From Siphonobacter sp. SORGH_AS_0500 (lineage in GTDB: Bacteria; Bacteroidota; Bacteroidia; Cytophagales; Spirosomataceae), in the NCBI RefSeq assembly GCF_002838835.1, contig NZ_NHPP01000005.1, forward strand, positions 124,001 through 188,000: 64,000 bases of DNA, read 5' to 3'. The translations under genes and the position numbers were made by a program. The notes under the pieces are model-generated. The model had not been told where the DNA came from and searched no databases. It saw nothing but the letters and a program-made list of their open reading frames with translations. Positions 1 through 64,000 of the stretch are shown piece by piece. Within the stretch, counting starts at the first letter, position 1, and each line of letters opens with the position of its first letter.

Positions 1-394
1 GCGGGACACAATAATCCCAAAAGAATTGAAATCTTTAGTATTTCTACGGAATTGCAGAGGTGAATACCGAATCTTGTTTATCAAAGACAAAGGGGTTCCT
101 GTTATGCTTTCACTCCCTTCGTTCGGCAGGTGTTTGTATTCCTACTACCTATTATTTCGCGTTAGTAACGCAAACGTCTCTCCTCTTACCTTTCGACTCT
201 CAACTGGTGATGATTTCAGAAGCCAGGACTCGCATCAGATTCCGACGATTATCAATTTTAGAAGATCCTTTAACCGATTGGACATTTTCTTATAGAAAAA
301 ATTCTATAAGGAAGATCATATAACTTTTCTCCTGAAGTTTGTATTTCTTGCAGGAAAATTAGCATCACTCCAACTGCATTTTCTGGCTTCGCCT
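1..394. other. Intergenic leader, no gene supported
   Basis: I find no convincing gene here. Two overlapping short reading frames exist on the plus strand, but neither resembles a protein I know. The one structure I see is a perfect inverted repeat with 9-base arms at 289-297 and 302-310, about 85 bases before the TonB receptor start. It could be an operator or a short hairpin in the leader. Confidence 0.5.
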
Positions 395-2797
395 ATGAAA
401 TATATTTACTTATTTTTTCTACTCTTTACCCATGCTACGTTTGCCCAAAATCTAACGCAAACCGTACGTGGTCGCGTGGTAGACGCCGAAACCAAATCCG
501 CCTTGCCCGGAGCAAGCTTTCGAGTCATGCAGGACTCCAGCTCGGGGGCTGGTGTCATTACCGACCCGGAAGGATACTTCAAATTGACCAATATACCCGT
601 TGGCCGTCGCTCTTTTCGGGTTTCCTGCGTGGGCTATAACGCCAAACAAATCAGCAACTTGATTGTAGTCAGCGGCAAAGAAACTGTTTTGGCCATTGAG
701 CTGGAAAGTAATACCCAACAATTGCGGGAAGTACGGGTAAGTGGCCGAACCACGCCCAAAAATGAGATGGCCTTACTCAGCTCTCAACCTTTTTCAGTGG
801 AAGAAACGGGGCGTTATGCCGCCAGCCGGGATGATCCCGCCCGGATGGCTTCCAACTTCGCGGGCGTACAGGGTTCTGACGACTCGCGTAATGATATTGT
901 CATTCGGGGTAACTCTCCTCAGGGCTTGCTTTGGCGGCTGGAAGGCGTTAACATTCCTAATCCCAGCCATTTTGTCATTCCGGGCAGCCAGGGCGGTTCG
1001 GTTACCATGCTGAATAGTAAAACCCTGGGAAATTCTGAATTTTTTACCGGAGCCTTTCCCGCTGAATACGGCAATGCCTTGGCGGGTGTCTTTGACCTGA
1101 GCCTTCGCTCGGGTAATAATGAAAAAACAGAAGGAACACTTCAAGCAGGTCTTTTGGGTTTGGAGGGAGTGCTGGAAGGGCCTATTTCCCGGAAAAATCG
1201 TTCTTCCTTTCTGGTAGCCTATCGTTATTCTACACTTGATGTTTTTCAGAAATTAGGTATTCAGATTGGCACTTCTGCCGTACCTAACTATCAGGATTTA
1301 ACCTTCAAACTCAATTTCCCAACGGCTAAAGCCGGAACGTTCTCGGTGTTTGGGATAGGAGGCACTAGTGCTATTAACATTGTCGTTTCGAAGAATGAGG
1401 ATTTGCAGGAAGATTTATACGCCGACAAAGACCGTGATCAGTACTTCCGTTCATCGAGTTATACCATCGGCGTGAAACACGACTTCCCGATTAATGCAAC
1501 GACCTATCTGCGAACCATCTTTTCGCACAGTCGCCTGCGAAGCTGGGCTAATCACGACCTGATTGATTACACGGCCTCTGGACAGATGATAGGGAAGCAC
1601 TACAGCATGGGGTATGATTTCAAAGATGCCCGTAGTTCCATTAATTCAATCTTAACTAAAAAATTAACTTCCTCAACTACCCTTAAAACGGGTGTCTTTC
1701 TGGATCGGTTTGGTTACAGTGACGTTGATAGCATTTTACGGGAACAGCCACGTTTTCCAGTTTCTTACTGGGAACGACGCTGGGATTATGCTACCTCGGC
1801 CTGGCTTGTGCAGCCCTTTGCTCAGGTAAAAGTGAAAGCCAGCGAACGATTAACCGTTACCGCCGGAATAAACGCTTTAGTTTATACGTTAAATTCCAAT
1901 TCCAAAGGGCTTGATCCCAGAGCGGGACTTCAGTATACCTTCAATGATAAAGAATCGCTGAGTTTAGCCTATGGCATGCACCATCAGACGCAGGCGAGTT
2001 ATACTTACTTTATTCAAAAACCGCTGGGGAATCAATATTCACGTTATAACGAACATATGGGGCTAACCCGCAATCAGCATTGGGTATTAGGGTATAATCG
2101 TCGCCTGAGTGAAACCTGGCACCTGAAAGCCGAAACCTATTACCAGCGATTGGCTAAGATTCCGGTTTCCGTTCTTTCGACTTCTTCGTTTTCTTTACTC
2201 AATCAGGGCTCTACTTTTAGCAGAGCCTTCCCGGATTCTCTCGAAAATACGGGCGTGGGTTACAATGTCGGCGTTGAGTTAACCCTTGAAAAGCAGTTTA
2301 GTAAGAATTATTACGCACTGTTTACGGCTTCGCTATACGATTCAAAATACCGGGCGAATGATCAGGTCTGGCGAAATACAGATTATAACGGTCGCTTTGC
2401 CCTTAATGCCCTGGCGGGCGGCGAATGGCCCGTGGGCAAACGCAAACGTACGACGTTACTGGCAGGCGGAAAAGTAACCTGGGCCGGAGGCCGACGTTAT
2501 GGACCGCTGAATGTAGAGGCTTCACTTTTGCAACGTGAGGTCGTTTTTCAGGATGCTTTGCGTAATACCCAGCAATTTCCCAATTACTTTCGAATGGATC
2601 TGAAATTAGGTTTCCGAAAAAACGCCTTAGGGCTTAATCATGAGCTCGGCATTGATCTCATCAACATCAGCAGCAGAAAAAATGTGCTGGGTGTTACCTT
2701 CGTCCCAATCCCCGGAGCAGCTCCTTCAGAGAGTTATTTAAAGCGGCAGTATCAACTGGGCTTTTTACCGCTGTTTTACTACAAAGTTGACTTCTAA
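395..2797 (+). CDS. TonB-dependent outer membrane receptor with N-terminal carboxypeptidase-like domain
   Basis: Outer membrane active transporter of 800 residues, energised by TonB; the substrate is not predictable. Residues 1-18 form a signal peptide ending FAQ. A carboxypeptidase-regulatory-like beta-sandwich follows at about 24-105 (GRVVDAETKSALPGASF). The plug at about 125-235 contains the typical IVIRGNSPQGLLWRLEGV stretch, and the rest is a 22-strand-type barrel ending in the terminal aromatic residue (KVDF) used for barrel insertion. The plug lacks the SusC-type YGSRAANGVI motif and no SusD gene follows, so it is not a glycan importer of that class. It stands alone, with a hairpin terminator 245 bases downstream. 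The ATG at 395 gives a clean signal peptide. Family call is firm, substrate unknown. Confidence 0.9.
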   Translation: MKYIYLFFLLFTHATFAQNLTQTVRGRVVDAETKSALPGASFRVMQDSSSGAGVITDPEGYFKLTNIPVGRRSFRVSCVGYNAKQISNLIVVSGKETVLAIELESNTQQLREVRVSGRTTPKNEMALLSSQPFSVEETGRYAASRDDPARMASNFAGVQGSDDSRNDIVIRGNSPQGLLWRLEGVNIPNPSHFVIPGSQGGSVTMLNSKTLGNSEFFTGAFPAEYGNALAGVFDLSLRSGNNEKTEGTLQAGLLGLEGVLEGPISRKNRSSFLVAYRYSTLDVFQKLGIQIGTSAVPNYQDLTFKLNFPTAKAGTFSVFGIGGTSAINIVVSKNEDLQEDLYADKDRDQYFRSSSYTIGVKHDFPINATTYLRTIFSHSRLRSWANHDLIDYTASGQMIGKHYSMGYDFKDARSSINSILTKKLTSSTTLKTGVFLDRFGYSDVDSILREQPRFPVSYWERRWDYATSAWLVQPFAQVKVKASERLTVTAGINALVYTLNSNSKGLDPRAGLQYTFNDKESLSLAYGMHHQTQASYTYFIQKPLGNQYSRYNEHMGLTRNQHWVLGYNRRLSETWHLKAETYYQRLAKIPVSVLSTSSFSLLNQGSTFSRAFPDSLENTGVGYNVGVELTLEKQFSKNYYALFTASLYDSKYRANDQVWRNTDYNGRFALNALAGGEWPVGKRKRTTLLAGGKVTWAGGRRYGPLNVEASLLQREVVFQDALRNTQQFPNYFRMDLKLGFRKNALGLNHELGIDLINISSRKNVLGVTFVPIPGAAPSESYLKRQYQLGFLPLFYYKVDF

Positions 2798-3211
2798 TGA
2801 TGCTCACCACACTATGCTATTCTCCCCATTAATGTGTAAATAAATGGTTGTAATACAGGCTTATTACCGTTTAAAACCGTCAAATAAATTCATTTCAATT
2901 TAAAAGATTAAGTTGATTTATTCCCTTTCTGGTACGCATAGCCCATCAATAATTTTGTGTTTATTTAATAAGTACCTAGTATTGGAAAATTTTTAGCCCA
3001 TTACCTTAAAACTTAATTCTTCTATGTATCCTCTACTATTACCAAAGCTGCTGGCTTCGCAGCATTGGCTTTTTTATTACCATAGGTTAATTCTCCTTTT
3101 TCTTCTATTTAAGAGGAACAAATCTATGTTCTAAAAACTAGCTTCTGGCTTTTTAAAACCTGATTCTATTAGTGATCAGGCTCATTTATCCTACCTCCTA
3201 CCACACCTTCC
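2798..3211. other. AT-rich intergenic region with one terminator-like hairpin
   Basis: This 414-base gap holds no gene I can support. It is strongly AT-rich up to about 3030. The only clear element is the terminator-like hairpin at 3042-3075. Confidence 0.5.
3042..3075 (+). terminator. Intrinsic terminator-like hairpin
   Basis: Arms at 3042-3051 and 3059-3068 pair over ten positions with one internal A-A mismatch. The loop has seven bases and is followed by C and six Ts. It lies 245 bases after the TonB receptor stop, so it may end a long 3-prime leader or shield the next gene. Confidence 0.55.
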
Positions 3212-3919
3212 ATGAAACACTTCTACGCCTTTCTGCTAACTCTGTTTTCGTATTCAGTGTTAGCCCAAATGAGTATAGGAACCTCGTATCCAGATCCTAG
3301 TGCTCAGTTTGAAATCAGCTCCATTGATAAGGGGCTTCTCATTCCGCGAGTAAGTTACGCGAACCGTCCGGGAAGTCCCGGTAAAAATCCGGCCGTTGCG
3401 GGTCTAATGATTTACCAAACCGACCACGAACCAGGTTTCTATGCGTACCATGAGAATGCCTGGGAAAAACTGGTTCGTCAATCTGAAATAACCACCCCCA
3501 GTTACTTTTCAGGCTTAAGAGTTAACCCTGAAAGTATTACATTGACAGGCTCTAACTTTGCCATAACTCCTATTGCCTTTGATTCCTTAATGTATTCAAA
3601 AGACATCCAGATTCTTGAGGATAAAACCTCAATTAAAGTAACCAAAGGAGGTATTTATCAGATTACCTATTCTATTACGCCTAGCTCATCAACAGGTCAT
3701 TTTTTTACGCATATTGTTATCAATAATAACATTGCACGTCAGTATTCCACTATGGGTTTGAGTTCTCGATTAAATACTAGCGGAAATCACATGATCAGAC
3801 TGGCGGCTAACTCAACGGTTAAGCTTGCTTTAGGAACAGGAATTATTCCCATCAGCGGTTCGGTTCACTTTATGGACGGGTTTCACGTCGCTTCATTTAC
3901 ATTAGTTAAACTCGATTGA
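3212..3919 (+). CDS. Secreted protein with probable C1q/BclA-like C-terminal domain
   Basis: A 235-residue exported protein with a signal peptide ending VLAQ at residue 19. The segment at about 20-90 (DKGLLIPRVS, then GLMIYQTDHEPGFYAYHENAWEKL) matches the N-terminal module of many Bacteroidota surface and tail-fibre-like proteins. Residues about 105-235 alternate hydrophobic strands (IKVTKGGIYQITYSI, MIRLAANSTVKLAL, ASFTLVKLD) in the pattern of C1q/TNF-like jelly-roll domains, which form trimers and bind surfaces or ligands. No catalytic motif is visible. The fold assignment is a pattern judgement, and the role is unknown. It is monocistronic. Confidence 0.6.
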   Translation: MKHFYAFLLTLFSYSVLAQMSIGTSYPDPSAQFEISSIDKGLLIPRVSYANRPGSPGKNPAVAGLMIYQTDHEPGFYAYHENAWEKLVRQSEITTPSYFSGLRVNPESITLTGSNFAITPIAFDSLMYSKDIQILEDKTSIKVTKGGIYQITYSITPSSSTGHFFTHIVINNNIARQYSTMGLSSRLNTSGNHMIRLAANSTVKLALGTGIIPISGSVHFMDGFHVASFTLVKLD

Positions 3920-4090
3920 TTGAAGTACATATACTTATGAGTATATCAAAAATTAATTGATATTTGATTGTATGTATATTTTTACAATCATTTCAATATG
4001 AATAAAAAAATATATTAATTTTTTAACTATTGATGAACTAGCAAAATAAATAATCTATAAATACGTCTAAGCCGTCTTTTTTTAACGGAT

Positions 4091-4131
4091 AAATAGTGAC
4101 TTTAAGGTCTTGAATATTAAAGTCACTATTT
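4091..4131. promoter_or_regulatory. Perfect 15-bp inverted repeat overlapping a promoter
   Basis: Arms at 4091-4105 and 4117-4131 are exact reverse complements separated by 11 bases. The candidate -33 TTG lies in the loop, and the -7 element starts at the last base of the right arm. A repressor or activator site is the simplest reading; a terminator is less likely because the following T-rich run belongs to the promoter element. Confidence 0.5.
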
Positions 4132-4138
4132 ATTTTTG
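4110..4138 (+). promoter_or_regulatory. Bacteroidota-type promoter for the gene at 4169
   Basis: TTG at 4110-4112, an 18-base spacer and TATTTTTG at 4131-4138 fit the TTG-N17-19-TAnnTTTG consensus. Transcription would begin near 4145, leaving a leader of about 25 bases before the ATG. Confidence 0.6.
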
Positions 4139-4168
4139 TAACCCACTAAGTATTTGCCGCCACTTCTA

Positions 4169-4672
4169 ATGAAAAAATTAGTACTGTCCTTGTGCCTTCT
4201 TTGGGCATTTGGAAACGCTTCTGCACAAGTATCTGCTTCCGCTTCCCCCGTGCCTAAAAATTTTTGTAATGAGTTTGTCAGAACCGTTGCCAGCGGATAT
4301 ATTAAACTAGCTGACTTTCAAATCTTTGATCAGGATCAGAACCCCATTTATCTTACGATCAGGAAGAATAAAAACGAATACATATGGTATTTGAAGTTAG
4401 CTGCTCATGGTTGCATCAAATCAACGGATAAAGCCTATTTCGTTTTTGAAGGAGGGAGTCAGTATTCGCTTAAAATGATGGATAAGATGGATTGTAAAGG
4501 AAACGTATCCTATGACTTATCGGAACGAGAAAATCAACCCATCCTGGTCGCTTTTTTAACGAAAAGACTAACGCAATACCGGCTTTATTCGGAGCATGAG
4601 TCATTCGTATCTGTCATCCCTCAGCAGACCGCAGATAACATCCTTGGTGTCTTCAAATGCATGGGTTGGTAA
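4169..4672 (+). CDS. Small secreted protein of unknown function
   Basis: I do not recognise this family. The protein has 167 residues with a signal peptide (MKKLVLSLCLLWAFGNASAQ). The mature part has four cysteines (contexts NFCNEF, HGCIKS, MDCKGN, FKCMGW), so two disulfides in the periplasm or outside the cell are plausible. No enzyme motif is visible. I chose the ATG at 4169 over an in-frame TTG at 4154 because it begins a textbook signal peptide and sits just after a good promoter. Confidence 0.65.
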   Translation: MKKLVLSLCLLWAFGNASAQVSASASPVPKNFCNEFVRTVASGYIKLADFQIFDQDQNPIYLTIRKNKNEYIWYLKLAAHGCIKSTDKAYFVFEGGSQYSLKMMDKMDCKGNVSYDLSERENQPILVAFLTKRLTQYRLYSEHESFVSVIPQQTADNILGVFKCMGW

Positions 4673-4949
4673 GCGGGCCGTAAACTAGTTGCTTGTTTTT
4701 AAAACCCATCTGGCTTCGTGAACCAAACCTAGCCCGCTCTAGCTGAGCGGTTGACCGGAAGACTTGGTGCTTGCGAAAACCTCTTCATGTAAGTGGATTT
4801 TCCCCTTTTAATGAATAGATTGCTCATTCATTAAATAGCTTTTTCTCAATAGCTTATTCGGGAAGCTATGATTAGTAATGATTCAATCTTTGTTGACACC
4901 GTCATTTCCATTCTGAATTTCGGTTTCATTTACTCTAATTCTCCATTTG

Positions 4950-5357
4950 ATGAAAAACACGCGTCGTACCTTTCTTGCTAGTTCTCTTACCTTGGCCGCT
5001 GGAACTGCCGTAACGATGGCCGCCCCCGTTCATACGGAGAAAGCCAAATATCCCCTCGTTCACCACGTTTTCTTCTGGCTTAAAAACCCAGGTTCCGTCG
5101 CTGATCGTGATAAGATCATTGCGGGTTTGAAAACCTTGAGAAAGATTGAAGCGATTAAGGAATTACGCATTGGAATCGTGGCAAATACGGAAAAACGCGA
5201 TGTAGTAGACCAAAGCTGGGCGGTTTCTGAACTTATGTTTTTTGAAAACGAGAAAGATCAGGCCAGCTACCAGACGCACCCCATTCACCAGCAATTCATC
5301 AAAGATTGCAGTGCCCTCTGGGACAAAGTAGTGGTTTACGATGCGATTGATGTATAA
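4950..5357 (+). CDS. Dabb (stress-responsive alpha/beta barrel) family protein with Tat-like signal
   Basis: A 135-residue protein. The N-terminus MKNTRRTFLASSL carries a twin-arginine-type motif, and cleavage near AAP would release a periplasmic domain. The mature part (LVHHVFFWLKNPG, then KTLRKIEAIKELRIG and HPIHQQFIKDC) matches the Dabb fold, a dimeric ferredoxin-like barrel. Members have varied or unknown roles, so no reaction is claimed. ATG at 4950 is preferred to TTG at 4947. It converges on the GH30 gene, and the two share a terminator. Confidence 0.8.
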   Translation: MKNTRRTFLASSLTLAAGTAVTMAAPVHTEKAKYPLVHHVFFWLKNPGSVADRDKIIAGLKTLRKIEAIKELRIGIVANTEKRDVVDQSWAVSELMFFENEKDQASYQTHPIHQQFIKDCSALWDKVVVYDAIDV

Positions 5358-5360
5358 AGA

Positions 5361-5396
5361 AAAAGGCTCGGGATTTTGAAATTCCGAGCCTTTTTT
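5361..5396. terminator. Bidirectional terminator between convergent genes
   Basis: A hairpin with GGCTCGG/CCGAGCC arms is flanked by an A-run on the left and a T-run (5391-5396) on the right. It can end both the Dabb gene and the GH30 gene. Confidence 0.8.
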
Positions 5397-5409
5397 ACGC
5401 ATTCACTTT

Positions 5410-6912
5410 TTACTCAGTCACTAAAGTAACTATACTTTGGGGAGCGATAGACAAGTCCGACGAGGAAACCTTCGCCACAGCCATATCCTGCGATGGAGAA
5501 GTAGTATAACTTTTCGAAAACTTCAGTGAGGCAGGCTTATCAAGCTGTAGTTTAAATGCTTCGTTGGAAGGATTAATGACCACCAGAACGACTTTACCAT
5601 TCTTGTTTTTATAAGCCGAAACCAGCACCTCCTCCTGATTCGTTTCCGTCGATGCTTTGATTCGAGTGGCCTGAGGACGGATGAAACGGCTGTATTGACC
5701 TAATGCCCAAAGCATTTTGGAGTCGTAATACTTACCTTCTTTCTCATTCCGATCCACGTAGACTAATCCATCTTTGTAATCGTAACAGCTTAATGCCAAC
5801 CACCAGTGCCAGGCCGAGGCCTGAGCGTTTACCAGATCATTATGGATCACTTTGGCGATGTATAAAGCCGGAGTGATTCCTAAATCACGGCCCTGGGCAT
5901 TGAGTTCTCCTTCGTTATCCCCCAGAATACAATACTCTGACATCCAGTAACCCACGCCGGGTTTAAGTGCCGCAGCCAACTGTTTTCTTTTCTCGACAGC
6001 CTTAGCATAAGGCGAAGTTGTGAAGTAACTATGCCCTGAAATGGCAGGAACCAGATTCGGCAGGTTACCCACGTAATTGGCTGAGCCTTTCGTAAAAAAA
6101 TCCGCGATCTGGTTCTGGCGTCCTTTTCGGTTATGCTCCGAGTACAGGTAATCAATCTGTCCGGCCTCAGCGATGGAGATTTTTGTAGGCAGTTTGGCCT
6201 TCAGCAAAGCCTTACTTAATGATCGGGTAATGCCCGCAATATCCGTATTAAAGAAAGGTGTTCCTTCCTGTCCTCCGTCGCTCCAGTCCCACTGCGGTTC
6301 ATTCACGGGACTTACGTATTGAAAAAGAACCCCCGTTTTCTTTTTCACTCCTTTGATGGTTTCGGCTAGAAAATCGGCGAACTTATCGAAGTTGGCAGAA
6401 TCTAAATTAGGCTGCTTGTTAGTAGCAAAGCCCTTATGATTTTTGGTTAACTGAACCGGCGGACTGTTGGTGAAAGCCAGAAAGGACTGAACGCCGCGTT
6501 TCTTAGCCGCTTCCAGCAACCAGAGTTGCCCCTGTTGTTTGTTCCAGTTGTAGCTTCCATCATCCTGTAAGAAGCCTTCGGCCCTACGCCATTCGTCCCG
6601 GATACCGCTTTCTTTTCCCTGCTCGGCAGTTCCGGCTCCGATGTTGAATCGCCAGAGCGAAAGACCAATGCCCTTAGGTTGACCCGTAGCCGTAGTTTCC
6701 GTTGAAAAAAGTAAATCAGCAATGGCTTCTTTCTGAGTCTCAGGCCAGTTCCCTATGAATTGTCCAGACCAGGCATCCGAAGCTCCGAAGTGCTCCACCA
6801 CCTGATAACGCTGGTCGGGATCAATCTGGATGCGAATAGACTTTTCCTGCTGAGCAAAAGCGACGTTACCGCTTAAAAATAATCCGAGGATAGGTATAAC
6901 AATACGTTTCAT
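5410..6912 (-). CDS. Glycoside hydrolase family 30 enzyme, possible endo-beta-1,6-galactanase
   Basis: A 500-residue exported glycosidase with a signal peptide ending AFAQ at residue 21. The body is a (beta/alpha)8 clan-A fold starting RYQVVEHFGASDAW, with a beta-rich side domain at the C-terminus. The predicted acid/base is Glu205 in SPVNEPQW and the nucleophile is Glu326 in YWMSEYC, the retaining pair of GH30. Family members cleave beta-1,6-galactan, beta-1,6-glucan, xylan or glucosylceramide. The subfamily cannot be fixed by eye; galactanase is suggested by the GH43 galactanase elsewhere in the window. It is the last gene of the PUL, behind a terminator-like hairpin that probably lowers its expression relative to susD. 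Confidence 0.85.
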   Translation of the reverse strand: MKRIVIPILGLFLSGNVAFAQQEKSIRIQIDPDQRYQVVEHFGASDAWSGQFIGNWPETQKEAIADLLFSTETTATGQPKGIGLSLWRFNIGAGTAEQGKESGIRDEWRRAEGFLQDDGSYNWNKQQGQLWLLEAAKKRGVQSFLAFTNSPPVQLTKNHKGFATNKQPNLDSANFDKFADFLAETIKGVKKKTGVLFQYVSPVNEPQWDWSDGGQEGTPFFNTDIAGITRSLSKALLKAKLPTKISIAEAGQIDYLYSEHNRKGRQNQIADFFTKGSANYVGNLPNLVPAISGHSYFTTSPYAKAVEKRKQLAAALKPGVGYWMSEYCILGDNEGELNAQGRDLGITPALYIAKVIHNDLVNAQASAWHWWLALSCYDYKDGLVYVDRNEKEGKYYDSKMLWALGQYSRFIRPQATRIKASTETNQEEVLVSAYKNKNGKVVLVVINPSNEAFKLQLDKPASLKFSKSYTTSPSQDMAVAKVSSSDLSIAPQSIVTLVTE

Positions 6913-6938
6913 AAGGGGATGAGAAGAAAGGTTTGATG

Positions 6939-6969
6939 AAAAAATCCCGGTGAAGTTACCTCCACCGGG
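6939..6969 (-). terminator. Hairpin terminator between susD and the GH30 gene
   Basis: On the minus strand, a stem CCCGGTG/CACCGGG (6946-6969) is followed by a run of six Us (6939-6944). It sits in the 68-base gap after SusD and may act as a partial terminator that makes SusC/SusD more abundant than the hydrolase. Confidence 0.7.
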
Positions 6970-6980
6970 ACAAAGAAAGA

Positions 6981-8663
6981 TTAATACCCGGGATTTTGCT
7001 CCAGTTTGTTATTGGAAGCCTGAATTTCAGCCCGTGGAATGGGTAACCAGTATTGCTTGTCGGTAAAAGCACGACCGGTTAAGGCTACTTTCTTACTGTA
7101 GGTATAATTCGTACCGCTCTTATTGATGTCAATGCCGTAAGCAGGAACATTCTCTACGGTTGAAGCCGTCTTCCAGCGACGAACGTCATAGAAACGATGC
7201 TCTTCGAAAGCTAATTCGATCCGGCGTTCATTGCGAATTCGCTCCCGCATCTGAGCCTGCGTCAGCCCCGTTGGTAAAGCAGGCATGCCTACGCCCGTCC
7301 GCTGACGGACGGCATTAACGGCTGCGTAAACCGAGGCATCTGGGCCGCTGGCTTCGTTTTGTGCTTCGGCGTAATTAAGCAGGATTTCGGCATAACGGAA
7401 GTAAATCCAGGTCTGCGTTCCGGCAACGTCCCAGGGGTTATCAATCGGCAGGTTATCATTCATGAATTTCTTCAGGTAATAACCCGTCTTAGACGTATTC
7501 CAGTTGGATGGGCCATCCTTGCTGTCTTTTCCGCCAGGGGTGAACGTCTGAACCGTGCTGTTGCGGTAAGGAGCGTCGTTATAGAGAATCGTCGCATAAA
7601 AACGTGGATCGCGGTTGGCATACGGACGGCTAGGATTATAGCTCGTATTGGCATCCGTAATACGGGTTCCGTCCATCATTTCATAGTCATCCACCAGGTT
7701 TTGCAAAGGCACGTTACCACCCCAGGCATTGTAACTATTCGGACCATTCGAAATTTCCAGACACACGTGGCGGGCTCCCTGAGCGTATACCCGGCTGAAA
7801 ATAATTTCCGAGTTATCGTTCGTTAAAAACAGGTTACCGTAGCCTCCGGTGTATAAACTATACTTGCCTAAGTCCATTACCGCTTTGGCAGCCGAAGCAG
7901 CCGAAGCCCAGGTGGCGGCATTTTCATACAAGGGACTAGCTCCGTATAAAAGTAATCGTGACTTAAGGGCCAGAGCGGCACCTTTGGTAGCCCGACCTAA
8001 AGCCCAGCTTCCGCCATTTGACAAGGGTAAGTCAGCGGCAGCGGCATCCAGCTCGGCAACGGCATAATCAATACCTGCTTTAATGGAAGAGCGATTAAAC
8101 AACTCCTGACTGGTCAGGTCATCGCTGATCTGGAAAACTTTGTCGCCTACCAGTACGGCCTTACCATAGTTACGAATCAGATCATGATAGCGGAAAGCCC
8201 GGATGAAACGAAGTTCGGCTTTGATCTGACGTTTACGAGCTGCCGACATCGGTAACTGCTCAATGTTCGCCAGAGCGTAGTTAATTTCCCGAATACTGCG
8301 GTAACTCCGGCTCCAGAACGTTCCGGCAATACCCGTGTTTTCAGGAGCGATTTGTCCCCGCTGAATGAGCCAGGTATTATCATCGTTATTATAGATGGAT
8401 TCATCCGTCAGCGACGACCACATGGCGTACTCGAACCCCCGACCAAAACCCGGAGGCGTTCCTTCGGCTTCCTTATCAGTCAGGCGAACCCCCATGTAAC
8501 GATTCACCACATAGGCTTCAAAAAGCACAGAATCCGATAGAATAGCCGCATCCGAAACCCGATCCGTAGGAACGATACTTAGAAAATCCTGCTTACACGA
8601 GCTTACCATCGACCCCAGAGCCAGTAATGCCGCTAACAGTTTGGTTGATTTTATATTTTTCAT
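6981..8663 (-). CDS. SusD/RagB-family outer membrane glycan-binding lipoprotein (PUL 1)
   Basis: Surface lipoprotein of 560 residues that caps the SusC channel and binds oligosaccharides. The signal ends in the lipobox MVSSC followed by KQDFLS. The body has SusD hallmarks: AELRFIRAFRYHDLIRNYG in the TPR region, YAEILLNYAEAQNEASG and RIRNERRIELAFEEHR, and it ends LEQNPGY like most of the family. ATG at 8663 is chosen over an in-frame TTG at 8675; it lies 12 bases after the susC stop, so the two are co-transcribed. Confidence 0.95.
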   Translation of the reverse strand: MKNIKSTKLLAALLALGSMVSSCKQDFLSIVPTDRVSDAAILSDSVLFEAYVVNRYMGVRLTDKEAEGTPPGFGRGFEYAMWSSLTDESIYNNDDNTWLIQRGQIAPENTGIAGTFWSRSYRSIREINYALANIEQLPMSAARKRQIKAELRFIRAFRYHDLIRNYGKAVLVGDKVFQISDDLTSQELFNRSSIKAGIDYAVAELDAAAADLPLSNGGSWALGRATKGAALALKSRLLLYGASPLYENAATWASAASAAKAVMDLGKYSLYTGGYGNLFLTNDNSEIIFSRVYAQGARHVCLEISNGPNSYNAWGGNVPLQNLVDDYEMMDGTRITDANTSYNPSRPYANRDPRFYATILYNDAPYRNSTVQTFTPGGKDSKDGPSNWNTSKTGYYLKKFMNDNLPIDNPWDVAGTQTWIYFRYAEILLNYAEAQNEASGPDASVYAAVNAVRQRTGVGMPALPTGLTQAQMRERIRNERRIELAFEEHRFYDVRRWKTASTVENVPAYGIDINKSGTNYTYSKKVALTGRAFTDKQYWLPIPRAEIQASNNKLEQNPGY

Positions 8664-8675
8664 GATCAATCTCAA

Positions 8676-11600
8676 TTAGAACTTAATGTTAACACCCAGA
8701 TTCACGATTCGCTGTTGAGGATAGAATTGTCCGCTACGGTTATCTCCCTCGGGGTCATAATCCTTCACTTTCGTGATCGTGAAGAGGTTAAAGGCACTGG
8801 CGTACACGCGGAGCGATGAAATTTTGATTTTAGACAATACGTCCTGCGGAAGCGTATACCCTAACTCGACGTTTTTCAAACGAACGAACGATGCATCGTT
8901 GAACCAGAACGTGCTGGGATACAAGCCCCCGTTGATCGAAGAAGAAGCCCGGGAATCAGCACGAGGATAGCTGCCGTCGGGGTTATTGGGGCTCCAGCGG
9001 TTATTTGCCCAGCTACTGTAGAAGTTACCCACCTGACCTGATTCGGGTAAGACGAACTGACGAACCATCGTTTGACCCGAGAATACCATCGAAAGATCAA
9101 AAGCTTTGTAGCCGCCGTTCAGCACCAGACCGAACGTTAATAAAGGTACGTTACCGTATTTTGTACGAACCTGATCATCTGCCGTGATTTTTCCATCGCC
9201 GTTGTAATCTTCGATGATTAAATCACCCAACTGTGCTCCTGACAGGTGTGGGTAACGATCCAGATCGGCCTGGGTACGGAAAATGCCGAGGTAACGGTAT
9301 AATAACTCCGTATTCAAGGGCCCACCCGTCTGACGTTGATACGGCAGTAAGCCGGGAGCTTCGTCCATGTTTATGATTTTGCTTTTCGCATACGTGGCAT
9401 TACCTGAAATGCTATAACGGAAGGGACCCGAGTGGCTGTAGGTTAACGAACCCTCAACCCCGCTGCTATTGACTCTACCGAAGTTTTGATCAGGCAATAA
9501 TCGATCTGAACCGTAAGGGTTTACGATACCCGTAACCCCTGGAATAGAACCATTACGAGCCGCCAGAATGTCCGAACGCTGCTGATTGAAGTAAATGAAT
9601 TCCAGACTAAAGTTTTTCAGGAACGTTGCGTTAATACCAATATCCAGTTTTTTCGCCGTCTCCCAGGTAATCTGAGGGTTCGCCAGTTTCGTTAAATCAA
9701 TACCCGTGGTGATGATATTGGCACCCGTTACATATTGGTTATTGAAACTGTAGTTGTTGTAATATTGGAACTGAGCTACGTTATCATTACCCAGCGTTCC
9801 GTATGACGCACGAATTTTCAAGTCGTCAATGAAATTTACGCTGTTCCTGAACCAGTCTTCCTGAGAAATCCGGTAACCAGCAGATACCGAGGGGAAGAAG
9901 CCGTACTGCTTTCCTACGGGGAAATTGGACGAACCGTCCACCCGGGCCTGCACTTCAGCCAGGTATTTCTCGTCGAAGTTATAAGCCACACGACCGATGT
10001 AACTCTTACGGGTAAAGTTTACGCTGCTTCCCGAGTTATTCTTGTCGGTAGCGGCAGCACCCCCCTGCGAAAGTTCGGGCGTAGAAGCCGTGGGGAAGTT
10101 AATCCGGCTGGCTCCCATCAGAATGTCGTTGCGGCGGTTTTGCTCATAAGCCACAAACGCGTTTACATTGTGTTTGCCCAGTTGACGCACGTAGTTCAAA
10201 CGAATGTGCTGGGTTAAGTTGGTAATGTTCGTTTGCGACTGAGTCAGGGAAGGTTTGCCTGCCGAACCACCCGCCACGACGGGCTGATAAGTATTGCTCG
10301 TACTGTTGTAATTATACAACGTGTAAGGAATGCTGAACGTACGGGAGAAATTGAACGATTTGTCCGCTGAATAGAAGCCTTCCAGCGACAGTCCTTCTAC
10401 GAAGGGGAGGTTATAACTTGCCCGTAAAATACCGTTGAAAATCGACGTGGGGTTATTCGTAGTTCCACCCATAGCTGTACCCAGCACGGCAGGGTTACTG
10501 TTTTCCACACCCGTTGAATAATATCCATTAGGGTATTGATCAATCACCGTTGGGTAAGCCCGGTAAATGGAGCGGAAGGTATTGCCCGCCGAAGAAACGG
10601 GGAATTTCCGATCTTCCTGACGACCTGAAAGCATCAGACTTACTTTGAAATCTTTCGTAACGTTCGCGTCAATGTTTGAACGGAAGTTATACTGCTTGTA
10701 CTTCGTTGCTCCATTGCGGTATAAAGCATCCTGATAAATTGTACCCAGCGAAACGTAATACTTCACGTTTTCCGTACCGCCATTAATGGACAGGCTTTGC
10801 TGATTTTGGGGAGCAACAGGCTTCAAAGCCACCTTTTGCCAGTTGGTATTGGGGTAATTGATCGGATCTGAACCGTTACGGAATTTTTCAATTTGCTCGG
10901 CTGAATAAAACTGATTCATGCCTCCCGACGGATTGTTATAGTAATCAATCTCGTTCATAATCGTGGCGAAAGTCGCGGCATCGGCCATTTTAGGCAAACG
11001 CGTAGGCGACGAAAAGCCCTGATTGAAACTGTAGGAAATCACAGGCTTACCCGTGGTTCCGCGTTTGGTCGTTACCAGAATAACCCCGTTAGCTGCCCGC
11101 GAACCGTAAACCGCCGCCGAAGCATCTTTCAAGATGGAAATACTTTCGACATCGTTCGGGTCCAGACGATCCAGACCGCCTACCTGACCGGGAATTCCAT
11201 CTACTACGATCAGTACGTCGCTGTTACCCGTTGTGGCAAAACCACGAATTTTATAGCTTGATCCGTCATAACCCGGCTCGCCACCCCGGTTGTTGGCTAC
11301 GAAACCCGAGAAACGACCCGCCAGTGAATTCGAAAGGTTAGGCTGGGGACTTTTCACAATGTCCGCTCCTTTTACTTCCGAAACCGATCCGGTTAAGGTT
11401 GCTTTTTTCTGCGTGCCGTAACCTACGACCACCACTTCATTCAATGTCTCGTTATTAGCGGTTAGAGAAACGTCAACCTGACTGCGATTGGCGATCCCCA
11501 CTTCCTGACTGATGTATCCTACATAACTAACCACGATTGTAGTGGCGTTCGCAGGTACATTCAGCGTATACTTACCCTCATTATCGGTTGTTGTACCCTG

Positions 11601-11807
11601 GGTAGTGCCTTTGACTACTACTGTGGCACCAGGTAAAGGCTGCCCGTCGGACGAGCTAATTACTCCACGAATCTGAGTAGTCTGAGCAAAACTCTGAACG
11701 GAGCTAATGCCGATCAGGAGCAGGAGCAATAACTGCTTCACTGGATTACTCAGCACGCCTCTGAAGGGTTGAGGCAGCACCCATTTTTCAAGAAAAAGTT
11801 TTTCCAT
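8676..11807 (-). CDS. SusC/RagA-family TonB-linked outer membrane transporter (PUL 1)
   Basis: Outer membrane importer of 1043 residues, partner of the SusD downstream. A signal peptide (cleavage near SFAQ) is followed by a carboxypeptidase-regulatory-like domain (GVISSSDGQPLPGATVVVKG). The plug carries the family signatures NEVVVVGYGTQKK and YGSRAANGVILVTTKRG, then the barrel ends NLGVNIKF. The ATG at 11807 is chosen over an upstream in-frame start at 11891 because it begins MEKLFLEKW, a usual SusC N-terminus, and leaves room for a promoter match. The hybrid regulator immediately upstream probably controls it. Confidence 0.95.
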   Translation of the reverse strand: MEKLFLEKWVLPQPFRGVLSNPVKQLLLLLLIGISSVQSFAQTTQIRGVISSSDGQPLPGATVVVKGTTQGTTTDNEGKYTLNVPANATTIVVSYVGYISQEVGIANRSQVDVSLTANNETLNEVVVVGYGTQKKATLTGSVSEVKGADIVKSPQPNLSNSLAGRFSGFVANNRGGEPGYDGSSYKIRGFATTGNSDVLIVVDGIPGQVGGLDRLDPNDVESISILKDASAAVYGSRAANGVILVTTKRGTTGKPVISYSFNQGFSSPTRLPKMADAATFATIMNEIDYYNNPSGGMNQFYSAEQIEKFRNGSDPINYPNTNWQKVALKPVAPQNQQSLSINGGTENVKYYVSLGTIYQDALYRNGATKYKQYNFRSNIDANVTKDFKVSLMLSGRQEDRKFPVSSAGNTFRSIYRAYPTVIDQYPNGYYSTGVENSNPAVLGTAMGGTTNNPTSIFNGILRASYNLPFVEGLSLEGFYSADKSFNFSRTFSIPYTLYNYNSTSNTYQPVVAGGSAGKPSLTQSQTNITNLTQHIRLNYVRQLGKHNVNAFVAYEQNRRNDILMGASRINFPTASTPELSQGGAAATDKNNSGSSVNFTRKSYIGRVAYNFDEKYLAEVQARVDGSSNFPVGKQYGFFPSVSAGYRISQEDWFRNSVNFIDDLKIRASYGTLGNDNVAQFQYYNNYSFNNQYVTGANIITTGIDLTKLANPQITWETAKKLDIGINATFLKNFSLEFIYFNQQRSDILAARNGSIPGVTGIVNPYGSDRLLPDQNFGRVNSSGVEGSLTYSHSGPFRYSISGNATYAKSKIINMDEAPGLLPYQRQTGGPLNTELLYRYLGIFRTQADLDRYPHLSGAQLGDLIIEDYNGDGKITADDQVRTKYGNVPLLTFGLVLNGGYKAFDLSMVFSGQTMVRQFVLPESGQVGNFYSSWANNRWSPNNPDGSYPRADSRASSSINGGLYPSTFWFNDASFVRLKNVELGYTLPQDVLSKIKISSLRVYASAFNLFTITKVKDYDPEGDNRSGQFYPQQRIVNLGVNIKF

Positions 11808-11960
11808 AAACGGATTTAAAATAGAACTAATGATTAGGATAAAATAGGAATCAACAGGCCGTAGTTTCTCTGCTGTGGCTGGGATCAGCACAGGTTGTAC
11901 TTCTTCATCTCATGGAAATGGAGAAAAACGGAGTGGGATTCGTTCTATAATTTAACCGAA

Positions 11961-11989
11961 CAAAACTAGGATTATTTGAACAGCACCAT
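11961..11989 (-). promoter_or_regulatory. Candidate promoter of the PUL 1 susC operon
   Basis: The minus strand reads TAGTTTTG at 11968-11961, an exact TAnnTTTG match, with only a weak -33 (ATG in place of TTG) 18 bases upstream. A weak -33 suits a promoter that needs an activator. The 5-prime leader would be about 150 bases. Confidence 0.45.
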
Positions 11990-12089
11990 AGGGGGACAAT
12001 CTCACATTTGATGGGGGGTAATTCATTAAAAAGGGTCATTTCCCATAAAAAATTGACCATTTCGGTGATTTACTCCCCCATTTCAGGCC

Positions 12090-15000
12090 TTACCCTTTGA
12101 AGAATTGCTGGCCGAGTGTCTGGTTTTCGTGGAAGGCTTTTCGGTATTTTTTGACGTATTCTGAAGGGTTCATCCCGAAAAGTTTATGAAACTGTTCCCG
12201 GAAATATTTTGCATCATTCATACCAACCTGATAGGCCGCTTCGGCAATGGTAATATCCGTACTTAGCAGCAATTGAGCCGCTTTTCTCAGGCGGATAAAA
12301 CGAATGAATTCATTAATGGATTTTCCGGAAATGGATTTGATTCGATTGTACAACGTGGACTGACTCAAGCCAATTTCAGCGGACAGCACTTTTGTATTAA
12401 AGCCTGAATCCATCACGTGTCGTTCTACAATCTGGATGCAATCCTGAAGGAATTCTTTATACTCTGGCGAGACTTTGAAAGAACTGGATTGAAGCGTGAT
12501 TTCATTATAAAAGAAACTTCGTAAGTCCTTCCGGTTTTTCAGAATGGAGGCAATCTGAGCTAACAATAGACTAGGCTCGAAAGGCTTTCGCAGGAAAGCA
12601 TCGGCCCGCTCTTCCATGCTTTGCAGTTCAATTTCCTGCCGCGAGCTTGCCGTTAACAGGATCAGAGGAATATGGCTCAAACTCGCTTCTGATTTAAGCT
12701 GATGGCATAATTCCAAACCGGACATTCCGGCCATCATTACATCACTAATGATCAGATCGGGTTGGTATTGATGAGCCGCCGCAAGGGCCTCCTCTCCACT
12801 GCCACATTCAATAATGCGATACTGATCTTCGAGTAACTGACGCAAATACGTTCGGATGTCTTCTTCATCGTCCACCAGTACTAGCGTATCTTTTTCCTGA
12901 GCGAGTTCAGAAATCATCCCTTTAGCCGGGATGAGCGGAGCCGGAAGCCATTCGAGGTTTTCCGCTCCCGAAAGTTCTTCCAAAAATACCGAAGGCTGGT
13001 TTTGGGAAACGGGACTAAGCGGAGCCACTTCTTTCTTACGAAGCGTAATAAAAAATGAAGTACCCTTGCCTTTCTCCGACTGATAGGTAATCGTACCGCC
13101 GTGTTTTTCAACGTAATTTTTAGTCAGGTATAACCCAATCCCAAACCCGGCTTTGCTGGCTCTGCTTTCTGTTTTTTGCTGTTGAAAAAGCTGAAAAATA
13201 TCCGCACCCGACTGCTGATCAATGCCTATGCCTGAATCTTCTATGCTTAGGATCACCTGTTTTTCTTTTTCCCGGATCACTACCTGGACAGAGCCCCCCG
13301 CTGGTGTAAATTTTAAAGCATTGGAAATCAGATTAAATAAGGCGATTTCCAGTTTCTCGCGGTCGCAGGGAATTTCCAGATTTTCGTTTTCGCAGGTGTA
13401 GGTATACGTGATCTGGTGCATCTCGGCCTGATGCAGAAAACACTGAAAAACTTCATTACCCATTTCGTAGAGATTCACCGACGAAAGTTTCAGTTGATCC
13501 GTTTCCAGTTCTACTTTCTGAAAGAGTAACAACTGATCCATCATACTCAGCAGACGGCGGGCATTGCGGTAAATCAGCGTGAGGTGCGACTGCTCCTTTC
13601 CCTCCGGCCGATTGGCCAAAAGTTCTTTTACGGGGTTAATAATCAGGGTTAAAGGCGTTCGGCATTCGTGCGAAATGTAGGTAAAAAACGAAAGTCTTTT
13701 TTCGTGCAGCTCCTTCTCTTTCCGGGCTTCTAACTGAGCCAATTGCACTTCGTAGGTCAATCTCGTCTGTTTCAACCGATACCGCTGATACCCGTACAAA
13801 ACTAGCACCAAACCTAAAGCATAGCCCGCATAAGCCCACCAGGATTGATACCAAGGCGGCAGAATCTGAATGGGAAGGCTTACGTAATCCTCAAACCAGA
13901 CCCCATCCTGATTGGCTACTTTAACCTTGAAAACATAATTGCCTGCGGGCAAGTAACGGTACGTAACTGAGCGTTCCTGATCGGTATAATACCAGTCTTT
14001 GTCCAGTCCTTCCAGTTGATAAGCGAAACGCGTGTTTTCAGGATAGGCGTAATTGAGTGAAGAAAACTGAATCGTGAAGACGGCTTGGGAAGGGTCTAAT
14101 ACGATGGATTGTTTACCCGCATATTCCTCCATCGGTGTGCTCCCTTTTCCACCCTGTTTGTCAAACACCTGAAGTCCCGTAATCATGGCTTTGGGATGGT
14201 AACCCGAAGGTTTAATGCGACCGGGCTGGAAGGAATTCCAGCCTTCCGTTCCTCCAAAAAACATCAGATCTTTCTGGGCATCATAAAGGCTCGATCCGGG
14301 ATTAAATTGTCCCCTTTGCAGGTTATTCTGCTGATCAAAATTCTGTATCCTACGGTCTTTCAGCCGAACACTGGAAAGGCCTTTGTTGGTACTCACCCAG
14401 GCTACCTGAGCTGCGTCTATTTGAATGGAATTAATAACATTGCTCGGCAGACCATTGGTATCATTGAACCAATCCATCTTGTGATTGATCACGTCATAGA
14501 CTAGTAACCCATCGCCTTCGGTCCCAATCCATAACCGGCCCGACGCATCAAGGGCCAGCGAAATGACGATGCGGTTTGAGATAAAATACGAATTGGTGGA
14601 TTGATTGAAAAAGGCCTTGAATTGCTTCGTCTGAACATCCAGGTAATTCAACCCGCCCCCATAGGTTCCAATCCAGAGATTTCCTTTTGCATCTTCCACA
14701 ATAGCCCTGACATCGTTGGCATTAATGCTACTGTTAGAAGGTTTAAAATGCTGAAACTGACCTGTTTTCTGGTTGAGCAAGCTTAGCCCTCCGCCATTCG
14801 TGCCCACCCAGAGTTGTTTCTGCCGATCCTGATAAATTACCCGCACGTCGTTTTTTCCAGACTACCGGGATTGTCAGCCTGATGAGCATATTGCTGAAAA
14901 GAATCGGATTGAGGATGATACCGGAAGAGTCCTTTGGAGTATGTACCAAACCAGAGGTTATTTTCCCGATCCCGATGGGCAGCAATCACCGCCCCATCTT

Positions 15001-16207
15001 TTAAATCACCCGCCTGATTTCCAGGCACGTAATGTTTAATTATTTCACCATTGGGGTTACTTTTAAAAATACCGTCCCCGTCTGTTCCCAGCCATAGTTT
15101 CCCCTCCTTGTCCTGACACATGCCATAAAAACGCATGAAATTTTCACCTTTGGCCGGACTGGTTCGCTGGGTATGCAGGGCAAATTTTTCAGGCTCATGT
15201 CCGATTAGATAGACACCATCACCGTAAGTACCTACCCATACATTTTCATCCCGGTCAATGAAAAGCGACTGTACCGAACGCCCGGTGATGGGTGACTGGT
15301 TTGAAGCCTTTACCCGTTCCAGCCGCAACGCTTCGGGCCGTCGGGACTGGCTTAAATCAATTCGGTATAAACCGCCTTCCTGCACGCCAATCAGAAGCTG
15401 ATGCTGCCGGGTTTCTACGAAAGAGAGAAAAATTTCGCTGCCCGAGTCGGTGGGTAAATTGAGCTTATAAAATCGGGACTCATTGCGTTTGAATAACACC
15501 AGCCCTTTGGCCGTAGCAATCCAGATATTCTGCTGATGATCTTCAAAAATTCGGTGAACCCGGGCTTTAGGAACCTGACTATAATCAAGGTACGCTTTCT
15601 TCAATTTTCGCTGAGCGTCAATCTGGTACAAATCAATGCCCCCCTCGCGAGTGCCCAACCAAAGTAACCCTTTCGAATCTTCAAATACGTTTAAGATCGC
15701 ATTCGTCGAAAGTCCTGCTAAGGTTTTCTGAGTATAATAGGTAAATCGATGATCGTTGACGTGAAAAGAGGCAAAACCCGATCCATTCAGCGAAAGCCAT
15801 AGATTCCCGTCTTTGGCCTGCGAGATGTCACTAATATCACTGCTCTTCTCCCCTGCTTCGGGCTGAGGATGGTAACGCCTGAATTGCCCTTCCGTTTCAA
15901 TAAACTCGTTCAAACCGTCCCTCGAAGAAATCCAGAGGGTTCCGTGACGATCTTTAAAAATGCTTTTGATGTAATTCCCGGCAATCGTATTGGTCTGAGC
16001 AGAAGAATGCCTGAAAACCTGAAAAGACGTTCCATTGAATCGATTCAGACCATCGCTGGTAGCAAACCACATCTGCCCCTGATTATCCTGTAGAATACTG
16101 TTTACCACTCCTAGCGACAAGCCGTCTTTAAGCGAATAATTTAGCACCCGACCTGAATGGGGCTCTTCCGCCCGCATTATTAAAGGCAAGAGCAACAGAA
16201 TAATCAA
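12090..16207 (-). pseudogene. Hybrid two-component system regulator (HTCS), broken by one missing base
   Basis: Inner membrane sensor-regulator of about 1372 residues in two frames: 14837-16207 (456 aa) and 12090-14846 (918 aa). Adding one A to the six-A run at 14851-14856 (minus strand) joins them as GSLEKNDVRVIYQ without a gap. The periplasmic part has some 13 Reg_prop propeller repeats (LWIGTYGGGL type) and a Y_Y_Y domain. In the second frame there is a membrane helix at about 336-353, a phosphoacceptor His near 392 (ISHECRTPL), a HATPase domain (NLISNALKF, DSGIGI), a receiver (LIISDVMM, FLRKPF) and a C-terminal AraC-type DNA-binding domain. Such proteins sense periplasmic oligosaccharide and switch on the adjacent PUL. 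The start is uncertain: TTG at 16207 truncates the signal peptide, while one extra G near 16236 would open an ATG at 16251 with a better one. A sequencing error is more likely than a true pseudogene. Confidence 0.9.
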
Positions 16208-16251
16208 GGCAAGTAAGCTCGTGAACGTTATGCGTCCTTCCCTGCCCTCAT

Positions 16252-17119
16252 TGATATTTTTTATTACTTATCCGTATCATCTAAACGAAGACTTTCGGCA
16301 ATGACCGAAGTAAGTCCGAGAAAAAATAGCCTTAAAATTAAGCAATTTTATGTAGAATGATCGTAAGAACTCTGGAGAGGCTAGCTTACCTTCTTATTCC
16401 CAATCAATTAGACTTAGGAAGCAACCATTGAATGGTAATAAACTCACTGGCAAACAAAATACACTAAGTAATTTACGCTATTGATAAAGACATAATTATT
16501 TACTATATGAATTAGATTGTTTCTTATAAATAGTAACAATTTGAATCTTCAATTCATTAAACGATACTGGTAAACTGTAGATTATATAAATCAGGGGTTT
16601 TACGTTTAGTCATCGTTATCTAAGTATTTACAATTAAACCTTAAATAAGATAAACGTTATGTTTTTGGCTTACCTAGATAATTTTTAGGCAGATTTAAGA
16701 AACTGTTTAGAATCGTTGAATCCTATCCTTATGCCGTGGTTGGTGAGACACCAACCACTGTTTGCGAGCAAAGCGAAGGAGCTTATGACTTTTTGCGGCC
16801 TTATTTGATCTTGGGGAAATTGCTTCCCCGGATTTCATCCGGGGCTATTCGTAATTGAACCCCGCTGGGGTTATCCGTGTTTAACCCCTCCGGGGTTGTT
16901 GTTTATGTCGTGGTTGGTGAGACACCAGTCATGGTATGGAAAGCTAGACGCGACTTGATTGCGTCTCTACGAAAAGATGATGATACATACTGAAAGTAAT
17001 GGCTCTCGACAAAAGCAGAGTCTTTCCACACCAAATCCGACTAAAAACAATATAAGGAAGGCTTTCTATGGGGCAGAAAACCTCCCTTGCATTTGTATTC
17101 AATTCTGCTGCAAGCAGTA
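16252..17119. other. Intergenic region with palindromic dispersed repeats
   Basis: No gene is supported in these roughly 870 bases. The left half is AT-rich. The right half (16736-16974) carries several short GC-rich hairpins that recur elsewhere in the window; see the repeat entry. Confidence 0.6.
16736..16974. repeat. Cluster of dispersed hairpin repeats (copy A)
   Basis: Hairpins in order: GTGGTTGGTG/CACCAACCAC at 16736-16758; CCCCGGAT/ATCCGGGG at 16826-16844; AACCCC/GGGGTT at 16858-16872; a second AACCCC..GGGGTT unit at 16883-16897; a partial copy of the first hairpin at 16911-16934; and an AGACGCGA-type unit near 16949. The CCCCGGAT, AACCCC and AGACGCGA units recur at 24840-25107. They look like small non-autonomous intergenic palindromes. 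Confidence 0.65.
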
Positions 17120-17959
17120 TTACTTGGCTCCTTTTTTCAACTGATCCAATTTATGAGCATATTCAAACTCAAAATCAGTACCTTTCGTCATTGTTGCTGC
17201 TTTCTGAGCCGATTCAATAGCTTCTTTTTTCTTTCCTAATTTGGAGTAGATTTGAGCTTTCAGGGAATGAATCCAGAAGGCGTTAGGGTTTACTGCCAGC
17301 GTTTTGTCCGCGTAGGTGATGGCATCTTCCAGCTTGTAATTCACTTCATTGAAATAACCCGCTGCGGCCTGGTAGGGAGGATTACTTCCTTTTAGTTCCT
17401 TTTCCAGGTAAGCAACGATTTTCTCCTGGTTATCCGCCACAATCTTCACGGGGACTTTTACATTTTCCCAACGAATATTCAGCGTTAAAGACGAGCTGGT
17501 AATGTCATTTAAATCAATCGTAAACGTTTCGTAATTTTCTTTGGAAACAACGGGCTTAACGGTAACTTTTGCTACGTCTTTCGCCGCATCAAAAAACTGC
17601 TCGCCCTTGCTTTGAAGCCCACTGTTCAAAATAACCGTCCAACTGTCTTTTCCGGGAATGGTGTATAAGCTATACGCACCCGCCGCCACTTTCTGACCGC
17701 CGAAGATAACGTCCTCACCAAACGTGATTTTCGTCAAAGCATTGGCTCCGGTTCTCCAGCTTTTACCGTAAGGGATCATTTCACCGAATACTTTACGACC
17801 TCTCATCGAAGGACGAGAATATTCCAGCTCGATTTTAGACGTAGCAAATTGTTGGGTCAGGCTGATTTTAGGGCTTGCAGAAGGTAACTTCATATCCTGA
17901 GCCATCGCCGCTGTTGATAATAAACAGGCACTGGCCAGACAGATAATAACTTTTTTCAT
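17120..17959 (-). CDS. DUF2911 family exported protein
   Basis: A 279-residue periplasmic or surface protein with a signal peptide ending AMAQ at residue 20. The segment at about 25-170 (KIELEYSRPSMRGRKVFG, PYGKSWRTGAN, FGGQKVAAGAYSLYTIPG) is the diagnostic DUF2911 core, a family widespread in Bacteroidota with no assigned function. Residues about 175-279 add tetratricopeptide-like helices (AITYADKTLAVNPNAFWIH, KKEAIESAQKAA), suggesting protein contacts. ATG at 17959 gives a clean signal peptide. It is monocistronic. Confidence 0.85.
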   Translation of the reverse strand: MKKVIICLASACLLSTAAMAQDMKLPSASPKISLTQQFATSKIELEYSRPSMRGRKVFGEMIPYGKSWRTGANALTKITFGEDVIFGGQKVAAGAYSLYTIPGKDSWTVILNSGLQSKGEQFFDAAKDVAKVTVKPVVSKENYETFTIDLNDITSSSLTLNIRWENVKVPVKIVADNQEKIVAYLEKELKGSNPPYQAAAGYFNEVNYKLEDAITYADKTLAVNPNAFWIHSLKAQIYSKLGKKKEAIESAQKAATMTKGTDFEFEYAHKLDQLKKGAK

Positions 17960-18216
17960 AATGAATTATAAAGATGTTTTGCAATCAAGAAATGAAACCG
18001 ACGTCAGCTCATTCGTCCGCAAATTACATCCAGTAACTTCCAGAAAAAAATGCTTGAGCATCCCCAGGAGCAGGTGAAAGTGCTATTCCATTCTTCGTCC
18101 ATAAGCTACGGAATCGTTGATGCCCTATAAAGTCTGCATAAAAACGACCATTGTTTTTTTAGCTCCTTTGACTAATTTGGCCAATTGCCAAAGCGAAAGT
18201 TTTAACAAGCCATCCC

Positions 18217-19218
18217 ATGCATTTGAATAAAAATATCCTATCCCAAATTCAGTCCATTATTGCCAATGCCCAGCAAAAAGCCATACGCAGTGTGGACTTT
18301 GAGCGAGTGCTGATGTACTGGCATATTGGAAAAGTAATAGTTGAGGAAGAGCAGCAGGGCGAAGACCGGGCTACTTACGGGACCTTTTTGATAAAATCCA
18401 TATCCGATACTTTTCAACCCCAATTTGGGACCGGATTTTCGGTGCGACAGTTAGAGATGAATCGGCAGTTTTACCGTACGTTCCCAATTACGAACGCACT
18501 GCGTTCGCAATTCAGTTGGACTCATTACAGATTACTTATTCGTATTGATAATCAAGACAAAAGAGAATTTTATATAGCAGAAGCTGAAAAAAACAATTGG
18601 ACGGCAAGGCAACTCGAACGCCAGATCAACAGTCAGTTATTTGAGCGACTTTTGTTGAGCAATGACGTACAGGCCGTTTTGGCCGTAGCCCGAAATGAAA
18701 AACAACCCACCGATGCCAAAGAGATCATTAAAGACCCAATGGTTCTGGAGTTTTTAGGGCTTAAAAGAGAAGCATCGTATTACGAAAAAGACCTGGAAAC
18801 GGCTATCATTACCCACTTGCAGGATTTTATTTTAGAACTGGGTAATGGCTTTGCTTTTGTAGCCCGGCAAAAAAGAATCCATATCGACGGGGATGAGTAT
18901 TTTGTGGATTTGGTATTTTACAACCGCTTATTGCAATGTTTCGTAGTGATTGAAATAAAGACTCAAAAACTCACGCATCAGGATTTAGGGCAATTGCAGA
19001 TGTACGTAAATTATTATGACCGCTACGAAAAACAGGAATTTGAAAACCCCACCATCGGCATTTTGCTTTGCACCGATAAAAATGATGCAATGGTCAAAAT
19101 ATCTTTGCCTGAAAGTAACAAAACCATCATTACCAGTAAATACCAACTCTATTTACCTACCGAGCAGCAACTGCTGGAAGAAGTGAAGAAAGAAATCGAA
19201 AAATTGGATAACATTTGA
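18217..19218 (+). CDS. DUF1016/YhcG-type PD-(D/E)XK nuclease family protein
   Basis: A cytoplasmic 333-residue protein. Residues about 10-150 form the helical DUF1016 N-terminal domain (RVLMYWHIGKVIVEEEQ, FSVRQLEMNRQFYRTFP). Residues about 170-325 are the nuclease-like domain, with the D...EXK signature at Asp231 (VDLVFYN) and Glu246-Ile-Lys248 (VIEIKTQ), followed by the conserved GQLQMYVNYYD helix. Family members are often near restriction systems or mobile DNA; DNA cleavage is inferred from the fold. Here it is an orphan with no methylase or recombinase next to it. The catalytic residues are intact. Confidence 0.85.
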   Translation: MHLNKNILSQIQSIIANAQQKAIRSVDFERVLMYWHIGKVIVEEEQQGEDRATYGTFLIKSISDTFQPQFGTGFSVRQLEMNRQFYRTFPITNALRSQFSWTHYRLLIRIDNQDKREFYIAEAEKNNWTARQLERQINSQLFERLLLSNDVQAVLAVARNEKQPTDAKEIIKDPMVLEFLGLKREASYYEKDLETAIITHLQDFILELGNGFAFVARQKRIHIDGDEYFVDLVFYNRLLQCFVVIEIKTQKLTHQDLGQLQMYVNYYDRYEKQEFENPTIGILLCTDKNDAMVKISLPESNKTIITSKYQLYLPTEQQLLEEVKKEIEKLDNI

Positions 19219-19455
19219 TTAGCAATACGAGCTTACCCCAGACCAGCACCACCGCAGAACCCTTCGAATAGAACGGTTACCTATTGCTTTCGGGAAGCAA
19301 ATTCAGCCTGATTGCGAGGGTGAAATAGCTCTGTCTGACTCTGGAGAAAAAAATATTACATGTTCATGGCTTTGTGCCCTAAATGTGGGTTATAGCTATG
19401 AAATAACGGGTACACAAGATTTTATCGACATGTACTATCCTTTAGTTTTAGAAAA

Positions 19456-20016
19456 ATGAGGCATCGAATTGTGATTTCTGGAGGACCGGGGGCGGGGAAA
19501 ACTACCTTAATTGACGCTTTGCAAAAACAGGGGTATGCCACTTCCGAAGAAGTTTCCCGTCGGTTAATTCGCCAGCAAGTGGAGCTTCAATCTGACTTAG
19601 TTCCCTGGAAAAATCTGGAAGGCTTTGCCCGGCTGGCTCTGGAGGCCATGATTACGGATTTCGAAAACAGTCCTTCCGAGCTAACCTTTTTTGATCGCGG
19701 CATTCCCGATATCATTGCTTACCTGGAAGTTGGCGGCTTACCGGTCTCCAAAGATTTCCTGAAAGCTGCTCGGCGTTATCGGTATCATAACCAGGTAGTT
19801 ATGACGCCGCCCTGGCTGGAAATTTACGTAAACGACGACGAACGCTGGCAAAGTTTTCAGGAAGCACAGGAGCTCTATCAGGCCATCGCCAGCGTTTACA
19901 AAACCTGCGGGTATGAGTTACTGGAATTATCCAAAGGTCCAGTAAATGAGCGAGTTACTTTCATCACCTCTGCTCTGACAGGACTTCTTTCCGTTGAAGC
20001 CTTTCCCACCCGTTAA
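19456..20016 (+). CDS. Small P-loop ATPase (AAA_28-like)
   Basis: A cytoplasmic 186-residue NTP-binding protein. The Walker A motif is GGPGAGKTT at residues 9-17, with a Walker B-like FFDRGIPD near 85-92. A C-terminal helical part contains YKTCGYELLEL. The layout matches the predicted-ATPase AAA_28 family, related in shape to nucleoside and NadR-type kinases. The substrate is unknown. It lies upstream of the cobalamin riboswitch but is probably not part of that regulon, since the riboswitch and its promoter follow the stop codon. Confidence 0.75.
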   Translation: MRHRIVISGGPGAGKTTLIDALQKQGYATSEEVSRRLIRQQVELQSDLVPWKNLEGFARLALEAMITDFENSPSELTFFDRGIPDIIAYLEVGGLPVSKDFLKAARRYRYHNQVVMTPPWLEIYVNDDERWQSFQEAQELYQAIASVYKTCGYELLELSKGPVNERVTFITSALTGLLSVEAFPTR

Positions 20017-20031
20017 TTCTTCGTAGATTTG
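20003..20031 (+). promoter_or_regulatory. Candidate promoter of the cobalamin operon
   Basis: TAGATTTG at 20024-20031 is an exact -7 match, with a weak -33 (TTC) 18 bases upstream. Transcription near 20038 would start just before the riboswitch. Confidence 0.45.
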
Positions 20032-20047
20032 CCCCTTCATTCATACA

Positions 20048-20302
20048 TGAAGGTATGCCTCCTGCATAAGGAAGGTATTTAAAAGGGAATTCGGTGTAAA
20101 CCCGAAACAGTCTCCGCTGCTGTAAATTCCAGTTGAGTTGAATGAGTTTTGAGTATAGAGTTTTGTGTTGATTCTGCCAAAGGCCAGACTAACTCAAAAC
20201 CCAAAACTCAAAACCCTACACACAAAACTTCCAAACACACATCCACTGAGCCTAGCTTGGGAAGGAGTTTGGGAGGGAATGAGTCAGAAGACCTGCCTTG
20301 AT
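20048..20302 (+). ncRNA. Cobalamin (B12) riboswitch
   Basis: The conserved boxes occur in order: AAAAGGGAA with CGGTG at 20081-20096, CAGTCTCCGCTGCTGTAA at 20107-20124 (the usual GTCCCCGCCACTGTAA box, slightly degenerate), CCACTGAG at 20243-20250, GGGAAGG at 20259-20265, and AGTCAGAAGACCTGCCTT closing the core at 20282-20299. Adenosylcobalamin binding normally lowers expression of B12 uptake genes, which fits the operon 3-prime of it. The arm between the second and third boxes is about 110 bases of alternating gttttg and caaaac blocks, which is unusual. Confidence 0.9.
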
Positions 20303-20381
20303 GGTTAACCCCCGACAGCTTTCGGATGAAAAGCTGGTACGAACCATGATGCATTATTCTATTTTTTCCAGCCGGAAAACA

Positions 20382-21557
20382 ATGACCCGGTGGGCTTTCG
20401 GTTTGCTCATCAGCCTGGGCTGCATGGCAGGCTTTACGCAATGCAGTACTACTTCTTCCGTCTCTGAACAAGGCGACATTTCAGTTAAACAGGATTACTT
20501 TCCCGAAAAAGTAAAACTTAGCCACGCCAGAGGCTTCCGCATTCAATACCGACCCAACTATAAGGTAGTCGATATTCTCAGCCCCTTTGAAAAATCCACG
20601 GATACCGCTCGTTACATCCTCTTGCAACGCGGTACGCCCCGGCCCAAAGGGTATGCAGATCGGCAGATTATTGAAATTCCCCTCCGAACCATGGTCGGGA
20701 TGTCTTCACTCCACATTGGTTTGCTGAGTTTTCTCTCGGCAGAAGACGTATTAATTGGACTGGGCGATTTGAAATACGTATCATCACCCAAAGTCATTGA
20801 ACGGATTAATGAAAAGAAAATTACGCAGGTCGGTAAAGATCAGACGCTTAACGAAGAGGTTCTGGTAGCATTAAAACCCGATCTGGTGATGACCGTAGGG
20901 CAACCTAATGCCCGCATGGATCGGTACCAGACCCTGAACGCAGCAGGCGTGCCGGTGTTAATCAACTCCGAATGGGTAGAAAATACGCCGCTGGGACGGG
21001 CAGAATGGGTAAAACTGATGGCGGCTTTGCTGAATAAAGAAGCATTGGTTAATCAGAAATTCGCTGAGGTTGAAAAGGAATATAAACGCCTGGCGGGCCT
21101 GACAAAAAACCTGAAAAACAAGCCCAGCATTATCACGGGTACGAGTTATAAAGATGCCTGGTATGTTCCGAACGGAGATAGCTATATGGCTCAGTTTTTT
21201 CGGGACGCGGGCACTACCTATCACTGGGACAAAGTCAAGGCAACGGGAAGCTTACCTCTCAATTTTGAAGCCGTTTATCCCATTGGTTTGAAAGCGGATT
21301 ACTGGTTGAATGTCGGCATTAGCGGTCGCGATACGAAGAAAGACATTCTTGATAAAGATAGCCGTTACGGAGATTTCAAGGCTTTCAAAACGGGTCAACT
21401 CTATAACTATAGCAAACGGACCAATGCTCGTGGATCGAATGATTACTGGGAGTCAGGAGCGGTTAATCCGCATCTGATTTTATCCGACCTGATTAAGATT
21501 CTGCACCCGGAGCTTTTACACGATTACGAGCTGTATTACTACAAAAAACTGCAATGA
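20382..21557 (+). CDS. btuF: BtuF-like cobalamin ABC transporter substrate-binding lipoprotein
   Basis: A 391-residue lipoprotein of the TroA-like class III binding-protein fold that delivers corrinoid to the BtuCD pump. The signal MTRWAFGLLISLGC leads to a lipobox FTQC followed by STTSS. Fold markers are EIPLRTMVGMSSLHIGLLSFL, VGKDQTLNEEVLVALKPDLVM and a C-terminal GAVNPHLILSDLIKILHP. Alone it could be an iron-siderophore binder, but the riboswitch and CobU neighbours argue for B12. I prefer ATG at 20382 for the shortest lipoprotein signal; ATG at 20346 is possible. The stop overlaps the permease start by four bases. Confidence 0.85.
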   Translation: MTRWAFGLLISLGCMAGFTQCSTTSSVSEQGDISVKQDYFPEKVKLSHARGFRIQYRPNYKVVDILSPFEKSTDTARYILLQRGTPRPKGYADRQIIEIPLRTMVGMSSLHIGLLSFLSAEDVLIGLGDLKYVSSPKVIERINEKKITQVGKDQTLNEEVLVALKPDLVMTVGQPNARMDRYQTLNAAGVPVLINSEWVENTPLGRAEWVKLMAALLNKEALVNQKFAEVEKEYKRLAGLTKNLKNKPSIITGTSYKDAWYVPNGDSYMAQFFRDAGTTYHWDKVKATGSLPLNFEAVYPIGLKADYWLNVGISGRDTKKDILDKDSRYGDFKAFKTGQLYNYSKRTNARGSNDYWESGAVNPHLILSDLIKILHPELLHDYELYYYKKLQ

Positions 21558-22591
21558 CCCGACCGCTGTTATTCAGCCTGCTGATTCTGCTGAGCGTGGG
21601 GTGTTTCGTAGTAAACCTTACGCTTGGTTCGGTATCGATTCCAGCCAGGGAAGTGGCCCGTATTCTCTTTACCCAACAATCTGAACAAACGGCCTGGCTT
21701 TTCATTATTGAAAAAATTCGTTTGCCTAAAGCCCTTACCGCCGTATTGGTGGGCTGGGGACTGTCGGTAAGTGGGTTACAAATGCAAACCTTATTCCGAA
21801 ACCCACTCGCGGGGCCTTCGGAACTGGGCATTACCGCCGGGGCTGGGCTGGGGGTGGCAGCTATTATGTTAGGTAGTGGAAGTGTAACGAGTTTATATGC
21901 CATTCGTCAGTTAGGGATTTCAGGCAGTTGGCTGATTGTATTCATGGCCTCCTTGGGTTCGGCAATGGTGTTATTACTAGTCTTGTCAATTGCCGGACGG
22001 ATACGTGATCATGTCGTCTTGCTCATTGTTGGAGTGATGGTGGGAACCATCACGATTTCCATCATTAGCATCTGGCAATATTTCAGTCAACCCGAACAAT
22101 TGCAGGAATACCTGCTCTGGACGTTTGGCTCGCTGGGCGGTGTGGTAGATTATCATCTGCTTGTGCTTTCTACCGTGGTGATTTTCGGATTAATACTCGC
22201 CTTTGCTTCGTCCAAGGCTTTGAATAGTTTATTACTCGGCGAAGCGTATGCCCGTAGTATGGGCTTAACCGTAGGCCGAGCCCGCACCATCATTCTGGCC
22301 AGTACCAGCATTCTTACAGGAAGTATCACAGCCTTTTGCGGACCTATCGGCTTTGTTGGGATTGCCGTACCACACTTAACTCGCTCGTTGCTGGGCACTT
22401 CCAATCACCGCATTCTCATCCCGGCCAGTGGATTAATCGGTAGTATCTTAATGCTGGTTTGCGATAGCATTGCTCAGTTACCCGGCACCCAGTCGGTTTT
22501 ACCGATCAATGTTGTTACTTCTTTGCTTGGGGCTCCGGTCGTGATTTGGATGATTGTTAGTCGTCATAACCTCAGAGCTTCTTTCTCATGA
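21554..22591 (+). CDS. btuC: BtuC-like cobalamin ABC transporter permease (FecCD family)
   Basis: An inner membrane permease of 345 residues with about nine or ten helices. Family signatures include SGLQMQTLFRNPLAGPSELGITAGAGLG near residues 75-103 and FCGPIGFVGIAVPHLTR near 257-273, the region that contacts the ATPase. Start and stop each overlap the neighbouring gene by four bases (ATGA), indicating translational coupling. Length is normal for the family. Confidence 0.9.
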   Translation: MTRPLLFSLLILLSVGCFVVNLTLGSVSIPAREVARILFTQQSEQTAWLFIIEKIRLPKALTAVLVGWGLSVSGLQMQTLFRNPLAGPSELGITAGAGLGVAAIMLGSGSVTSLYAIRQLGISGSWLIVFMASLGSAMVLLLVLSIAGRIRDHVVLLIVGVMVGTITISIISIWQYFSQPEQLQEYLLWTFGSLGGVVDYHLLVLSTVVIFGLILAFASSKALNSLLLGEAYARSMGLTVGRARTIILASTSILTGSITAFCGPIGFVGIAVPHLTRSLLGTSNHRILIPASGLIGSILMLVCDSIAQLPGTQSVLPINVVTSLLGAPVVIWMIVSRHNLRASFS

Positions 22592-23607
22592 GTGCAAACC
22601 TGTTATTACATACCCGTCACTTAAGCATCGGTTATGGCAATCATCGGGTGGCGGGACCCTTATCCGTTCAGCTCAAGGCAGGGCAACTCGTGTGTTTACT
22701 CGGGCCCAATGGAGCCGGAAAATCCACGCTCATGCGAACCCTTTCGGGCTTACAAAATGCCTTAGAGGGGGACGTATATCTAGGAGATAAACGACTTCCT
22801 CATATTCCGCCGACTGAACTGGCTAAAAAATTAAGTCTGGTCCTGACCGAACGGGTCGAAGCGGGTCATTTAACCGTTGGTGAACTGGTCGCTCTGGGCC
22901 GGACGCCTTATACCAACTGGCTCGGAAGCTTAACTTCAGCGGACCAGGAGCGAGTTCAATGGGCTCTGGCACTAACAGGCACTCAGTCGTTCATAAACAG
23001 ACGCTTACCTCAGTTAAGCGATGGCGAGCGTCAAAAAGTAATGCTGGCTCGTGCTCTGGCTCAGGACACGGATTTGATTTTACTGGATGAACCCACGGCT
23101 CATCTCGATTTACCCAGCCGCGTGGAACTGATGCGGTTGTTACACGAACTGGCCCGACAAACCCGGAAAGCTATTTTGCTCTCTACGCACGAACTGGACC
23201 TGGCCCTTCAGGCAGCGGATGAATTATGGCTTTTGGGAGCTAAAGGAGAATTTGAGCACGGCGTTCCCGAAGATTTAGTCCTCAACGGGTCCTTCGAGCG
23301 AACGTTCGCTGCTTCTGGTTTTGCGTTTGACCGTACCACCGGAACGTTTCAAATGTATCCGGCTCCAACGGGACCAGCCTTGGGTTTACAGGGTAATTCA
23401 GCCGCTTACTTCTGGACGCGAAGGGCCTTATCACGCGAAGGGTATCAAATTCAGGCATCGGCCAGACATTCCGTTCAAGTTACCGACGAAGGATGGTTTA
23501 TTGATGAACAAACCTTCGTTACTTCTATTCACGATTTATTACAGGAACTTTCCAATCGGTATTCATACCGCACTGACAATGAAGATTTACACAAAAAAAG
23601 GCGATAA
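22588..23607 (+). CDS. btuD: BtuD-like ABC transporter ATPase with C-terminal extension
   Basis: Cytoplasmic ATPase that drives the BtuC permease. Walker A is GPNGAGKST near residue 38, the signature motif is LSDGERQ, Walker B is LILLDEPTAHLD, and the switch His is in LLSTHELD. The core ends near residue 255. A further 85 residues (from MYPAPTGPALGLQG to SNRYSY) are not part of a standard FecE/BtuD protein, which has about 250-265 residues. The extension is free of membrane helices. Its last 29 bases overlap the adenosyltransferase gene in another frame. Confidence 0.9.
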   Translation: MSANLLLHTRHLSIGYGNHRVAGPLSVQLKAGQLVCLLGPNGAGKSTLMRTLSGLQNALEGDVYLGDKRLPHIPPTELAKKLSLVLTERVEAGHLTVGELVALGRTPYTNWLGSLTSADQERVQWALALTGTQSFINRRLPQLSDGERQKVMLARALAQDTDLILLDEPTAHLDLPSRVELMRLLHELARQTRKAILLSTHELDLALQAADELWLLGAKGEFEHGVPEDLVLNGSFERTFAASGFAFDRTTGTFQMYPAPTGPALGLQGNSAAYFWTRRALSREGYQIQASARHSVQVTDEGWFIDEQTFVTSIHDLLQELSNRYSYRTDNEDLHKKRR

Positions 23608-24157
23608 AGGCACGACGGGACTCTTTGGCGGCAGCCGGGTTGATAAAGACAATGTTCGCGTGGAATGCATTGGAACGTTGGATGAAGTAAACTCAACTAT
23701 TGGTTTGTTACGGGTGAAACTGGGCAATGAACATGCCTGGCAAAGCAACCTTCATAAGATTCAGAAGGACATGATGGACATGATGTCGCATCTGGCTCGC
23801 CCTTCGGACGCGAAAAAAGAAAACAAGAATCCCATGCCCGTAGACGGAGCCGAATTCTGCGAAAACTGGATTGATGAACTGGAGGCTGCGATGACTTCTC
23901 CTTCGGATTACTTCCTGTTACCCGGCGGGAATGAAGTGTCGGCCCTATGCCACATGATTCGTACGCAAATGCGTCGGGGCGAACGTCGACTGGTTTCCCT
24001 GATTAAAACGGATGAGGTTCACGAGGCCATTCCAGCCTATATTAATCGTTTGTCCGATCTGTTTTTTACTCTGGCCCGGGCCGAGATGGATCAGGCGGGA
24101 GTGGCCGAGGAGAAATGGCAACTATTCCTTTACAAACGTTTTAAATCTGCCGAATGA
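23579..24157 (+). CDS. PduO-type cob(I)alamin adenosyltransferase
   Basis: A 192-residue trimeric cytoplasmic enzyme that transfers adenosyl from ATP to cob(I)alamin, making coenzyme B12. The N-terminus MKIYTKKGDKGTTGLFGG holds the ATP-binding motif, followed by GTLDEVNSTIGLLR and the conserved MIRTQMRRGERRLVSL helix. ATG at 23579 is chosen because the family motif starts at residue 2; the open frame extends further upstream only as non-homologous sequence inside the ATPase gene. The stop overlaps cobU by four bases. Confidence 0.93.
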   Translation: MKIYTKKGDKGTTGLFGGSRVDKDNVRVECIGTLDEVNSTIGLLRVKLGNEHAWQSNLHKIQKDMMDMMSHLARPSDAKKENKNPMPVDGAEFCENWIDELEAAMTSPSDYFLLPGGNEVSALCHMIRTQMRRGERRLVSLIKTDEVHEAIPAYINRLSDLFFTLARAEMDQAGVAEEKWQLFLYKRFKSAE

Positions 24158-24660
24158 TCCTTTATATCTCGGGAGGAGCCCGCAGCGGCAAGAGCCGTTA
24201 CGCCCAGTTGCGGGCTAAGGCTTGGTCAGAAAATCCCGTTTACGTAGCCACGGCTAAAATTTGGGATGAGGAATTTGCCGAACGGGTCCAGCGACACCAG
24301 CAGGAACGCGGTCCTGAATGGACCAGTCTGGAAGCCGAGAAAAATCTTGCCGGACTGCCCCTGGCTCATCGGGTCGTGGTAATTGATTGCGTTACCTTAT
24401 GGTTAACCAATTTATTCATGGACCATGACAGCAACCTTGAATCAACCTTAGCTGCTTTCAAAGCTGAGATTGATGCTCTGTTACAAATTCCTGCAACGCT
24501 GATCATCATATCCAATGAAATTGGGATGGGCTTACACGCCGAAACGGCTCTAGGTCGCCAGTTCACTGATTTACAAGGCTGGGCGAATCAATACGTAGCG
24601 GAGAAAGCGTCAGAAGCTATCTTCATGGTTTCAGGGTTACCGTTGGTTTTGAAGAAATGA
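24154..24660 (+). CDS. cobU: CobU/CobP adenosylcobinamide kinase / guanylyltransferase
   Basis: A 168-residue cytoplasmic enzyme that phosphorylates adenosylcobinamide and then attaches GMP, a step of nucleotide-loop assembly in corrinoid salvage. The P-loop GGARSGKS is at residues 7-14, followed by VYVATAKIWDEEF and VVVIDCVTLWLTNLF, all diagnostic. It closes the operon. CobS, CobT and CobC, often next to it, are not in the window, so they lie elsewhere or are absent. Confidence 0.93.
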   Translation: MILYISGGARSGKSRYAQLRAKAWSENPVYVATAKIWDEEFAERVQRHQQERGPEWTSLEAEKNLAGLPLAHRVVVIDCVTLWLTNLFMDHDSNLESTLAAFKAEIDALLQIPATLIIISNEIGMGLHAETALGRQFTDLQGWANQYVAEKASEAIFMVSGLPLVLKK

Positions 24661-25645
24661 ATCATTAACTGCTTTCAGAATTTCAACCTTTAGGCTATGC
24701 TCGTCCGCGACTGTGTCGCGGATGCCTGAGAAAAGCGTCTGCGACGTTCAGTGTTATAGACGCTCTTCTTTCCAATCCGGCTTGGAAACGAGGGCTAATA
24801 GTTGAACGAAGAGCGTTTTAAAGTAACATCCTCTTTTAGTAGAGACGCGACTTTATCGCGTCTGGGGTAAGAGGCAATAAAGGCTACATTCCATATACTC
24901 CCATTCCCCAGCAAGACGCGATAAAGTCGCGTCTCTACCTTAATTTGTATTTCGATATCCCTCCCGCAGTGTCCCCGGATTTCATCCGGGTCCATCCAGA
25001 CCGGGGCTACTCGTGTTTAACCCCTCCGGGGTTATCTTTCGTAAGACTATGTGAACAACAACCCCAGCGGGGTTTAATATAGGTAGCCCCGGATGAAATC
25101 CGGGGGAGCAACCAAGTAAAGCCGCCAAAGATCATAAGGTTCTTCGCTCCGCTCTGGATGACAGATCGGGGTGTAAACGAACGCCTCCAACGGTGTTTGC
25201 ATCCGTACGAAAGCCTACTTACTCTCTTCCTTTTTATTGAAAATGTCCTTGTCAGACAACCTCTAAAGACCAGTCTAAAACTTTTAAGACTATCCATGAC
25301 ACCTTATTATTCAATCACCTATAAGTCCAAGGCGAGCCAATACCCCTAAAGTCCTGAGCCATTTCTTCGGTTGCCTCTGAAAATCAATCAAACTAATATT
25401 TGCTGGGAGTAAGGTTCGTAGTGGAAAAACAGGTCTTCCTATCACTGAACCTAATACTGTGCATTGATGTGCCCTTTCCTTTGGTTACCTCTCCGTTACC
25501 CATCTGAGGGCTCGAAGCCTTCAGAAGCATTGGTCACCTTCGTGTTGGGTGTCAGATCTAGGAAAGAGCACTTATACAAACCCGAAAAACAGAATCGACT
25601 CACTTAAATCCGGCGAGCGGATTTATCCGTTCCCTACTACTTACG
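24661..25645. other. Long intergenic region rich in dispersed repeats
   Basis: No gene is supported in about 985 bases. The first half (24704-25164) is built of hairpin repeats. The second half is unstructured sequence leading to the pectinesterase, where I see no clear promoter match. Confidence 0.6.
24704..25164. repeat. Dispersed intergenic repeat array (copy B)
   Basis: Units in order: a TCCGCGAC/GTCGCGGA hairpin at 24704-24722; an 86-base unit at 24715-24800 that recurs at 40321-40406; two inverted AGACGCGA-type hairpins near 24840-24866 and 24914-24938; CCCCGGAT hairpins at 24973-24990 and 25086-25107; AACCCC/GGGGTT hairpins at 25018-25032 and 25060-25074; and a 29-base unit at 25136-25164 that recurs at 40252-40280. 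Confidence 0.75.
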
Positions 25646-26686
25646 ATGAAAAGAATTTTGCTCTTTGGTTATTTCATGCTGGTAACGCTGAGTCTGGCAG
25701 CTCAGCAAAAAAGTCCCATCCAGGCCATCACCTACACCATAGCTCAGGACGGCAGCGGCGATTTCAAAACGATTCAGGAAGGCGTGAACTCCTTCCGAGA
25801 TCATATGCAGGTACGGGTTACTTTGCTGGTAAAAAACGGCATTTACCCAGAAAAGCTGGTCATTCCATCCTGGAAACCTACTATTCACATCAAGGGAGAA
25901 AGTAGAGAAGGAGTGATTATTACGGGCGATGATTTTTCGGGAAAAGATTATCCAAAGGGTAAAGACGCAACGGGCAACGCTAAGTTCAGCACGTATACTT
26001 CTTACACTGTTCTTGTGGACGCTCCCGACATTATTCTGGAGAACCTGACGATTCGAAATACTGCCGGACGCGTCGGTCAGGCGGTTGCCTTACACGTCGA
26101 AGGCGACCGCTTTGTTTGCAGAAATTGTATTTTAATGGGTAATCAGGATACGCTATACGCGGCTCGTGAAGGCAGTCGACAGTATTACCAGAATTGCTAC
26201 ATCGAAGGCACTACTGACTTCATTTTTGGCAAATCAATTGCCGTTTTTCAAACCTGCCGTATTAAAAGCCTCTCAGATTCATACATCACTGCCGCTGCGA
26301 CGCCAGCTTATCAAACCTATGGATTTGTATTTCTGGACTGCGAATTAATCTCCGATCCAGCGGCGAAAAAAGTATATCTGGGCCGACCCTGGAGACCCTG
26401 GGCAAAGACGGTTTTCATTCGCACGAAAATGGGTGCACACATCGTACCCGAAGGTTGGAACAATTGGGAGAATGCGGAAAATGAGAAAACCGTTTTATAC
26501 GCCGAGTATGAAAGTCGGGGCACGGAAGTAACGAACCGCGTTAAATGGGCAAAAACGCTGACGGCTGAAGAAGCAAAGACGTATACACCTGAACGTATTC
26601 TGACTGGCAACGATCAATGGAGGCCTGATACTTTTGTGGAATCTACTAGTTCAAGCAAAACGAAGGGCTTACGTACCTTTATCTAA
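25646..26686 (+). CDS. Pectinesterase (pectin methylesterase, CE8)
   Basis: An exported 346-residue enzyme that removes methyl esters from homogalacturonan, releasing methanol. The signal peptide ends SLAAQ at residue 20. The right-handed beta-helix carries the family catalytic set: Gln145 in GQAVAL, Asp168 in GNQDTLY, Asp191 in TDFIFG and Arg in LGRPWRPW. Length is that of a single-domain family member. No pectate lyase or polygalacturonase lies beside it, so the rest of pectin breakdown must be encoded elsewhere. A perfect hairpin begins in its stop codon. Confidence 0.95.
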   Translation: MKRILLFGYFMLVTLSLAAQQKSPIQAITYTIAQDGSGDFKTIQEGVNSFRDHMQVRVTLLVKNGIYPEKLVIPSWKPTIHIKGESREGVIITGDDFSGKDYPKGKDATGNAKFSTYTSYTVLVDAPDIILENLTIRNTAGRVGQAVALHVEGDRFVCRNCILMGNQDTLYAAREGSRQYYQNCYIEGTTDFIFGKSIAVFQTCRIKSLSDSYITAAATPAYQTYGFVFLDCELISDPAAKKVYLGRPWRPWAKTVFIRTKMGAHIVPEGWNNWENAENEKTVLYAEYESRGTEVTNRVKWAKTLTAEEAKTYTPERILTGNDQWRPDTFVESTSSSKTKGLRTFI

Positions 26687-26717
26687 CTTCCCAAAAATTT
26701 AAAACTTTTGGGAAGTT
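26685..26717 (+). terminator. Hairpin at the pectinesterase stop codon
   Basis: Perfect 12-base arms (26685-26696 and 26706-26717) enclose nine bases. The left arm starts within the TAA stop. There is no U-tract afterwards, so it may stabilise the mRNA end rather than terminate. Confidence 0.45.
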
Positions 26718-26864
26718 AGACACTAACCCTTGCTGCCAGATTCTATCGGTAAAGGTTTCGTAAGTCGCATGAAGGTCCGACGATTGTAAACTTTAGAGCC
26801 TTTCTTGCAGGTTAATACATTTACTGAGCAGGTCTACCATAAAAAACACCCGCTCAGAAAATTG

Positions 26865-27443
26865 TTAATCTTCAATCCAGGTCAGTTTATCGATAATGGG
26901 TTTTCGAACGGCAGGTTTCGTGATTCCATCAAATCGTCCCATGTAAAATAGCCCTACGCATTTTTCATTAGGCTTGAGTTCCAAAAAGGCCCCGAGCTTA
27001 TCCAGATTTCCGGGTGTGCTCCAGTATGAACCAATTCTCATGGCCGAAGCGGTCAGCCACATGTTTTGAACGGCACAAGCTACGGCAGCCAGCTCTTCCC
27101 ATTCCGGTACTTTTTCGGGATGTAACTCCATATTGATGGCAATCACAGCAGCTGAACGCAACGCTTTCTGGCGAGTACCCTCGTATTTCGCTTCCGAAAA
27201 ACTTTCAGGCGTCGTCTGACTACGATAGGTTTCCCCTAAAAAATCCGCTAGTTTATAGAGTCCATTACCTCTGAAAATAGTAAATCGCCAGGGTTCAGTC
27301 AATCGGTGCGTTGGAGCGTAATTGGCGTTTTCCAGAATCATTTCAATTTCCTGAATGGAAATTTCTTCGCTGGTATAGCTCGGAGGAAAAATACTGCGAC
27401 GGTTACGAATGACTTCGTTAAGTACTTCAAGTGACAGAGTCAT
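26865..27443 (-). CDS. Nitroreductase family flavoprotein
   Basis: A 192-residue cytoplasmic FMN-dependent oxidoreductase fold. Motifs are VIRNRRSIFPPSY at the N-terminus (FMN phosphate site), ILENANYAPTHRLTEPWRF, and a C-terminal KPNEKCVGLFYMGRFDG. Family members reduce nitro compounds, quinones or related substrates with NAD(P)H; the substrate here is unknown. I chose the ATG at 27443 (MTLSLEVLN) because the 22 residues upstream in frame do not resemble the family. It runs opposite to the pectinesterase and PUL 2 and is probably independent. Confidence 0.88.
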   Translation of the reverse strand: MTLSLEVLNEVIRNRRSIFPPSYTSEEISIQEIEMILENANYAPTHRLTEPWRFTIFRGNGLYKLADFLGETYRSQTTPESFSEAKYEGTRQKALRSAAVIAINMELHPEKVPEWEELAAVACAVQNMWLTASAMRIGSYWSTPGNLDKLGAFLELKPNEKCVGLFYMGRFDGITKPAVRKPIIDKLTWIED

Positions 27444-28184
27444 AATTTTTAAATGTATGATAGTAGATAAGTGATCCGTATGCTCGCTGGCTTCATTATT
27501 AAGCTTCAAAAAAATAATCCCTTCATTAGTTCCAACGGTACATAAGGCCTTCCAAAGTTTAGGCTATATTTCCTTTCCATCTTTATACTTTTAGAAACAT
27601 ACTACATCACGTTGAGTCTCCCTTGTTGCTGAATCCTCATTTCCGTCAATCAGCAGATTTCTATTTAGCCAGTGCAGTCTTACTGATAGACTTCCATTCT
27701 TGCTACTCCAGGCACAGGACGTTAATAGGGTAGGCTATCGCTGGGCAAACACAGTAAAGACACTATCCTTAAGTGATAGTCCAGATGGGTAAGCAAAAGC
27801 CCTGATAGATCCAACCAGAACACGTTTAATTTTAGGTAGTCTCCTAAAGCTACAGGCGTAAATCTGTGTTTTTATACTCAAAAACCTCAAGTCGAAGCAG
27901 ACAGCGAATTAAGTAAAAGATACGCCGCCTCAACCCTGTTTAGAATTAGATTATATTACCCTAATGCACAGAATCATGAAATTTGAGGGTAAAAGCAGTG
28001 GTTTAAAACCTTTCAGCAGAAAAAAGAAATGGTACTTGGTCAGTATAGGGACTATTGACTAAATCGGACCTTCTTTTTGACGAAAAAAACGCCCCTGCTC
28101 TGCCCTCACTCCTCTACTTTTGAACTATTCCAATTTTTTTTATTCCCCCCTAGGCCGTTCACTCAAGAATCAAGGTCCGAAACA
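27444..28184. other. Intergenic region upstream of PUL 2
   Basis: About 740 bases with no gene I can support. It should hold the regulatory region of PUL 2. The only element I can point to is the promoter match at 28095-28122. Confidence 0.5.
28095..28122 (+). promoter_or_regulatory. Candidate promoter of the PUL 2 operon
   Basis: TACTTTTG at 28115-28122 matches the -7 consensus exactly, and CTG at 28095-28097 is a near match to the -33 TTG with a 17-base spacer. The leader to the ATG at 28185 would be about 55 bases. This also argues against the longer open frame starting at 28077. Confidence 0.5.
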
Positions 28185-31100
28185 ATGAGAATTATGTTTC
28201 AAAAACGTTTACCACTAAAAGGGCTACTTTTTACCGGAGTAACGCTTTTGTCAGGTGCATTGCCTGGAAACCGGCAGGTTTCGGCAATGCACCTGCCTTT
28301 ACATGCCTATGAAAATCCTGCTCCGCCCCTATCACCCTCGCAGGTCGTCACTATCATCTCCGGTACGGTACAAGACGAAAAAGGGACCGCATTGGCCGGG
28401 GCAACCATCTCTGTAAAAGGGATGGCGAATCTGGGTACTACAACTGACGGCAACGGTCGGTTTAGTTTACGTATACCCGATAACGTTAAAGATCCGGTTC
28501 TGGTCATTTCCTACATTGGTTTTCAATCGCAGGCGGTAGCCATTGGCAACAAGACCAATCTTACCATTCAACTGGAGTCTGATCATAAAGCACTGAATGA
28601 AGTCGTCGTTGTCGGTTTCGGTCAGCAGAAACTTCCGACCGTGACGGGCGAAATCAGCGTTGTCGATAGCAAAGCCCTGCTGCAAACTCCAGTAGCCAAC
28701 ATTACCAACATGTTGATTGGACGGGCGGCTGGTATTAGCGGTATCCAGAATAGTGGTGAGCCTGGACAAAATGCCACGACCATTCGGATTCGGGGGATAT
28801 CTACACTAAACGGATCCGATCCACTCATCGTAATCGACGGGATTCAACAGCCTACCGAACAGCCGTATACGGTACTGAACGCCATGGATCCCAACGAAAT
28901 TGATAACATCAGTGTGCTCAAGGATGCTTCTGCTACGGCTGTATTCGGGATTAGGGGGGCAAACGGGGTAATCATCGTTACTACTAAACGTGGTCGGGCC
29001 AATCGTCCTCAATTTAGTTTCTCAACGAATCAGGCCTTTACCAGAGCCTCTTCCCTATTCGAAACGCTCAATTCTTATGAGTTTGGATTGCTTCGCAACG
29101 AAGCCGTTCGAAATGCTCAGGCTTCGGGTGATAACAGTTACAACCAGCTTCTGTTCTCGAACGACGAACTCTGGAAGTTTCAGAATAACCGGGATTATAC
29201 CCCCGCCGAGGTAAATGCCATGAACCTCACGGCTGACCAGAAACAAGCTCTGCTGAATAGTCCGGCTCTGTACTACACGAGCAATAACTATTACAAGGAG
29301 CAATTCGGCGGCGTAGGTCGGCAGCAACAGTATAACCTGAACGTATCGGGCGGCACCAACCGGGTAAAGTACTTCGTCTCGCTGGGGAATTTCCAGCAGG
29401 CAGGTATTCTGAACAACACAAAATACGGAGGATCGAATACCAACCCTTATTTCAATCGGTACAACTTCCGGTCTAATGTCGATATAGACGTCTTCAAGAA
29501 TTTCCAGGTATCGTTCAACATGGCCGGTCAGACTTCCATTGCCAAAGTACCCGGAGCGGGTAACTCTTCTGGAGACTTTGGAAACCGCTATCAGAACATC
29601 ATTCAGAGTATTCTGGAAAACAGCCCCTTCTCTGGTCCGGGTATCGTAGACGGACGTTTGGTAACGGGCTTCGTAGGATTACCCGGCGATCCAACCAATC
29701 CCGTTGGCAGTAAGGGAGGGGGAGGATATACGCCTCTTACTCAACTCCTTACGGCGGGAACCCGTACCATGTATACCACCACCCTGACCAGTAACTTCGT
29801 AGTCAAACATACGATGGGTTACATTACGCCAGGTCTGAGTTCGCGGGTATCCGTTGCGTATGATGATAGCTACACGAAAGGATTTGCCAAAACGGTTAGC
29901 GTCCCGCAGTTCAGTGCCATGCGAAACCCATCGGATCCAGCCAATCTAATTTTCATCGGTGGACAGATCAGTCCTACATCTACGGCGGATAACGTGGGTA
30001 ATGGGTCCTGGAATAAACTGTATCTGGAAGCGGCGATTGATTACAATCACAGTTTTGGAGATCATACGGTTACGGGTTTGATCCTTGGAAACGCTCAGCG
30101 GTTTACGGCCAATGGACAAGGTTACAACACCCCTTCTGGTCTGATGGGTCTGGTCGGACGGGTTACGTATAATTTCAAAGAACGCTACCTGTTTGAGTTT
30201 AATATGGGCTTCAATGGTAGTGAGCAGTTTGCTCCAGGTAGACGATTCGGTTACTTCCCCTCCGTTTCGCCCGGTTGGATTCTGTCCAACGAATCGTTTT
30301 TCCCTAAAAACGATCTAGTTACCTGGGTAAAATTCCGGGGTTCGTACGGAGAAGTAGGTAACGACCAGTTAGGTGGCCGTCGTTACTTATACCTGCCTAA
30401 CACCTGGGCTTACAACGGTCGGGGTTATTACTTCGGCAGAAGCGATGGGTCCAGTGCCAACCCCTACTTCAGCGGGGCTCAGGAAACGGCCTTAGGAAAT
30501 CCGGCCATTACCTGGGAACGTGCCCGGAAAACGAACTTGGCTGCTGAATTCCGGTTCCTGAAGGATCGTCTGACCGTAAACACGGCCTTATTCTGGGAAA
30601 ATCGGAACAACATTCTGGTATCCCTGGGAACGATTCCCGGTACCTACGGTGTGCCTGACTGGAACGTACCTCCGGCTAACGTAGGACGGGTTAGTAACCG
30701 CGGCTATGAACTCTTCGGCGAATGGAACGATAAAGTAGGAGCCGTTCAGTACTTTGTCAGAGGAACCTTCTCCTATGCTCGTAACCGAATTGACTATCGG
30801 GCGGAAGCTCCCTACCCTTACCCCTGGATGAACTCGACTGGGTATTCCATCGGCCAGTATAAAGGGCTGCGGACGGATGGCTTCTACAACACGCAGGAAG
30901 AACTCAGCAATCGTCCCTACAATACGTTTGGCGGTAATCAGGCAAAACTGGGAGATATCAAATTCCGTGACATTAACGGCGATGGTATCCTCAACAATCA
31001 GGATCTGGTGCCCATCGGCTATTCTAACCTGCCACGGGTAGCGTATAACTTTTCCGTAGGTCTTTCCTACAAAGGTTTTGATATCAACGCTCTGTTCATT

Positions 31101-31550
31101 GGTACAAAACAGGGGTCTTTCCCTCAGTATGGGTATATCCTCAGCACGCCTTTCGCCAAAAACGTAGGTGCAGTGATGCAATATGCCTATGATGGACGCT
31201 GGACTCCTGAAAAATATGCCGCAGGACAGCCCATTTATTACCCTACTATCTCTTTCAGTGGCGGTCAGTCTAATAACAACCAGTTGAGTGATTTCTGGCT
31301 CAAGTCAAATGATTTCACTCGCTTGAAAAACCTTGAAGTCGGCTATACGTTCCAGCAGAATAACTCTTTCCTGAAAGCCACGCATTTGCAGGGGGTACGC
31401 TTGTATGTAAATGGCAACAACCTCTTTACGTGGGGTTCCCACCTCATCAATGGAATTGATCCCGAACAGGCTGATACGGGCAAAAACTCCATGGGATACC
31501 TCTACCCGTTGACTCGCACTTTCAATATCGGAGCAAGTATCCAATTCTAA
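28185..31550 (+). CDS. SusC/RagA-family TonB-linked transporter (PUL 2, first pair)
   Basis: Outer membrane glycan importer of 1121 residues. After a signal segment comes a carboxypeptidase-regulatory-like domain (GTVQDEKGTALAGATISVKG). The TonB/plug region shows NEVVVVGFGQQKLPT and FGIRGANGVIIVTTKRGRA, and the barrel ends NIGASIQF. ATG at 28185 is chosen; 28077 is a TTG lying upstream of the promoter match. It is followed 17 bases later by its SusD partner. No HTCS or FecR regulator adjoins this PUL within the window. Confidence 0.94.
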   Translation: MRIMFQKRLPLKGLLFTGVTLLSGALPGNRQVSAMHLPLHAYENPAPPLSPSQVVTIISGTVQDEKGTALAGATISVKGMANLGTTTDGNGRFSLRIPDNVKDPVLVISYIGFQSQAVAIGNKTNLTIQLESDHKALNEVVVVGFGQQKLPTVTGEISVVDSKALLQTPVANITNMLIGRAAGISGIQNSGEPGQNATTIRIRGISTLNGSDPLIVIDGIQQPTEQPYTVLNAMDPNEIDNISVLKDASATAVFGIRGANGVIIVTTKRGRANRPQFSFSTNQAFTRASSLFETLNSYEFGLLRNEAVRNAQASGDNSYNQLLFSNDELWKFQNNRDYTPAEVNAMNLTADQKQALLNSPALYYTSNNYYKEQFGGVGRQQQYNLNVSGGTNRVKYFVSLGNFQQAGILNNTKYGGSNTNPYFNRYNFRSNVDIDVFKNFQVSFNMAGQTSIAKVPGAGNSSGDFGNRYQNIIQSILENSPFSGPGIVDGRLVTGFVGLPGDPTNPVGSKGGGGYTPLTQLLTAGTRTMYTTTLTSNFVVKHTMGYITPGLSSRVSVAYDDSYTKGFAKTVSVPQFSAMRNPSDPANLIFIGGQISPTSTADNVGNGSWNKLYLEAAIDYNHSFGDHTVTGLILGNAQRFTANGQGYNTPSGLMGLVGRVTYNFKERYLFEFNMGFNGSEQFAPGRRFGYFPSVSPGWILSNESFFPKNDLVTWVKFRGSYGEVGNDQLGGRRYLYLPNTWAYNGRGYYFGRSDGSSANPYFSGAQETALGNPAITWERARKTNLAAEFRFLKDRLTVNTALFWENRNNILVSLGTIPGTYGVPDWNVPPANVGRVSNRGYELFGEWNDKVGAVQYFVRGTFSYARNRIDYRAEAPYPYPWMNSTGYSIGQYKGLRTDGFYNTQEELSNRPYNTFGGNQAKLGDIKFRDINGDGILNNQDLVPIGYSNLPRVAYNFSVGLSYKGFDINALFIGTKQGSFPQYGYILSTPFAKNVGAVMQYAYDGRWTPEKYAAGQPIYYPTISFSGGQSNNNQLSDFWLKSNDFTRLKNLEVGYTFQQNNSFLKATHLQGVRLYVNGNNLFTWGSHLINGIDPEQADTGKNSMGYLYPLTRTFNIGASIQF

Positions 31551-31567
31551 GTTCATTTCAGAAGCAT

Positions 31568-33259
31568 ATGAAACTCAATATCATCGTATTAGCCCTGTTT
31601 GGCTTGCTTTTTAGTGCCTGTCAGGACGACTTTCTGCAGCTACCTATTTCAAGTGCTACCACGGTTGACTCCGTCTTTTCCACGACCGTTAAGGCACAGT
31701 CGGCTATTGCAGAAGCCTACCAGAAGAACCTTTCTCAGGGCTTACCTTATCAGGGTTTCTGGAATTCCATGATTCACGAAAACCTGACGGGAGGTCTTAA
31801 CTACGGTTTTGGCTGGACCATTTCACAGGGAATCATCATCACCGGGATGAATGCCAATGGCAGCAGTCAGGATATGGATGGCTTTAATTACAACTATACG
31901 ACCATTCGCCAGGCTTGTCTCGTCAAAGAAAACATCGATAAGGTTCGGGATATGTCTGCGGCGGATAAAGCAGTGGTAAAAGCCGAAATGAAGGCCCTCT
32001 TGGCGTACCGCTACGGCCAAATGTTAACCATTTGGGGTGGTGTACCATTAGTTTCCAGAAGTTTCCAGGCCGCTGAAGATCTGGCCGTTCCCCGGAGTTC
32101 TGTCAAAGCCGTGCTCGATTCTGTTGTCTCCTGGTGTGATCAGGCAGCGGCGGTGTTGCCCGCCAAGTGGCCAGACACCTTTTCGGGCCGAATGACAAAA
32201 GCGGCGGCTCTATCGATCAAAGCCAAAGCCTTAATGTACGCAGCAAGACCTTTGTTCAATACCGGAACGCCTTATCTGGATTTCGGCGTAAACAACGCAT
32301 TGATTTGCCTGGGTAATAATGACCCTTCACGCTGGACAACCGCTGCTCAGGCTGCCGAAGCTGCCCTGGCAGAGGCTGAAAACAACGGTGGCTTCCGTCT
32401 TCTTAATACAGGTAATCCCCTGGATGACTATGGCACCGCTACTTCTACCCCCGGCAATGCGGAAGTAATTCTGGCCTATAAGTCGAACGAAAGCTGGCAA
32501 ATGAATACGTTCTACAACCTGCACAACTGGCAGGCTTATGGAAACGCCTTGATGACTACCCAATTGGAAGCCTATTACAAGCAGGATGGAACCGACCAGA
32601 GCTGGCCAACGCTAGGCAGCGATCCCTTACCTTTCTCAGACTACCTGAGCAAAATGAAGGAAATGGAAGCCCGTTTTAAAGCCTGTTTTCAACCCTGGCA
32701 AATGGATGCCTGGAACAATCCTGGCGATAACTCCTGGAGCAATCAGAATACCTTCCAATGGGAAATGACAGGTTGTGCCCGATCAACCAAGTTTTATTAC
32801 AAGGCTGGTTCCAGAGGCTGGTTTGAGTTTCCTATTTTCCGGGTTGCTTCCCTGTATTTAAGTGCGGCTGAAGCCTATAACGAATCAGGCCAGACCGCGA
32901 AAGCTCTGGAACGACTCAATAAAGTTCACCAGCGTGCCGGTTTACCCGCCGTTACGGTAACCAATCAGGCCGCTTTACGGAAGATCATCCAACGCGAATG
33001 GGCGGCAGAATTCTTCGCGGAAAATTACCGTCTTCAGGATATTAAACACTGGAAACTCGAAAACATCGGATCAGGTATCATTGGTGGCTCCATCCGAACC
33101 TTTGCTTTCAATAATGGAAACGGTGCCAAGATGACGGGCAATACCAATTACCAAAGCAAAATCGAATACCAGGGTTTCTGGGCTCCCCGCCAGTATCTGA
33201 ATCCCTTCCCTCAAACGGAGGTTAACAAAGCCATCATTGTTCAAAATCCAGGGTATTAG
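31568..33259 (+). CDS. SusD/RagB-family lipoprotein (PUL 2, first pair)
   Basis: Surface glycan-binding lipoprotein of 563 residues, partner of the preceding SusC. The lipobox is LFSAC followed by QDDFLQ. Family features are KAEMKALLAYRYGQMLTIWGG in the TPR region, YLSAAEAYNESGQ, IIQREWAAEFFAENYR and a C-terminal IIVQNPGY. It is followed by a second, different SusC after 24 bases, so the operon continues. Confidence 0.93.
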   Translation: MKLNIIVLALFGLLFSACQDDFLQLPISSATTVDSVFSTTVKAQSAIAEAYQKNLSQGLPYQGFWNSMIHENLTGGLNYGFGWTISQGIIITGMNANGSSQDMDGFNYNYTTIRQACLVKENIDKVRDMSAADKAVVKAEMKALLAYRYGQMLTIWGGVPLVSRSFQAAEDLAVPRSSVKAVLDSVVSWCDQAAAVLPAKWPDTFSGRMTKAAALSIKAKALMYAARPLFNTGTPYLDFGVNNALICLGNNDPSRWTTAAQAAEAALAEAENNGGFRLLNTGNPLDDYGTATSTPGNAEVILAYKSNESWQMNTFYNLHNWQAYGNALMTTQLEAYYKQDGTDQSWPTLGSDPLPFSDYLSKMKEMEARFKACFQPWQMDAWNNPGDNSWSNQNTFQWEMTGCARSTKFYYKAGSRGWFEFPIFRVASLYLSAAEAYNESGQTAKALERLNKVHQRAGLPAVTVTNQAALRKIIQREWAAEFFAENYRLQDIKHWKLENIGSGIIGGSIRTFAFNNGNGAKMTGNTNYQSKIEYQGFWAPRQYLNPFPQTEVNKAIIVQNPGY

Positions 33260-33283
33260 GCCTGATTAACGTATTTACTCTAG

Positions 33284-36157
33284 ATGAAAAACCACCTATA
33301 CGTCAATAAACGGACCGCCTGGCTATTCGCATTAGTGCTTGGGAGTACATGTTTAAACGCAAACTCACAGCAATTAGATAGTCTTAAGGCAACACCGCTC
33401 TTTGCTCCGGGCATGAGCCAGTCTAATCCATTTCTTACCTCATCCACAGGGCCGTTAGTCTCTTCTTCCATTTCTGGAACAACGATTGCCAAGACTCCCG
33501 TGCCTAATGTGACTAATGCCCTCTATGGTCGCTTACAGGGTTTAATTGTACGCCAGAACTCTGGCGAGCCAGGGTATGATGCTGCGACTCTTAACATTCG
33601 CGGACTGGGTACCTATGATAATTCTGATCTGGTTATCTGCGTAGACGGATTCATTACTACCTCCTCTTATTTCCAGTACCTGTCTCCCAGCGAAATTGAA
33701 AGCATCACGGTATTGAAAGATCCCGCTTCGCTGGCTGCCTTTGGTATGAAAGGAGCGAATGGGGTTCTGTGGATTGTGACCAAGCGGGGAACGATTAGCA
33801 AACCTCAGATTCAGTTCAACCTTGTTACTGGTTTGCAGCAGGCTTTGCGGATCAACAAGCCGTACGGATCCTACGATTACGCTCGTCTTTATAATCAGGC
33901 CATAAGCAATGACAACTATGCCCTGAATAATAATACGTTCGTGTGGTCACCCAAGTATACCGATGCCCAACTTCAGGCTTATCAGAACGGGACAGCCCCT
34001 TCGGTAGACTGGTATGCGGAAACGTTGAAGAAGTATGGTCGGTACCAAAATGCCAATCTGTCGTTTACCGGTGGGGATCAGGTTTCTAAGTATGCCGTCA
34101 TACTCGACTACATGAAGCAAACGGGCCTGTACAATGTACCTACGTCGGCGACTACTTCTAATGCTCAGATTCAGCGATTTAACCTTCGAACCAATCTTGA
34201 TTTTAAATTCTTCAAGATCTTTGAAGCAAGAGTTGACTTGGGTGGACGTATCGAAGATCGTCAATATCCCAACTATAATGGTCCGAAGTTGTGGCGGAAT
34301 CTGGCATCGTATCCTTCCAACATTTATCAGGTGAGGGATGGTAATACCCAAAACTGGTCAGGAACGTCTCTGTTTCCCGATAACCCCGTAGCCTCTCTGT
34401 TAGCCCTGGGCCGCATTGCAACGCACGATCGTACCTTACAGGCAAACTTTAACCTGAAGGAAAATCTGGACTTCATTACCCCAGGTTTATCCATTGGGCA
34501 GGCCATTTCTTTCAACACCTGGACGCGGAATACCCTCGGTCGGACCGCTTCTTATGCCCGGTTTAATAATGGCGTGAATACTACAACCGATAAGGCTACG
34601 GATATCGCGTCGATTGGCTCGTCTCCCACGAACCAGTACAACTGGCAACAGATAACGCTAAACGCCGCGTACAAGCGTTCCGTAGGAAAACATGCCTTGT
34701 CGGCAGATCTCAATTATTTCCTCAGTGATTACATGCTGGATTGGAATATCAATGCGAGTGGACTGAATACCGGTAATAACATTTTTTATCATTACCAAAA
34801 CCTGGGTGGTCAATTCCAGTATTCGTATGATGATAAGTATTTACTTGCGTTATCTGCCGGATACAGTGGTTCAGATAATTATGCTCCGGGAAATCGCTGG
34901 GCGTTCTATCCCGCCCTTTCATTAGGCTGGGTAGTATCTAAAGAAGATTTTCTGGCTCAGAATAAGGCCATTACCTTTCTTAAGGTTCGGGCATCAGCAG
35001 GCCAATCAGGCTTCGATCAGTCTAATCAGGGCCGATACCTGTACCAGCAATACTTTACGGGAAGCGGCACCTACTATACGGGTAATAATGGTCTGAATGG
35101 CAATAGCGGAATTGCTCCATCCTATGCGGCCAATCCTGAGATCCGTGCTGAACGTAATACGGGTTATAACGTAGGGGTAGACCTTCAGTTGTGGAATAAG
35201 CTTTCGCTTACGGCAGATGGCTTCTTCAATAAGCGAACAGGTATTGTGACAGTAGATTATACCTTACCAGGTGTGTTTGGAGCCAACCCACCCTATCGTA
35301 ACCTAGGAATCGTTTCCAACAAAGGCTTTGAGCTCGCCCTGAACTTTACAGATAAGGTAGGTGATGTAAAGTATCATTTGAACGCCATGACCCTGTATGC
35401 CCATAACCAGGTCAAGCAAATGGGTGAAGTTGCTCCAGTGAATGCATTCAGCCGACTGACGGGTCAGCGAATTCAGACGACGCTGGGACTGCAAGCGGTT
35501 GGATTTTACGATGTAACTGATTTCAATGCGGATGGAACCCTTAAATCGGGAATTGCCCAGCCAACCTTTGGTAGTGTACAACCCGGTGATATACGGTATA
35601 AGGACACTGACGGGAACGGAAAAGTAGATCTGAATGATGTCTCACCCATGAAGTATACTTCCTTACCCGAATGGACGTACGCATTCGACGCTGGACTTTC
35701 ATACAAGAGTTTCGATTTTTCCGTCTTGTTACAGGGTGCAGCTCATCGGAGTGTAAATCTGTTGAATACAGATCAGGCCGTTGCATTTGTTGACAATACC
35801 AATGTATATCCTTCTGCCGGACAGGCCTGGGCTTATTACCCGGATCAAGGTATCGATACCAGAGCTACGGCTACCTATCCCAGATTTACAACCAAAGCCA
35901 ATATGAATAACTATTTGAATTCAACTTTCTGGATGAAAAACGGTAGTTTCCTACGGGTAAGAAATATTGAAATTGGTTATACACTGCCCAGCCAGTTGTT
36001 GCATAAAATTCATCTGGAAAACGTGCGGATCTATGTCAATGCCACGAATCCTTTTACGTGGTCTTACTTGAGCAAGCACTATAACATCGACCCAGAAACC
36101 ATCTCTGGCTACGCAGGTCTGAAAACGTACAATACTGGCATCACTTTAAGTTTCTAA
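33284..36157 (+). CDS. SusC-family transporter lacking the N-terminal beta-sandwich (PUL 2, second pair)
   Basis: A TonB-linked barrel of 957 residues, about 160 shorter than its upstream paralogue. After the signal peptide (cleavage near NANSQ) there is only a short linker before the plug (NALYGRLQGLIVRQNSGEPG). The carboxypeptidase-regulatory-like domain and the usual NEVVVVGYG segment are missing. The plug motif is FGMKGANGVLWIVTKRG, and the barrel ends NTGITLSF. No internal stop or frameshift is seen, so this looks like a natural short form. How it contacts TonB is unclear. Its SusD starts seven bases later. Confidence 0.9.
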   Translation: MKNHLYVNKRTAWLFALVLGSTCLNANSQQLDSLKATPLFAPGMSQSNPFLTSSTGPLVSSSISGTTIAKTPVPNVTNALYGRLQGLIVRQNSGEPGYDAATLNIRGLGTYDNSDLVICVDGFITTSSYFQYLSPSEIESITVLKDPASLAAFGMKGANGVLWIVTKRGTISKPQIQFNLVTGLQQALRINKPYGSYDYARLYNQAISNDNYALNNNTFVWSPKYTDAQLQAYQNGTAPSVDWYAETLKKYGRYQNANLSFTGGDQVSKYAVILDYMKQTGLYNVPTSATTSNAQIQRFNLRTNLDFKFFKIFEARVDLGGRIEDRQYPNYNGPKLWRNLASYPSNIYQVRDGNTQNWSGTSLFPDNPVASLLALGRIATHDRTLQANFNLKENLDFITPGLSIGQAISFNTWTRNTLGRTASYARFNNGVNTTTDKATDIASIGSSPTNQYNWQQITLNAAYKRSVGKHALSADLNYFLSDYMLDWNINASGLNTGNNIFYHYQNLGGQFQYSYDDKYLLALSAGYSGSDNYAPGNRWAFYPALSLGWVVSKEDFLAQNKAITFLKVRASAGQSGFDQSNQGRYLYQQYFTGSGTYYTGNNGLNGNSGIAPSYAANPEIRAERNTGYNVGVDLQLWNKLSLTADGFFNKRTGIVTVDYTLPGVFGANPPYRNLGIVSNKGFELALNFTDKVGDVKYHLNAMTLYAHNQVKQMGEVAPVNAFSRLTGQRIQTTLGLQAVGFYDVTDFNADGTLKSGIAQPTFGSVQPGDIRYKDTDGNGKVDLNDVSPMKYTSLPEWTYAFDAGLSYKSFDFSVLLQGAAHRSVNLLNTDQAVAFVDNTNVYPSAGQAWAYYPDQGIDTRATATYPRFTTKANMNNYLNSTFWMKNGSFLRVRNIEIGYTLPSQLLHKIHLENVRIYVNATNPFTWSYLSKHYNIDPETISGYAGLKTYNTGITLSF

Positions 36158-36164
36158 GGAACGC

Positions 36165-37844
36165 ATGAAAACCTTATCTATCCTTTTCTCCATAGGGGTA
36201 CTGGGGCTACTCGTCGGTTGCCAGAAAGAATTTCTGGATACCCGAATCGATACATCCCAAACTCAGGAGACACTTTCGTCTAACTATTCGACACTGTTCT
36301 CCTACGCCAACGCTCCGTATACTTATTTGCGGAATGAGTTTGCCATTCTCGATAACAATTTGTTTGCTCCAGTTTCTGATGAGGCCGTACAAACCTCTCC
36401 GGGAAGTTCGCTTGCTTTGCTCTTTAATAATGGCAGTTGGAATGCCTTATCCAATCCGGATAATTACTATTCTAGTTATTACTCCGGTATTCGGGCCGCA
36501 AACTTTTTCCTGGAAAACTCCGCAGACTACAAAGCTCGCCTAGCGATCAACCGTGATACCATTTCGGTGAATGGCAAAACCAATTACCAGAACGATGTCC
36601 TGAACATCGGCTGGTACCGGGCTGAAGCACGGGTGCTCAGAGCCTGGTATTACGCTGAGCTAATCAAACGCTACGGTGGCGTTCCTCTGGTGACGCGTAC
36701 GCTGGGTTTGCAGGATAATATGAACCTGCCCAGAGCTAGTTATGACGAAGTAGTTTCATTCATTGTCAATGACCTGGATCGCTACAAAGACAGCTTGCAG
36801 GTTAACTGGAAAACGTCTTCTTTCACCAACAATGATGGACGGGTTAGCAAAGGCATGGCCCTGGCTCTCAAAGCTCGTACGTTACTGTACGCGGCTAGCC
36901 CACTGCACAATTCGTCGGGTGACGTATCCAAGTGGAAAGCAGCGGCAGCAGCGGCCAATGATGTGCTGGTTTTTGCCGCTGGAGCGGGTCAGTATGGTCT
37001 GGATAATAGCTACCGGGATTATTTCCTGAGAAATAACACCCTGACCAGTAAAGAAACCATCTGGGCGATTCGTTACCCCGCCAATAGCGATCTGGAGCGG
37101 AAGAATTATCCGATTGCTACCGCTGGGGGTGCTAGTGGCATTACACCTACGCAGGACCTGGTGAACGCCTACGAATACAAAGGCAAGCCTGACTCTCTCA
37201 ATCCGTATGCCAATCGCGATCCCCGCCTGGCACTTACCGTCGTTACGAACAATAGTAGCTGGAATGGCCGAACCATTGACCAGTCAGCCGGGGGAACCGA
37301 CGATATGCGAAAAACCAACGCGAGTCGCACGGGCTACTACCTCAAGAAGTTTCTGGCCGATGGTCTGAATTTGGTACAAGGCCAGACCGTTGTTCACAAC
37401 TGGCCTGTCTTCAGGTATGCAGATGTGCTGCTCATGTACGCGGAAGCCATGAATGAAGCCTACGGCCCGGACAATACCAACGGATATACCTTAACGGCCC
37501 GCCAGGCTCTCAATCAGGTGCGGAGTCGTTCAGGAGTAGGTATGCCTGATGTAACGGTTACCAGCACTTCAGATTTTCGTTCCGCTGTTCGCCGGGAGCG
37601 TCAGGTGGAATTAGCCTTTGAAAATCATCGTTACTGGGATCTGCTTCGCTGGAAACAGGCTGGTTCGGTTCTCAATAGCCCTGTTAAAGGGGTGGCGGTA
37701 AGTAAAACGGGCGGAACCTTTACGTATAATACTATCGTCGTTGAAAACCGGGTATTCGATGCCAGCAAAATGTATCTGTACCCCATTCCTCAAGTCGAGA
37801 TCAATAAATCTAGTGGTGTCTTGAATCAAAATCCGGGCTGGTAA
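36165..37844 (+). CDS. SusD/RagB-family lipoprotein (PUL 2, second pair)
   Basis: A 559-residue surface lipoprotein with lipobox LLVGC followed by QKEFLD. SusD traits include EARVLRAWYYAELIKRYGG, RYADVLLMYAEAMNEAYG, VRRERQVELAFENHRYWD and the ending VLNQNPGW. It is more like classic SusD proteins than the first pair's SusD. Two SusC/SusD pairs in one operon suggest import of two glycan fragments or a split substrate range. Confidence 0.93.
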   Translation: MKTLSILFSIGVLGLLVGCQKEFLDTRIDTSQTQETLSSNYSTLFSYANAPYTYLRNEFAILDNNLFAPVSDEAVQTSPGSSLALLFNNGSWNALSNPDNYYSSYYSGIRAANFFLENSADYKARLAINRDTISVNGKTNYQNDVLNIGWYRAEARVLRAWYYAELIKRYGGVPLVTRTLGLQDNMNLPRASYDEVVSFIVNDLDRYKDSLQVNWKTSSFTNNDGRVSKGMALALKARTLLYAASPLHNSSGDVSKWKAAAAAANDVLVFAAGAGQYGLDNSYRDYFLRNNTLTSKETIWAIRYPANSDLERKNYPIATAGGASGITPTQDLVNAYEYKGKPDSLNPYANRDPRLALTVVTNNSSWNGRTIDQSAGGTDDMRKTNASRTGYYLKKFLADGLNLVQGQTVVHNWPVFRYADVLLMYAEAMNEAYGPDNTNGYTLTARQALNQVRSRSGVGMPDVTVTSTSDFRSAVRRERQVELAFENHRYWDLLRWKQAGSVLNSPVKGVAVSKTGGTFTYNTIVVENRVFDASKMYLYPIPQVEINKSSGVLNQNPGW

Positions 37845-37873
37845 TACGCCTGGAGCCATTCATCGAATAACGT

Positions 37874-38965
37874 ATGAAACTACTATCCTTCATTCGCCTC
37901 GGGGTGCTTTTATTTCTGGTGGGCATGATCAGCTCCTGTGAAAAAGAGAACCTCTATGACTATGGGATTTCAAAAATTTACATGCCTCAGGCAGTAAATC
38001 AATCCGGCGGAGTCAACATCAATTATGTAGTTCCGGTTGGAACGGATTCATCTACCTTCAATTATACCCTGAATACGGAGCAGCAGAAACTCAATGTTAT
38101 TCTCGGTGTCAGTCTTTCGGGAATCAACCGTACCAGCTACTCGGTTGACTTGAAGGTAGACACGGATACCATCCAGCAACTCATTACCAACAAAACGCTG
38201 GATGCCAATACGATTCTCATGCCTGCCTCCATGTACACCTTACCGAAGAGCATTCGGGTTGCTGGGGACAGTGTTTCCAAGACTTTTTACCTGACGCTGA
38301 ATATCAATGAGTTGAAAAAGGCAAATTATTCGGGTAAAATATTGGCTCTGGCCGTTGGTCTGGCGAATCCTACACCGTTCGGACTGAGTGCAACTGCCAG
38401 TAAAACCATTGTGCTTGTGGATGTAGATGCTTTGGTAATTGGACCAGCAGTGGAAGTTACCAGCAAGTACATCAAAAACCCAGGTAATCCGTTTGTTACC
38501 TCAGCCATGGATCCGGGAGGACGTTGGGGTACGCTGGCCGATTGGGTAGCCAGCAGCGGAGCCCTGAGCCATAACGGCGTAGGTGGCTTTTCTAAGGATG
38601 GTGATGGACCAACCATGGATATGGAATCAGGTTGGGGTTCTCCGCTTATCAAAAATGGAAAACTTTACCAGACCATCACATTACCCGCCGGGACCTATGC
38701 TTTTGACCCCTCCCCCTGGGTTTGGCAGGGAACGAAAGATGTATCGTACGTAGTCGTAGCTCCTAATGCCAGCACCTTGCCCGACTATGCCGACATCGCA
38801 ACCAGTACATCCGTCTTATTTGCTACATTCGATAAACCGAGGGTTACGTTCAAACTAACCGCCACCACTAAAGTAACGGTTGGCGTAGTAGTTAACTATG
38901 TACAGGATCAGCAGGGATTCAAAACGAAAGCCGTGCACCTTTACTCGTATCCTAAACACTTGTAA
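37874..38965 (+). CDS. DUF1735/DUF5013-type PUL surface lipoprotein
   Basis: A 363-residue lipoprotein, signal ending MISSC followed by EKENLYDYG. The N-terminal half (IYMPQAVNQSGG, LGVSLSGINRTSYSVDLKV) resembles BT_3987-like DUF1735 domains. The C-terminal half (GRWGTLADWVASSGALSHNG, LYQTITLPAGTYAFDPSPW) resembles the DUF5013 beta-sandwich, which looks like a carbohydrate-binding module. Such proteins sit beside SusC/SusD and are thought to act as accessory glycan binders. Binding here is inferred from family and position. Confidence 0.8.
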   Translation: MKLLSFIRLGVLLFLVGMISSCEKENLYDYGISKIYMPQAVNQSGGVNINYVVPVGTDSSTFNYTLNTEQQKLNVILGVSLSGINRTSYSVDLKVDTDTIQQLITNKTLDANTILMPASMYTLPKSIRVAGDSVSKTFYLTLNINELKKANYSGKILALAVGLANPTPFGLSATASKTIVLVDVDALVIGPAVEVTSKYIKNPGNPFVTSAMDPGGRWGTLADWVASSGALSHNGVGGFSKDGDGPTMDMESGWGSPLIKNGKLYQTITLPAGTYAFDPSPWVWQGTKDVSYVVVAPNASTLPDYADIATSTSVLFATFDKPRVTFKLTATTKVTVGVVVNYVQDQQGFKTKAVHLYSYPKHL

Positions 38966-38970
38966 TTTCT

Positions 38971-39966
38971 ATGGTACACAACAGATTACTCGCACTAACG
39001 ATGATGCTTGGACTTACCCTTCTGGGAAGGGCTCAGGCCCAAACCAAGCAGTTGGTGATCAAACCAGGCGAGCGTTGGCTTGACAATCGTGGAGAAGTCA
39101 TCAACGCTCACGGCGGTGGACTGCTGTTTTCCAAAGGCACTTATTACTGGTTTGGTGAAAAACGCGGGAAAACGGCATCAGAAGGGGTAAATGTCTATTC
39201 ATCGAAAGACCTTTCCCACTGGAAAAACGAAGGATTAGCTTTGAGTCAGTCTACCGATCCTTCGAGTGATATTACCGTGGGTTGCCTCATGGAAAGACCC
39301 AAGGTCATTTATAACCCTAAAACGAAGCAGTACGTCATGTGGTTTCACCTGGAACTGGCTGGAAAGGGATACGATGCCGCCCGGGCCGGTGTTGCCGTTA
39401 GTGAAAAACCTACGGGGCCGTACCGATTCCTATCCAGTTTCCGTCCCAATGGAAACATGTCGAGGGATATGACGCTGTTCGTGGATGAGGATGGTTCGGC
39501 TTATCATATGTATTCTTCGCAGGATAACTATGATTTGCGAGTGGTAAAACTAACCGACGACTATCTGGGTGCCACTACGCAGGATTCTCTGTTGTTCAGT
39601 GCACACCGGGAAGCTCCGGCTATTTTCAAGCGAAATAATCGGTATTACCTCATCACCAGCGGATGCACCGGATGGGCACCGAATGCAGCAAGCGTCCACG
39701 AAGCCTCTTCCATCTATGGTCCCTGGAAACTAGTGGGCGATCCGATGCAGGGACCTTCCGCAAAGACGACGTTCGGTGGGCAGTCTACGTATGTACAACC
39801 GATTCATGGCAAACCCGACGCTTTTCTATTCATGGCTGACCGATGGAATCCGCAGGATTTAAAAGACAGTCGATACCTATGGTTACCCATATCCTTTGAA
39901 AACGATCAGCCTGTCATCCGATGGACCGATCAGTGGGATCTGAACGTAAACAGTAAAGGCTATTAA
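38971..39966 (+). CDS. GH43 enzyme, subfamily 24-like exo-beta-1,3-galactanase
   Basis: An exported 331-residue five-bladed beta-propeller glycosidase; signal ends AQAQ near residue 24. Instead of the usual catalytic Asp in blade one it has NAHGGGLLF (residues 45-53). Glu108 (MERPKV), Asp166 (RDMTLF), Glu214 (HREAPA) and Gln271 (GGQSTYV) fall at spacings close to Glu102, Asp158, Glu208 and Gln263 of the fungal galactanase Pc1,3Gal43A, where Gln serves as base and Glu208 as acid. This predicts removal of units from the beta-1,3-galactan backbone of type II arabinogalactans. Numbering of the fungal enzyme is from memory. It is the last gene of PUL 2, five bases after the lipoprotein. Confidence 0.8.
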   Translation: MVHNRLLALTMMLGLTLLGRAQAQTKQLVIKPGERWLDNRGEVINAHGGGLLFSKGTYYWFGEKRGKTASEGVNVYSSKDLSHWKNEGLALSQSTDPSSDITVGCLMERPKVIYNPKTKQYVMWFHLELAGKGYDAARAGVAVSEKPTGPYRFLSSFRPNGNMSRDMTLFVDEDGSAYHMYSSQDNYDLRVVKLTDDYLGATTQDSLLFSAHREAPAIFKRNNRYYLITSGCTGWAPNAASVHEASSIYGPWKLVGDPMQGPSAKTTFGGQSTYVQPIHGKPDAFLFMADRWNPQDLKDSRYLWLPISFENDQPVIRWTDQWDLNVNSKGY

Positions 39967-40008
39967 TGGGGTCTTTCGAATGAGGTTTAACCTCAGTATT
40001 GAGTAATA

Positions 40009-40050
40009 AGGGAAGGGTTGATCCTGTAACAGGATTGGCCCTTCCCTCAT
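40009..40050 (+). terminator. Terminator of the PUL 2 operon
   Basis: A long hairpin: AGGGAAGGG at 40009-40017 pairs with CCCTTCCCT at 40039-40047, with an inner ATCCTG/CAGGAT stem, followed by a T-rich stretch. Confidence 0.8.
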
Positions 40051-40251
40051 TTTATTTAAAACGATCACCGATTGAGAACGGGAAGACCCTTAAGTCTCTA
40101 GGTTTCACTCTGAATGATAGGTTTGGGTTTTAAACGAACCTTTCCTTCTGGCCTCTCGACTGAAGTAAGAGACCTGCTGGAGAATAGGGCAATGCTGGAA
40201 TATCGCTCCAGAGGTGCTGCCCTAAAACCAACCTAAGGTCGCAACGAGAAT

Positions 40252-40406
40252 AAGGTCCTTCGCTTCGCTCTGGATGACAGGGCGGGAGAGTAATCACTAT
40301 TACTTTTTGTAGGCTACTATGTCGCAGATACCTGAGAAAAGCGTCTGCGACGCTCAGTGTTATAAATGCTTTTATCACGAATCTGCGTTGGAAACGCGGA
40401 CTAATG
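40252..40406. repeat. Dispersed repeat units (copy C)
   Basis: A 29-base unit at 40252-40280 matches 25136-25164 with two differences. An approximately 86-base unit at 40321-40406 is a diverged copy of 24715-24800, both containing CCTGAGAAAAGCGTCTGCGA. The two units occur in the opposite order at copy B. Confidence 0.7.
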
Positions 40407-40559
40407 GGTATTACCTCTGCATTTCTTAGTAATAGTTACAGCATAAGTGGATGGCTGGGCTGTGTAGTTTTCCTAACGCGAACACCTGCTAAATGGCTCC
40501 AGTAAGCCATTCATTCCCATGCCTGCTTTCCGTCGATTCTATAATAATAATCTCACTAT

Positions 40560-40590
40560 TTGTAATCTTTCTAAATAGTATCTAGCTTTG
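40560..40590 (+). promoter_or_regulatory. Candidate promoter of the sigma-factor gene
   Basis: TAGCTTTG at 40583-40590 is an exact -7 element, and TTG at 40560-40562 lies 20 bases upstream, slightly long. Transcription would start near 40597, about 11 bases before the TTG start codon. Confidence 0.45.
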
Positions 40591-40607
40591 ACGAAAATTC
40601 ATTCCTC

Positions 40608-41147
40608 TTGGCGAACTCCATCCATCCATCCGTATGCTTTAGCGACATCTGCCAGTTTGAGCAGATTTATAATCGCTATTGGAAAAAGATGTACGATCTG
40701 GCCCGTTACTACACTCAGAATTCAGATCAGGCAGAGGAGATTGTTCAGGATATTTTTAAATCTCTTTGGGAACGAAAGGATACCTTAATCATTAATGGTC
40801 CTCTGGAACATTACCTTTTCCGGTGCGTAAAACTGAAAATTGCGGAGCATTACCGCCAGGAAGCCCTTCGCCAAAAACACCAAAACCAGCTCCTTCAGAC
40901 GTTACCCGCCGAAGACATGACCACCGAAAATCAGGTACTATCTAATGAACTTAGTCGCCGACTGGAGGAGTTGACCGTTCAGTTGCCCCACCAGTCGCGT
41001 CGGGTTTTTGAGTTAAGCCGGAACCAGGGCCTTAGTAATCGCCAGATTGCAGCAGAGCTTTCTCTTTCTGAAAAAACAATTGAAAATTACCTGACCCGAG
41101 CGTTACACTTTCTTCGCAAGCAGCTCGCCGATTACCTCCACAAGTAA
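40608..41147 (+). CDS. ECF-type RNA polymerase sigma factor (FecI-like)
   Basis: A 179-residue sigma-70 family factor that directs RNA polymerase to target promoters. Region 2 is FEQIYNRYWKKMYDLARYYT with DQAEEIVQDIFKSLWER. Region 4 is RRVFELSRNQGLSNRQIAAELSLSEKTIENYL (quoted in part: GLSNRQIAAELSLSEKTIE), a helix-turn-helix. The start is a TTG: no ATG precedes region 2 in frame, the next ATG would remove it, and a promoter lies just upstream. It is followed by an anti-sigma gene and a TonB receptor, the usual order of surface-signalling iron systems. Confidence 0.87.
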   Translation: MANSIHPSVCFSDICQFEQIYNRYWKKMYDLARYYTQNSDQAEEIVQDIFKSLWERKDTLIINGPLEHYLFRCVKLKIAEHYRQEALRQKHQNQLLQTLPAEDMTTENQVLSNELSRRLEELTVQLPHQSRRVFELSRNQGLSNRQIAAELSLSEKTIENYLTRALHFLRKQLADYLHK

Positions 41148-41225
41148 GCATGCTGATGATTAAAAATATTTTCTTTTCCATAGGGGGGAATCTTCGTCTC
41201 GTGCAACTATTCAAAAAAGGCACGT

Positions 41226-41887
41226 ATGCACGTAACTCCCGATTTGCTGAAAAGATACTATCAAGGGTTGGCAACCTTTGCTGAACAGCAGGCCGTTGAA
41301 GACTGGCTTCGGGAAGAACATGCCTTTGTCGATGTACCGGAATCATACATTCGTTCTGCTACAGAAGAAACCGAAATTCGGAAACGACTTTGGCAAAAAT
41401 CTTCGATAATCCCCCTCGTCTGACGCTATTTACCCCTGCTTATCAATCGTTAGGTGCCTTTACAAAAGCAGTAATCGCGGCGAGTATCTTGATTCTGATG
41501 GGATATGTGGGTTTTATTGAAAGTAATGCGGTCATCATTCACAATCAGCAGTTGACCGCTCAGACGATCCAACTGGAAGGATTGAAGGTTGTCGTAGAAC
41601 CCGGCAGTCGCTGTGAAATTCGGGAAAGTATTTTTCAGGACTCTCCTCTGATTGAATTTAGCGGAGCCGTTTCCATCACAGCGGAATCCGAGGTGAGCAA
41701 GGCTCGTCACTTCTGGCTGGAACAGGAAGCTAGTACCCATCGGCAGGAATTTTATCTAAGAAAAGGACAGACTTTCCTCGCCATGACAGACAATGTATTT
41801 AACCTGATTACGGCCACGACGGACGAACTCAATGATGAAATTCCCCGTCCGTTTAGTTTACGACTGATTGACCGTTTTCATTTATAA
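41226..41887 (+). pseudogene. Short FecR-like anti-sigma factor, broken by one missing base
   Basis: An inner membrane regulator of about 220 residues in two frames: 41226-41423 and 41390-41887. One extra A in the five-A run at 41395-41399 joins them as RLWQKIFDNPPRLTLF. The N-terminal cytoplasmic part (LLKRYYQGLATFAEQQAVEDWL) is typical of FecR, which holds the sigma factor. A membrane helix (VIAASILILMGYVGFI) follows, then a FecR-type beta domain (GLKVVVEPGSRCEI, YLRKGQTFLAM). It lacks the C-terminal DUF4974-type domain of the usual 320-350 residue Bacteroidota FecR. Probably a functional gene with a sequencing indel. Two strong hairpins separate it from the receptor. Confidence 0.8.
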
Positions 41888-41891
41888 AAAA

Positions 41892-41940
41892 GGTCGTGTA
41901 GTTCGAGCTACACGACCGGGTAACCCCGTAAAACAGGGTT
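41892..41940 (+). promoter_or_regulatory. Two consecutive hairpins between anti-sigma and receptor genes
   Basis: A perfect 10-bp stem (GGTCGTGTAG/CTACACGACC, loop TTCGAG) at 41892-41917 is followed at 41922-41940 by a weaker AACCC/GGGTT hairpin. Neither has a strong U-tract. They may be a partial terminator or a leader element setting receptor levels. Confidence 0.5.
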
Positions 41941-41970
41941 AGCTTTTACCGTTTGGCAACTAGTAAAGCA

Positions 41971-44370
41971 ATGCAAGTTAAAAAATTCTTGCTGATTGGG
42001 ATTCTTTTGTCCTTATCTTCTTTGGGATGGACGCAATCCAGCCAACCCCGAATGATTTGGGGGCGGGTTCAATCGGCATCGGGACAGCCCTTATCTGGTC
42101 TTCATATTCGTCTTCAGGAACTTCAGCGAAGTACCCGAACGGATGATCAGGGTTTGTTTTCTTTCCCTTCTATTCCATCAGGAACGTACACCCTTCACGC
42201 TTCTGGTGTGGGGTATCGAGCTTATCAGCAGGTACTCAAATTTCCAAGAACGGATACGCTTCAACTTATACTCAGCGAGCAGGCTCAGGACTTAAAGAAC
42301 GTAACCGTTAGTGGTAAGTCAGAAATGAAACGCGTGGTGCAGCAAGGCTTTTCGGTGGAGGCCATCGATGCCGTTCGTGTTCAAAACCGCACCATTGCAA
42401 TGAATCGCCTGTTGGATCAAACCATGGGGCTTCAGGTTCGGGAAACGGGCGGCACGGGTTCGGATTTTACCTATTCCATTCATGGACTTTCGGGTAAGGC
42501 GGTTAAGTTTTTCCTGGATGGGATACCCATGGAAAGCTTCGGATCTTCTTACCGGATTAATAACCTTCCCATTAACCTAGTTGATCGGATCGAAGTCTAC
42601 AAAGGCGTTACCCCTATCGAATTGGGGAGTGATGCTTTAGGTGGGGCAGTGAATATCATCCGTCGGCAGGATGTCAATCAATACCTGGATGCCTCGTATA
42701 GTATAGGTTCCTTTCGCACCCATCAGGCTGCCCTAAATGGCCGTTATCGTCATCCTTCAAGTGGTTTTACCTGGGTCGGTCAGGCTTCGTACTCGTCTTC
42801 AGCCAATACCTACAAAGTCTGGGGACCGACCATCGAAATCGCAGGCGATGACGGTCGGCCCTTACCCAATGTTGGGAAATTAAGGCGATTCAATGACGAT
42901 TTTCAATCCATCAACGCTCGGTTCGAAGTAGGGTTTACTCAGGTTAAATGGGCCGATCAGCTTCTGTTAAGCCTTACGGGTTCCAATCTGGAAAAAGGCA
43001 TTCAGACGGGTCGTACGATGGCATTTGTCTACGGTAAGGTTCGGTATAAAGAATCTTTCCTGATGCCTGGGTTGACTTTCGCCAAGAAAAATTTTCTAAC
43101 CCAGGGTCTTTCCGTTAAAGCTTCCGCCCTTTTTAATCGGCTTACCGGCATGACCATTGATACCAGTTCCCAGAAGTATAACTGGCTGGGAAAGGTAATT
43201 GCTTCGAATGTAAATGGAGAACTCGGAGGCATTCGTTCACAAAAGTCCCGATATACCTTCAATGATCGCACGGCTCTGGTTACCCTCAATGCTACTTATT
43301 CACTGGCAGCCCATCATACACTTCGTTTCAATTATACCGGACAATCTACTCGACGCACCGGTATGGATGCTCTGGCTACGGCAGAATGGACTATTCCTTT
43401 TCGCGAGCCTCAGCATTTGAACAAGCAAATCTCCGCTTTGTCGTATGAGCTTACTTCAACGAAAGCCGACAAAAGTCTGACCCTTTTTGCGAAGCATTAT
43501 CACTATTCTGCCCGTACAAATCTTTATGATTACCAAGGTTCCAGCCAGAAACAACTCATCGCTAATTACCAGCATAACCAGACCTGGAGCTTTGGCCTGG
43601 CCGCCCGCACTTTTCTTACCCCTACCACCTTACTAAAGGCTTCCACTGAAAATGCCACTCGCCTACCCGAAGCCGCAGAATTACTGGGAGATGGTAACAC
43701 CATTTTGAATGCCGTTAACCTCAAGCCTGAACGCAGTTTCAATGTCAACACTTCTTTACAGAAACAGTATCGATGGAAGTTACACCAGCTAGACTGGTCC
43801 ACAGGCTTGTTTTACCGATTTACCCGCGATTTAATCTGGCTGGGAGAAGCTGATCTTTTTGGCACCGCTCGTTACGAAAACCTCAATCGCATTCAGAGTG
43901 CGGGGATTGAAACAGAAGCTCGATATAGATACAACCAATGGCTATCATTAACGGCTAACGTCACGTATCAGGATCTGCGGAACAAACTGAAATACACCTC
44001 TACCGGAGCCCGCAACATCGTCTATAATGATCGGCTTCGAAACACCCCTTATCTGCTGGCCAATGCCGAAGCGGAGATTACCAAACGGGATTTTCTCCAG
44101 AAAGGCTCTTCGCTATCGGTTTACGTGAGTACCCATTACGTACCTCAATACTTTTTAGGGTGGCCCAGTCTGGGTGCCAGGGCTACCAAAAAGGTAATTC
44201 CCACGCAATTTGTTCAGGATGCCGGAGTGAATTATACCACGCCCAGCCGACGGTATACGCTGGGTCTTGATTGCCGGAATCTGGGTGATCGACAGGTATA
44301 CGACAATTATCTACTCCAAAAGCCGGGCCGGTTTATTAGCCTCAAAATCAGATATTTCATCAGTAAGTAA
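41971..44370 (+). CDS. TonB-dependent receptor, probable siderophore/iron uptake
   Basis: Outer membrane receptor of 799 residues. The signal peptide ends GWTQ near residue 22. A carboxypeptidase-regulatory-like domain follows at about 28-110 (GRVQSASGQPLSGLHIRLQE), then the plug (GSDFTYSIHGLSGKAVKFFLDGIP quoted in part: IHGLSGKAVKFFLDGIP; VDRIEVYKGVTPIELG) and a barrel ending SLKIRYFISK. It has no STN signalling domain despite the sigma/anti-sigma pair upstream. The plug resembles ferric-siderophore receptors rather than SusC. ATG at 41971 is chosen over TTG at 41953. The DUF4374 lipoprotein downstream supports iron-chelate uptake. Confidence 0.85.
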   Translation: MQVKKFLLIGILLSLSSLGWTQSSQPRMIWGRVQSASGQPLSGLHIRLQELQRSTRTDDQGLFSFPSIPSGTYTLHASGVGYRAYQQVLKFPRTDTLQLILSEQAQDLKNVTVSGKSEMKRVVQQGFSVEAIDAVRVQNRTIAMNRLLDQTMGLQVRETGGTGSDFTYSIHGLSGKAVKFFLDGIPMESFGSSYRINNLPINLVDRIEVYKGVTPIELGSDALGGAVNIIRRQDVNQYLDASYSIGSFRTHQAALNGRYRHPSSGFTWVGQASYSSSANTYKVWGPTIEIAGDDGRPLPNVGKLRRFNDDFQSINARFEVGFTQVKWADQLLLSLTGSNLEKGIQTGRTMAFVYGKVRYKESFLMPGLTFAKKNFLTQGLSVKASALFNRLTGMTIDTSSQKYNWLGKVIASNVNGELGGIRSQKSRYTFNDRTALVTLNATYSLAAHHTLRFNYTGQSTRRTGMDALATAEWTIPFREPQHLNKQISALSYELTSTKADKSLTLFAKHYHYSARTNLYDYQGSSQKQLIANYQHNQTWSFGLAARTFLTPTTLLKASTENATRLPEAAELLGDGNTILNAVNLKPERSFNVNTSLQKQYRWKLHQLDWSTGLFYRFTRDLIWLGEADLFGTARYENLNRIQSAGIETEARYRYNQWLSLTANVTYQDLRNKLKYTSTGARNIVYNDRLRNTPYLLANAEAEITKRDFLQKGSSLSVYVSTHYVPQYFLGWPSLGARATKKVIPTQFVQDAGVNYTTPSRRYTLGLDCRNLGDRQVYDNYLLQKPGRFISLKIRYFISK

Positions 44371-44391
44371 GTTTCAATAATTCAAAAATCC

Positions 44392-45576
44392 ATGATCACC
44401 CGTTTTCGAAAAACCTCGTTTCTATCCGTCTTACTGCTTTCGGTAGGCCTGGCCGTTTATCTCTTTTCCTGTAAAAAAGAAGAAAATGTTACCGCCGAGG
44501 GCCCTCAGCATTTTACCATTGCTAGCTGGACTCAGGATTTGCAATACGTAGCCGCCACGCCTTCGCTGATGGAAGGGTCGCTGTCCTTTAAAGGCAAAGG
44601 CCTGGAGGCCAATGGTTCCCGCTATCTCTGGCATAAGCAATATGTGTATCTGATGAATCTTCCCGAAAAGAAATTCATTCAGTACGAAATGGGTAAAGAT
44701 GGCAGCATTCAGCAAAAAGCCTATCTGTTAACTGATGGTATTGTCCCCAACTACTTCCAGTCGCTCAACATTGTAGACGATAACACCTTGCTGGTACTGG
44801 GTGCCATGGACTCGGGAAACAACGGAAAAATCGGCTGGGCACTGATCAATATCGCCGACTTCAGAGTAACCAGCAAGGGCACCCTTCAGGTCCCTTTCGA
44901 TGCTAGTAAACCAGGGGTAGAGTTTTTCCCCGGTAAAGGTTACGTTGACAATGGTAAGTTCATTCTCGGTGGTTACTTCTACGATAACGCGGGCAAATCT
45001 TTCGTCGTGGATGGCGTTCGGGCACTGGTTTATGACTATCCTTCCATGAACAACATGAAGGTTATTCAAACCAAAGCTACTGCTGGTGGAATTGGGTATG
45101 ATTACCTATCCACGTTGGATAAAGACGAAGACGGCAACCATTATTTTGTGGTGAGTGCAGGGAAATTCTGGACGGGTCTGGGTGGAAAATCAGGAATCGT
45201 TCGTATTAAAAAAGGGGAATCTGATTTTGATAAGGATTACTTTTTCGATGTAACAACTCCGCTGGGCAAGCAAGCCTGCCTGATGGGTCTTAATTACGTG
45301 AGCAATGGCATCGCTTTCGGAACCGTGCAATTTGAGGAAATGATGACTTCCATTCGTGATCGATACAAAAACATTGCTCAGGTGGTGAAGCTTGATTTAA
45401 AAAATCAGAAAGTTACCCTTATGAACTCCCCCCTGAGTCCGGTAGGTATGGTGCGGTCGCCGTTGGTTTATAACGGCAAATATTATACCTCTATCGCTCC
45501 GATTAACGCCGAAGCGTTCATCTATGAGTTCGATCCGGCGGGAGATGCCAATGGATTCAAGAAAGGCATAAGCTAG
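44392..45576 (+). CDS. DUF4374 family surface lipoprotein, possible siderophore binder
   Basis: A 394-residue lipoprotein with lipobox YLFSC followed by KKEENV. The body is repetitive beta sequence (YVYLMNLPEKKFIQYEMG, NTLLVLGAMDSG, GKFILGGYFYDN) consistent with a beta-propeller. It matches the DUF4374 family, to which, as I recall, XusB of Bacteroides belongs; XusB binds xenosiderophores beside the receptor XusA. It lies 21 bases after the receptor and is surely co-transcribed. The PepSY reductase of the Xus system (XusC) is not present here. Siderophore binding is inferred. Confidence 0.8.
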   Translation: MITRFRKTSFLSVLLLSVGLAVYLFSCKKEENVTAEGPQHFTIASWTQDLQYVAATPSLMEGSLSFKGKGLEANGSRYLWHKQYVYLMNLPEKKFIQYEMGKDGSIQQKAYLLTDGIVPNYFQSLNIVDDNTLLVLGAMDSGNNGKIGWALINIADFRVTSKGTLQVPFDASKPGVEFFPGKGYVDNGKFILGGYFYDNAGKSFVVDGVRALVYDYPSMNNMKVIQTKATAGGIGYDYLSTLDKDEDGNHYFVVSAGKFWTGLGGKSGIVRIKKGESDFDKDYFFDVTTPLGKQACLMGLNYVSNGIAFGTVQFEEMMTSIRDRYKNIAQVVKLDLKNQKVTLMNSPLSPVGMVRSPLVYNGKYYTSIAPINAEAFIYEFDPAGDANGFKKGIS

Positions 45577-45928
45577 ATGGTGGCGGCTATGTACAGATTC
45601 AACTCATCGCCCCCCACCCTACTAAGTAGCCCATAACTACTGAAACAATAGTGCGAGTTTCTATCTCGTTGCTACGATAAGGCAGGTTCTCACCTGCCTT
45701 TACACCTTTAAGCCTGTCCTCCAGAGTCAAGTAAGAATCCTCATCTCTCCTGATTTGCGGTTCGAATGTTGTTTTTAACTACTCGACTTGTTTAAATTAA
45801 TGCAGATTAAATCTTAGTACGAATTATAAAAAATGACATTACCTAGTAGGTTCTAGCATGGTTATTTTGTGATTAATGATGTAACCTAACACTGGTTCTT
45901 ATCAAATCTTCAATTACTCATAATAGTT
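45577..45928. other. Intergenic region before dps
   Basis: Holds the terminator at 45679-45704 and then AT-rich sequence that should contain the dps promoter; I found no exact consensus match and no gene. Confidence 0.5.
45679..45704 (+). terminator. Terminator-like hairpin after the DUF4374 gene
   Basis: AAGGCAGGT/ACCTGCCTT arms with a short TCTC loop, followed by a weak T-rich tail. It lies about 100 bases after the stop codon. Confidence 0.6.
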
Positions 45929-46402
45929 ATGGAAAACATCCTTGGTATTTCTGCTGAAAATCGTGCTGTCGTTGCCCATCAGCTTGACAAATTATTAGCT
46001 GACGAATTTGTCCTTTATACTAAAACCCTGAATGCTCACTGGAATCTGGAAGGCATAGACTTCCATTCTGTGCATTTATATTTCGAAGAATTATATAAAC
46101 AGTCTGCCGAAATCGTAGATGAGGTAGCTGAGCGTATTCGTCAATTAGGACATTATGCTCCCGGTACGCTGAAAAACTTCCTCGACCTTACCCACCTCAC
46201 CGAAAAAGATGGAGGTGGTAACGATAGTCGTAGCCTGATCGCGAAATTGCTGGCGGATCATGAAAGCATTATCGAATTCATCCGGGGTAACATCAAGGAA
46301 TTCGATGAAGCTCATAAAGACGCAGGTACCTCCGACTGGGTAACGGGCGTGATGGAAACCCACGAAAAAATCGCCTGGATGCTGCGTGCTCACCTGAAGT
46401 AA
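45929..46402 (+). CDS. dps: Dps-family ferritin-like DNA protection protein
   Basis: A 157-residue four-helix protein that assembles into a dodecamer, oxidises and stores iron and protects DNA under starvation or oxidative stress. The inter-subunit ferroxidase motif is LNAHWNLEGIDFHSVHLYFEE, quoted here as HWNLEG and DFHSVH, with IVDEVAERIRQLG completing the site. Length is normal. It is monocistronic, with an excellent terminator 20 bases after the stop. Position next to an iron uptake island is consistent with iron homeostasis but may be chance. Confidence 0.93.
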   Translation: MENILGISAENRAVVAHQLDKLLADEFVLYTKTLNAHWNLEGIDFHSVHLYFEELYKQSAEIVDEVAERIRQLGHYAPGTLKNFLDLTHLTEKDGGGNDSRSLIAKLLADHESIIEFIRGNIKEFDEAHKDAGTSDWVTGVMETHEKIAWMLRAHLK

Positions 46403-46422
46403 TCTCTATAAATTATACTACT

Positions 46423-46463
46423 AAAAACCCCCATGAAGAACGTAGATCTTCATGGGGGTTTTT
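46423..46463 (+). terminator. Terminator of dps
   Basis: A perfect 17-bp stem (46423-46439 and 46447-46463) with a short loop, A-run on the left and T-run on the right. It could also act on the opposite strand. Confidence 0.92.
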
Positions 46464-46671
46464 ATTTGATTAATGTTGATAGTACTCTAAAAACAGAATG
46501 AGGTTTACATAGTTTATACTTATAATAAGTTTAAATATTTATTTATATAGGCTATCATTTGACAAACCGTGTTGTTTAACGCTTATTTTAGGTAAAAAAC
46601 AGTGAAAGATTTCCCATACTTGTGTTGAATAGCTCTCCTTTATAAACTCGGTACTTACGTGAAAATATCTA

Positions 46672-48765
46672 ATGAACATTGATAATCAAAGGTGGTATGC
46701 CCTTTCTGCCTTGCGACATTATCTTAGTATTTGCCTGATTTGTTTGCCTGCACTTATCTTTTTCAGTTGCCAATGGACCTCTACGGATCGGGTGGATCAC
46801 CCGAAACAGTGGCAGGCCTGGTTTGATCAGGTAGATAGTCTGGCCCGTCAAAAAGGCGTGCCCTATTCCATTCATTTGCTTGATTCATTAATGCAAACGC
46901 TACCCCAGCCAGGTGCAGGAGATCGAATCAAACATCTGAAAATTTTACGTCAACTGTATCAAAAAGATTCTAACTATTCCAAACAGGCTAGAAAAGCTAC
47001 GGATGAGCTGCTTTCTTTATTTAAATCACCTGACGTTCAGAAAAAATACCCCAGAGACTATGCCGACGCTTTACTTTTTAAAGGTGATGACTTACTTCAG
47101 CAACGACGGTATTCGGAAGTGTATCCGTACTATTTTGAGGGAAAACTGGTATTGATTGAAGCGGGTGAAACCTGTGAGTTGAGTAAATATTCCAGGCGTA
47201 TCGCTATGGTTTCCTATGGGGACAAAAAGTACCATCAGGCGATTGAGTACTACAAAAAGGAATTCGAGGAATTACAGAATTGCCAGCCGGATGCAGGTTT
47301 TGAGTTAACCTTTGTAGAGAAACAGGGCAGTCTGGATAATATCGGTTTGAGTTATCGCCAGTTGGGTGATCTGGACAGTGCTCTCTATTACTATGACCGG
47401 GCGTTGGCATATATCCAGCAGGAAGAAAAAAATTACCCCAACCAGCAGCAGTTCATGTCGCTGGCCAAGGTAGTGGTGATGAGTAATCAGGCAGATGCCT
47501 ATATGGCTAAAAAAGATTACAGCCGAGCCGAAACAATGTTTATAGCCTGCATTGATACTAATTACAGGCTAGGTTCAGACATTGAGAACGCTCAATTGTC
47601 ACAGCTTAGTTTAATTGAACTGTACCTTAAAAATAAAGCCTACCCCAAGGTTCATAAGGAACTTCAAAAACTAGCGGAGTCACTGTCGCGTTACCCCAGC
47701 CGTGAGGTCAGTTTTGAATATCAGAAAATTAGCGGTCGGTATCAGTATGAACAGAAAAATTACGAGACCGCCGCTCACCATCTGATGAGTTATATCGGTT
47801 ACAGCGATGAAAATGAGCGGGAGGAACGCAAAGGATTAAGACTAGACATCAGCCAAAGCATGGCCCAGACCGAGCGGGATTATGAGCTTGCTCTGAACAA
47901 ACAACGGGATCGATTACAGGAATTATCGCTCGCCATCATCCTTCTGGTTACCTTAACGATTCTGAGTATTGCTTTTTTAGTCTACCGAAACTGGAAAAAT
48001 GCCCAGCGTAACGTTGCTGAGCTAACCTTACTTAATGAAGAAATTGCCCGGCAAAATACGGTAATGATAGATACCGTGAAAGCCCTGGAAGAAAGTCAGC
48101 AGCAGAACCAGCAGATGATGAAAATTGTGGCACACGATCTTCGAAACCCTATTGGAGCCGTACATTCCGCCACTCAGCTCTTACTGTATGATGGACATTA
48201 CACCGAAGAGCAACTTGAATTACTTAACCTGATTCAGACCGCCTCCATGAATGCCACCAGCCTGATTAGCCAATTGTTACAGGTGAACGTCAACGCGAAT
48301 CAGGATATTCAGAAAGAAGAGGTTCAGCTTCGTGAGCTATTAAGTTCCAGCGTTAATATGCTGCGTCATAAAGCAGACGATAAACAGCAGATCATTTCCC
48401 TGAACACACCGGAGGTAACCATTCGGGCTGACCGGGAAAAAGTATTTCGGGTGATCGGGAACTTGCTGGGAAATGCCATTAAGTTTAGTGACGTGGGTGA
48501 AACCATTCACATAACGGTTGAGGAGCTCCCGCATGACGTTATCATTTCCGTGCAGGATCGGGGTATTGGCATTCCTGAATCTTTACAGAAGCATATTTTC
48601 GAGTTCTTCACCACCGCCAAACGAGCGGGCACCTCAGGGGAGCAGCCTTTTGGCTTAGGCCTCGCCATTTGCCGACAAATCGTAATGGCTCACGGAGGAC
48701 AAATCTGGTTTAACAGTATTGAGAATCAGGGCACCCAGTTTTTCGTAAAGTTACCCAAAGCGTAG
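46672..48765 (+). CDS. TPR-containing membrane sensor histidine kinase
   Basis: A 697-residue signal transducer. The N-terminus has a hydrophobic segment ending in FFSC, either a lipobox-like signal or an anchor. Residues about 60-400 are tetratricopeptide repeats (QAIEYYKKEFEEL, GLSYRQLGDLDSALYYYDRAL). A membrane helix at about 416-440 is followed by a coiled coil and a kinase core: phosphoacceptor His near 487 in IVAHDLRNPIG, N-box NLLGNAIKFSD, and GFGLGLAICRQIV-type G2 box. No receiver or regulator gene adjoins it, so it is an orphan kinase. The signal sensed is unknown. Confidence 0.9.
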   Translation: MNIDNQRWYALSALRHYLSICLICLPALIFFSCQWTSTDRVDHPKQWQAWFDQVDSLARQKGVPYSIHLLDSLMQTLPQPGAGDRIKHLKILRQLYQKDSNYSKQARKATDELLSLFKSPDVQKKYPRDYADALLFKGDDLLQQRRYSEVYPYYFEGKLVLIEAGETCELSKYSRRIAMVSYGDKKYHQAIEYYKKEFEELQNCQPDAGFELTFVEKQGSLDNIGLSYRQLGDLDSALYYYDRALAYIQQEEKNYPNQQQFMSLAKVVVMSNQADAYMAKKDYSRAETMFIACIDTNYRLGSDIENAQLSQLSLIELYLKNKAYPKVHKELQKLAESLSRYPSREVSFEYQKISGRYQYEQKNYETAAHHLMSYIGYSDENEREERKGLRLDISQSMAQTERDYELALNKQRDRLQELSLAIILLVTLTILSIAFLVYRNWKNAQRNVAELTLLNEEIARQNTVMIDTVKALEESQQQNQQMMKIVAHDLRNPIGAVHSATQLLLYDGHYTEEQLELLNLIQTASMNATSLISQLLQVNVNANQDIQKEEVQLRELLSSSVNMLRHKADDKQQIISLNTPEVTIRADREKVFRVIGNLLGNAIKFSDVGETIHITVEELPHDVIISVQDRGIGIPESLQKHIFEFFTTAKRAGTSGEQPFGLGLAICRQIVMAHGGQIWFNSIENQGTQFFVKLPKA

Positions 48766-48777
48766 ACCCTGAACAGC

Positions 48778-48811
48778 AAAACCCGGTAACGTTGAGGTTA
48801 CCGGGTTTTTT
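48778..48811. terminator. Bidirectional terminator between convergent genes
   Basis: AAAACCCGGTAAC pairs with GTTACCGGGTTTT around a six-base loop, with A and T runs on opposite sides. It serves both the kinase gene and the Oar-like receptor gene. Confidence 0.88.
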
Positions 48812-48830
48812 CTATCGAAAGTAGAAATGC

Positions 48831-51800
48831 CTAGAAACTGTAACGGGCTCCCAATTGAATCTGGTAAGGATTACCGGAGGGATTGACCACACCCGCCGTA
48901 TTTACCCGGTAGTTAAAGCGTTGAGCGGTCCGGTCGAAGCCAGGAATGGCAGCATTTCCATTGGCCGCGGGTACGCCTAAACCGTATAAGGTCTGATTTC
49001 CAAACGTCTTCGTAACTCCCCAATTCTTATTCAGTAGGTTAGCGAAGTTAAATACGTCGGCAGAGATTTCCAGAGCGTGGTTTTTGTAGAGCTTAAATTT
49101 CTTGTTGGCCCGTACATCAAACGTACCAAAGAAACCGTTGATACCCCCGTTACGCTCGGCAATTTTACCTTCGTATTTGAGAATATAATCCTTGATGCTT
49201 TGACTTGCGTCTGGGTTATCCAAAATGGACTGAAGACCCGCACGCACGTTCTGGGGAACTTCTCCATTGGAACGGTTGAAGATAAACGCCAGATCGTTGG
49301 TACCTACGAAGTCGCCGTTATTATTGGCACCCGAAAGCATGGAGTAACGCGTACCTCCAATACCTGAGTAACGAACACCAATCGTAATGCCCAAGAACGA
49401 AGGAGAAGTCGCCGCTAATACTACTTTGCTACGGAAATGGTTATCTGAATAAGTCATTCGACTCAAATCCCGTGGATCATCTTTCACGGGTAATGAAAGC
49501 GTTGCCGTGTTGGCTACGTTACCATTGTAGGAAGTATTATCACGAGCATCATTCCAGGTGTAGCTCAGTGTAATTTCTCCGTCTTTGAAGTATTGATACG
49601 TTGCGTCGGCAACAAAAGCAAACTGATTTACTTTGCCCTGACTGTTTAATTCCAGCACGCGACCCAATTTCTTGCTGATCCGTCCTTCTAACCAGTCGGG
49701 TACTCCAGACTCAGGCATGGTGCTCAAAGGTACGTACACGCCCCGGTTATCTTCATTCGCTAAACGGAAGAGAGGATCAGCCACCATGTTACGATCAACG
49801 TACATGTAGTTGTTACGTCCCAATGACATATATCCAGCGATTCCTACGCGAAACTTGTCCGTAATGAAGTGGCTATAGGAAATGTTTGCTTTGTACAATA
49901 CCGGAATACGAGCGTCTGGAGCATTCGTGTTAATAGTCGGTAACTGGAACTGAGCCAGACTTGGAATGCTTGAGAAGTTATTGCGGTAGGCGTTAAAGTC
50001 TGGTGTTGGGATATTCGGAGAACGTACATCCACCGTCGCCAGGTGTTTTCCATCAAATGTCAGGTTATTAATCACCATGTAGTTATTGATGTCAGAGGCG
50101 AAAATACCGGCTCCAAAACGGACGAAGTCTTTATGATTTTCGTTGACATCCCAGGTAAACTGAGCCCGGGGCTGCACCACGAAAGCCTTCAGTTTATGAT
50201 CCGTACGGATGCCCAGCTCGTCAAACACAGTCTGGTTGAAAGGCGATGAAGGGTAATAGGTATAATCCAAACGCAAACCAGCTGTCATGTCTAGCCCCCG
50301 AGCTAACTTCGTCTCCATCTGTCCATAAATACCAGCGTTTAACGTATTCCCGGTTACTCCCCAATCACTCATCAAAGGTACTTCCCGGTAATAGCGGTAA
50401 GGCTTGAGATCGTTAAAATTCTGTAAAGCCGTTGTCCCTGCCTTGGTATCCACGTTATAATGGAAACGTCCATTGACTTCGCTACCATACACCGAATAGG
50501 CGTTCGTATACATCAGGTCCAGTCCAAAGGTGTATTGAACCTTATCCGTGTTGTAGTAAAGGTTATCAACCAGTTGAATAACGTTGTTCTTGAAAGATTC
50601 CTGAGCAAACCGGTGCCCGCCCATCTGAATAGCCGTCGTTACAGTTCTTCCATCGCTTAACTTGGATGGAACGTTTTCAACAATGGCCCGAGGAATGTTA
50701 GCCGCCGGTAACTGATCGCCAGGGCTACTTTTCTGATAGGTATATAAATGCTGTACTTTTAATTCATTCGTAATTTTAGGATTCAGCGAACTACGCAGCG
50801 TCGCCAGAAAACTGTTATCCCAGTTCAGGTCATTCCCGTAGGACTCATACAGGTTGATGGCCGTATTATCAGCCAATCCCAGTTTGTTCAGATCGTAAGT
50901 AAAGTTATTACGAACCGTCAACAGGTGCTTGTTATTGATTTGCCAGTCAATACGGGCAAAAGCAGCGTCTGAACCACGTTTTTTATCGAACGTACCGTAT
51001 TGAGACCCGTTCTGGACATGCCGTATTTATTCTGGGCAATGGCAATGTATTGATCCAGTGTAGCCGTTGTTACGTTGAAACGGTTTTCATCCGCGGGAGA
51101 CTGAATGTCGGCAATTACCAGCGGACGTGAGTCTTGTTGGTGATCCCAAACGAGGAAGAAGTGTAATTTATCTTTAATGATCGGACCGCCTAATGAAAAA
51201 CCATACTGATTCGTCGAGAAAGGAACATTCCGACGGTTACCACGAATGTCATACGGGCTCGACAGCCAGTTGGCCCGGGTATAGTTAAAGATACTTCCCG
51301 TAAATTTGTTCGTACCCGATTTGGTTACCGCACTGACGGTACCACCCCCGGCCCGGCCGAAAGTTACGTCGTACTGGTTAGTCACTACTTTAAATTCCCG
51401 AACGGCTTCAATCGAGATAGAATAAGGAGCACCGCTTCGGCTAGTGGTAGCACCCGCAGAAGTCGGGTTCTTTGCGGTCATCCCGTCAATCGTATAATTT
51501 GTGGAAGAACCTAACTGACCCGACAGGTTACTTCCCCGGCTCAGGGGCGACAAATCCGTTAATGAAGTAAAATTTCGGCCATTGACGGGTAACGCTAGCA
51601 TGGCTTTGGCAGAAACAGCCGTTGCCGTACCAATGTCTTCAATTTTATTTTTCAGACCAGAAGCCACCACCTGAACTACTTCCAGGCTTTGCTCTTTCTC
51701 CTGAACGGTCAGGTTTACACGCACAGCGTCGCCCTGGTTTAGCATGTACCCCGAGCGTTTTTGCTCGCCATATCCTACGAAGGTTGCACTCACGTCGTAA

Positions 51801-52036
51801 GGACCACCCAGGGGTAGTTCTTTGAAGGAATATTCCCCTTTCGCATTCGTAACCGTTCCGGTCGTAAAACCCGTAGAGAGGTTTTTGATCGTTACTGTTG
51901 CCCCGGGGAGAGGCATATTTTCTTTTTCTGAGATGACCCCGGAGATCGAGGCCTGAGTAGTTTGGGCAAGCAGAGGCTGGCAAAACCAGCACGAGCCCCA
52001 CACGAGTAATAGGACAGCAAATAAACTGTTTTTCAT
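48831..52036 (-). pseudogene. Oar-like TonB-dependent receptor, broken by one missing base
   Basis: A large outer membrane protein of about 1068 residues in two frames: 50918-52036 (N-terminal 372 aa) and 48831-50921 (C-terminal 696 aa). One base added near 51005 (GGTCTC to GGTTCTC on the minus strand) restores GSQYGTFDKKRGSDAAF and the barrel without a gap. The signal peptide ends LLAQ. A carboxypeptidase-regulatory-like domain (GVISEKENMPLPGATVTIKN) precedes a plug with the Oar traits NYTIDGMTAKNP, VREFKVVTNQYD and GGGTVSAVTKSGTN. The C-terminus LGARYSF is a proper barrel end. Oar-type receptors have been linked to peptide or protein uptake and export. Likely functional, with a sequencing indel. 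Confidence 0.88.
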
Positions 52037-52488
52037 ATAGCGGGAATTTGAAAGAAATTTCCCGCAAAGAGACTACAGCAATATGACCTAGGTATTAAGG
52101 CCGCATTACGAAATAATATAATAATTACACATATTATATCAACTAAAGAATTAGTTGTCTTAGCAAATCTCAACTATCTCTTTACATTGAGTTAATATTC
52201 ACTACTAGCGAAAAAAAGTATACTTTCAGGAAACAAGTTCTCGAAGGTAGCAAGAGACGTTTTGTGGAGTGATACGGTATTTGCCCCCGCAGTCGCTCGG
52301 CTCTAGCCGAGTGACGCTGTAGTCTGGTAGGCCTCTGGCCGATGGCTGCAAGCTTGTTTTTGTTCGGGAAAGATGTTCTGTGGCCCGCTGATCGTCGCAC
52401 CATACCGGCCAGAAGTCTATAGTCAGTTGTTAGAGCCGAACGACTACGGGGGACAATAAATGTTTTAAAGACAAAGCTAGATTCTTAC
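52037..52488. other. Intergenic region upstream of the Oar-like receptor
   Basis: No gene is supported in 452 bases. It contains an exact consensus promoter match facing the receptor (52472-52500) and a GC-rich hairpin group (52290-52345). The rest, near the receptor, is AT-rich. Confidence 0.55.
52290..52345. repeat. GC-rich hairpin group in a leader or intergenic region
   Basis: An interrupted palindrome centred on CTCGGCT/AGCCGAG at 52290-52319 is followed by a GGCC..GGCC unit near 52330. It resembles the short dispersed hairpins found elsewhere in the window but is not an exact copy. Confidence 0.45.
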
Positions 52489-52500
52489 TCATGGAACCAA
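52472..52500 (-). promoter_or_regulatory. Consensus promoter facing the Oar-like receptor
   Basis: On the minus strand, TTG at 52500-52498, an 18-base spacer and TAGCTTTG at 52479-52472 match the consensus exactly. The -33 lies in the last codons of the upstream flavoprotein gene. The transcript would have a leader of about 430 bases, or could be a separate small RNA. A chance match is possible. Confidence 0.4.
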
Positions 52501-53940
52501 CTTTCGGTTTTCCTTAATCTTAAACACATCTGCTAAGGCCCGCTTGGCGGCGTGATACCCGCACATGCCATGCACGCCCCCGCCCGGTGGCGTGGAAGAA
52601 GAGCAGATGTATAACCCTTTTCTGGAAGTACGGTAGGGCGAGAGTCGCAGGGCCGGACGGGTAAATAACTGACCAATGTCCAGAATTCCGCCATTAATAT
52701 CACCACCGATGTAGTTAGGATTATACGCTTCCATTTCGGCGGTATTAAACGTATGGCGGGCTAGAATCCGGTCTTTGAAACCCGGAGCAAAGCGTTCGAT
52801 CTGATTTTCGATTACTGCCGTACGATCCAGCGTAGAACCGTGCGGAACGTGGCAATAGCCCCAAGCCGTGTGTTTTCCTTCGGGTGCCCGCGAAGCGTCA
52901 TATTGACTTTGCTGAGCCAGTAGCACAAAAGGGTTATCGGGGTGTTTGCCTTCGGAACTTAGTTTTTCCGTATACGTAATCTCTTCAAGCGTATTACCTA
53001 GATGAAGCGTTCCGGCTTTTCGGCATTCGGCATTTTTAAAAGGAATCGGTTCATCCAATGCCCAGTCTACTTTAAATACACCCATGCCGTAACGATACCG
53101 ACTCAACTGATTTCGATACAAAGACGAAAATTCGTGTCCCGCAATTTTCAAAAGCTGCTTTGGTGTAATATCGAATAAAACGGCATGACTCGAAGGCAGC
53201 TGCTTCAGAGAAGTAACATAAAAATTGGTTTGAATCTTTCCGCCAATCGATTCAAAGTAAGCCCCCAATGCCTTGGCAATGGATGCTGAGCCTCCTTTGG
53301 GAATGGGCCAGCCGCGTAAATGTCCCGCCGTCAATAATACCAGACCAATCGCCGACGTCGTCCAGTTACTCAAGGGTTGAATGGCATGAGCGGCCATTCC
53401 GGCCAGTAACCCCCTCCCCTGCTGACTTTTAAAAAGTCCGCTAAACCAGGTGGCCGGAGGTAAAGCGTGTAAACCGAAACGGGCAAAATCAAAGGGATGC
53501 GAAGGGAAACCTAAAGGACCGAGGGTATCGACGGCTATTTTCGGCCATACTTTCGTGAGAAAACGGGCCATGGTTGCATAACGCTCCTGATCTTCTGCTA
53601 ACGTCTCAGCCGTTTTTTCAATGGAATGATAGAGAACAGCGGGGTTACCCTGATCAAAAGGATGAGCCGCCGCCACTTCAGGATACACGTATTCCAGACC
53701 GAATTTTTCGAGCGGTAAGGTATTGAAGAACGGCGAGCCTGCCGCCAGGGGATGAATGGCCGAGCAAATGTCGTGTTTAAAACCGGGCAGGGTTAACTCC
53801 TGCGTGCGAAGTCCGCCCCCAATCATCGATTTTCCTTCCACCACCAGAACCGAAAGTCCTGCTTCCTGCAAGGTAATCGCTGCCGCCAGTCCATTCGGCC
53901 CTGAACCCACCACTACCGCATCGAAATCTCTTTTTGTCAT
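52489..53940 (-). CDS. CrtI/phytoene-desaturase-like FAD-dependent oxidoreductase
   Basis: A 483-residue flavoprotein. The N-terminal dinucleotide motif is VVGSGPNGLAAAITLQEAG followed by the Glu of VLVVEGKSMIGGGLRT. The C-terminal FAD-contacting segment is SSSTPPGGGVHGMCGYHAA. The fold is that of phytoene desaturases and related amine-oxidase-like enzymes, but no carotenoid genes are near, so the substrate is unknown. No signal peptide is visible. It is the last gene of the redox operon, 13 bases after the SoxC-like gene, which suggests it acts on the same compound or its product. Confidence 0.82.
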   Translation of the reverse strand: MTKRDFDAVVVGSGPNGLAAAITLQEAGLSVLVVEGKSMIGGGLRTQELTLPGFKHDICSAIHPLAAGSPFFNTLPLEKFGLEYVYPEVAAAHPFDQGNPAVLYHSIEKTAETLAEDQERYATMARFLTKVWPKIAVDTLGPLGFPSHPFDFARFGLHALPPATWFSGLFKSQQGRGLLAGMAAHAIQPLSNWTTSAIGLVLLTAGHLRGWPIPKGGSASIAKALGAYFESIGGKIQTNFYVTSLKQLPSSHAVLFDITPKQLLKIAGHEFSSLYRNQLSRYRYGMGVFKVDWALDEPIPFKNAECRKAGTLHLGNTLEEITYTEKLSSEGKHPDNPFVLLAQQSQYDASRAPEGKHTAWGYCHVPHGSTLDRTAVIENQIERFAPGFKDRILARHTFNTAEMEAYNPNYIGGDINGGILDIGQLFTRPALRLSPYRTSRKGLYICSSSTPPGGGVHGMCGYHAAKRALADVFKIKENRKLVP

Positions 53941-53953
53941 GTCTTAATTTTCC

Positions 53954-55192
53954 TTACCCATTCCTCAAAAGAACCCGGCCATCGGGCTTTAAAACCCAGC
54001 CCGTAATGGGATTAAAATGATAGCCCCCCTTACTTCCCCGGGCAGCGGCTAATGCTTTGTAGGTCGGTTGCTGGTAACCCGTTTCATCCGTTACCCGGCT
54101 TTGAATTTCCGTTTCGCGACCATCCCATTGCCAAAGGTAACGAAAGCCCGTATGAGCTTTGTCCAGGACAGGACCGCTGAGTTGAGCCGGATTCCAGCTT
54201 TTCCCGGCATCGGTACTGATTTCCACTTGCTGCACTTTTCCCCTTCCGCTCCAGGCGATGCCCCGAATTTCGATCCAGCCTTTTTGCACCTGAGCCGGAT
54301 AGGCTGGAAAAGTAATGATGGAACGGGCGTCGATATCAAAACTAAAGTAGCGGATTTTCCCGTCTTTCACGGGTTCGGTATACTTAGAGGTTTCCTCACG
54401 AGTCATGTACGGAGCATCCGAAAGCTCAATTCTCCGTAACCATTTGATACTCATGTTTCCTTCGTAGCCGGGTAGGAATAATCGGAAAGGATAGCCCTGC
54501 TCGGGACGAATCGCTTCGCCATTCTGAGCGTAGACAATCATGGCATCGTCCCACCCTTTCTGTATGGGAATACTACGGGTCATCACTGCCGCATCCGAAC
54601 CTTCGGCTAAAAACCAGGTTGCTTTCGGGTTCACGCCTACCTGTCGGAAAATCGTGGAAAGCATGACGCCCGTCCATTCGCTCTGGCTGGTTAGTCCACA
54701 AATATCCTGGGGGCTTAGTTTTTCGCTGCCGGAACGGAAGTTGCCCGAACATTCCAGAAAACAGATGCGGGAAACCGAAGGAAAACGTTTTAAATCTGCC
54801 AAGGTGAGCACGAGGGATTTTTCTACCATCCCGTGAATCACTAACTCATGTTTGGCCGGATCAATGGCTGGAACGCCGTTGTGGTTTCGCTCAAAGTGTA
54901 AATCTGAGGGAGTGATGGTGCCGAACAAATCCTGTAAAGGCGTTCTTGACGAAATGTCCGAAGGTTTTTTAACAAGTTTCTCGAATGCCGAACGAGTACC
55001 GACCTGCCCCGGTGGAACACCCGGTATTTTAGTAGGGTCTGTTAACTCCGCTTGTGTAACAGCAGCCTGAACGGCACTGGCAAAGGGAGCTTCGGCTAAA
55101 ACTACGGCGGCAGCGGCAGCTCCACCGAGCAGTTTTCGTCGGCTAACCTTGGTTTGCAGCAGCGTAGGTTTTTCTCCGGGTATTACTTTCAT
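53954..55192 (-). CDS. SoxC-like molybdopterin oxidoreductase (sulfite dehydrogenase family)
   Basis: A 412-residue periplasmic enzyme of the sulfite oxidase family. The N-terminus carries a twin-arginine signal (SRRKLLGGAAAAAVVLAEAP). The Moco-ligating cysteine is Cys148 in ICFLECSGNFRSG. The conserved LFLPGYEGNMSIKWLRRIEL stretch and the C-terminal Mo-co dimerisation domain (GKVQQVEISTDAGKSW) are present. SoxC with SoxD oxidises protein-bound sulfane sulfur in Sox systems. Here no SoxXA, SoxYZ or SoxB is present, so the substrate may differ. It lies six bases from the cytochrome gene. Confidence 0.88.
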   Translation of the reverse strand: MKVIPGEKPTLLQTKVSRRKLLGGAAAAAVVLAEAPFASAVQAAVTQAELTDPTKIPGVPPGQVGTRSAFEKLVKKPSDISSRTPLQDLFGTITPSDLHFERNHNGVPAIDPAKHELVIHGMVEKSLVLTLADLKRFPSVSRICFLECSGNFRSGSEKLSPQDICGLTSQSEWTGVMLSTIFRQVGVNPKATWFLAEGSDAAVMTRSIPIQKGWDDAMIVYAQNGEAIRPEQGYPFRLFLPGYEGNMSIKWLRRIELSDAPYMTREETSKYTEPVKDGKIRYFSFDIDARSIITFPAYPAQVQKGWIEIRGIAWSGRGKVQQVEISTDAGKSWNPAQLSGPVLDKAHTGFRYLWQWDGRETEIQSRVTDETGYQQPTYKALAAARGSKGGYHFNPITGWVLKPDGRVLLRNG

Positions 55193-55198
55193 GACGTA

Positions 55199-55762
55199 CT
55201 AGCGAATAATGGGCCCACCCCTACGATCATCGAGGATGTACCTTTTCAGGGCGGGCATCTGAACTGCCGGAAGCGTTTGAGCGTTCAGTTCGGTTCCGGG
55301 TTTGATTACCCGATTGGCTTCGAGCAGGAAGGCAGTTAAACTGTATACTTCCTCGTCCGTCAGCGTTCCGGGCTGATTAAAAGGCATGGCCCGGCGAATG
55401 TAATCGAACACCGTCGTGGCGTAAGGCCAGTAATTCCCAATGGCTTTTCCTTGAGATGAATCGGTCGAAACTAATCGGTCATTCGGCCCTTCCACGCCCG
55501 TCACGCCATGACAGGCCGCACATTTCTGAGCAAAAATGGATTTCCCCTTTTGAGCCGTCCCCGAACCTTTAGGTAAACCCTTGCCATCGGGTCTTATGTC
55601 GATGTCCCAGCGTTGAATATCCGCCGGAGTGGCCAGGCGACCGAAATTGAAAATAGTATCTGATGTGAACACTCCCCCAGACGATGGCTTTGAAAAAGAT
55701 CCAAAGCCACTCGCCCATCCAAGGATCAGTATCGACAAAGTAATTTTGAAAACTGCGTTCAT
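55199..55762 (-). CDS. SoxD-like periplasmic cytochrome c
   Basis: A 187-residue exported c-type cytochrome, electron acceptor for the adjacent molybdoenzyme. A signal or anchor helix opens the protein. The haem motif CAACH is at residues 81-85. The segment NYWPYATTVFDYIRRAMPF, followed by GTLTDEEVYSLTAFLL, is characteristic of SoxD, with the Met of RRAMPF the likely axial ligand. It is short relative to two-haem SoxD proteins and has a single haem. The spacing to its neighbours is three and six bases. Confidence 0.88.
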   Translation of the reverse strand: MNAVFKITLSILILGWASGFGSFSKPSSGGVFTSDTIFNFGRLATPADIQRWDIDIRPDGKGLPKGSGTAQKGKSIFAQKCAACHGVTGVEGPNDRLVSTDSSQGKAIGNYWPYATTVFDYIRRAMPFNQPGTLTDEEVYSLTAFLLEANRVIKPGTELNAQTLPAVQMPALKRYILDDRRGGPIIR

Positions 55763-55765
55763 ACA

Positions 55766-57438
55766 TTAATCGTACTTACCCGCTTTTAAGGTACTTTCCG
55801 AGAGAGCATACTTGCGATTCACCCGATCTAACACCACCTGAATGGAATCTTTGTTTTCGTCAATGCCCTTTAAAATTACCCGGTTCCCACCGTTAATGGC
55901 TGAGTAATGTAAAATCATGCGTTTACGAAGGGGAGCCTGAGCTTTCACGGTGCCGTTGTTACTCTGATCCCAGCCCACGAATTTGGTGCTTTCCTTTCCG
56001 GGTTCCTCGGCCTCGGTAACCATGCCGCGAGTCCGACGGGTTGAACGGGCCAACGGATGTATTTTTTCGTCTTCCGAACCAATGATTTTACGAGTCTCCG
56101 CCGAAATCCAGGGATCTTCTGCGGGTTTTTCCTTCCGATCCGAACGAGCCGCTTTTCCTTCAATCTCACGGGTTTCGCGGTTTTGTCTTCCCCGATTTTT
56201 ATCTTGTAAATACAGCACTTTATTCACGGTATCGACTTCGTAATAGAAGACGCGTTGCCCTCCCGCTACGCCCGTTAATTCAAAGGTTCGGTTAATGTCC
56301 CGCATGGGCGATCCGCCGCCATTGGATAAATCCAGATCGACCGGACGGTTGACTTTAAAGGTCAAAGAGGTCCATTTCTCGAACGTAACCTGTTGCCAGC
56401 GAACGCTGTCTAGAGGAGAATAAGGAATAACCTGATTGTTAACCTTGAATTCGGTTACGTTGTAATTACCCCGTAACTCCGAAATGCCTTTTAAAGCGGG
56501 CTGTTTATAAGGATCATAGAGGAAGTTTACGCCTTGTAAATAGAAGAACCAAACGATGAACACGCCGATTACACCCGTTTTTAAAAGCACTCGACTCCAT
56601 TTCTGCCAGGGTTTATTGAACGTGGGGTAATAATGTACGGGAATGGTTAATCGCTCTTTAATCAGCAGGTTATAAACCTTTGGAATGTCATAAATCAGTA
56701 AAAAAGCCGACAGTAACACGAAGTAAGAACTGTACACGTGAACGCCGCCGTCGTATTCAAAGTTAACAAAAACGATGTCGGCCAAGGCTCCAAAGAGTAA
56801 TACGGCCCCCCAGAAGGTAGTAGCCCGGAAGAATAACAGGGCTCCAGCCAGCACTTCCACCACTCCGGCGAAGACTCATACCAGGGCACAATACCGATGG
56901 ATAGCCAGTAAATTTTCTGAAGCGTTAGATCACCAAAATCCGTATTAAGCACGCCCAGCGAAGGGTAAGGCAGTTGCGTGGGGAACAGTTTAGTATACCC
57001 AAAACCGATGATACCAATACCAGCCCGGTAACGTACCACAACGCGAAGCCAGTAATAGAGCAGATTATATTCTTTGGGTTGCGGCTTTTTACGTTCGGCA
57101 ATGACGGTCCAAATACCGCCAACCACTACCGCAAAAATCAGGGTAATCACCCAGGTAGCATAACCGTTTAGGGTACTGCCAAAGATTTTATTACCAAAAA
57201 TATTGAGTCCTGAACCGAAACGGGCGATGTCGTAAAGATCCCGGTAATGCAGGCTGGTCCAGTCGAAGGTAAACAGGTCCTTGTACCAACCCGGATCATT
57301 CGGCAGTGAAATGCTCACAAAAAACACGAAAGCAACCCGGAACAGGAATTTCGTTAGCTTCGACCAGGGCTTGGGTGAAGCGGGCTGTTCAACCCAATTG
57401 ACCTGCGACGTGGGGGTTTCCAGAGGAAAAGATGACAT
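55766..57438 (-). pseudogene. DoxX-like membrane protein with charged insert, broken by one missing base
   Basis: About 557 residues in two frames: 56695-57438 (N-terminal) and 55766-56863. One T added near 56870 (TCTTCG to TCTTTCG on the minus strand) gives VPWYESFAGVVEVLAGALL, which matches the paralogue upstream. It has about seven membrane helices with the DoxX-type YWLRVVVRYRAGIGIIGFGYTKLFP core, then a beta-rich extracytoplasmic domain (YNVTEFKVNNQVIPYSPLDS to DSIQVVLDRVNRKYAL). Within that domain is an extra stretch of about 90-110 charged residues (RQNRETREIEGKAARSDRKE) absent from the paralogue. DoxD-type proteins pass electrons to quinones, but the role here is unproven. Probably functional. 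Confidence 0.8.
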
Positions 57439-57443
57439 GGCGT

Positions 57444-58784
57444 TTAGAGTTTAAGGCCTTTCCGACGACCGACTTTTTTAGCTTCATGAATCAGGTATTT
57501 CTTATCCAACCGATCCAATACGACCCGGATCGAATCCCGATTTTCATTCAATCCCGACAGTATGATCTGATTAGCTGATGGACGCTCGTAATGCAACACC
57601 AGCGTTTCGGTTTTATAATGGCTGTTCTTGTTGTTCAGGTGAAGCGTCTGGTGTTCCGTATCAATTTGATAGGAATAATAATGCCGCCCTATCGAGCCCG
57701 TGGACTCGTAATTGCGAAGGGAATCCTCGGCGAAAATTTCTTCCGTATTCAGTGAATCAATCAACACCGGACGGTTGGAACGAACGCTCAGCGTAGCCCA
57801 TTTTTCAAAAACCACGTCTTTCCACCGGAGCGAATCGGTTTTGGAATAGGGTAACTCATTCCCATTTACTTTAAAACTGTTCACATTATACACGCCCGCT
57901 GCCTGAGCTAAGCCCGGTTGCTGGGGATACTGATACGGGCCTTTTTGGTGACTCGCATAGGTTTGGTAACCGTAGAAAAAAACGAAGAAGATGATAAACC
58001 CAGCCTTAGCCAGGAGTCGGCCCGTCCGTTGCCAGTTTTCCGAGAATACGGGTTGGAAACGGTTGGGTACGGTTGCCCTTTCCAGTGATAACAGATTGAA
58101 CAGACGGATGGCATCGAAAGAAAACAGGAACAGAGCCAGACTGATTAGATAAAGGCTATACACGTATTCGCCCCCTTCGTAAGCCAGATTAGAGAAAAAG
58201 ACGTTTCCGGTGAAAGGCAAAATGATGAGCGTAGCAATGGTTGCCGTTTTACGATGTAACAGCAGTAAACCGCCCACGATTTCAACCAAACCCAAGAACG
58301 ATTCATAAGTAGGCACAACACCCAGACTGATGGAAAACAGCTTCCAGGCCGAAAAATCGCCGTAGTTTGTATTCAGGTGACTCAACGAAGGCAACGGCGA
58401 CTGTTCCGGGAAAAACTTAAGGAATCCATACGCCAGAATACCCACGGCCAAGCGGTAACGCACCAGCACGCGAAGCCAGTAATAGAGTCGATTATACTCC
58501 CTAGAAGTTTTATCCAGGGCCGTCCAGATGATTGAACCAACTACCGCGATACCAGCGACGATACCCCAATTGAGAAAACTGTCTGCTCCACTAATGAATT
58601 TAGGACTGTACCGCGAAAGGTAAAAAATCTCCCGATAGCCTAAACGATCCCAACTCAAGAGCTGAGCGTAATACTTGTAATCCAGCGGAACAACCTGAAT
58701 GAAAAAATAAATAAAAACAAACCGGAAGAGAATTTTCTCTGCTTCAGTCCATTGGGACGATGACACTTCAAGCGTAGCTGCCAT
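57444..58784 (-). CDS. DoxX-like membrane protein with C-terminal beta-rich domain
   Basis: A 446-residue inner membrane protein with about seven helices, including the DoxX-type YWLRVLVRYRLAVGILAYGFLKFFP (quoted in part: RYRLAVGILAYGFLKF) and FLGLVEIVGGLLLLHR. Residues about 300-446 form a soluble beta-rich domain (YNVNSFKVNGNELPYSKTDS, VVFEKWATLSVRSNRPV, DSIRVVLDRLDKKYLI) that is probably periplasmic. The protein is a tandem paralogue of the next gene, five bases away. Neither domain has visible metal or haem motifs. A role linking the periplasmic redox pair to the quinone pool is a hypothesis based on DoxD and on position. Confidence 0.78.
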   Translation of the reverse strand: MAATLEVSSSQWTEAEKILFRFVFIYFFIQVVPLDYKYYAQLLSWDRLGYREIFYLSRYSPKFISGADSFLNWGIVAGIAVVGSIIWTALDKTSREYNRLYYWLRVLVRYRLAVGILAYGFLKFFPEQSPLPSLSHLNTNYGDFSAWKLFSISLGVVPTYESFLGLVEIVGGLLLLHRKTATIATLIILPFTGNVFFSNLAYEGGEYVYSLYLISLALFLFSFDAIRLFNLLSLERATVPNRFQPVFSENWQRTGRLLAKAGFIIFFVFFYGYQTYASHQKGPYQYPQQPGLAQAAGVYNVNSFKVNGNELPYSKTDSLRWKDVVFEKWATLSVRSNRPVLIDSLNTEEIFAEDSLRNYESTGSIGRHYYSYQIDTEHQTLHLNNKNSHYKTETLVLHYERPSANQIILSGLNENRDSIRVVLDRLDKKYLIHEAKKVGRRKGLKL

Positions 58785-58795
58785 AGCGATTGGGA

Positions 58796-60148
58796 TTAAT
58801 AACCTTCGTTTTGAACAAGTGCTTTGTCTACAAGTAACTGGTCAATGGGTAAGGGCAGAACGTAGCGGTTAGGGTCGGTTACTCCTAGTACGGCTCCCGC
58901 CCGGTTCGTGCGAACGAGGTCAAACCAGCGATGCGGTTCCAGGGCAAATTCCAGCCGGCGTTCGTTTTCGATAGCCAGTAATAAAGCATCGGCAGTAGTG
59001 GCAGTGGTCGCGGTTAAACCCGCCCGATCCCGAACCGCGTTGAGATCACTAGCCGCCTGGGTTAGCTTATTCTGCTGCGTCCGGGCCTCGGCCCGAATGA
59101 GGTACTGTTCAGCAATGCGTAAGACGTACGAAGGATCTGAACCGGGGTTGCGGTAATACAGATTGCCGTACCAACGATTCTGGTTATCCTTCGCAATTAA
59201 GGTGTTACGGTTTCCTGCTACAGAGGCATCATTGAGCAAGGTTACCAAAGCGTCGCTCGGTGCCCACTGACGGGTACCACCATTCGTTTGCGGTTGCCAC
59301 TGCCCCCGGTGAGCATTAATTTCGGTGGTTCCGTTATAAAAAATCTCAAAAATGGATTCCTGGGTACCGCGAACGTTATTTGCAAAAAAGGCACTGTAAG
59401 GTTTAATCAGACTATAATTAGTTGTTTCACCGATCAATTTGGTGGCATACGCTTCCGCCTGAGCCCAGTCTTTCTGATAGAGATAATACCGGGCTTTTAA
59501 GGCCCAAACCGTTTTCTGCGTAGCCCGGTACCGATCCACCGTATTGGTTAACAAAGGCTCAGCAGCGTCCAGATCTTTAAGGACCTGAGCGTACGTTTCA
59601 GCCTGGGTGCTACGGGCAATACCCCGGTTATCCGTCGGACGAACAGTAGGCTGCGTAATGAGCGGAACGCCACCCCAGATACGAGCCAGGTCGAAATAAG
59701 CTAGTGCCCGAATGAAGTAAGCTTCGCCGATGTACTGTTTTTTCAGGGCATCCGTCAGCGTAGGATCGGTTACTTCATTAACCTTCACAATAACGTTATT
59801 GGCCCGGTTAATGGTTTGATAAATAGCAGTCCAGACACCGCTGACCATGCCATTATCGGCGTTTACCCGGTGGTTAATAAATTCCTGCACAATTGACTGC
59901 GAGCCCGTCCACTGCACATTATCACCCGACAAATAACCGATGGCCTGAAAGTTGGTACCATAGTAATTACTGCCAGCCAGAGCACTGTATACGCCACGAA
60001 CGGCGGTTTCAGCAGAAGATTTATCGGTAATGGTCACGGCATCCGAAATGGATTCCTTGGGTTTCACGTCCAGAAACTTCTGGCAAGACGCTAAAGCCGT
60101 GATACTGAATAACGTAATAAGATAGGTATGTACTTTCATGGATGTCAT
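58796..60148 (-). CDS. SusD/RagB-family lipoprotein (redox operon)
   Basis: A 450-residue surface lipoprotein with lipobox ALASC followed by QKFLDVKP. SusD traits are GEAYFIRALAYFDLARIWGG, RIAEQYLIRAEARTQQNK, ENERRLELALEPHRWFD-type sequence and the ending LVQNEGY. It is among the shorter members of the family. The ATG at 60148 abuts the SusC stop; a second ATG at 60139 is possible. Only 11 bases separate its stop from the DoxX-like gene, so import and redox genes share a transcript. Confidence 0.93.
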   Translation of the reverse strand: MTSMKVHTYLITLFSITALASCQKFLDVKPKESISDAVTITDKSSAETAVRGVYSALAGSNYYGTNFQAIGYLSGDNVQWTGSQSIVQEFINHRVNADNGMVSGVWTAIYQTINRANNVIVKVNEVTDPTLTDALKKQYIGEAYFIRALAYFDLARIWGGVPLITQPTVRPTDNRGIARSTQAETYAQVLKDLDAAEPLLTNTVDRYRATQKTVWALKARYYLYQKDWAQAEAYATKLIGETTNYSLIKPYSAFFANNVRGTQESIFEIFYNGTTEINAHRGQWQPQTNGGTRQWAPSDALVTLLNDASVAGNRNTLIAKDNQNRWYGNLYYRNPGSDPSYVLRIAEQYLIRAEARTQQNKLTQAASDLNAVRDRAGLTATTATTADALLLAIENERRLEFALEPHRWFDLVRTNRAGAVLGVTDPNRYVLPLPIDQLLVDKALVQNEGY

Positions 60149-63100
60149 TTATAAAGTCACGTTAATACCCAGTTGCAAACCCACGGGCTGGGGTGGCGTA
60201 CCGAGATCAATCCCCTGCTGGTTTTGATCACTGCTGGCACTTGATTCAGGGTCGAGACCCGTGTATTTTGTCCAGAGCCAGAGGTTACTGCCCGCCGCGT
60301 AGAGTCTCAGGGTTTCGAGACCTGCTTTTTTCGACCAGTTTTTCGGGAACGTATACCCCACGGTGAGCGAACGTAGTCGTAAGAACGAGCCGTCTTCCAG
60401 CCAACGACTTCCGCCGTCCCGGTAATTATTCACGTTTACGCCATCAGGACGAGGCACGTCAGTAATGTCGCCGGGTTTCTGCCAGCGAGCATTGTTACTC
60501 GCGAAAATCACGCGAGCGGCATCGCGGGCTCCCCCACCCTCGCCAAAGAATTTGTTATGATTGTAGATTTTATTCCCGTACGAAAACGAGAAGAACAGAT
60601 TCACATCAAATTTTTGTAAGTCAGGTTATTGGTCAATCCACCGAAGAGCTTAGGCCAGATGCTACCGAGAATCTGACGGTCAGCCGTAGTAATTTTTCCA
60701 TCTTTGTTTACGTCTTCATACACCACATTACCCGTCTGCGGATCAACGTATAACTGCTTGTATACCCAGAAAGAATACAACGGCGAACCCTGTTGTTGAA
60801 GAATCAGATCACGACTGCCATACCGTAAAGGCGTTTCGAGTTTCTCGATGTTATTGACGTTACGAGCCAAATTCAGACTTGTGGTCCATTTCAATTCCGG
60901 CGTTCGAATATTCACCGATTGCAAGGCTACTTCAAAACCTTTGTTACTGATTTCAGCGGCATTACTCCAATACGTGCTAAAACCAGTAGTACTGGGAAGC
61001 GTTAGCAGTAATAGTCCGTTCGTAGTGTATTTATTATACACGTTAAATTCAGCCGATAACCGTCCGTCAAATAAGGACGCATCCAGACCCACGTTCCATT
61101 GCCGGGTTTTCTCCCACTGCAAATCGGGGTTGCCTAACTGCTGGGGAGCGATCCCGGGATTTCCCTGATACGAAGCTCCACCGGTCCACAATCCCTGTGC
61201 GGCGAAATTACCAATACCGTTCTGGTTACCCGTTATCCCGTAACTAGCCCGTAATTTCAAATCACTCAGCACCGGTACGCTCTTCAAAAACTCTTCCTGA
61301 CTGATTCGCCACGCAGCTCCGACGGATGGGAAGTAGCCCCATTTCCGGTCATTACCGAAACGCGAAGAACCATCGGCCCGAACGCTGGCATTGACCAGGT
61401 ATTTTCCAGCGTAATTATAATCGGCTTTGGCAAAGAAGGAAGCCAGGGTGTTCTTACTCCAGCTCTGCGAACCAGCCGTGGTAGAGGCCGAAGAAATCTG
61501 GGTAAAGGCATTGTTGGCAAAACCACGACCTTCGGCGTAAGTACGTTTCAGTACATCGCTTTGCAAGCTATTCCCTACTAAAAGTCCAAAACCGTGTTTA
61601 CCGACTGTTTTGCGATAAGCCAGCGTTTGCTCATTTAACAGACTGGAGAATTGCGTCTGTGAAGAAGTCGCTAAACCCGAAGGACTTCCCGCAATGAGCA
61701 GGTTGTTCCAGTATTCAGATTCGTCGTAACCATTATAGTCAACCCCGAAACTCGTGCGGAACTTTAAGCCGGGTAACAATTCAGCTTCGCCGTAGAGGTT
61801 ACCAATGTAACGCAGGCTGATGGAGTGAACGTCATAATTCTCAAGCAGTAGCGTTAGGTTATCAAAACCTGCCCGGCCTACCAGTACGCCATTTTCATAC
61901 GGAGAAAGATACGTAGGCGTATGTAAGGCCGCTTGCAGCAATCCACCTTGTGGGCCATCCCCGGCCCGGGCCTGATTGCGGTACGTTCGACTCAGAATGT
62001 TACTCACCCCTACCTGCACTTTGTCATTTACCTTCTGATCGAGGTTAATCTTGAAGCTGGCTCGTTCGAAATTGATGGGCTTAATGATGGCTTCCTGCTG
62101 GGTATAACTTCCGCCAATGTAATAGCGGGTATCGTTAGTACCTCCCGCCAGCGAGAGGTCATAGTTTTGCAGATGGGCCGTTCGAAAAAGTTCACCTAAT
62201 CGATCATACGTTTTTTGCTCTTCGGGTAAGCCCCGACCGCCTTCACTGACGGGACGGAAGGGACGATTTGCTTCGGTACGATTGAGTGAGGGCGTATCTT
62301 TTCCGGTATTAATCCACCATTCGTTAACTAATTGAGCGTGTTCGGGCCCAGTGGTCAAGTCCCAAAGCCGTGCGGCCTTATTCCAGCCCGTCGAAGCGTT
62401 GAAACTAATCTTTGGTTTCTGATCGAACTTACCTCTTTTGGTAGTAATCAGGATTACCCCATTGGCCCCGCGAGAACCATACAGAGCCGTTGCCTCAGCA
62501 TCTTTCAGAACCTCAATACTTTCAATGTCATTAGGATTGATGTCAGCGATGGGAGACGTGGCTTTCCCACCTGTCCCGATGGACTGCAAACTGGTATTAT
62601 TGATAAAAACGCCATCTACGACGTACAGAGGATCATTATCGGCATTAATTGAAGTCGCTCCGCGAACACGAATATTTACCGTTTCGCCGGGAACGCCCGT
62701 ATTACTGGAAATCTGAACGCCGGGAATTTTACCCTGTAGCTGGGCATCGAAACTTCCCGTCGGTATATTTTTTGTTTCTGAAGGATCAATCTTGCTAATT
62801 GAGCCAATCAGATTTTTACGCTCCTGAGTACCGTACCCTACGACGATAACCTCACTCAACTGACTTTGTTCCGGCACTAACTGAATCCGTAGATTCGTCT
62901 GATTACCAACCACAATTTCCTGGGTTTTATACCCGATGAATGAGATAATTAATCGCGTAGAAACTTCGGTGTTTGGTATTTGAAATTCCCCATTGGCATT
63001 CGTTGTGACTCCCTTCGAAGAGCCTTTGATCTGAATATTTACTCCAGGGATACCATTGCCATTCTCATCGAGCACTTTTCCGTTAATCTGAATGCGGAGC

Positions 63101-63222
63101 TGGGTATATACGTAGGCATGGGTTTCAGGAGGTCGGGCTGCAAGCCCACCACTCAGGCTGAGTCCTCCTGCAATAAGGGTTAACCTCCATGATAAGGGTA
63201 CGGAAGACAGGTAAGGTTTCAT
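60149..63222 (-). pseudogene. SusC/RagA-family transporter (redox operon), broken by one missing base
   Basis: About 1024 residues in two frames: 60601-63222 and 60149-60604. One T added to the run near 60610 gives NNLTYKNFDVNLFFSFSYG, a normal late-barrel SusC sequence. The N-terminus has a signal segment and a carboxypeptidase-regulatory-like domain (GKVLDENGNGIPGVNIQIKG). The plug shows SEVIVVGYGTQERKN and YGSRGANGVILITTKRG. The barrel ends LQLGINVTL. ATG at 63222 is preferred over TTG at 63240. A consensus promoter lies about 190 bases upstream. The break is probably a sequencing indel, since the downstream partner genes are intact. Confidence 0.9.
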
Positions 63223-63415
63223 CAAAATCTTGCTATTCAAATGGTTTTCAATAACATATTAATTACTAGTAGATATATAGAATAAATAGACTATATATCT
63301 AAGACTTCAACAAACTTTCCAAGGTATGAGCAAAGTATCAGGCGGAATTTGCTCAGTCTTTGAGGTTTATAAGATGATTGTCCTATTAAAGTGTAGGCAG
63401 AACCAAAGATCGAGG

Positions 63416-63445
63416 CAAAGGTAGAAGGGCATTTTTTAAATACAA
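63416..63445 (-). promoter_or_regulatory. Promoter of the SusC-to-flavoprotein redox operon
   Basis: On the minus strand, TTG at 63445-63443, a 19-base spacer and TACCTTTG at 63423-63416 fit the consensus. The leader would be about 190 bases, long enough for post-transcriptional control. Confidence 0.6.
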
Positions 63446-63585
63446 GTATAATCTATAGATTTTATAGACTAAAAATCAATTTTATGCGATTACATGATCT
63501 ATTGTCTGTTTATGATTTGTACTTCAGAAATAGTTATTCAATCTATGCATACGTACGGTAGCTAGTCATCGCCACGTGAGCCAAA

Positions 63586-63636
63586 CCAAAGCCCCACAAC
63601 TAACGATATAACTATACGTTAGTTATGGGGCTTTGG
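63586..63636 (-). terminator. Strong hairpin terminator after the DUF1080 gene
   Basis: Twenty-base arms (63586-63605 and 63617-63636) pair with one mismatch around an 11-base loop. The gene to its right ends at 63653 and runs toward it. Confidence 0.75.
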
Positions 63637-63652
63637 ATGAGAAGCGAAATGC

Positions 63653-64000
63653 TTATAATTCTTTTACTCGCATGTTTCGGAATTTTACGACTGATCCGTG
63701 TCCCAGAAAACCGATGTGGCCGGATGTTCTTTTCAGTCCGGGGTGTTCTTTATGATCCGGCGTGCCTTCTTTGGTGGCTTCAGCGGTGTCACCATCCAGG
63801 ATGGTCACTCCATTCAGGACGACCTTTACACGCGTGCCTTTCAGCGTAACTTCTTCGGAGTTCCATTCGCCTACGGGTTTCATCGCCTCCCGCTTCGCCG
63901 GGATGATCCCGTACACGGAACCGTGGTATTGGTACGGTTGCAGGTTTTTATACTCGAAAGCATCATTATCCAGAATCTGAAGTTCCATGCCGGTATACGC
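63653..64000 (-). CDS. DUF1080 (3-keto-disaccharide hydrolase-type) protein, 3-prime part only
   Basis: The C-terminal 116 or so residues of a DUF1080 protein; the gene continues beyond the window. Visible features are MELQILDNDAFEYKNLQ (the first Met is internal, inside the family's G-M-E-hydrophobic-Q-hydrophobic-D motif), VGEWNSEEVTLKGTRVKVVLNG and the terminal GHIGFLGHGSVVKFRNMRVKEL (quoted in part: HIGFLGHGSVVKFRNM). The fold is a concanavalin-like beta-sandwich. Some members cleave 3-keto sugars, while most are unassigned. It is co-directional with the redox operon but separated from it by a terminator. Confidence 0.85.
   Translation of the reverse strand, partial: AYTGMELQILDNDAFEYKNLQPYQYHGSVYGIIPAKREAMKPVGEWNSEEVTLKGTRVKVVLNGVTILDGDTAEATKEGTPDHKEHPGLKRTSGHIGFLGHGSVVKFRNMRVKEL

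Follow-up and report, generated by a model that had tools for sequence, protein, structure and literature searches.

An operon conserved among Bacteroidota joins a SusC/SusD outer membrane importer to a SoxC-type molybdopterin enzyme, a cytochrome c, a pair of membrane proteins (DoxA and DoxB) and a CrtI-like flavoprotein (CrtO). We judge, with belief slightly outweighing doubt, that it serves to import an organosulfur compound, likeliest a sulfonate, through SusC/SusD, and that sulfite released from this compound is oxidized in the periplasm by SoxC and the cytochrome. This reading builds on observed gene content, gene order, conservation, co-occurrence and conserved residues, and on the failure to find SoxZ in the host's family. 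The open-licence literature in PubMed Central yielded no description of this cassette, no paper combining DoxX, SusC and a sulfite dehydrogenase, and none combining DoxX and SusD.

Organization of the operon

The operon lies in a 64,000-nucleotide stretch (the window) of the draft genome of Siphonobacter sp. SORGH_AS_0500. Its seven genes run on the minus strand from 63222 down to 52489, with gaps of 0, 11, 5, 3, 6 and 13 bases. Coordinates and family assignments bore out this arrangement, proposed earlier in a sequence-only reading, and its SusC, SusD, SoxC, cytochrome and flavoprotein families; the assumption of single reading frames did not hold, susC and doxB each being split by a frameshift in the draft assembly. 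The first gene (60149..63222), encoding a SusC-type TonB-dependent outer-membrane receptor, is recovered in two pieces (60601-63240 and 60149-60604; frameshift about 60.60 kb) that score 747.3 and 110.6 bits against TIGR04056 (cut-off 368.25); SusC of the congener L038 is one frame of 1053 aa. The adjacent minus-strand gene (58796..60148) encodes a SusD-type surface lipoprotein with PF14322 (E 2.6e-28) and PF07980 (E 4e-23), which together with the TIGR04056 match identifies a SusC/SusD pair. The known roles of SusC/SusD loci concern glycans for the most part, and some peptides. The SusD homologues of solved structure indicated no substrate, and the Pfam matches of the operon genes, the only genes so scanned, included no carbohydrate-active enzyme and no sulfatase, in agreement with the earlier remark that sulfatases and glycosidases are missing.

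Downstream, and likewise on the minus strand, are DoxA (57444..58784; 446 aa), a membrane protein with a predicted C-terminal lipocalin-like barrel, and its partner DoxB (55766..57438), of the same architecture and read from two overlapping ORFs (56695-57438 and 55766-56863; frameshift about 56.87 kb). DoxB is one 557-aa frame in the congeners L037, L038 and L040, and congeners in general carry susC and doxB unsplit, the exception being G072, with a copy disrupted at many points. CytC (55199..55762, minus strand), a mono-heme cytochrome c with a SoxD-like domain and a probable signal peptide, is followed on the same strand by SoxC (53954..55192), a sulfite-oxidase-family enzyme with a twin-arginine N-terminus, and CrtO (52489..53940), an FAD protein of CrtI/amine-oxidase fold in which no signal peptide was discerned by eye.

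A very stable terminator-like hairpin (63586..63636, minus strand; -37.1 kcal/mol, z -9.05, with 0 of 200 shuffled sequences as stable on RNA folding) sets the operon apart from the upstream gene. Downstream of it is a promoter-like sequence, CTTG-N19-TACCTTTG (63416..63446, minus strand), found by scanning with what we take to be the Bacteroidota-type consensus. The window contains three such matches against 1.4 expected, a number reached by 16 of 100 shuffles; the stricter TTTG form has no match at 63446-63416, and a sigma-70 scan of the window was at chance level (16 matches, 14.7 expected). The "one good promoter" previously credited to the operon is thus reduced to a match whose count is compatible with chance.

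Conservation among loci and genomes

Neighborhoods were compared for the best 80 of 220 confirmed DoxB relatives, a sample in which DoxB is universal by construction. SusC was found at 78 loci, SusD at 79, DoxA at 80, CytC at 70, SoxC at 69 and CrtO at 58, the SusC and SusD gaps (L090, L109) being contig ends. All seven genes are contiguous at 35 loci and the first six at 50, with the first six in order at 67. DoxA and DoxB are adjacent at every locus (gap of at most 100 bases in 77), CytC and SoxC at 69 (63 with such a gap) and SusD and DoxA at 63 (57), each pair on the same strand. This order and adjacency define SusC/SusD and the redox genes as one conserved unit, as had been claimed, and the cassette recurs in many genera, contrary to the confinement to this genome that would have refuted the sequence-only reading; recurrence of order, strand and spacing among them rules out neighbors joined by chance or by assembly.

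The modules are nonetheless separable. SoxC and the cytochrome are both missing, with DoxAB retained, at 8 of the 80 loci. A script had returned 11 SoxC-less loci, of which hand checking dropped L086 (the genome's SoxC lies 33 kb away) and L090 (on a contig of 3 kb) and reassigned L136 to the SoxC-bearing loci (a longer spurious frame masks SoxC, and G016:C2, the same contig, has SoxC). Among 150 genomes of the host's family, host draft included, 48 carry DoxAB, defined by a DoxA match of at least 425 bits; G096, whose variant pair scores 410.8 bits, was left out of this set; CrtO and YeiH are both present in it, with no SoxC match at E<=1e-20. SoxC occurs in 43 of the 48 DoxAB genomes versus 2 of the 102 others. 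Of 46 SoxC places, 30 are no more than 5 kb from DoxA and 38 no more than 15 kb. CrtO orthologues are present in 48 of 48 DoxAB genomes versus 28 of 102 others. Since five of the 48 keep DoxAB without SoxC and none lacks CrtO, DoxAB is tied to CrtO and import more strictly than to SoxC. SoxC and cytochrome also occur without DoxAB in two family genomes. The proposal that electrons flow from the cytochrome through the DoxX-like proteins is not supported by this pattern, and DoxAB as the SoxC-CytC electron acceptor was rejected, the modules separating in both directions.

The SoxC enzyme and its cytochrome

SoxC scores 478.8 bits against TIGR04555 (curated cut-off 420) and matches 2xts_A (E 2.2e-88); CytC has the domains PF13442 (E 1.4e-11) and PF00034 and matches 2xts_B (E 6.6e-29). 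We take 2xts to be Paracoccus SoxCD, a sulfane dehydrogenase. SoxD has two heme domains, and the 187 residues of CytC contain one CxxCH motif. The scores of SoxC against SorA (NF052245; 127.1 of 600 bits) and SorT (NF052247; 120.6 of 570) are far lower; that the curated model passed is SoxC, and not SorA or SorT, counts against assignment to sulfite. Its residues point the other way. The RR pair, Cys148, Arg102 and Arg153 are kept in 70 of 70 aligned rows, the last three corresponding to the molybdenum-cofactor cysteine and the first two substrate arginines of sulfite oxidases (presumably C185, R138 and R190 of the chicken enzyme). Opposite Arg153, animal sulfite oxidase has Arg and 2xts_A has Glu. 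Two further conserved residues, Tyr271 and Arg351, miss the sulfite-oxidase tyrosine and third arginine, which we assume to be Y322 and R450 in chicken, by two columns and one column, respectively.

SoxZ (PF08770) was found in 0 of the 150 family genomes, host draft included, by a search that recovered it in 25 of 198 control genomes of the phylum. This upholds the earlier statement that SoxXAYZB is missing for SoxZ, the component that the search covered, and a classical Sox pathway, with its SoxYZ carrier, was rejected. Because SoxZ was not found in these genomes and the sulfite-type arginine is invariant in the alignment, we read SoxC as a putative sulfite dehydrogenase.

The DoxA/DoxB pair

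Structure prediction suggests that DoxA and DoxB are membrane proteins bearing a lipocalin-like barrel (pLDDT 67.6 for the model of L037 DoxB), and in structure matches the barrels show a likeness to lipocalins that bind lipids. The barrel filled the match lists of DoxA, so that these comparisons bear little on its helical domain. The DoxX superfamily groups DoxD of thiosulfate:quinone oxidoreductase, MauE and NACHO/TMEM35A, and NCBI names DoxA a "DoxX family protein". Among Pfam matches listed at E<=10, after filters that drop most matches above about 0.1, neither protein matched DoxX, DoxD or DoxA; DoxB matched MauE at 0.035 and a single paralogue matched DoxX at 0.035, both under cut-off, and hhalign with one DoxX-like protein aligned 25 columns at a probability of 5%. 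Neither Pfam nor hhalign therefore ties the pair to DoxX at the sequence level, and the "DoxX-like" label given at first draws on NCBI names and a weak fold match. Fold and topology are also what suggest a role for the pair.

These results bear on an alternative in which DoxA/DoxB would resemble thiosulfate:quinone oxidoreductase and SoxC-CytC would be a sulfane or sulfite dehydrogenase, energy coming from thiosulfate or polysulfide and SusC/SusD bringing only a sulfur carrier. The name of DoxA, the SoxC model passed by SoxC and the SoxD-like character of CytC are in keeping with it, as is a metallo-beta-lactamase-rhodanese protein encoded between DoxB and CrtO in a distant variant, L163. We consider it quite unlikely, given the missing SoxZ, the sulfite-type arginine, the lack of DoxD, DoxA or DoxX Pfam matches, the retention of DoxAB without SoxC/CytC, the presence of CrtO in all 48 DoxAB genomes, and the occurrence at 78-79 of 80 loci of SusC/SusD, an importer that should be superfluous for small anions.

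The flavoprotein and sulfur-related neighbors

CrtO contains PF13450 and PF01593, domains of FAD-binding/amine-oxidase type, and its relatives are named "phytoene desaturase family". It falls far under the curated carotenoid cut-offs (TIGR02734, 50.5 of 238.1 bits; NF045689, 141.5 of 1000) and many of its contexts are sulfur-themed, so a carotenoid role was rejected. When neighborhoods were read by hand, with no background rate, for the 36 CrtO copies that lie apart from the cassette, 24 had sulfur-type neighbors (YeiH, Cys/Met sulfhydrylase-family, Rrf2, redoxin, SsuD-like, sulfatase or FGE-type proteins) and 12 had none. It is accordingly unlikely, in our estimate, that SoxC-CytC is a protective sulfite sink riding with a SusC/SusD locus for a sulfur-free substrate, CrtO and DoxAB modifying a lipid or isoprenoid: those neighbors are independent of SoxC, even if CrtO somewhat resembles carotenoid enzymes, the barrels resemble lipid-binding lipocalins and fatty-acid hydroxylase genes lie near some loci.

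The sulfur theme of the sequence-only reading is strengthened by neighbors in relatives: YeiH, an SsuD-like monooxygenase, a Cys/Met-type sulfhydrylase family, an Rrf2/CymR-like regulator, redoxins and, next to certain CrtO copies, a sulfatase accompanied by an FGE-type protein. YeiH is likely a sulfite exporter; in a published account (PMC11582611), SuyZ/YeiH is argued to export sulfite that is then oxidized in the periplasm. It occurs at 31 of the best 80 DoxB loci, at 7 of the 8 SoxC-less loci versus 24 of 70 others (Fisher p 0.006, a post hoc value from eight hand-checked loci that ignores relatedness), and across whole genomes its frequency is no higher where DoxAB is present (19 of 48) than where it is not (41 of 102). 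Profile coverage and frame length divide 63 strong YeiH places into 40 of a long type, 14 of them within 5 kb of CrtO (five outside any cassette), and 23 of a short type, at least 13 of which have a SorA-like sulfite dehydrogenase gene no more than 2 kb away. Of 57 places with SsuD-like genes, all scoring under the curated cut-off, at least 5 lie no more than 8 kb from a SorA-like gene and 5 equally close to SoxC; SorA-like places number at least 103, and counts of SorA-like neighbors are lower bounds.

Sulfate-permease- and DASS-type transporters also occur near CrtO or the cassette in relatives. Along with the Rrf2/CymR-like regulator, the sulfhydrylases, the redoxins and the sulfatase with its FGE-type protein, these would suit a system that scavenges sulfur, when it is scarce, from sulfate esters or sulfonates, with the sulfate made by SoxC taken up again and assimilated rather than serving energy or detoxification. 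We find this distinctly improbable: oxidizing sulfite to sulfate before assimilation should waste reductant, export by YeiH should lose sulfur, and the window operon has no sulfatase.

A proposed pathway

In the organosulfur reading that we prefer, SusC/SusD would carry the compound, predicted to be large or amphiphilic, across the outer membrane, as their family suggests. DoxA and DoxB, predicted to lie in the inner membrane with their barrels facing the periplasm, may bind it and hand it to or across that membrane. In the weakest step, the CrtI-like flavoprotein would oxidize the compound in the cytoplasm and free sulfite, in some species alongside an SsuD-like monooxygenase. Sulfite would then leave through YeiH, where present, and be oxidized to sulfate by SoxC, electrons passing to the mono-heme cytochrome and the respiratory chain; this last step is suggested by the protein families involved, by residues of the active site and by how YeiH is distributed relative to SoxC. 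Of the original proposal that the imported compound is oxidized in the periplasm, the sulfur theme survives, whereas sulfite looks a likelier oxidized species than the compound itself, because YeiH marks seven of the eight SoxC-less loci.

For the host itself this scheme is incomplete. None of the genes in the window operon specifies an enzyme of established C-S bond cleavage, and YeiH was found in 0 of 6 Siphonobacter genomes. A canonical desulfonating enzyme was rejected for the host: SsuD-like proteins at E<=1e-40 were found in 0 of the 6 Siphonobacter genomes, and Xsc in 0 of 150 family genomes at E<=1e-100, a less firm negative in that its controls matched two archaea, none over cut-off. 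The third and fourth steps are therefore incomplete in this genome.

A bolder form of the proposal, considerably more doubtful than probable and offered tentatively, is that Bacteroidota have a new and widespread system for using organosulfur compounds. Its DoxX-lipocalin heteropair would be a new inner-membrane receptor or transporter for the compound imported by SusCD, and the CrtI-like flavoprotein a new C-S-breaking (desulfonating) enzyme, sulfite being oxidized by SoxC-cytochrome c or exported by YeiH. With a SusCD locus that leads to sulfite oxidation, this uptake machinery would extend to organosulfur compounds, a little-explored part of the sulfur cycle, in such genera as Spirosoma, Runella, Dyadobacter, Chitinophaga, Niastella, Pedobacter and Mucilaginibacter, and a large set of proteins now named "phytoene desaturase family" and "DoxX family" or "hypothetical" would become testable candidates for sulfur metabolism. 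The cassette also points to a membrane protein pair, of helical core and lipocalin-like barrel, that has no Pfam match.

Relation to known systems

As in polysaccharide utilization loci, a SusC-SusD pair heads the operon, which differs from them in carrying redox enzymes and in having no carbohydrate-active enzyme or sulfatase among its Pfam matches. Likeness to Paracoccus SoxCD extends to SoxC (E 2.2e-88) and to the SoxD-like cytochrome (E 6.6e-29); here, however, there is one heme motif, Arg replaces the Glu of 2xts_A, and SoxZ was not found. In SsuD-like/SorA-like/YeiH gene pairs of the same family, a sulfite dehydrogenase similarly has YeiH or a monooxygenase of desulfonating type as its neighbor, but that dehydrogenase is another (about 35% identical) and YeiH is of the other subtype. 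We know of no SusC/SusD, DoxAB or CrtI-like flavoprotein in the system by which Paracoccus pantotrophus uses cysteate and 3-sulfolactate; conversely, no lyase is seen here, and YeiH occurs at only 31 of 80 loci. In that system (PMC11582611) the sulfite disposed of comes from an organosulfonate; common to both is a YeiH/SuyZ-family exporter linked to a periplasmic sulfite dehydrogenase.

Operon organization and assembly state

Genes for SusC, SusD, the membrane proteins DoxA and DoxB, a cytochrome c (CytC), SoxC and a CrtI-like FAD protein (CrtO) lie in that order on the minus strand (63222-52489), separated by intergenic gaps of 0 to 13 bases. A very stable hairpin occurs 5' of this cassette, followed by a match to a Bacteroidota-type promoter whose count is not significant. 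The 64-kb window belongs to a draft genome (G000; 5.08 Mb in 31 contigs, completeness 92.6, contamination 4.9), in which SusC (~60.60 kb) and DoxB (~56.87 kb) carry one frameshift each; these may represent assembly error or decay. DoxB is a single frame in the congeneric loci L037, L038 and L040, as is SusC in L038 and L040, while the cassette of a further congener (L039, genome G072) contains many frameshifts, far more than the window copy. The TonB-dependent receptor gene adjoining the operon (48831-52036) likewise comprises two overlapping frames, and the presence of three frameshifted genes within 15 kb is a hint that the draft contains indel errors. At the other side, positions 63653-64000 hold the terminal part of a gene encoding a 3-keto-disaccharide hydrolase domain (PF06439), a relative of which is located upstream of the cassette in L038, L039 and L040.

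Conservation and dispersal of the cassette

With each species represented by a single genome, a scan yielded 220 confirmed relatives of DoxB, and the 80 best were analyzed with their flanks. These 80 loci come mostly from genera of Cytophagales, Chitinophagales and Sphingobacteriales; a single record is from Flavobacterium, and a single MAG bears the label Bacteroides. DoxA was present in all 80, SusD in 79, SusC in 78, CytC in 70, SoxC in 69 and CrtO in 58; the missing SusC (L090, L109) and SusD (L090) fall at contig ends. Further neighbors in this set included YeiH (31), peptidase S51 (20) and DUF1684 (18). The order of the first six genes was kept in 67 of the 80 loci, with uninterrupted runs of six in 50 and of all seven in 35. 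The 16 commonest neighbor pairs were on the same strand throughout, save one YeiH-SusC pair, and median gaps were short (SusC-SusD 20, SusD-DoxA 19, DoxA-DoxB 24, DoxB-CytC -1, CytC-SoxC 3 and SoxC-CrtO 12 bases). Six loci (L079, L082, L083, L095, L116, L121) bear a second SusC/SusD with TPR and DUF1684 proteins between DoxB and CytC-SoxC. The cassette is not a general feature of the class, since in a class-wide sample of 295 genomes SoxC (E<=1e-60) occurred only in the window's own and adjacent DoxA/DoxB-like pairs in three (G000, G004, G378). Searches of an open-licence library yielded no description of the cassette.

Among 150 genomes of the host's family, DoxAB occurred in 48, SoxC orthologues in 45 and both in 43 (Fisher p 2e-29, kinship ignored), the orthologues being 70-100% identical and clearly separate from SorA-like paralogues near 35%. 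Of 46 SoxC places, 41 were on the contig of DoxA (at most 5 kb from it in 30 cases and at most 15 kb in 38), three were on other contigs, and two were in genomes lacking DoxAB (G043, G107), which contain the cytochrome-SoxC pair alone. CrtO (E<=1e-100) was found in 48/48 DoxAB genomes versus 28/102 others; DoxAB is thus tied more strictly to CrtO than to SoxC (43/48).

Several loci depart from this arrangement. In a distant cassette, L163, a metallo-beta-lactamase-rhodanese protein (L163:12144-13592) lies between DoxB and CrtO in the place of SoxC, which is encoded elsewhere. A second, diverged type of DoxA/DoxB pair, 33-48% identical and with its own SusC/SusD, occurs in L056, L058 and L059, with YeiH near the first two and a chromate-transporter-like gene in L056 and L059. 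The window's genome also encodes a single DoxA-like paralogue (G000:C11:461184-462035; L035, L070), ~29% identical, which has neither a partner nor a cassette; many genomes of the family have lone copies of this kind.

CrtO and YeiH contexts

Forty loci outside the cassette were fetched, 36 of which contained CrtO, with neighbors annotated by Pfam and genus names inferred. CrtO neighbors comprised the Cys/Met sulfhydrylase family, Rrf2, redoxin and YeiH in Emticicia; the sulfhydrylase family, S51 peptidase and redoxin in Spirosoma; and S51, amino-acid permease, SsuD-like monooxygenase, amidohydrolase and SusCD in Runella. In Larkinella CrtO adjoins SusCD and sulfatases. In Dyadobacter-like genomes it is flanked by a sulfatase and an FGE-type protein (L203:7318-11440), in the same order in several loci. 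Judged by eye, and as a raw count, such neighbors accompanied 24 of the 36 CrtO loci; the other 12 were L182, L184-L186, L189, L190, L192, L193, L196, L199, L201 and L206. Sulfatases are commonly found next to SusCD.

Hand checks left eight SoxC-less loci among the best 80, seven of which contained YeiH, a likely sulfite exporter, versus 24/70 others (post hoc p 0.006). In the family genomes, long-type YeiH lay within 5 kb of CrtO in 14/40 places, of which five (L169-L173) are not part of a cassette, and short-type YeiH was no more than 2 kb from a SorA-like gene in 13/23. PMC11582611 argues that SuyZ/YeiH extrudes sulfite, which is then oxidized in the periplasm. Two results count against YeiH as a stand-in for SoxC: it was found in none of the six Siphonobacter genomes, and overall it was no commoner in family genomes with DoxAB than in those without.

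Proposed function and SoxC chemistry

The sequence-only reading, an organosulfur operon passing electrons through DoxAB, has gained support in its first part but not in its electron route. We propose that SusCD would import an organosulfur compound, that DoxAB would handle the ligand, and that CrtO, or SsuD-like enzymes where present, might oxidize it with release of sulfite, the least supported step. Disposal of sulfite by SoxC-CytC and/or YeiH is the best supported.

The window's SoxC scores over the cut-off of the SoxC model. Its closest solved structure is 2xts_A, and CytC matches 2xts_B; the entry 2xts is Paracoccus SoxCD. No SoxZ, part of the Sox carrier SoxYZ, was found in the 150 family genomes, by a search whose control worked, and Cys148, Arg102 and Arg153 were kept in 70/70 SoxC rows. 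In the alignment, conserved Tyr271 is two columns away from the tyrosine of animal sulfite oxidase and conserved Arg351 one column away from its third arginine; neither was counted. The three invariant residues, with Arg153 as in animal sulfite oxidase, and the failure to find SoxZ favor, but do not prove, sulfite as the likely SoxC substrate. Arg153 occupies the column of the second arginine after the Moco cysteine in the animal enzyme, the column at which 2xts_A instead has Glu.
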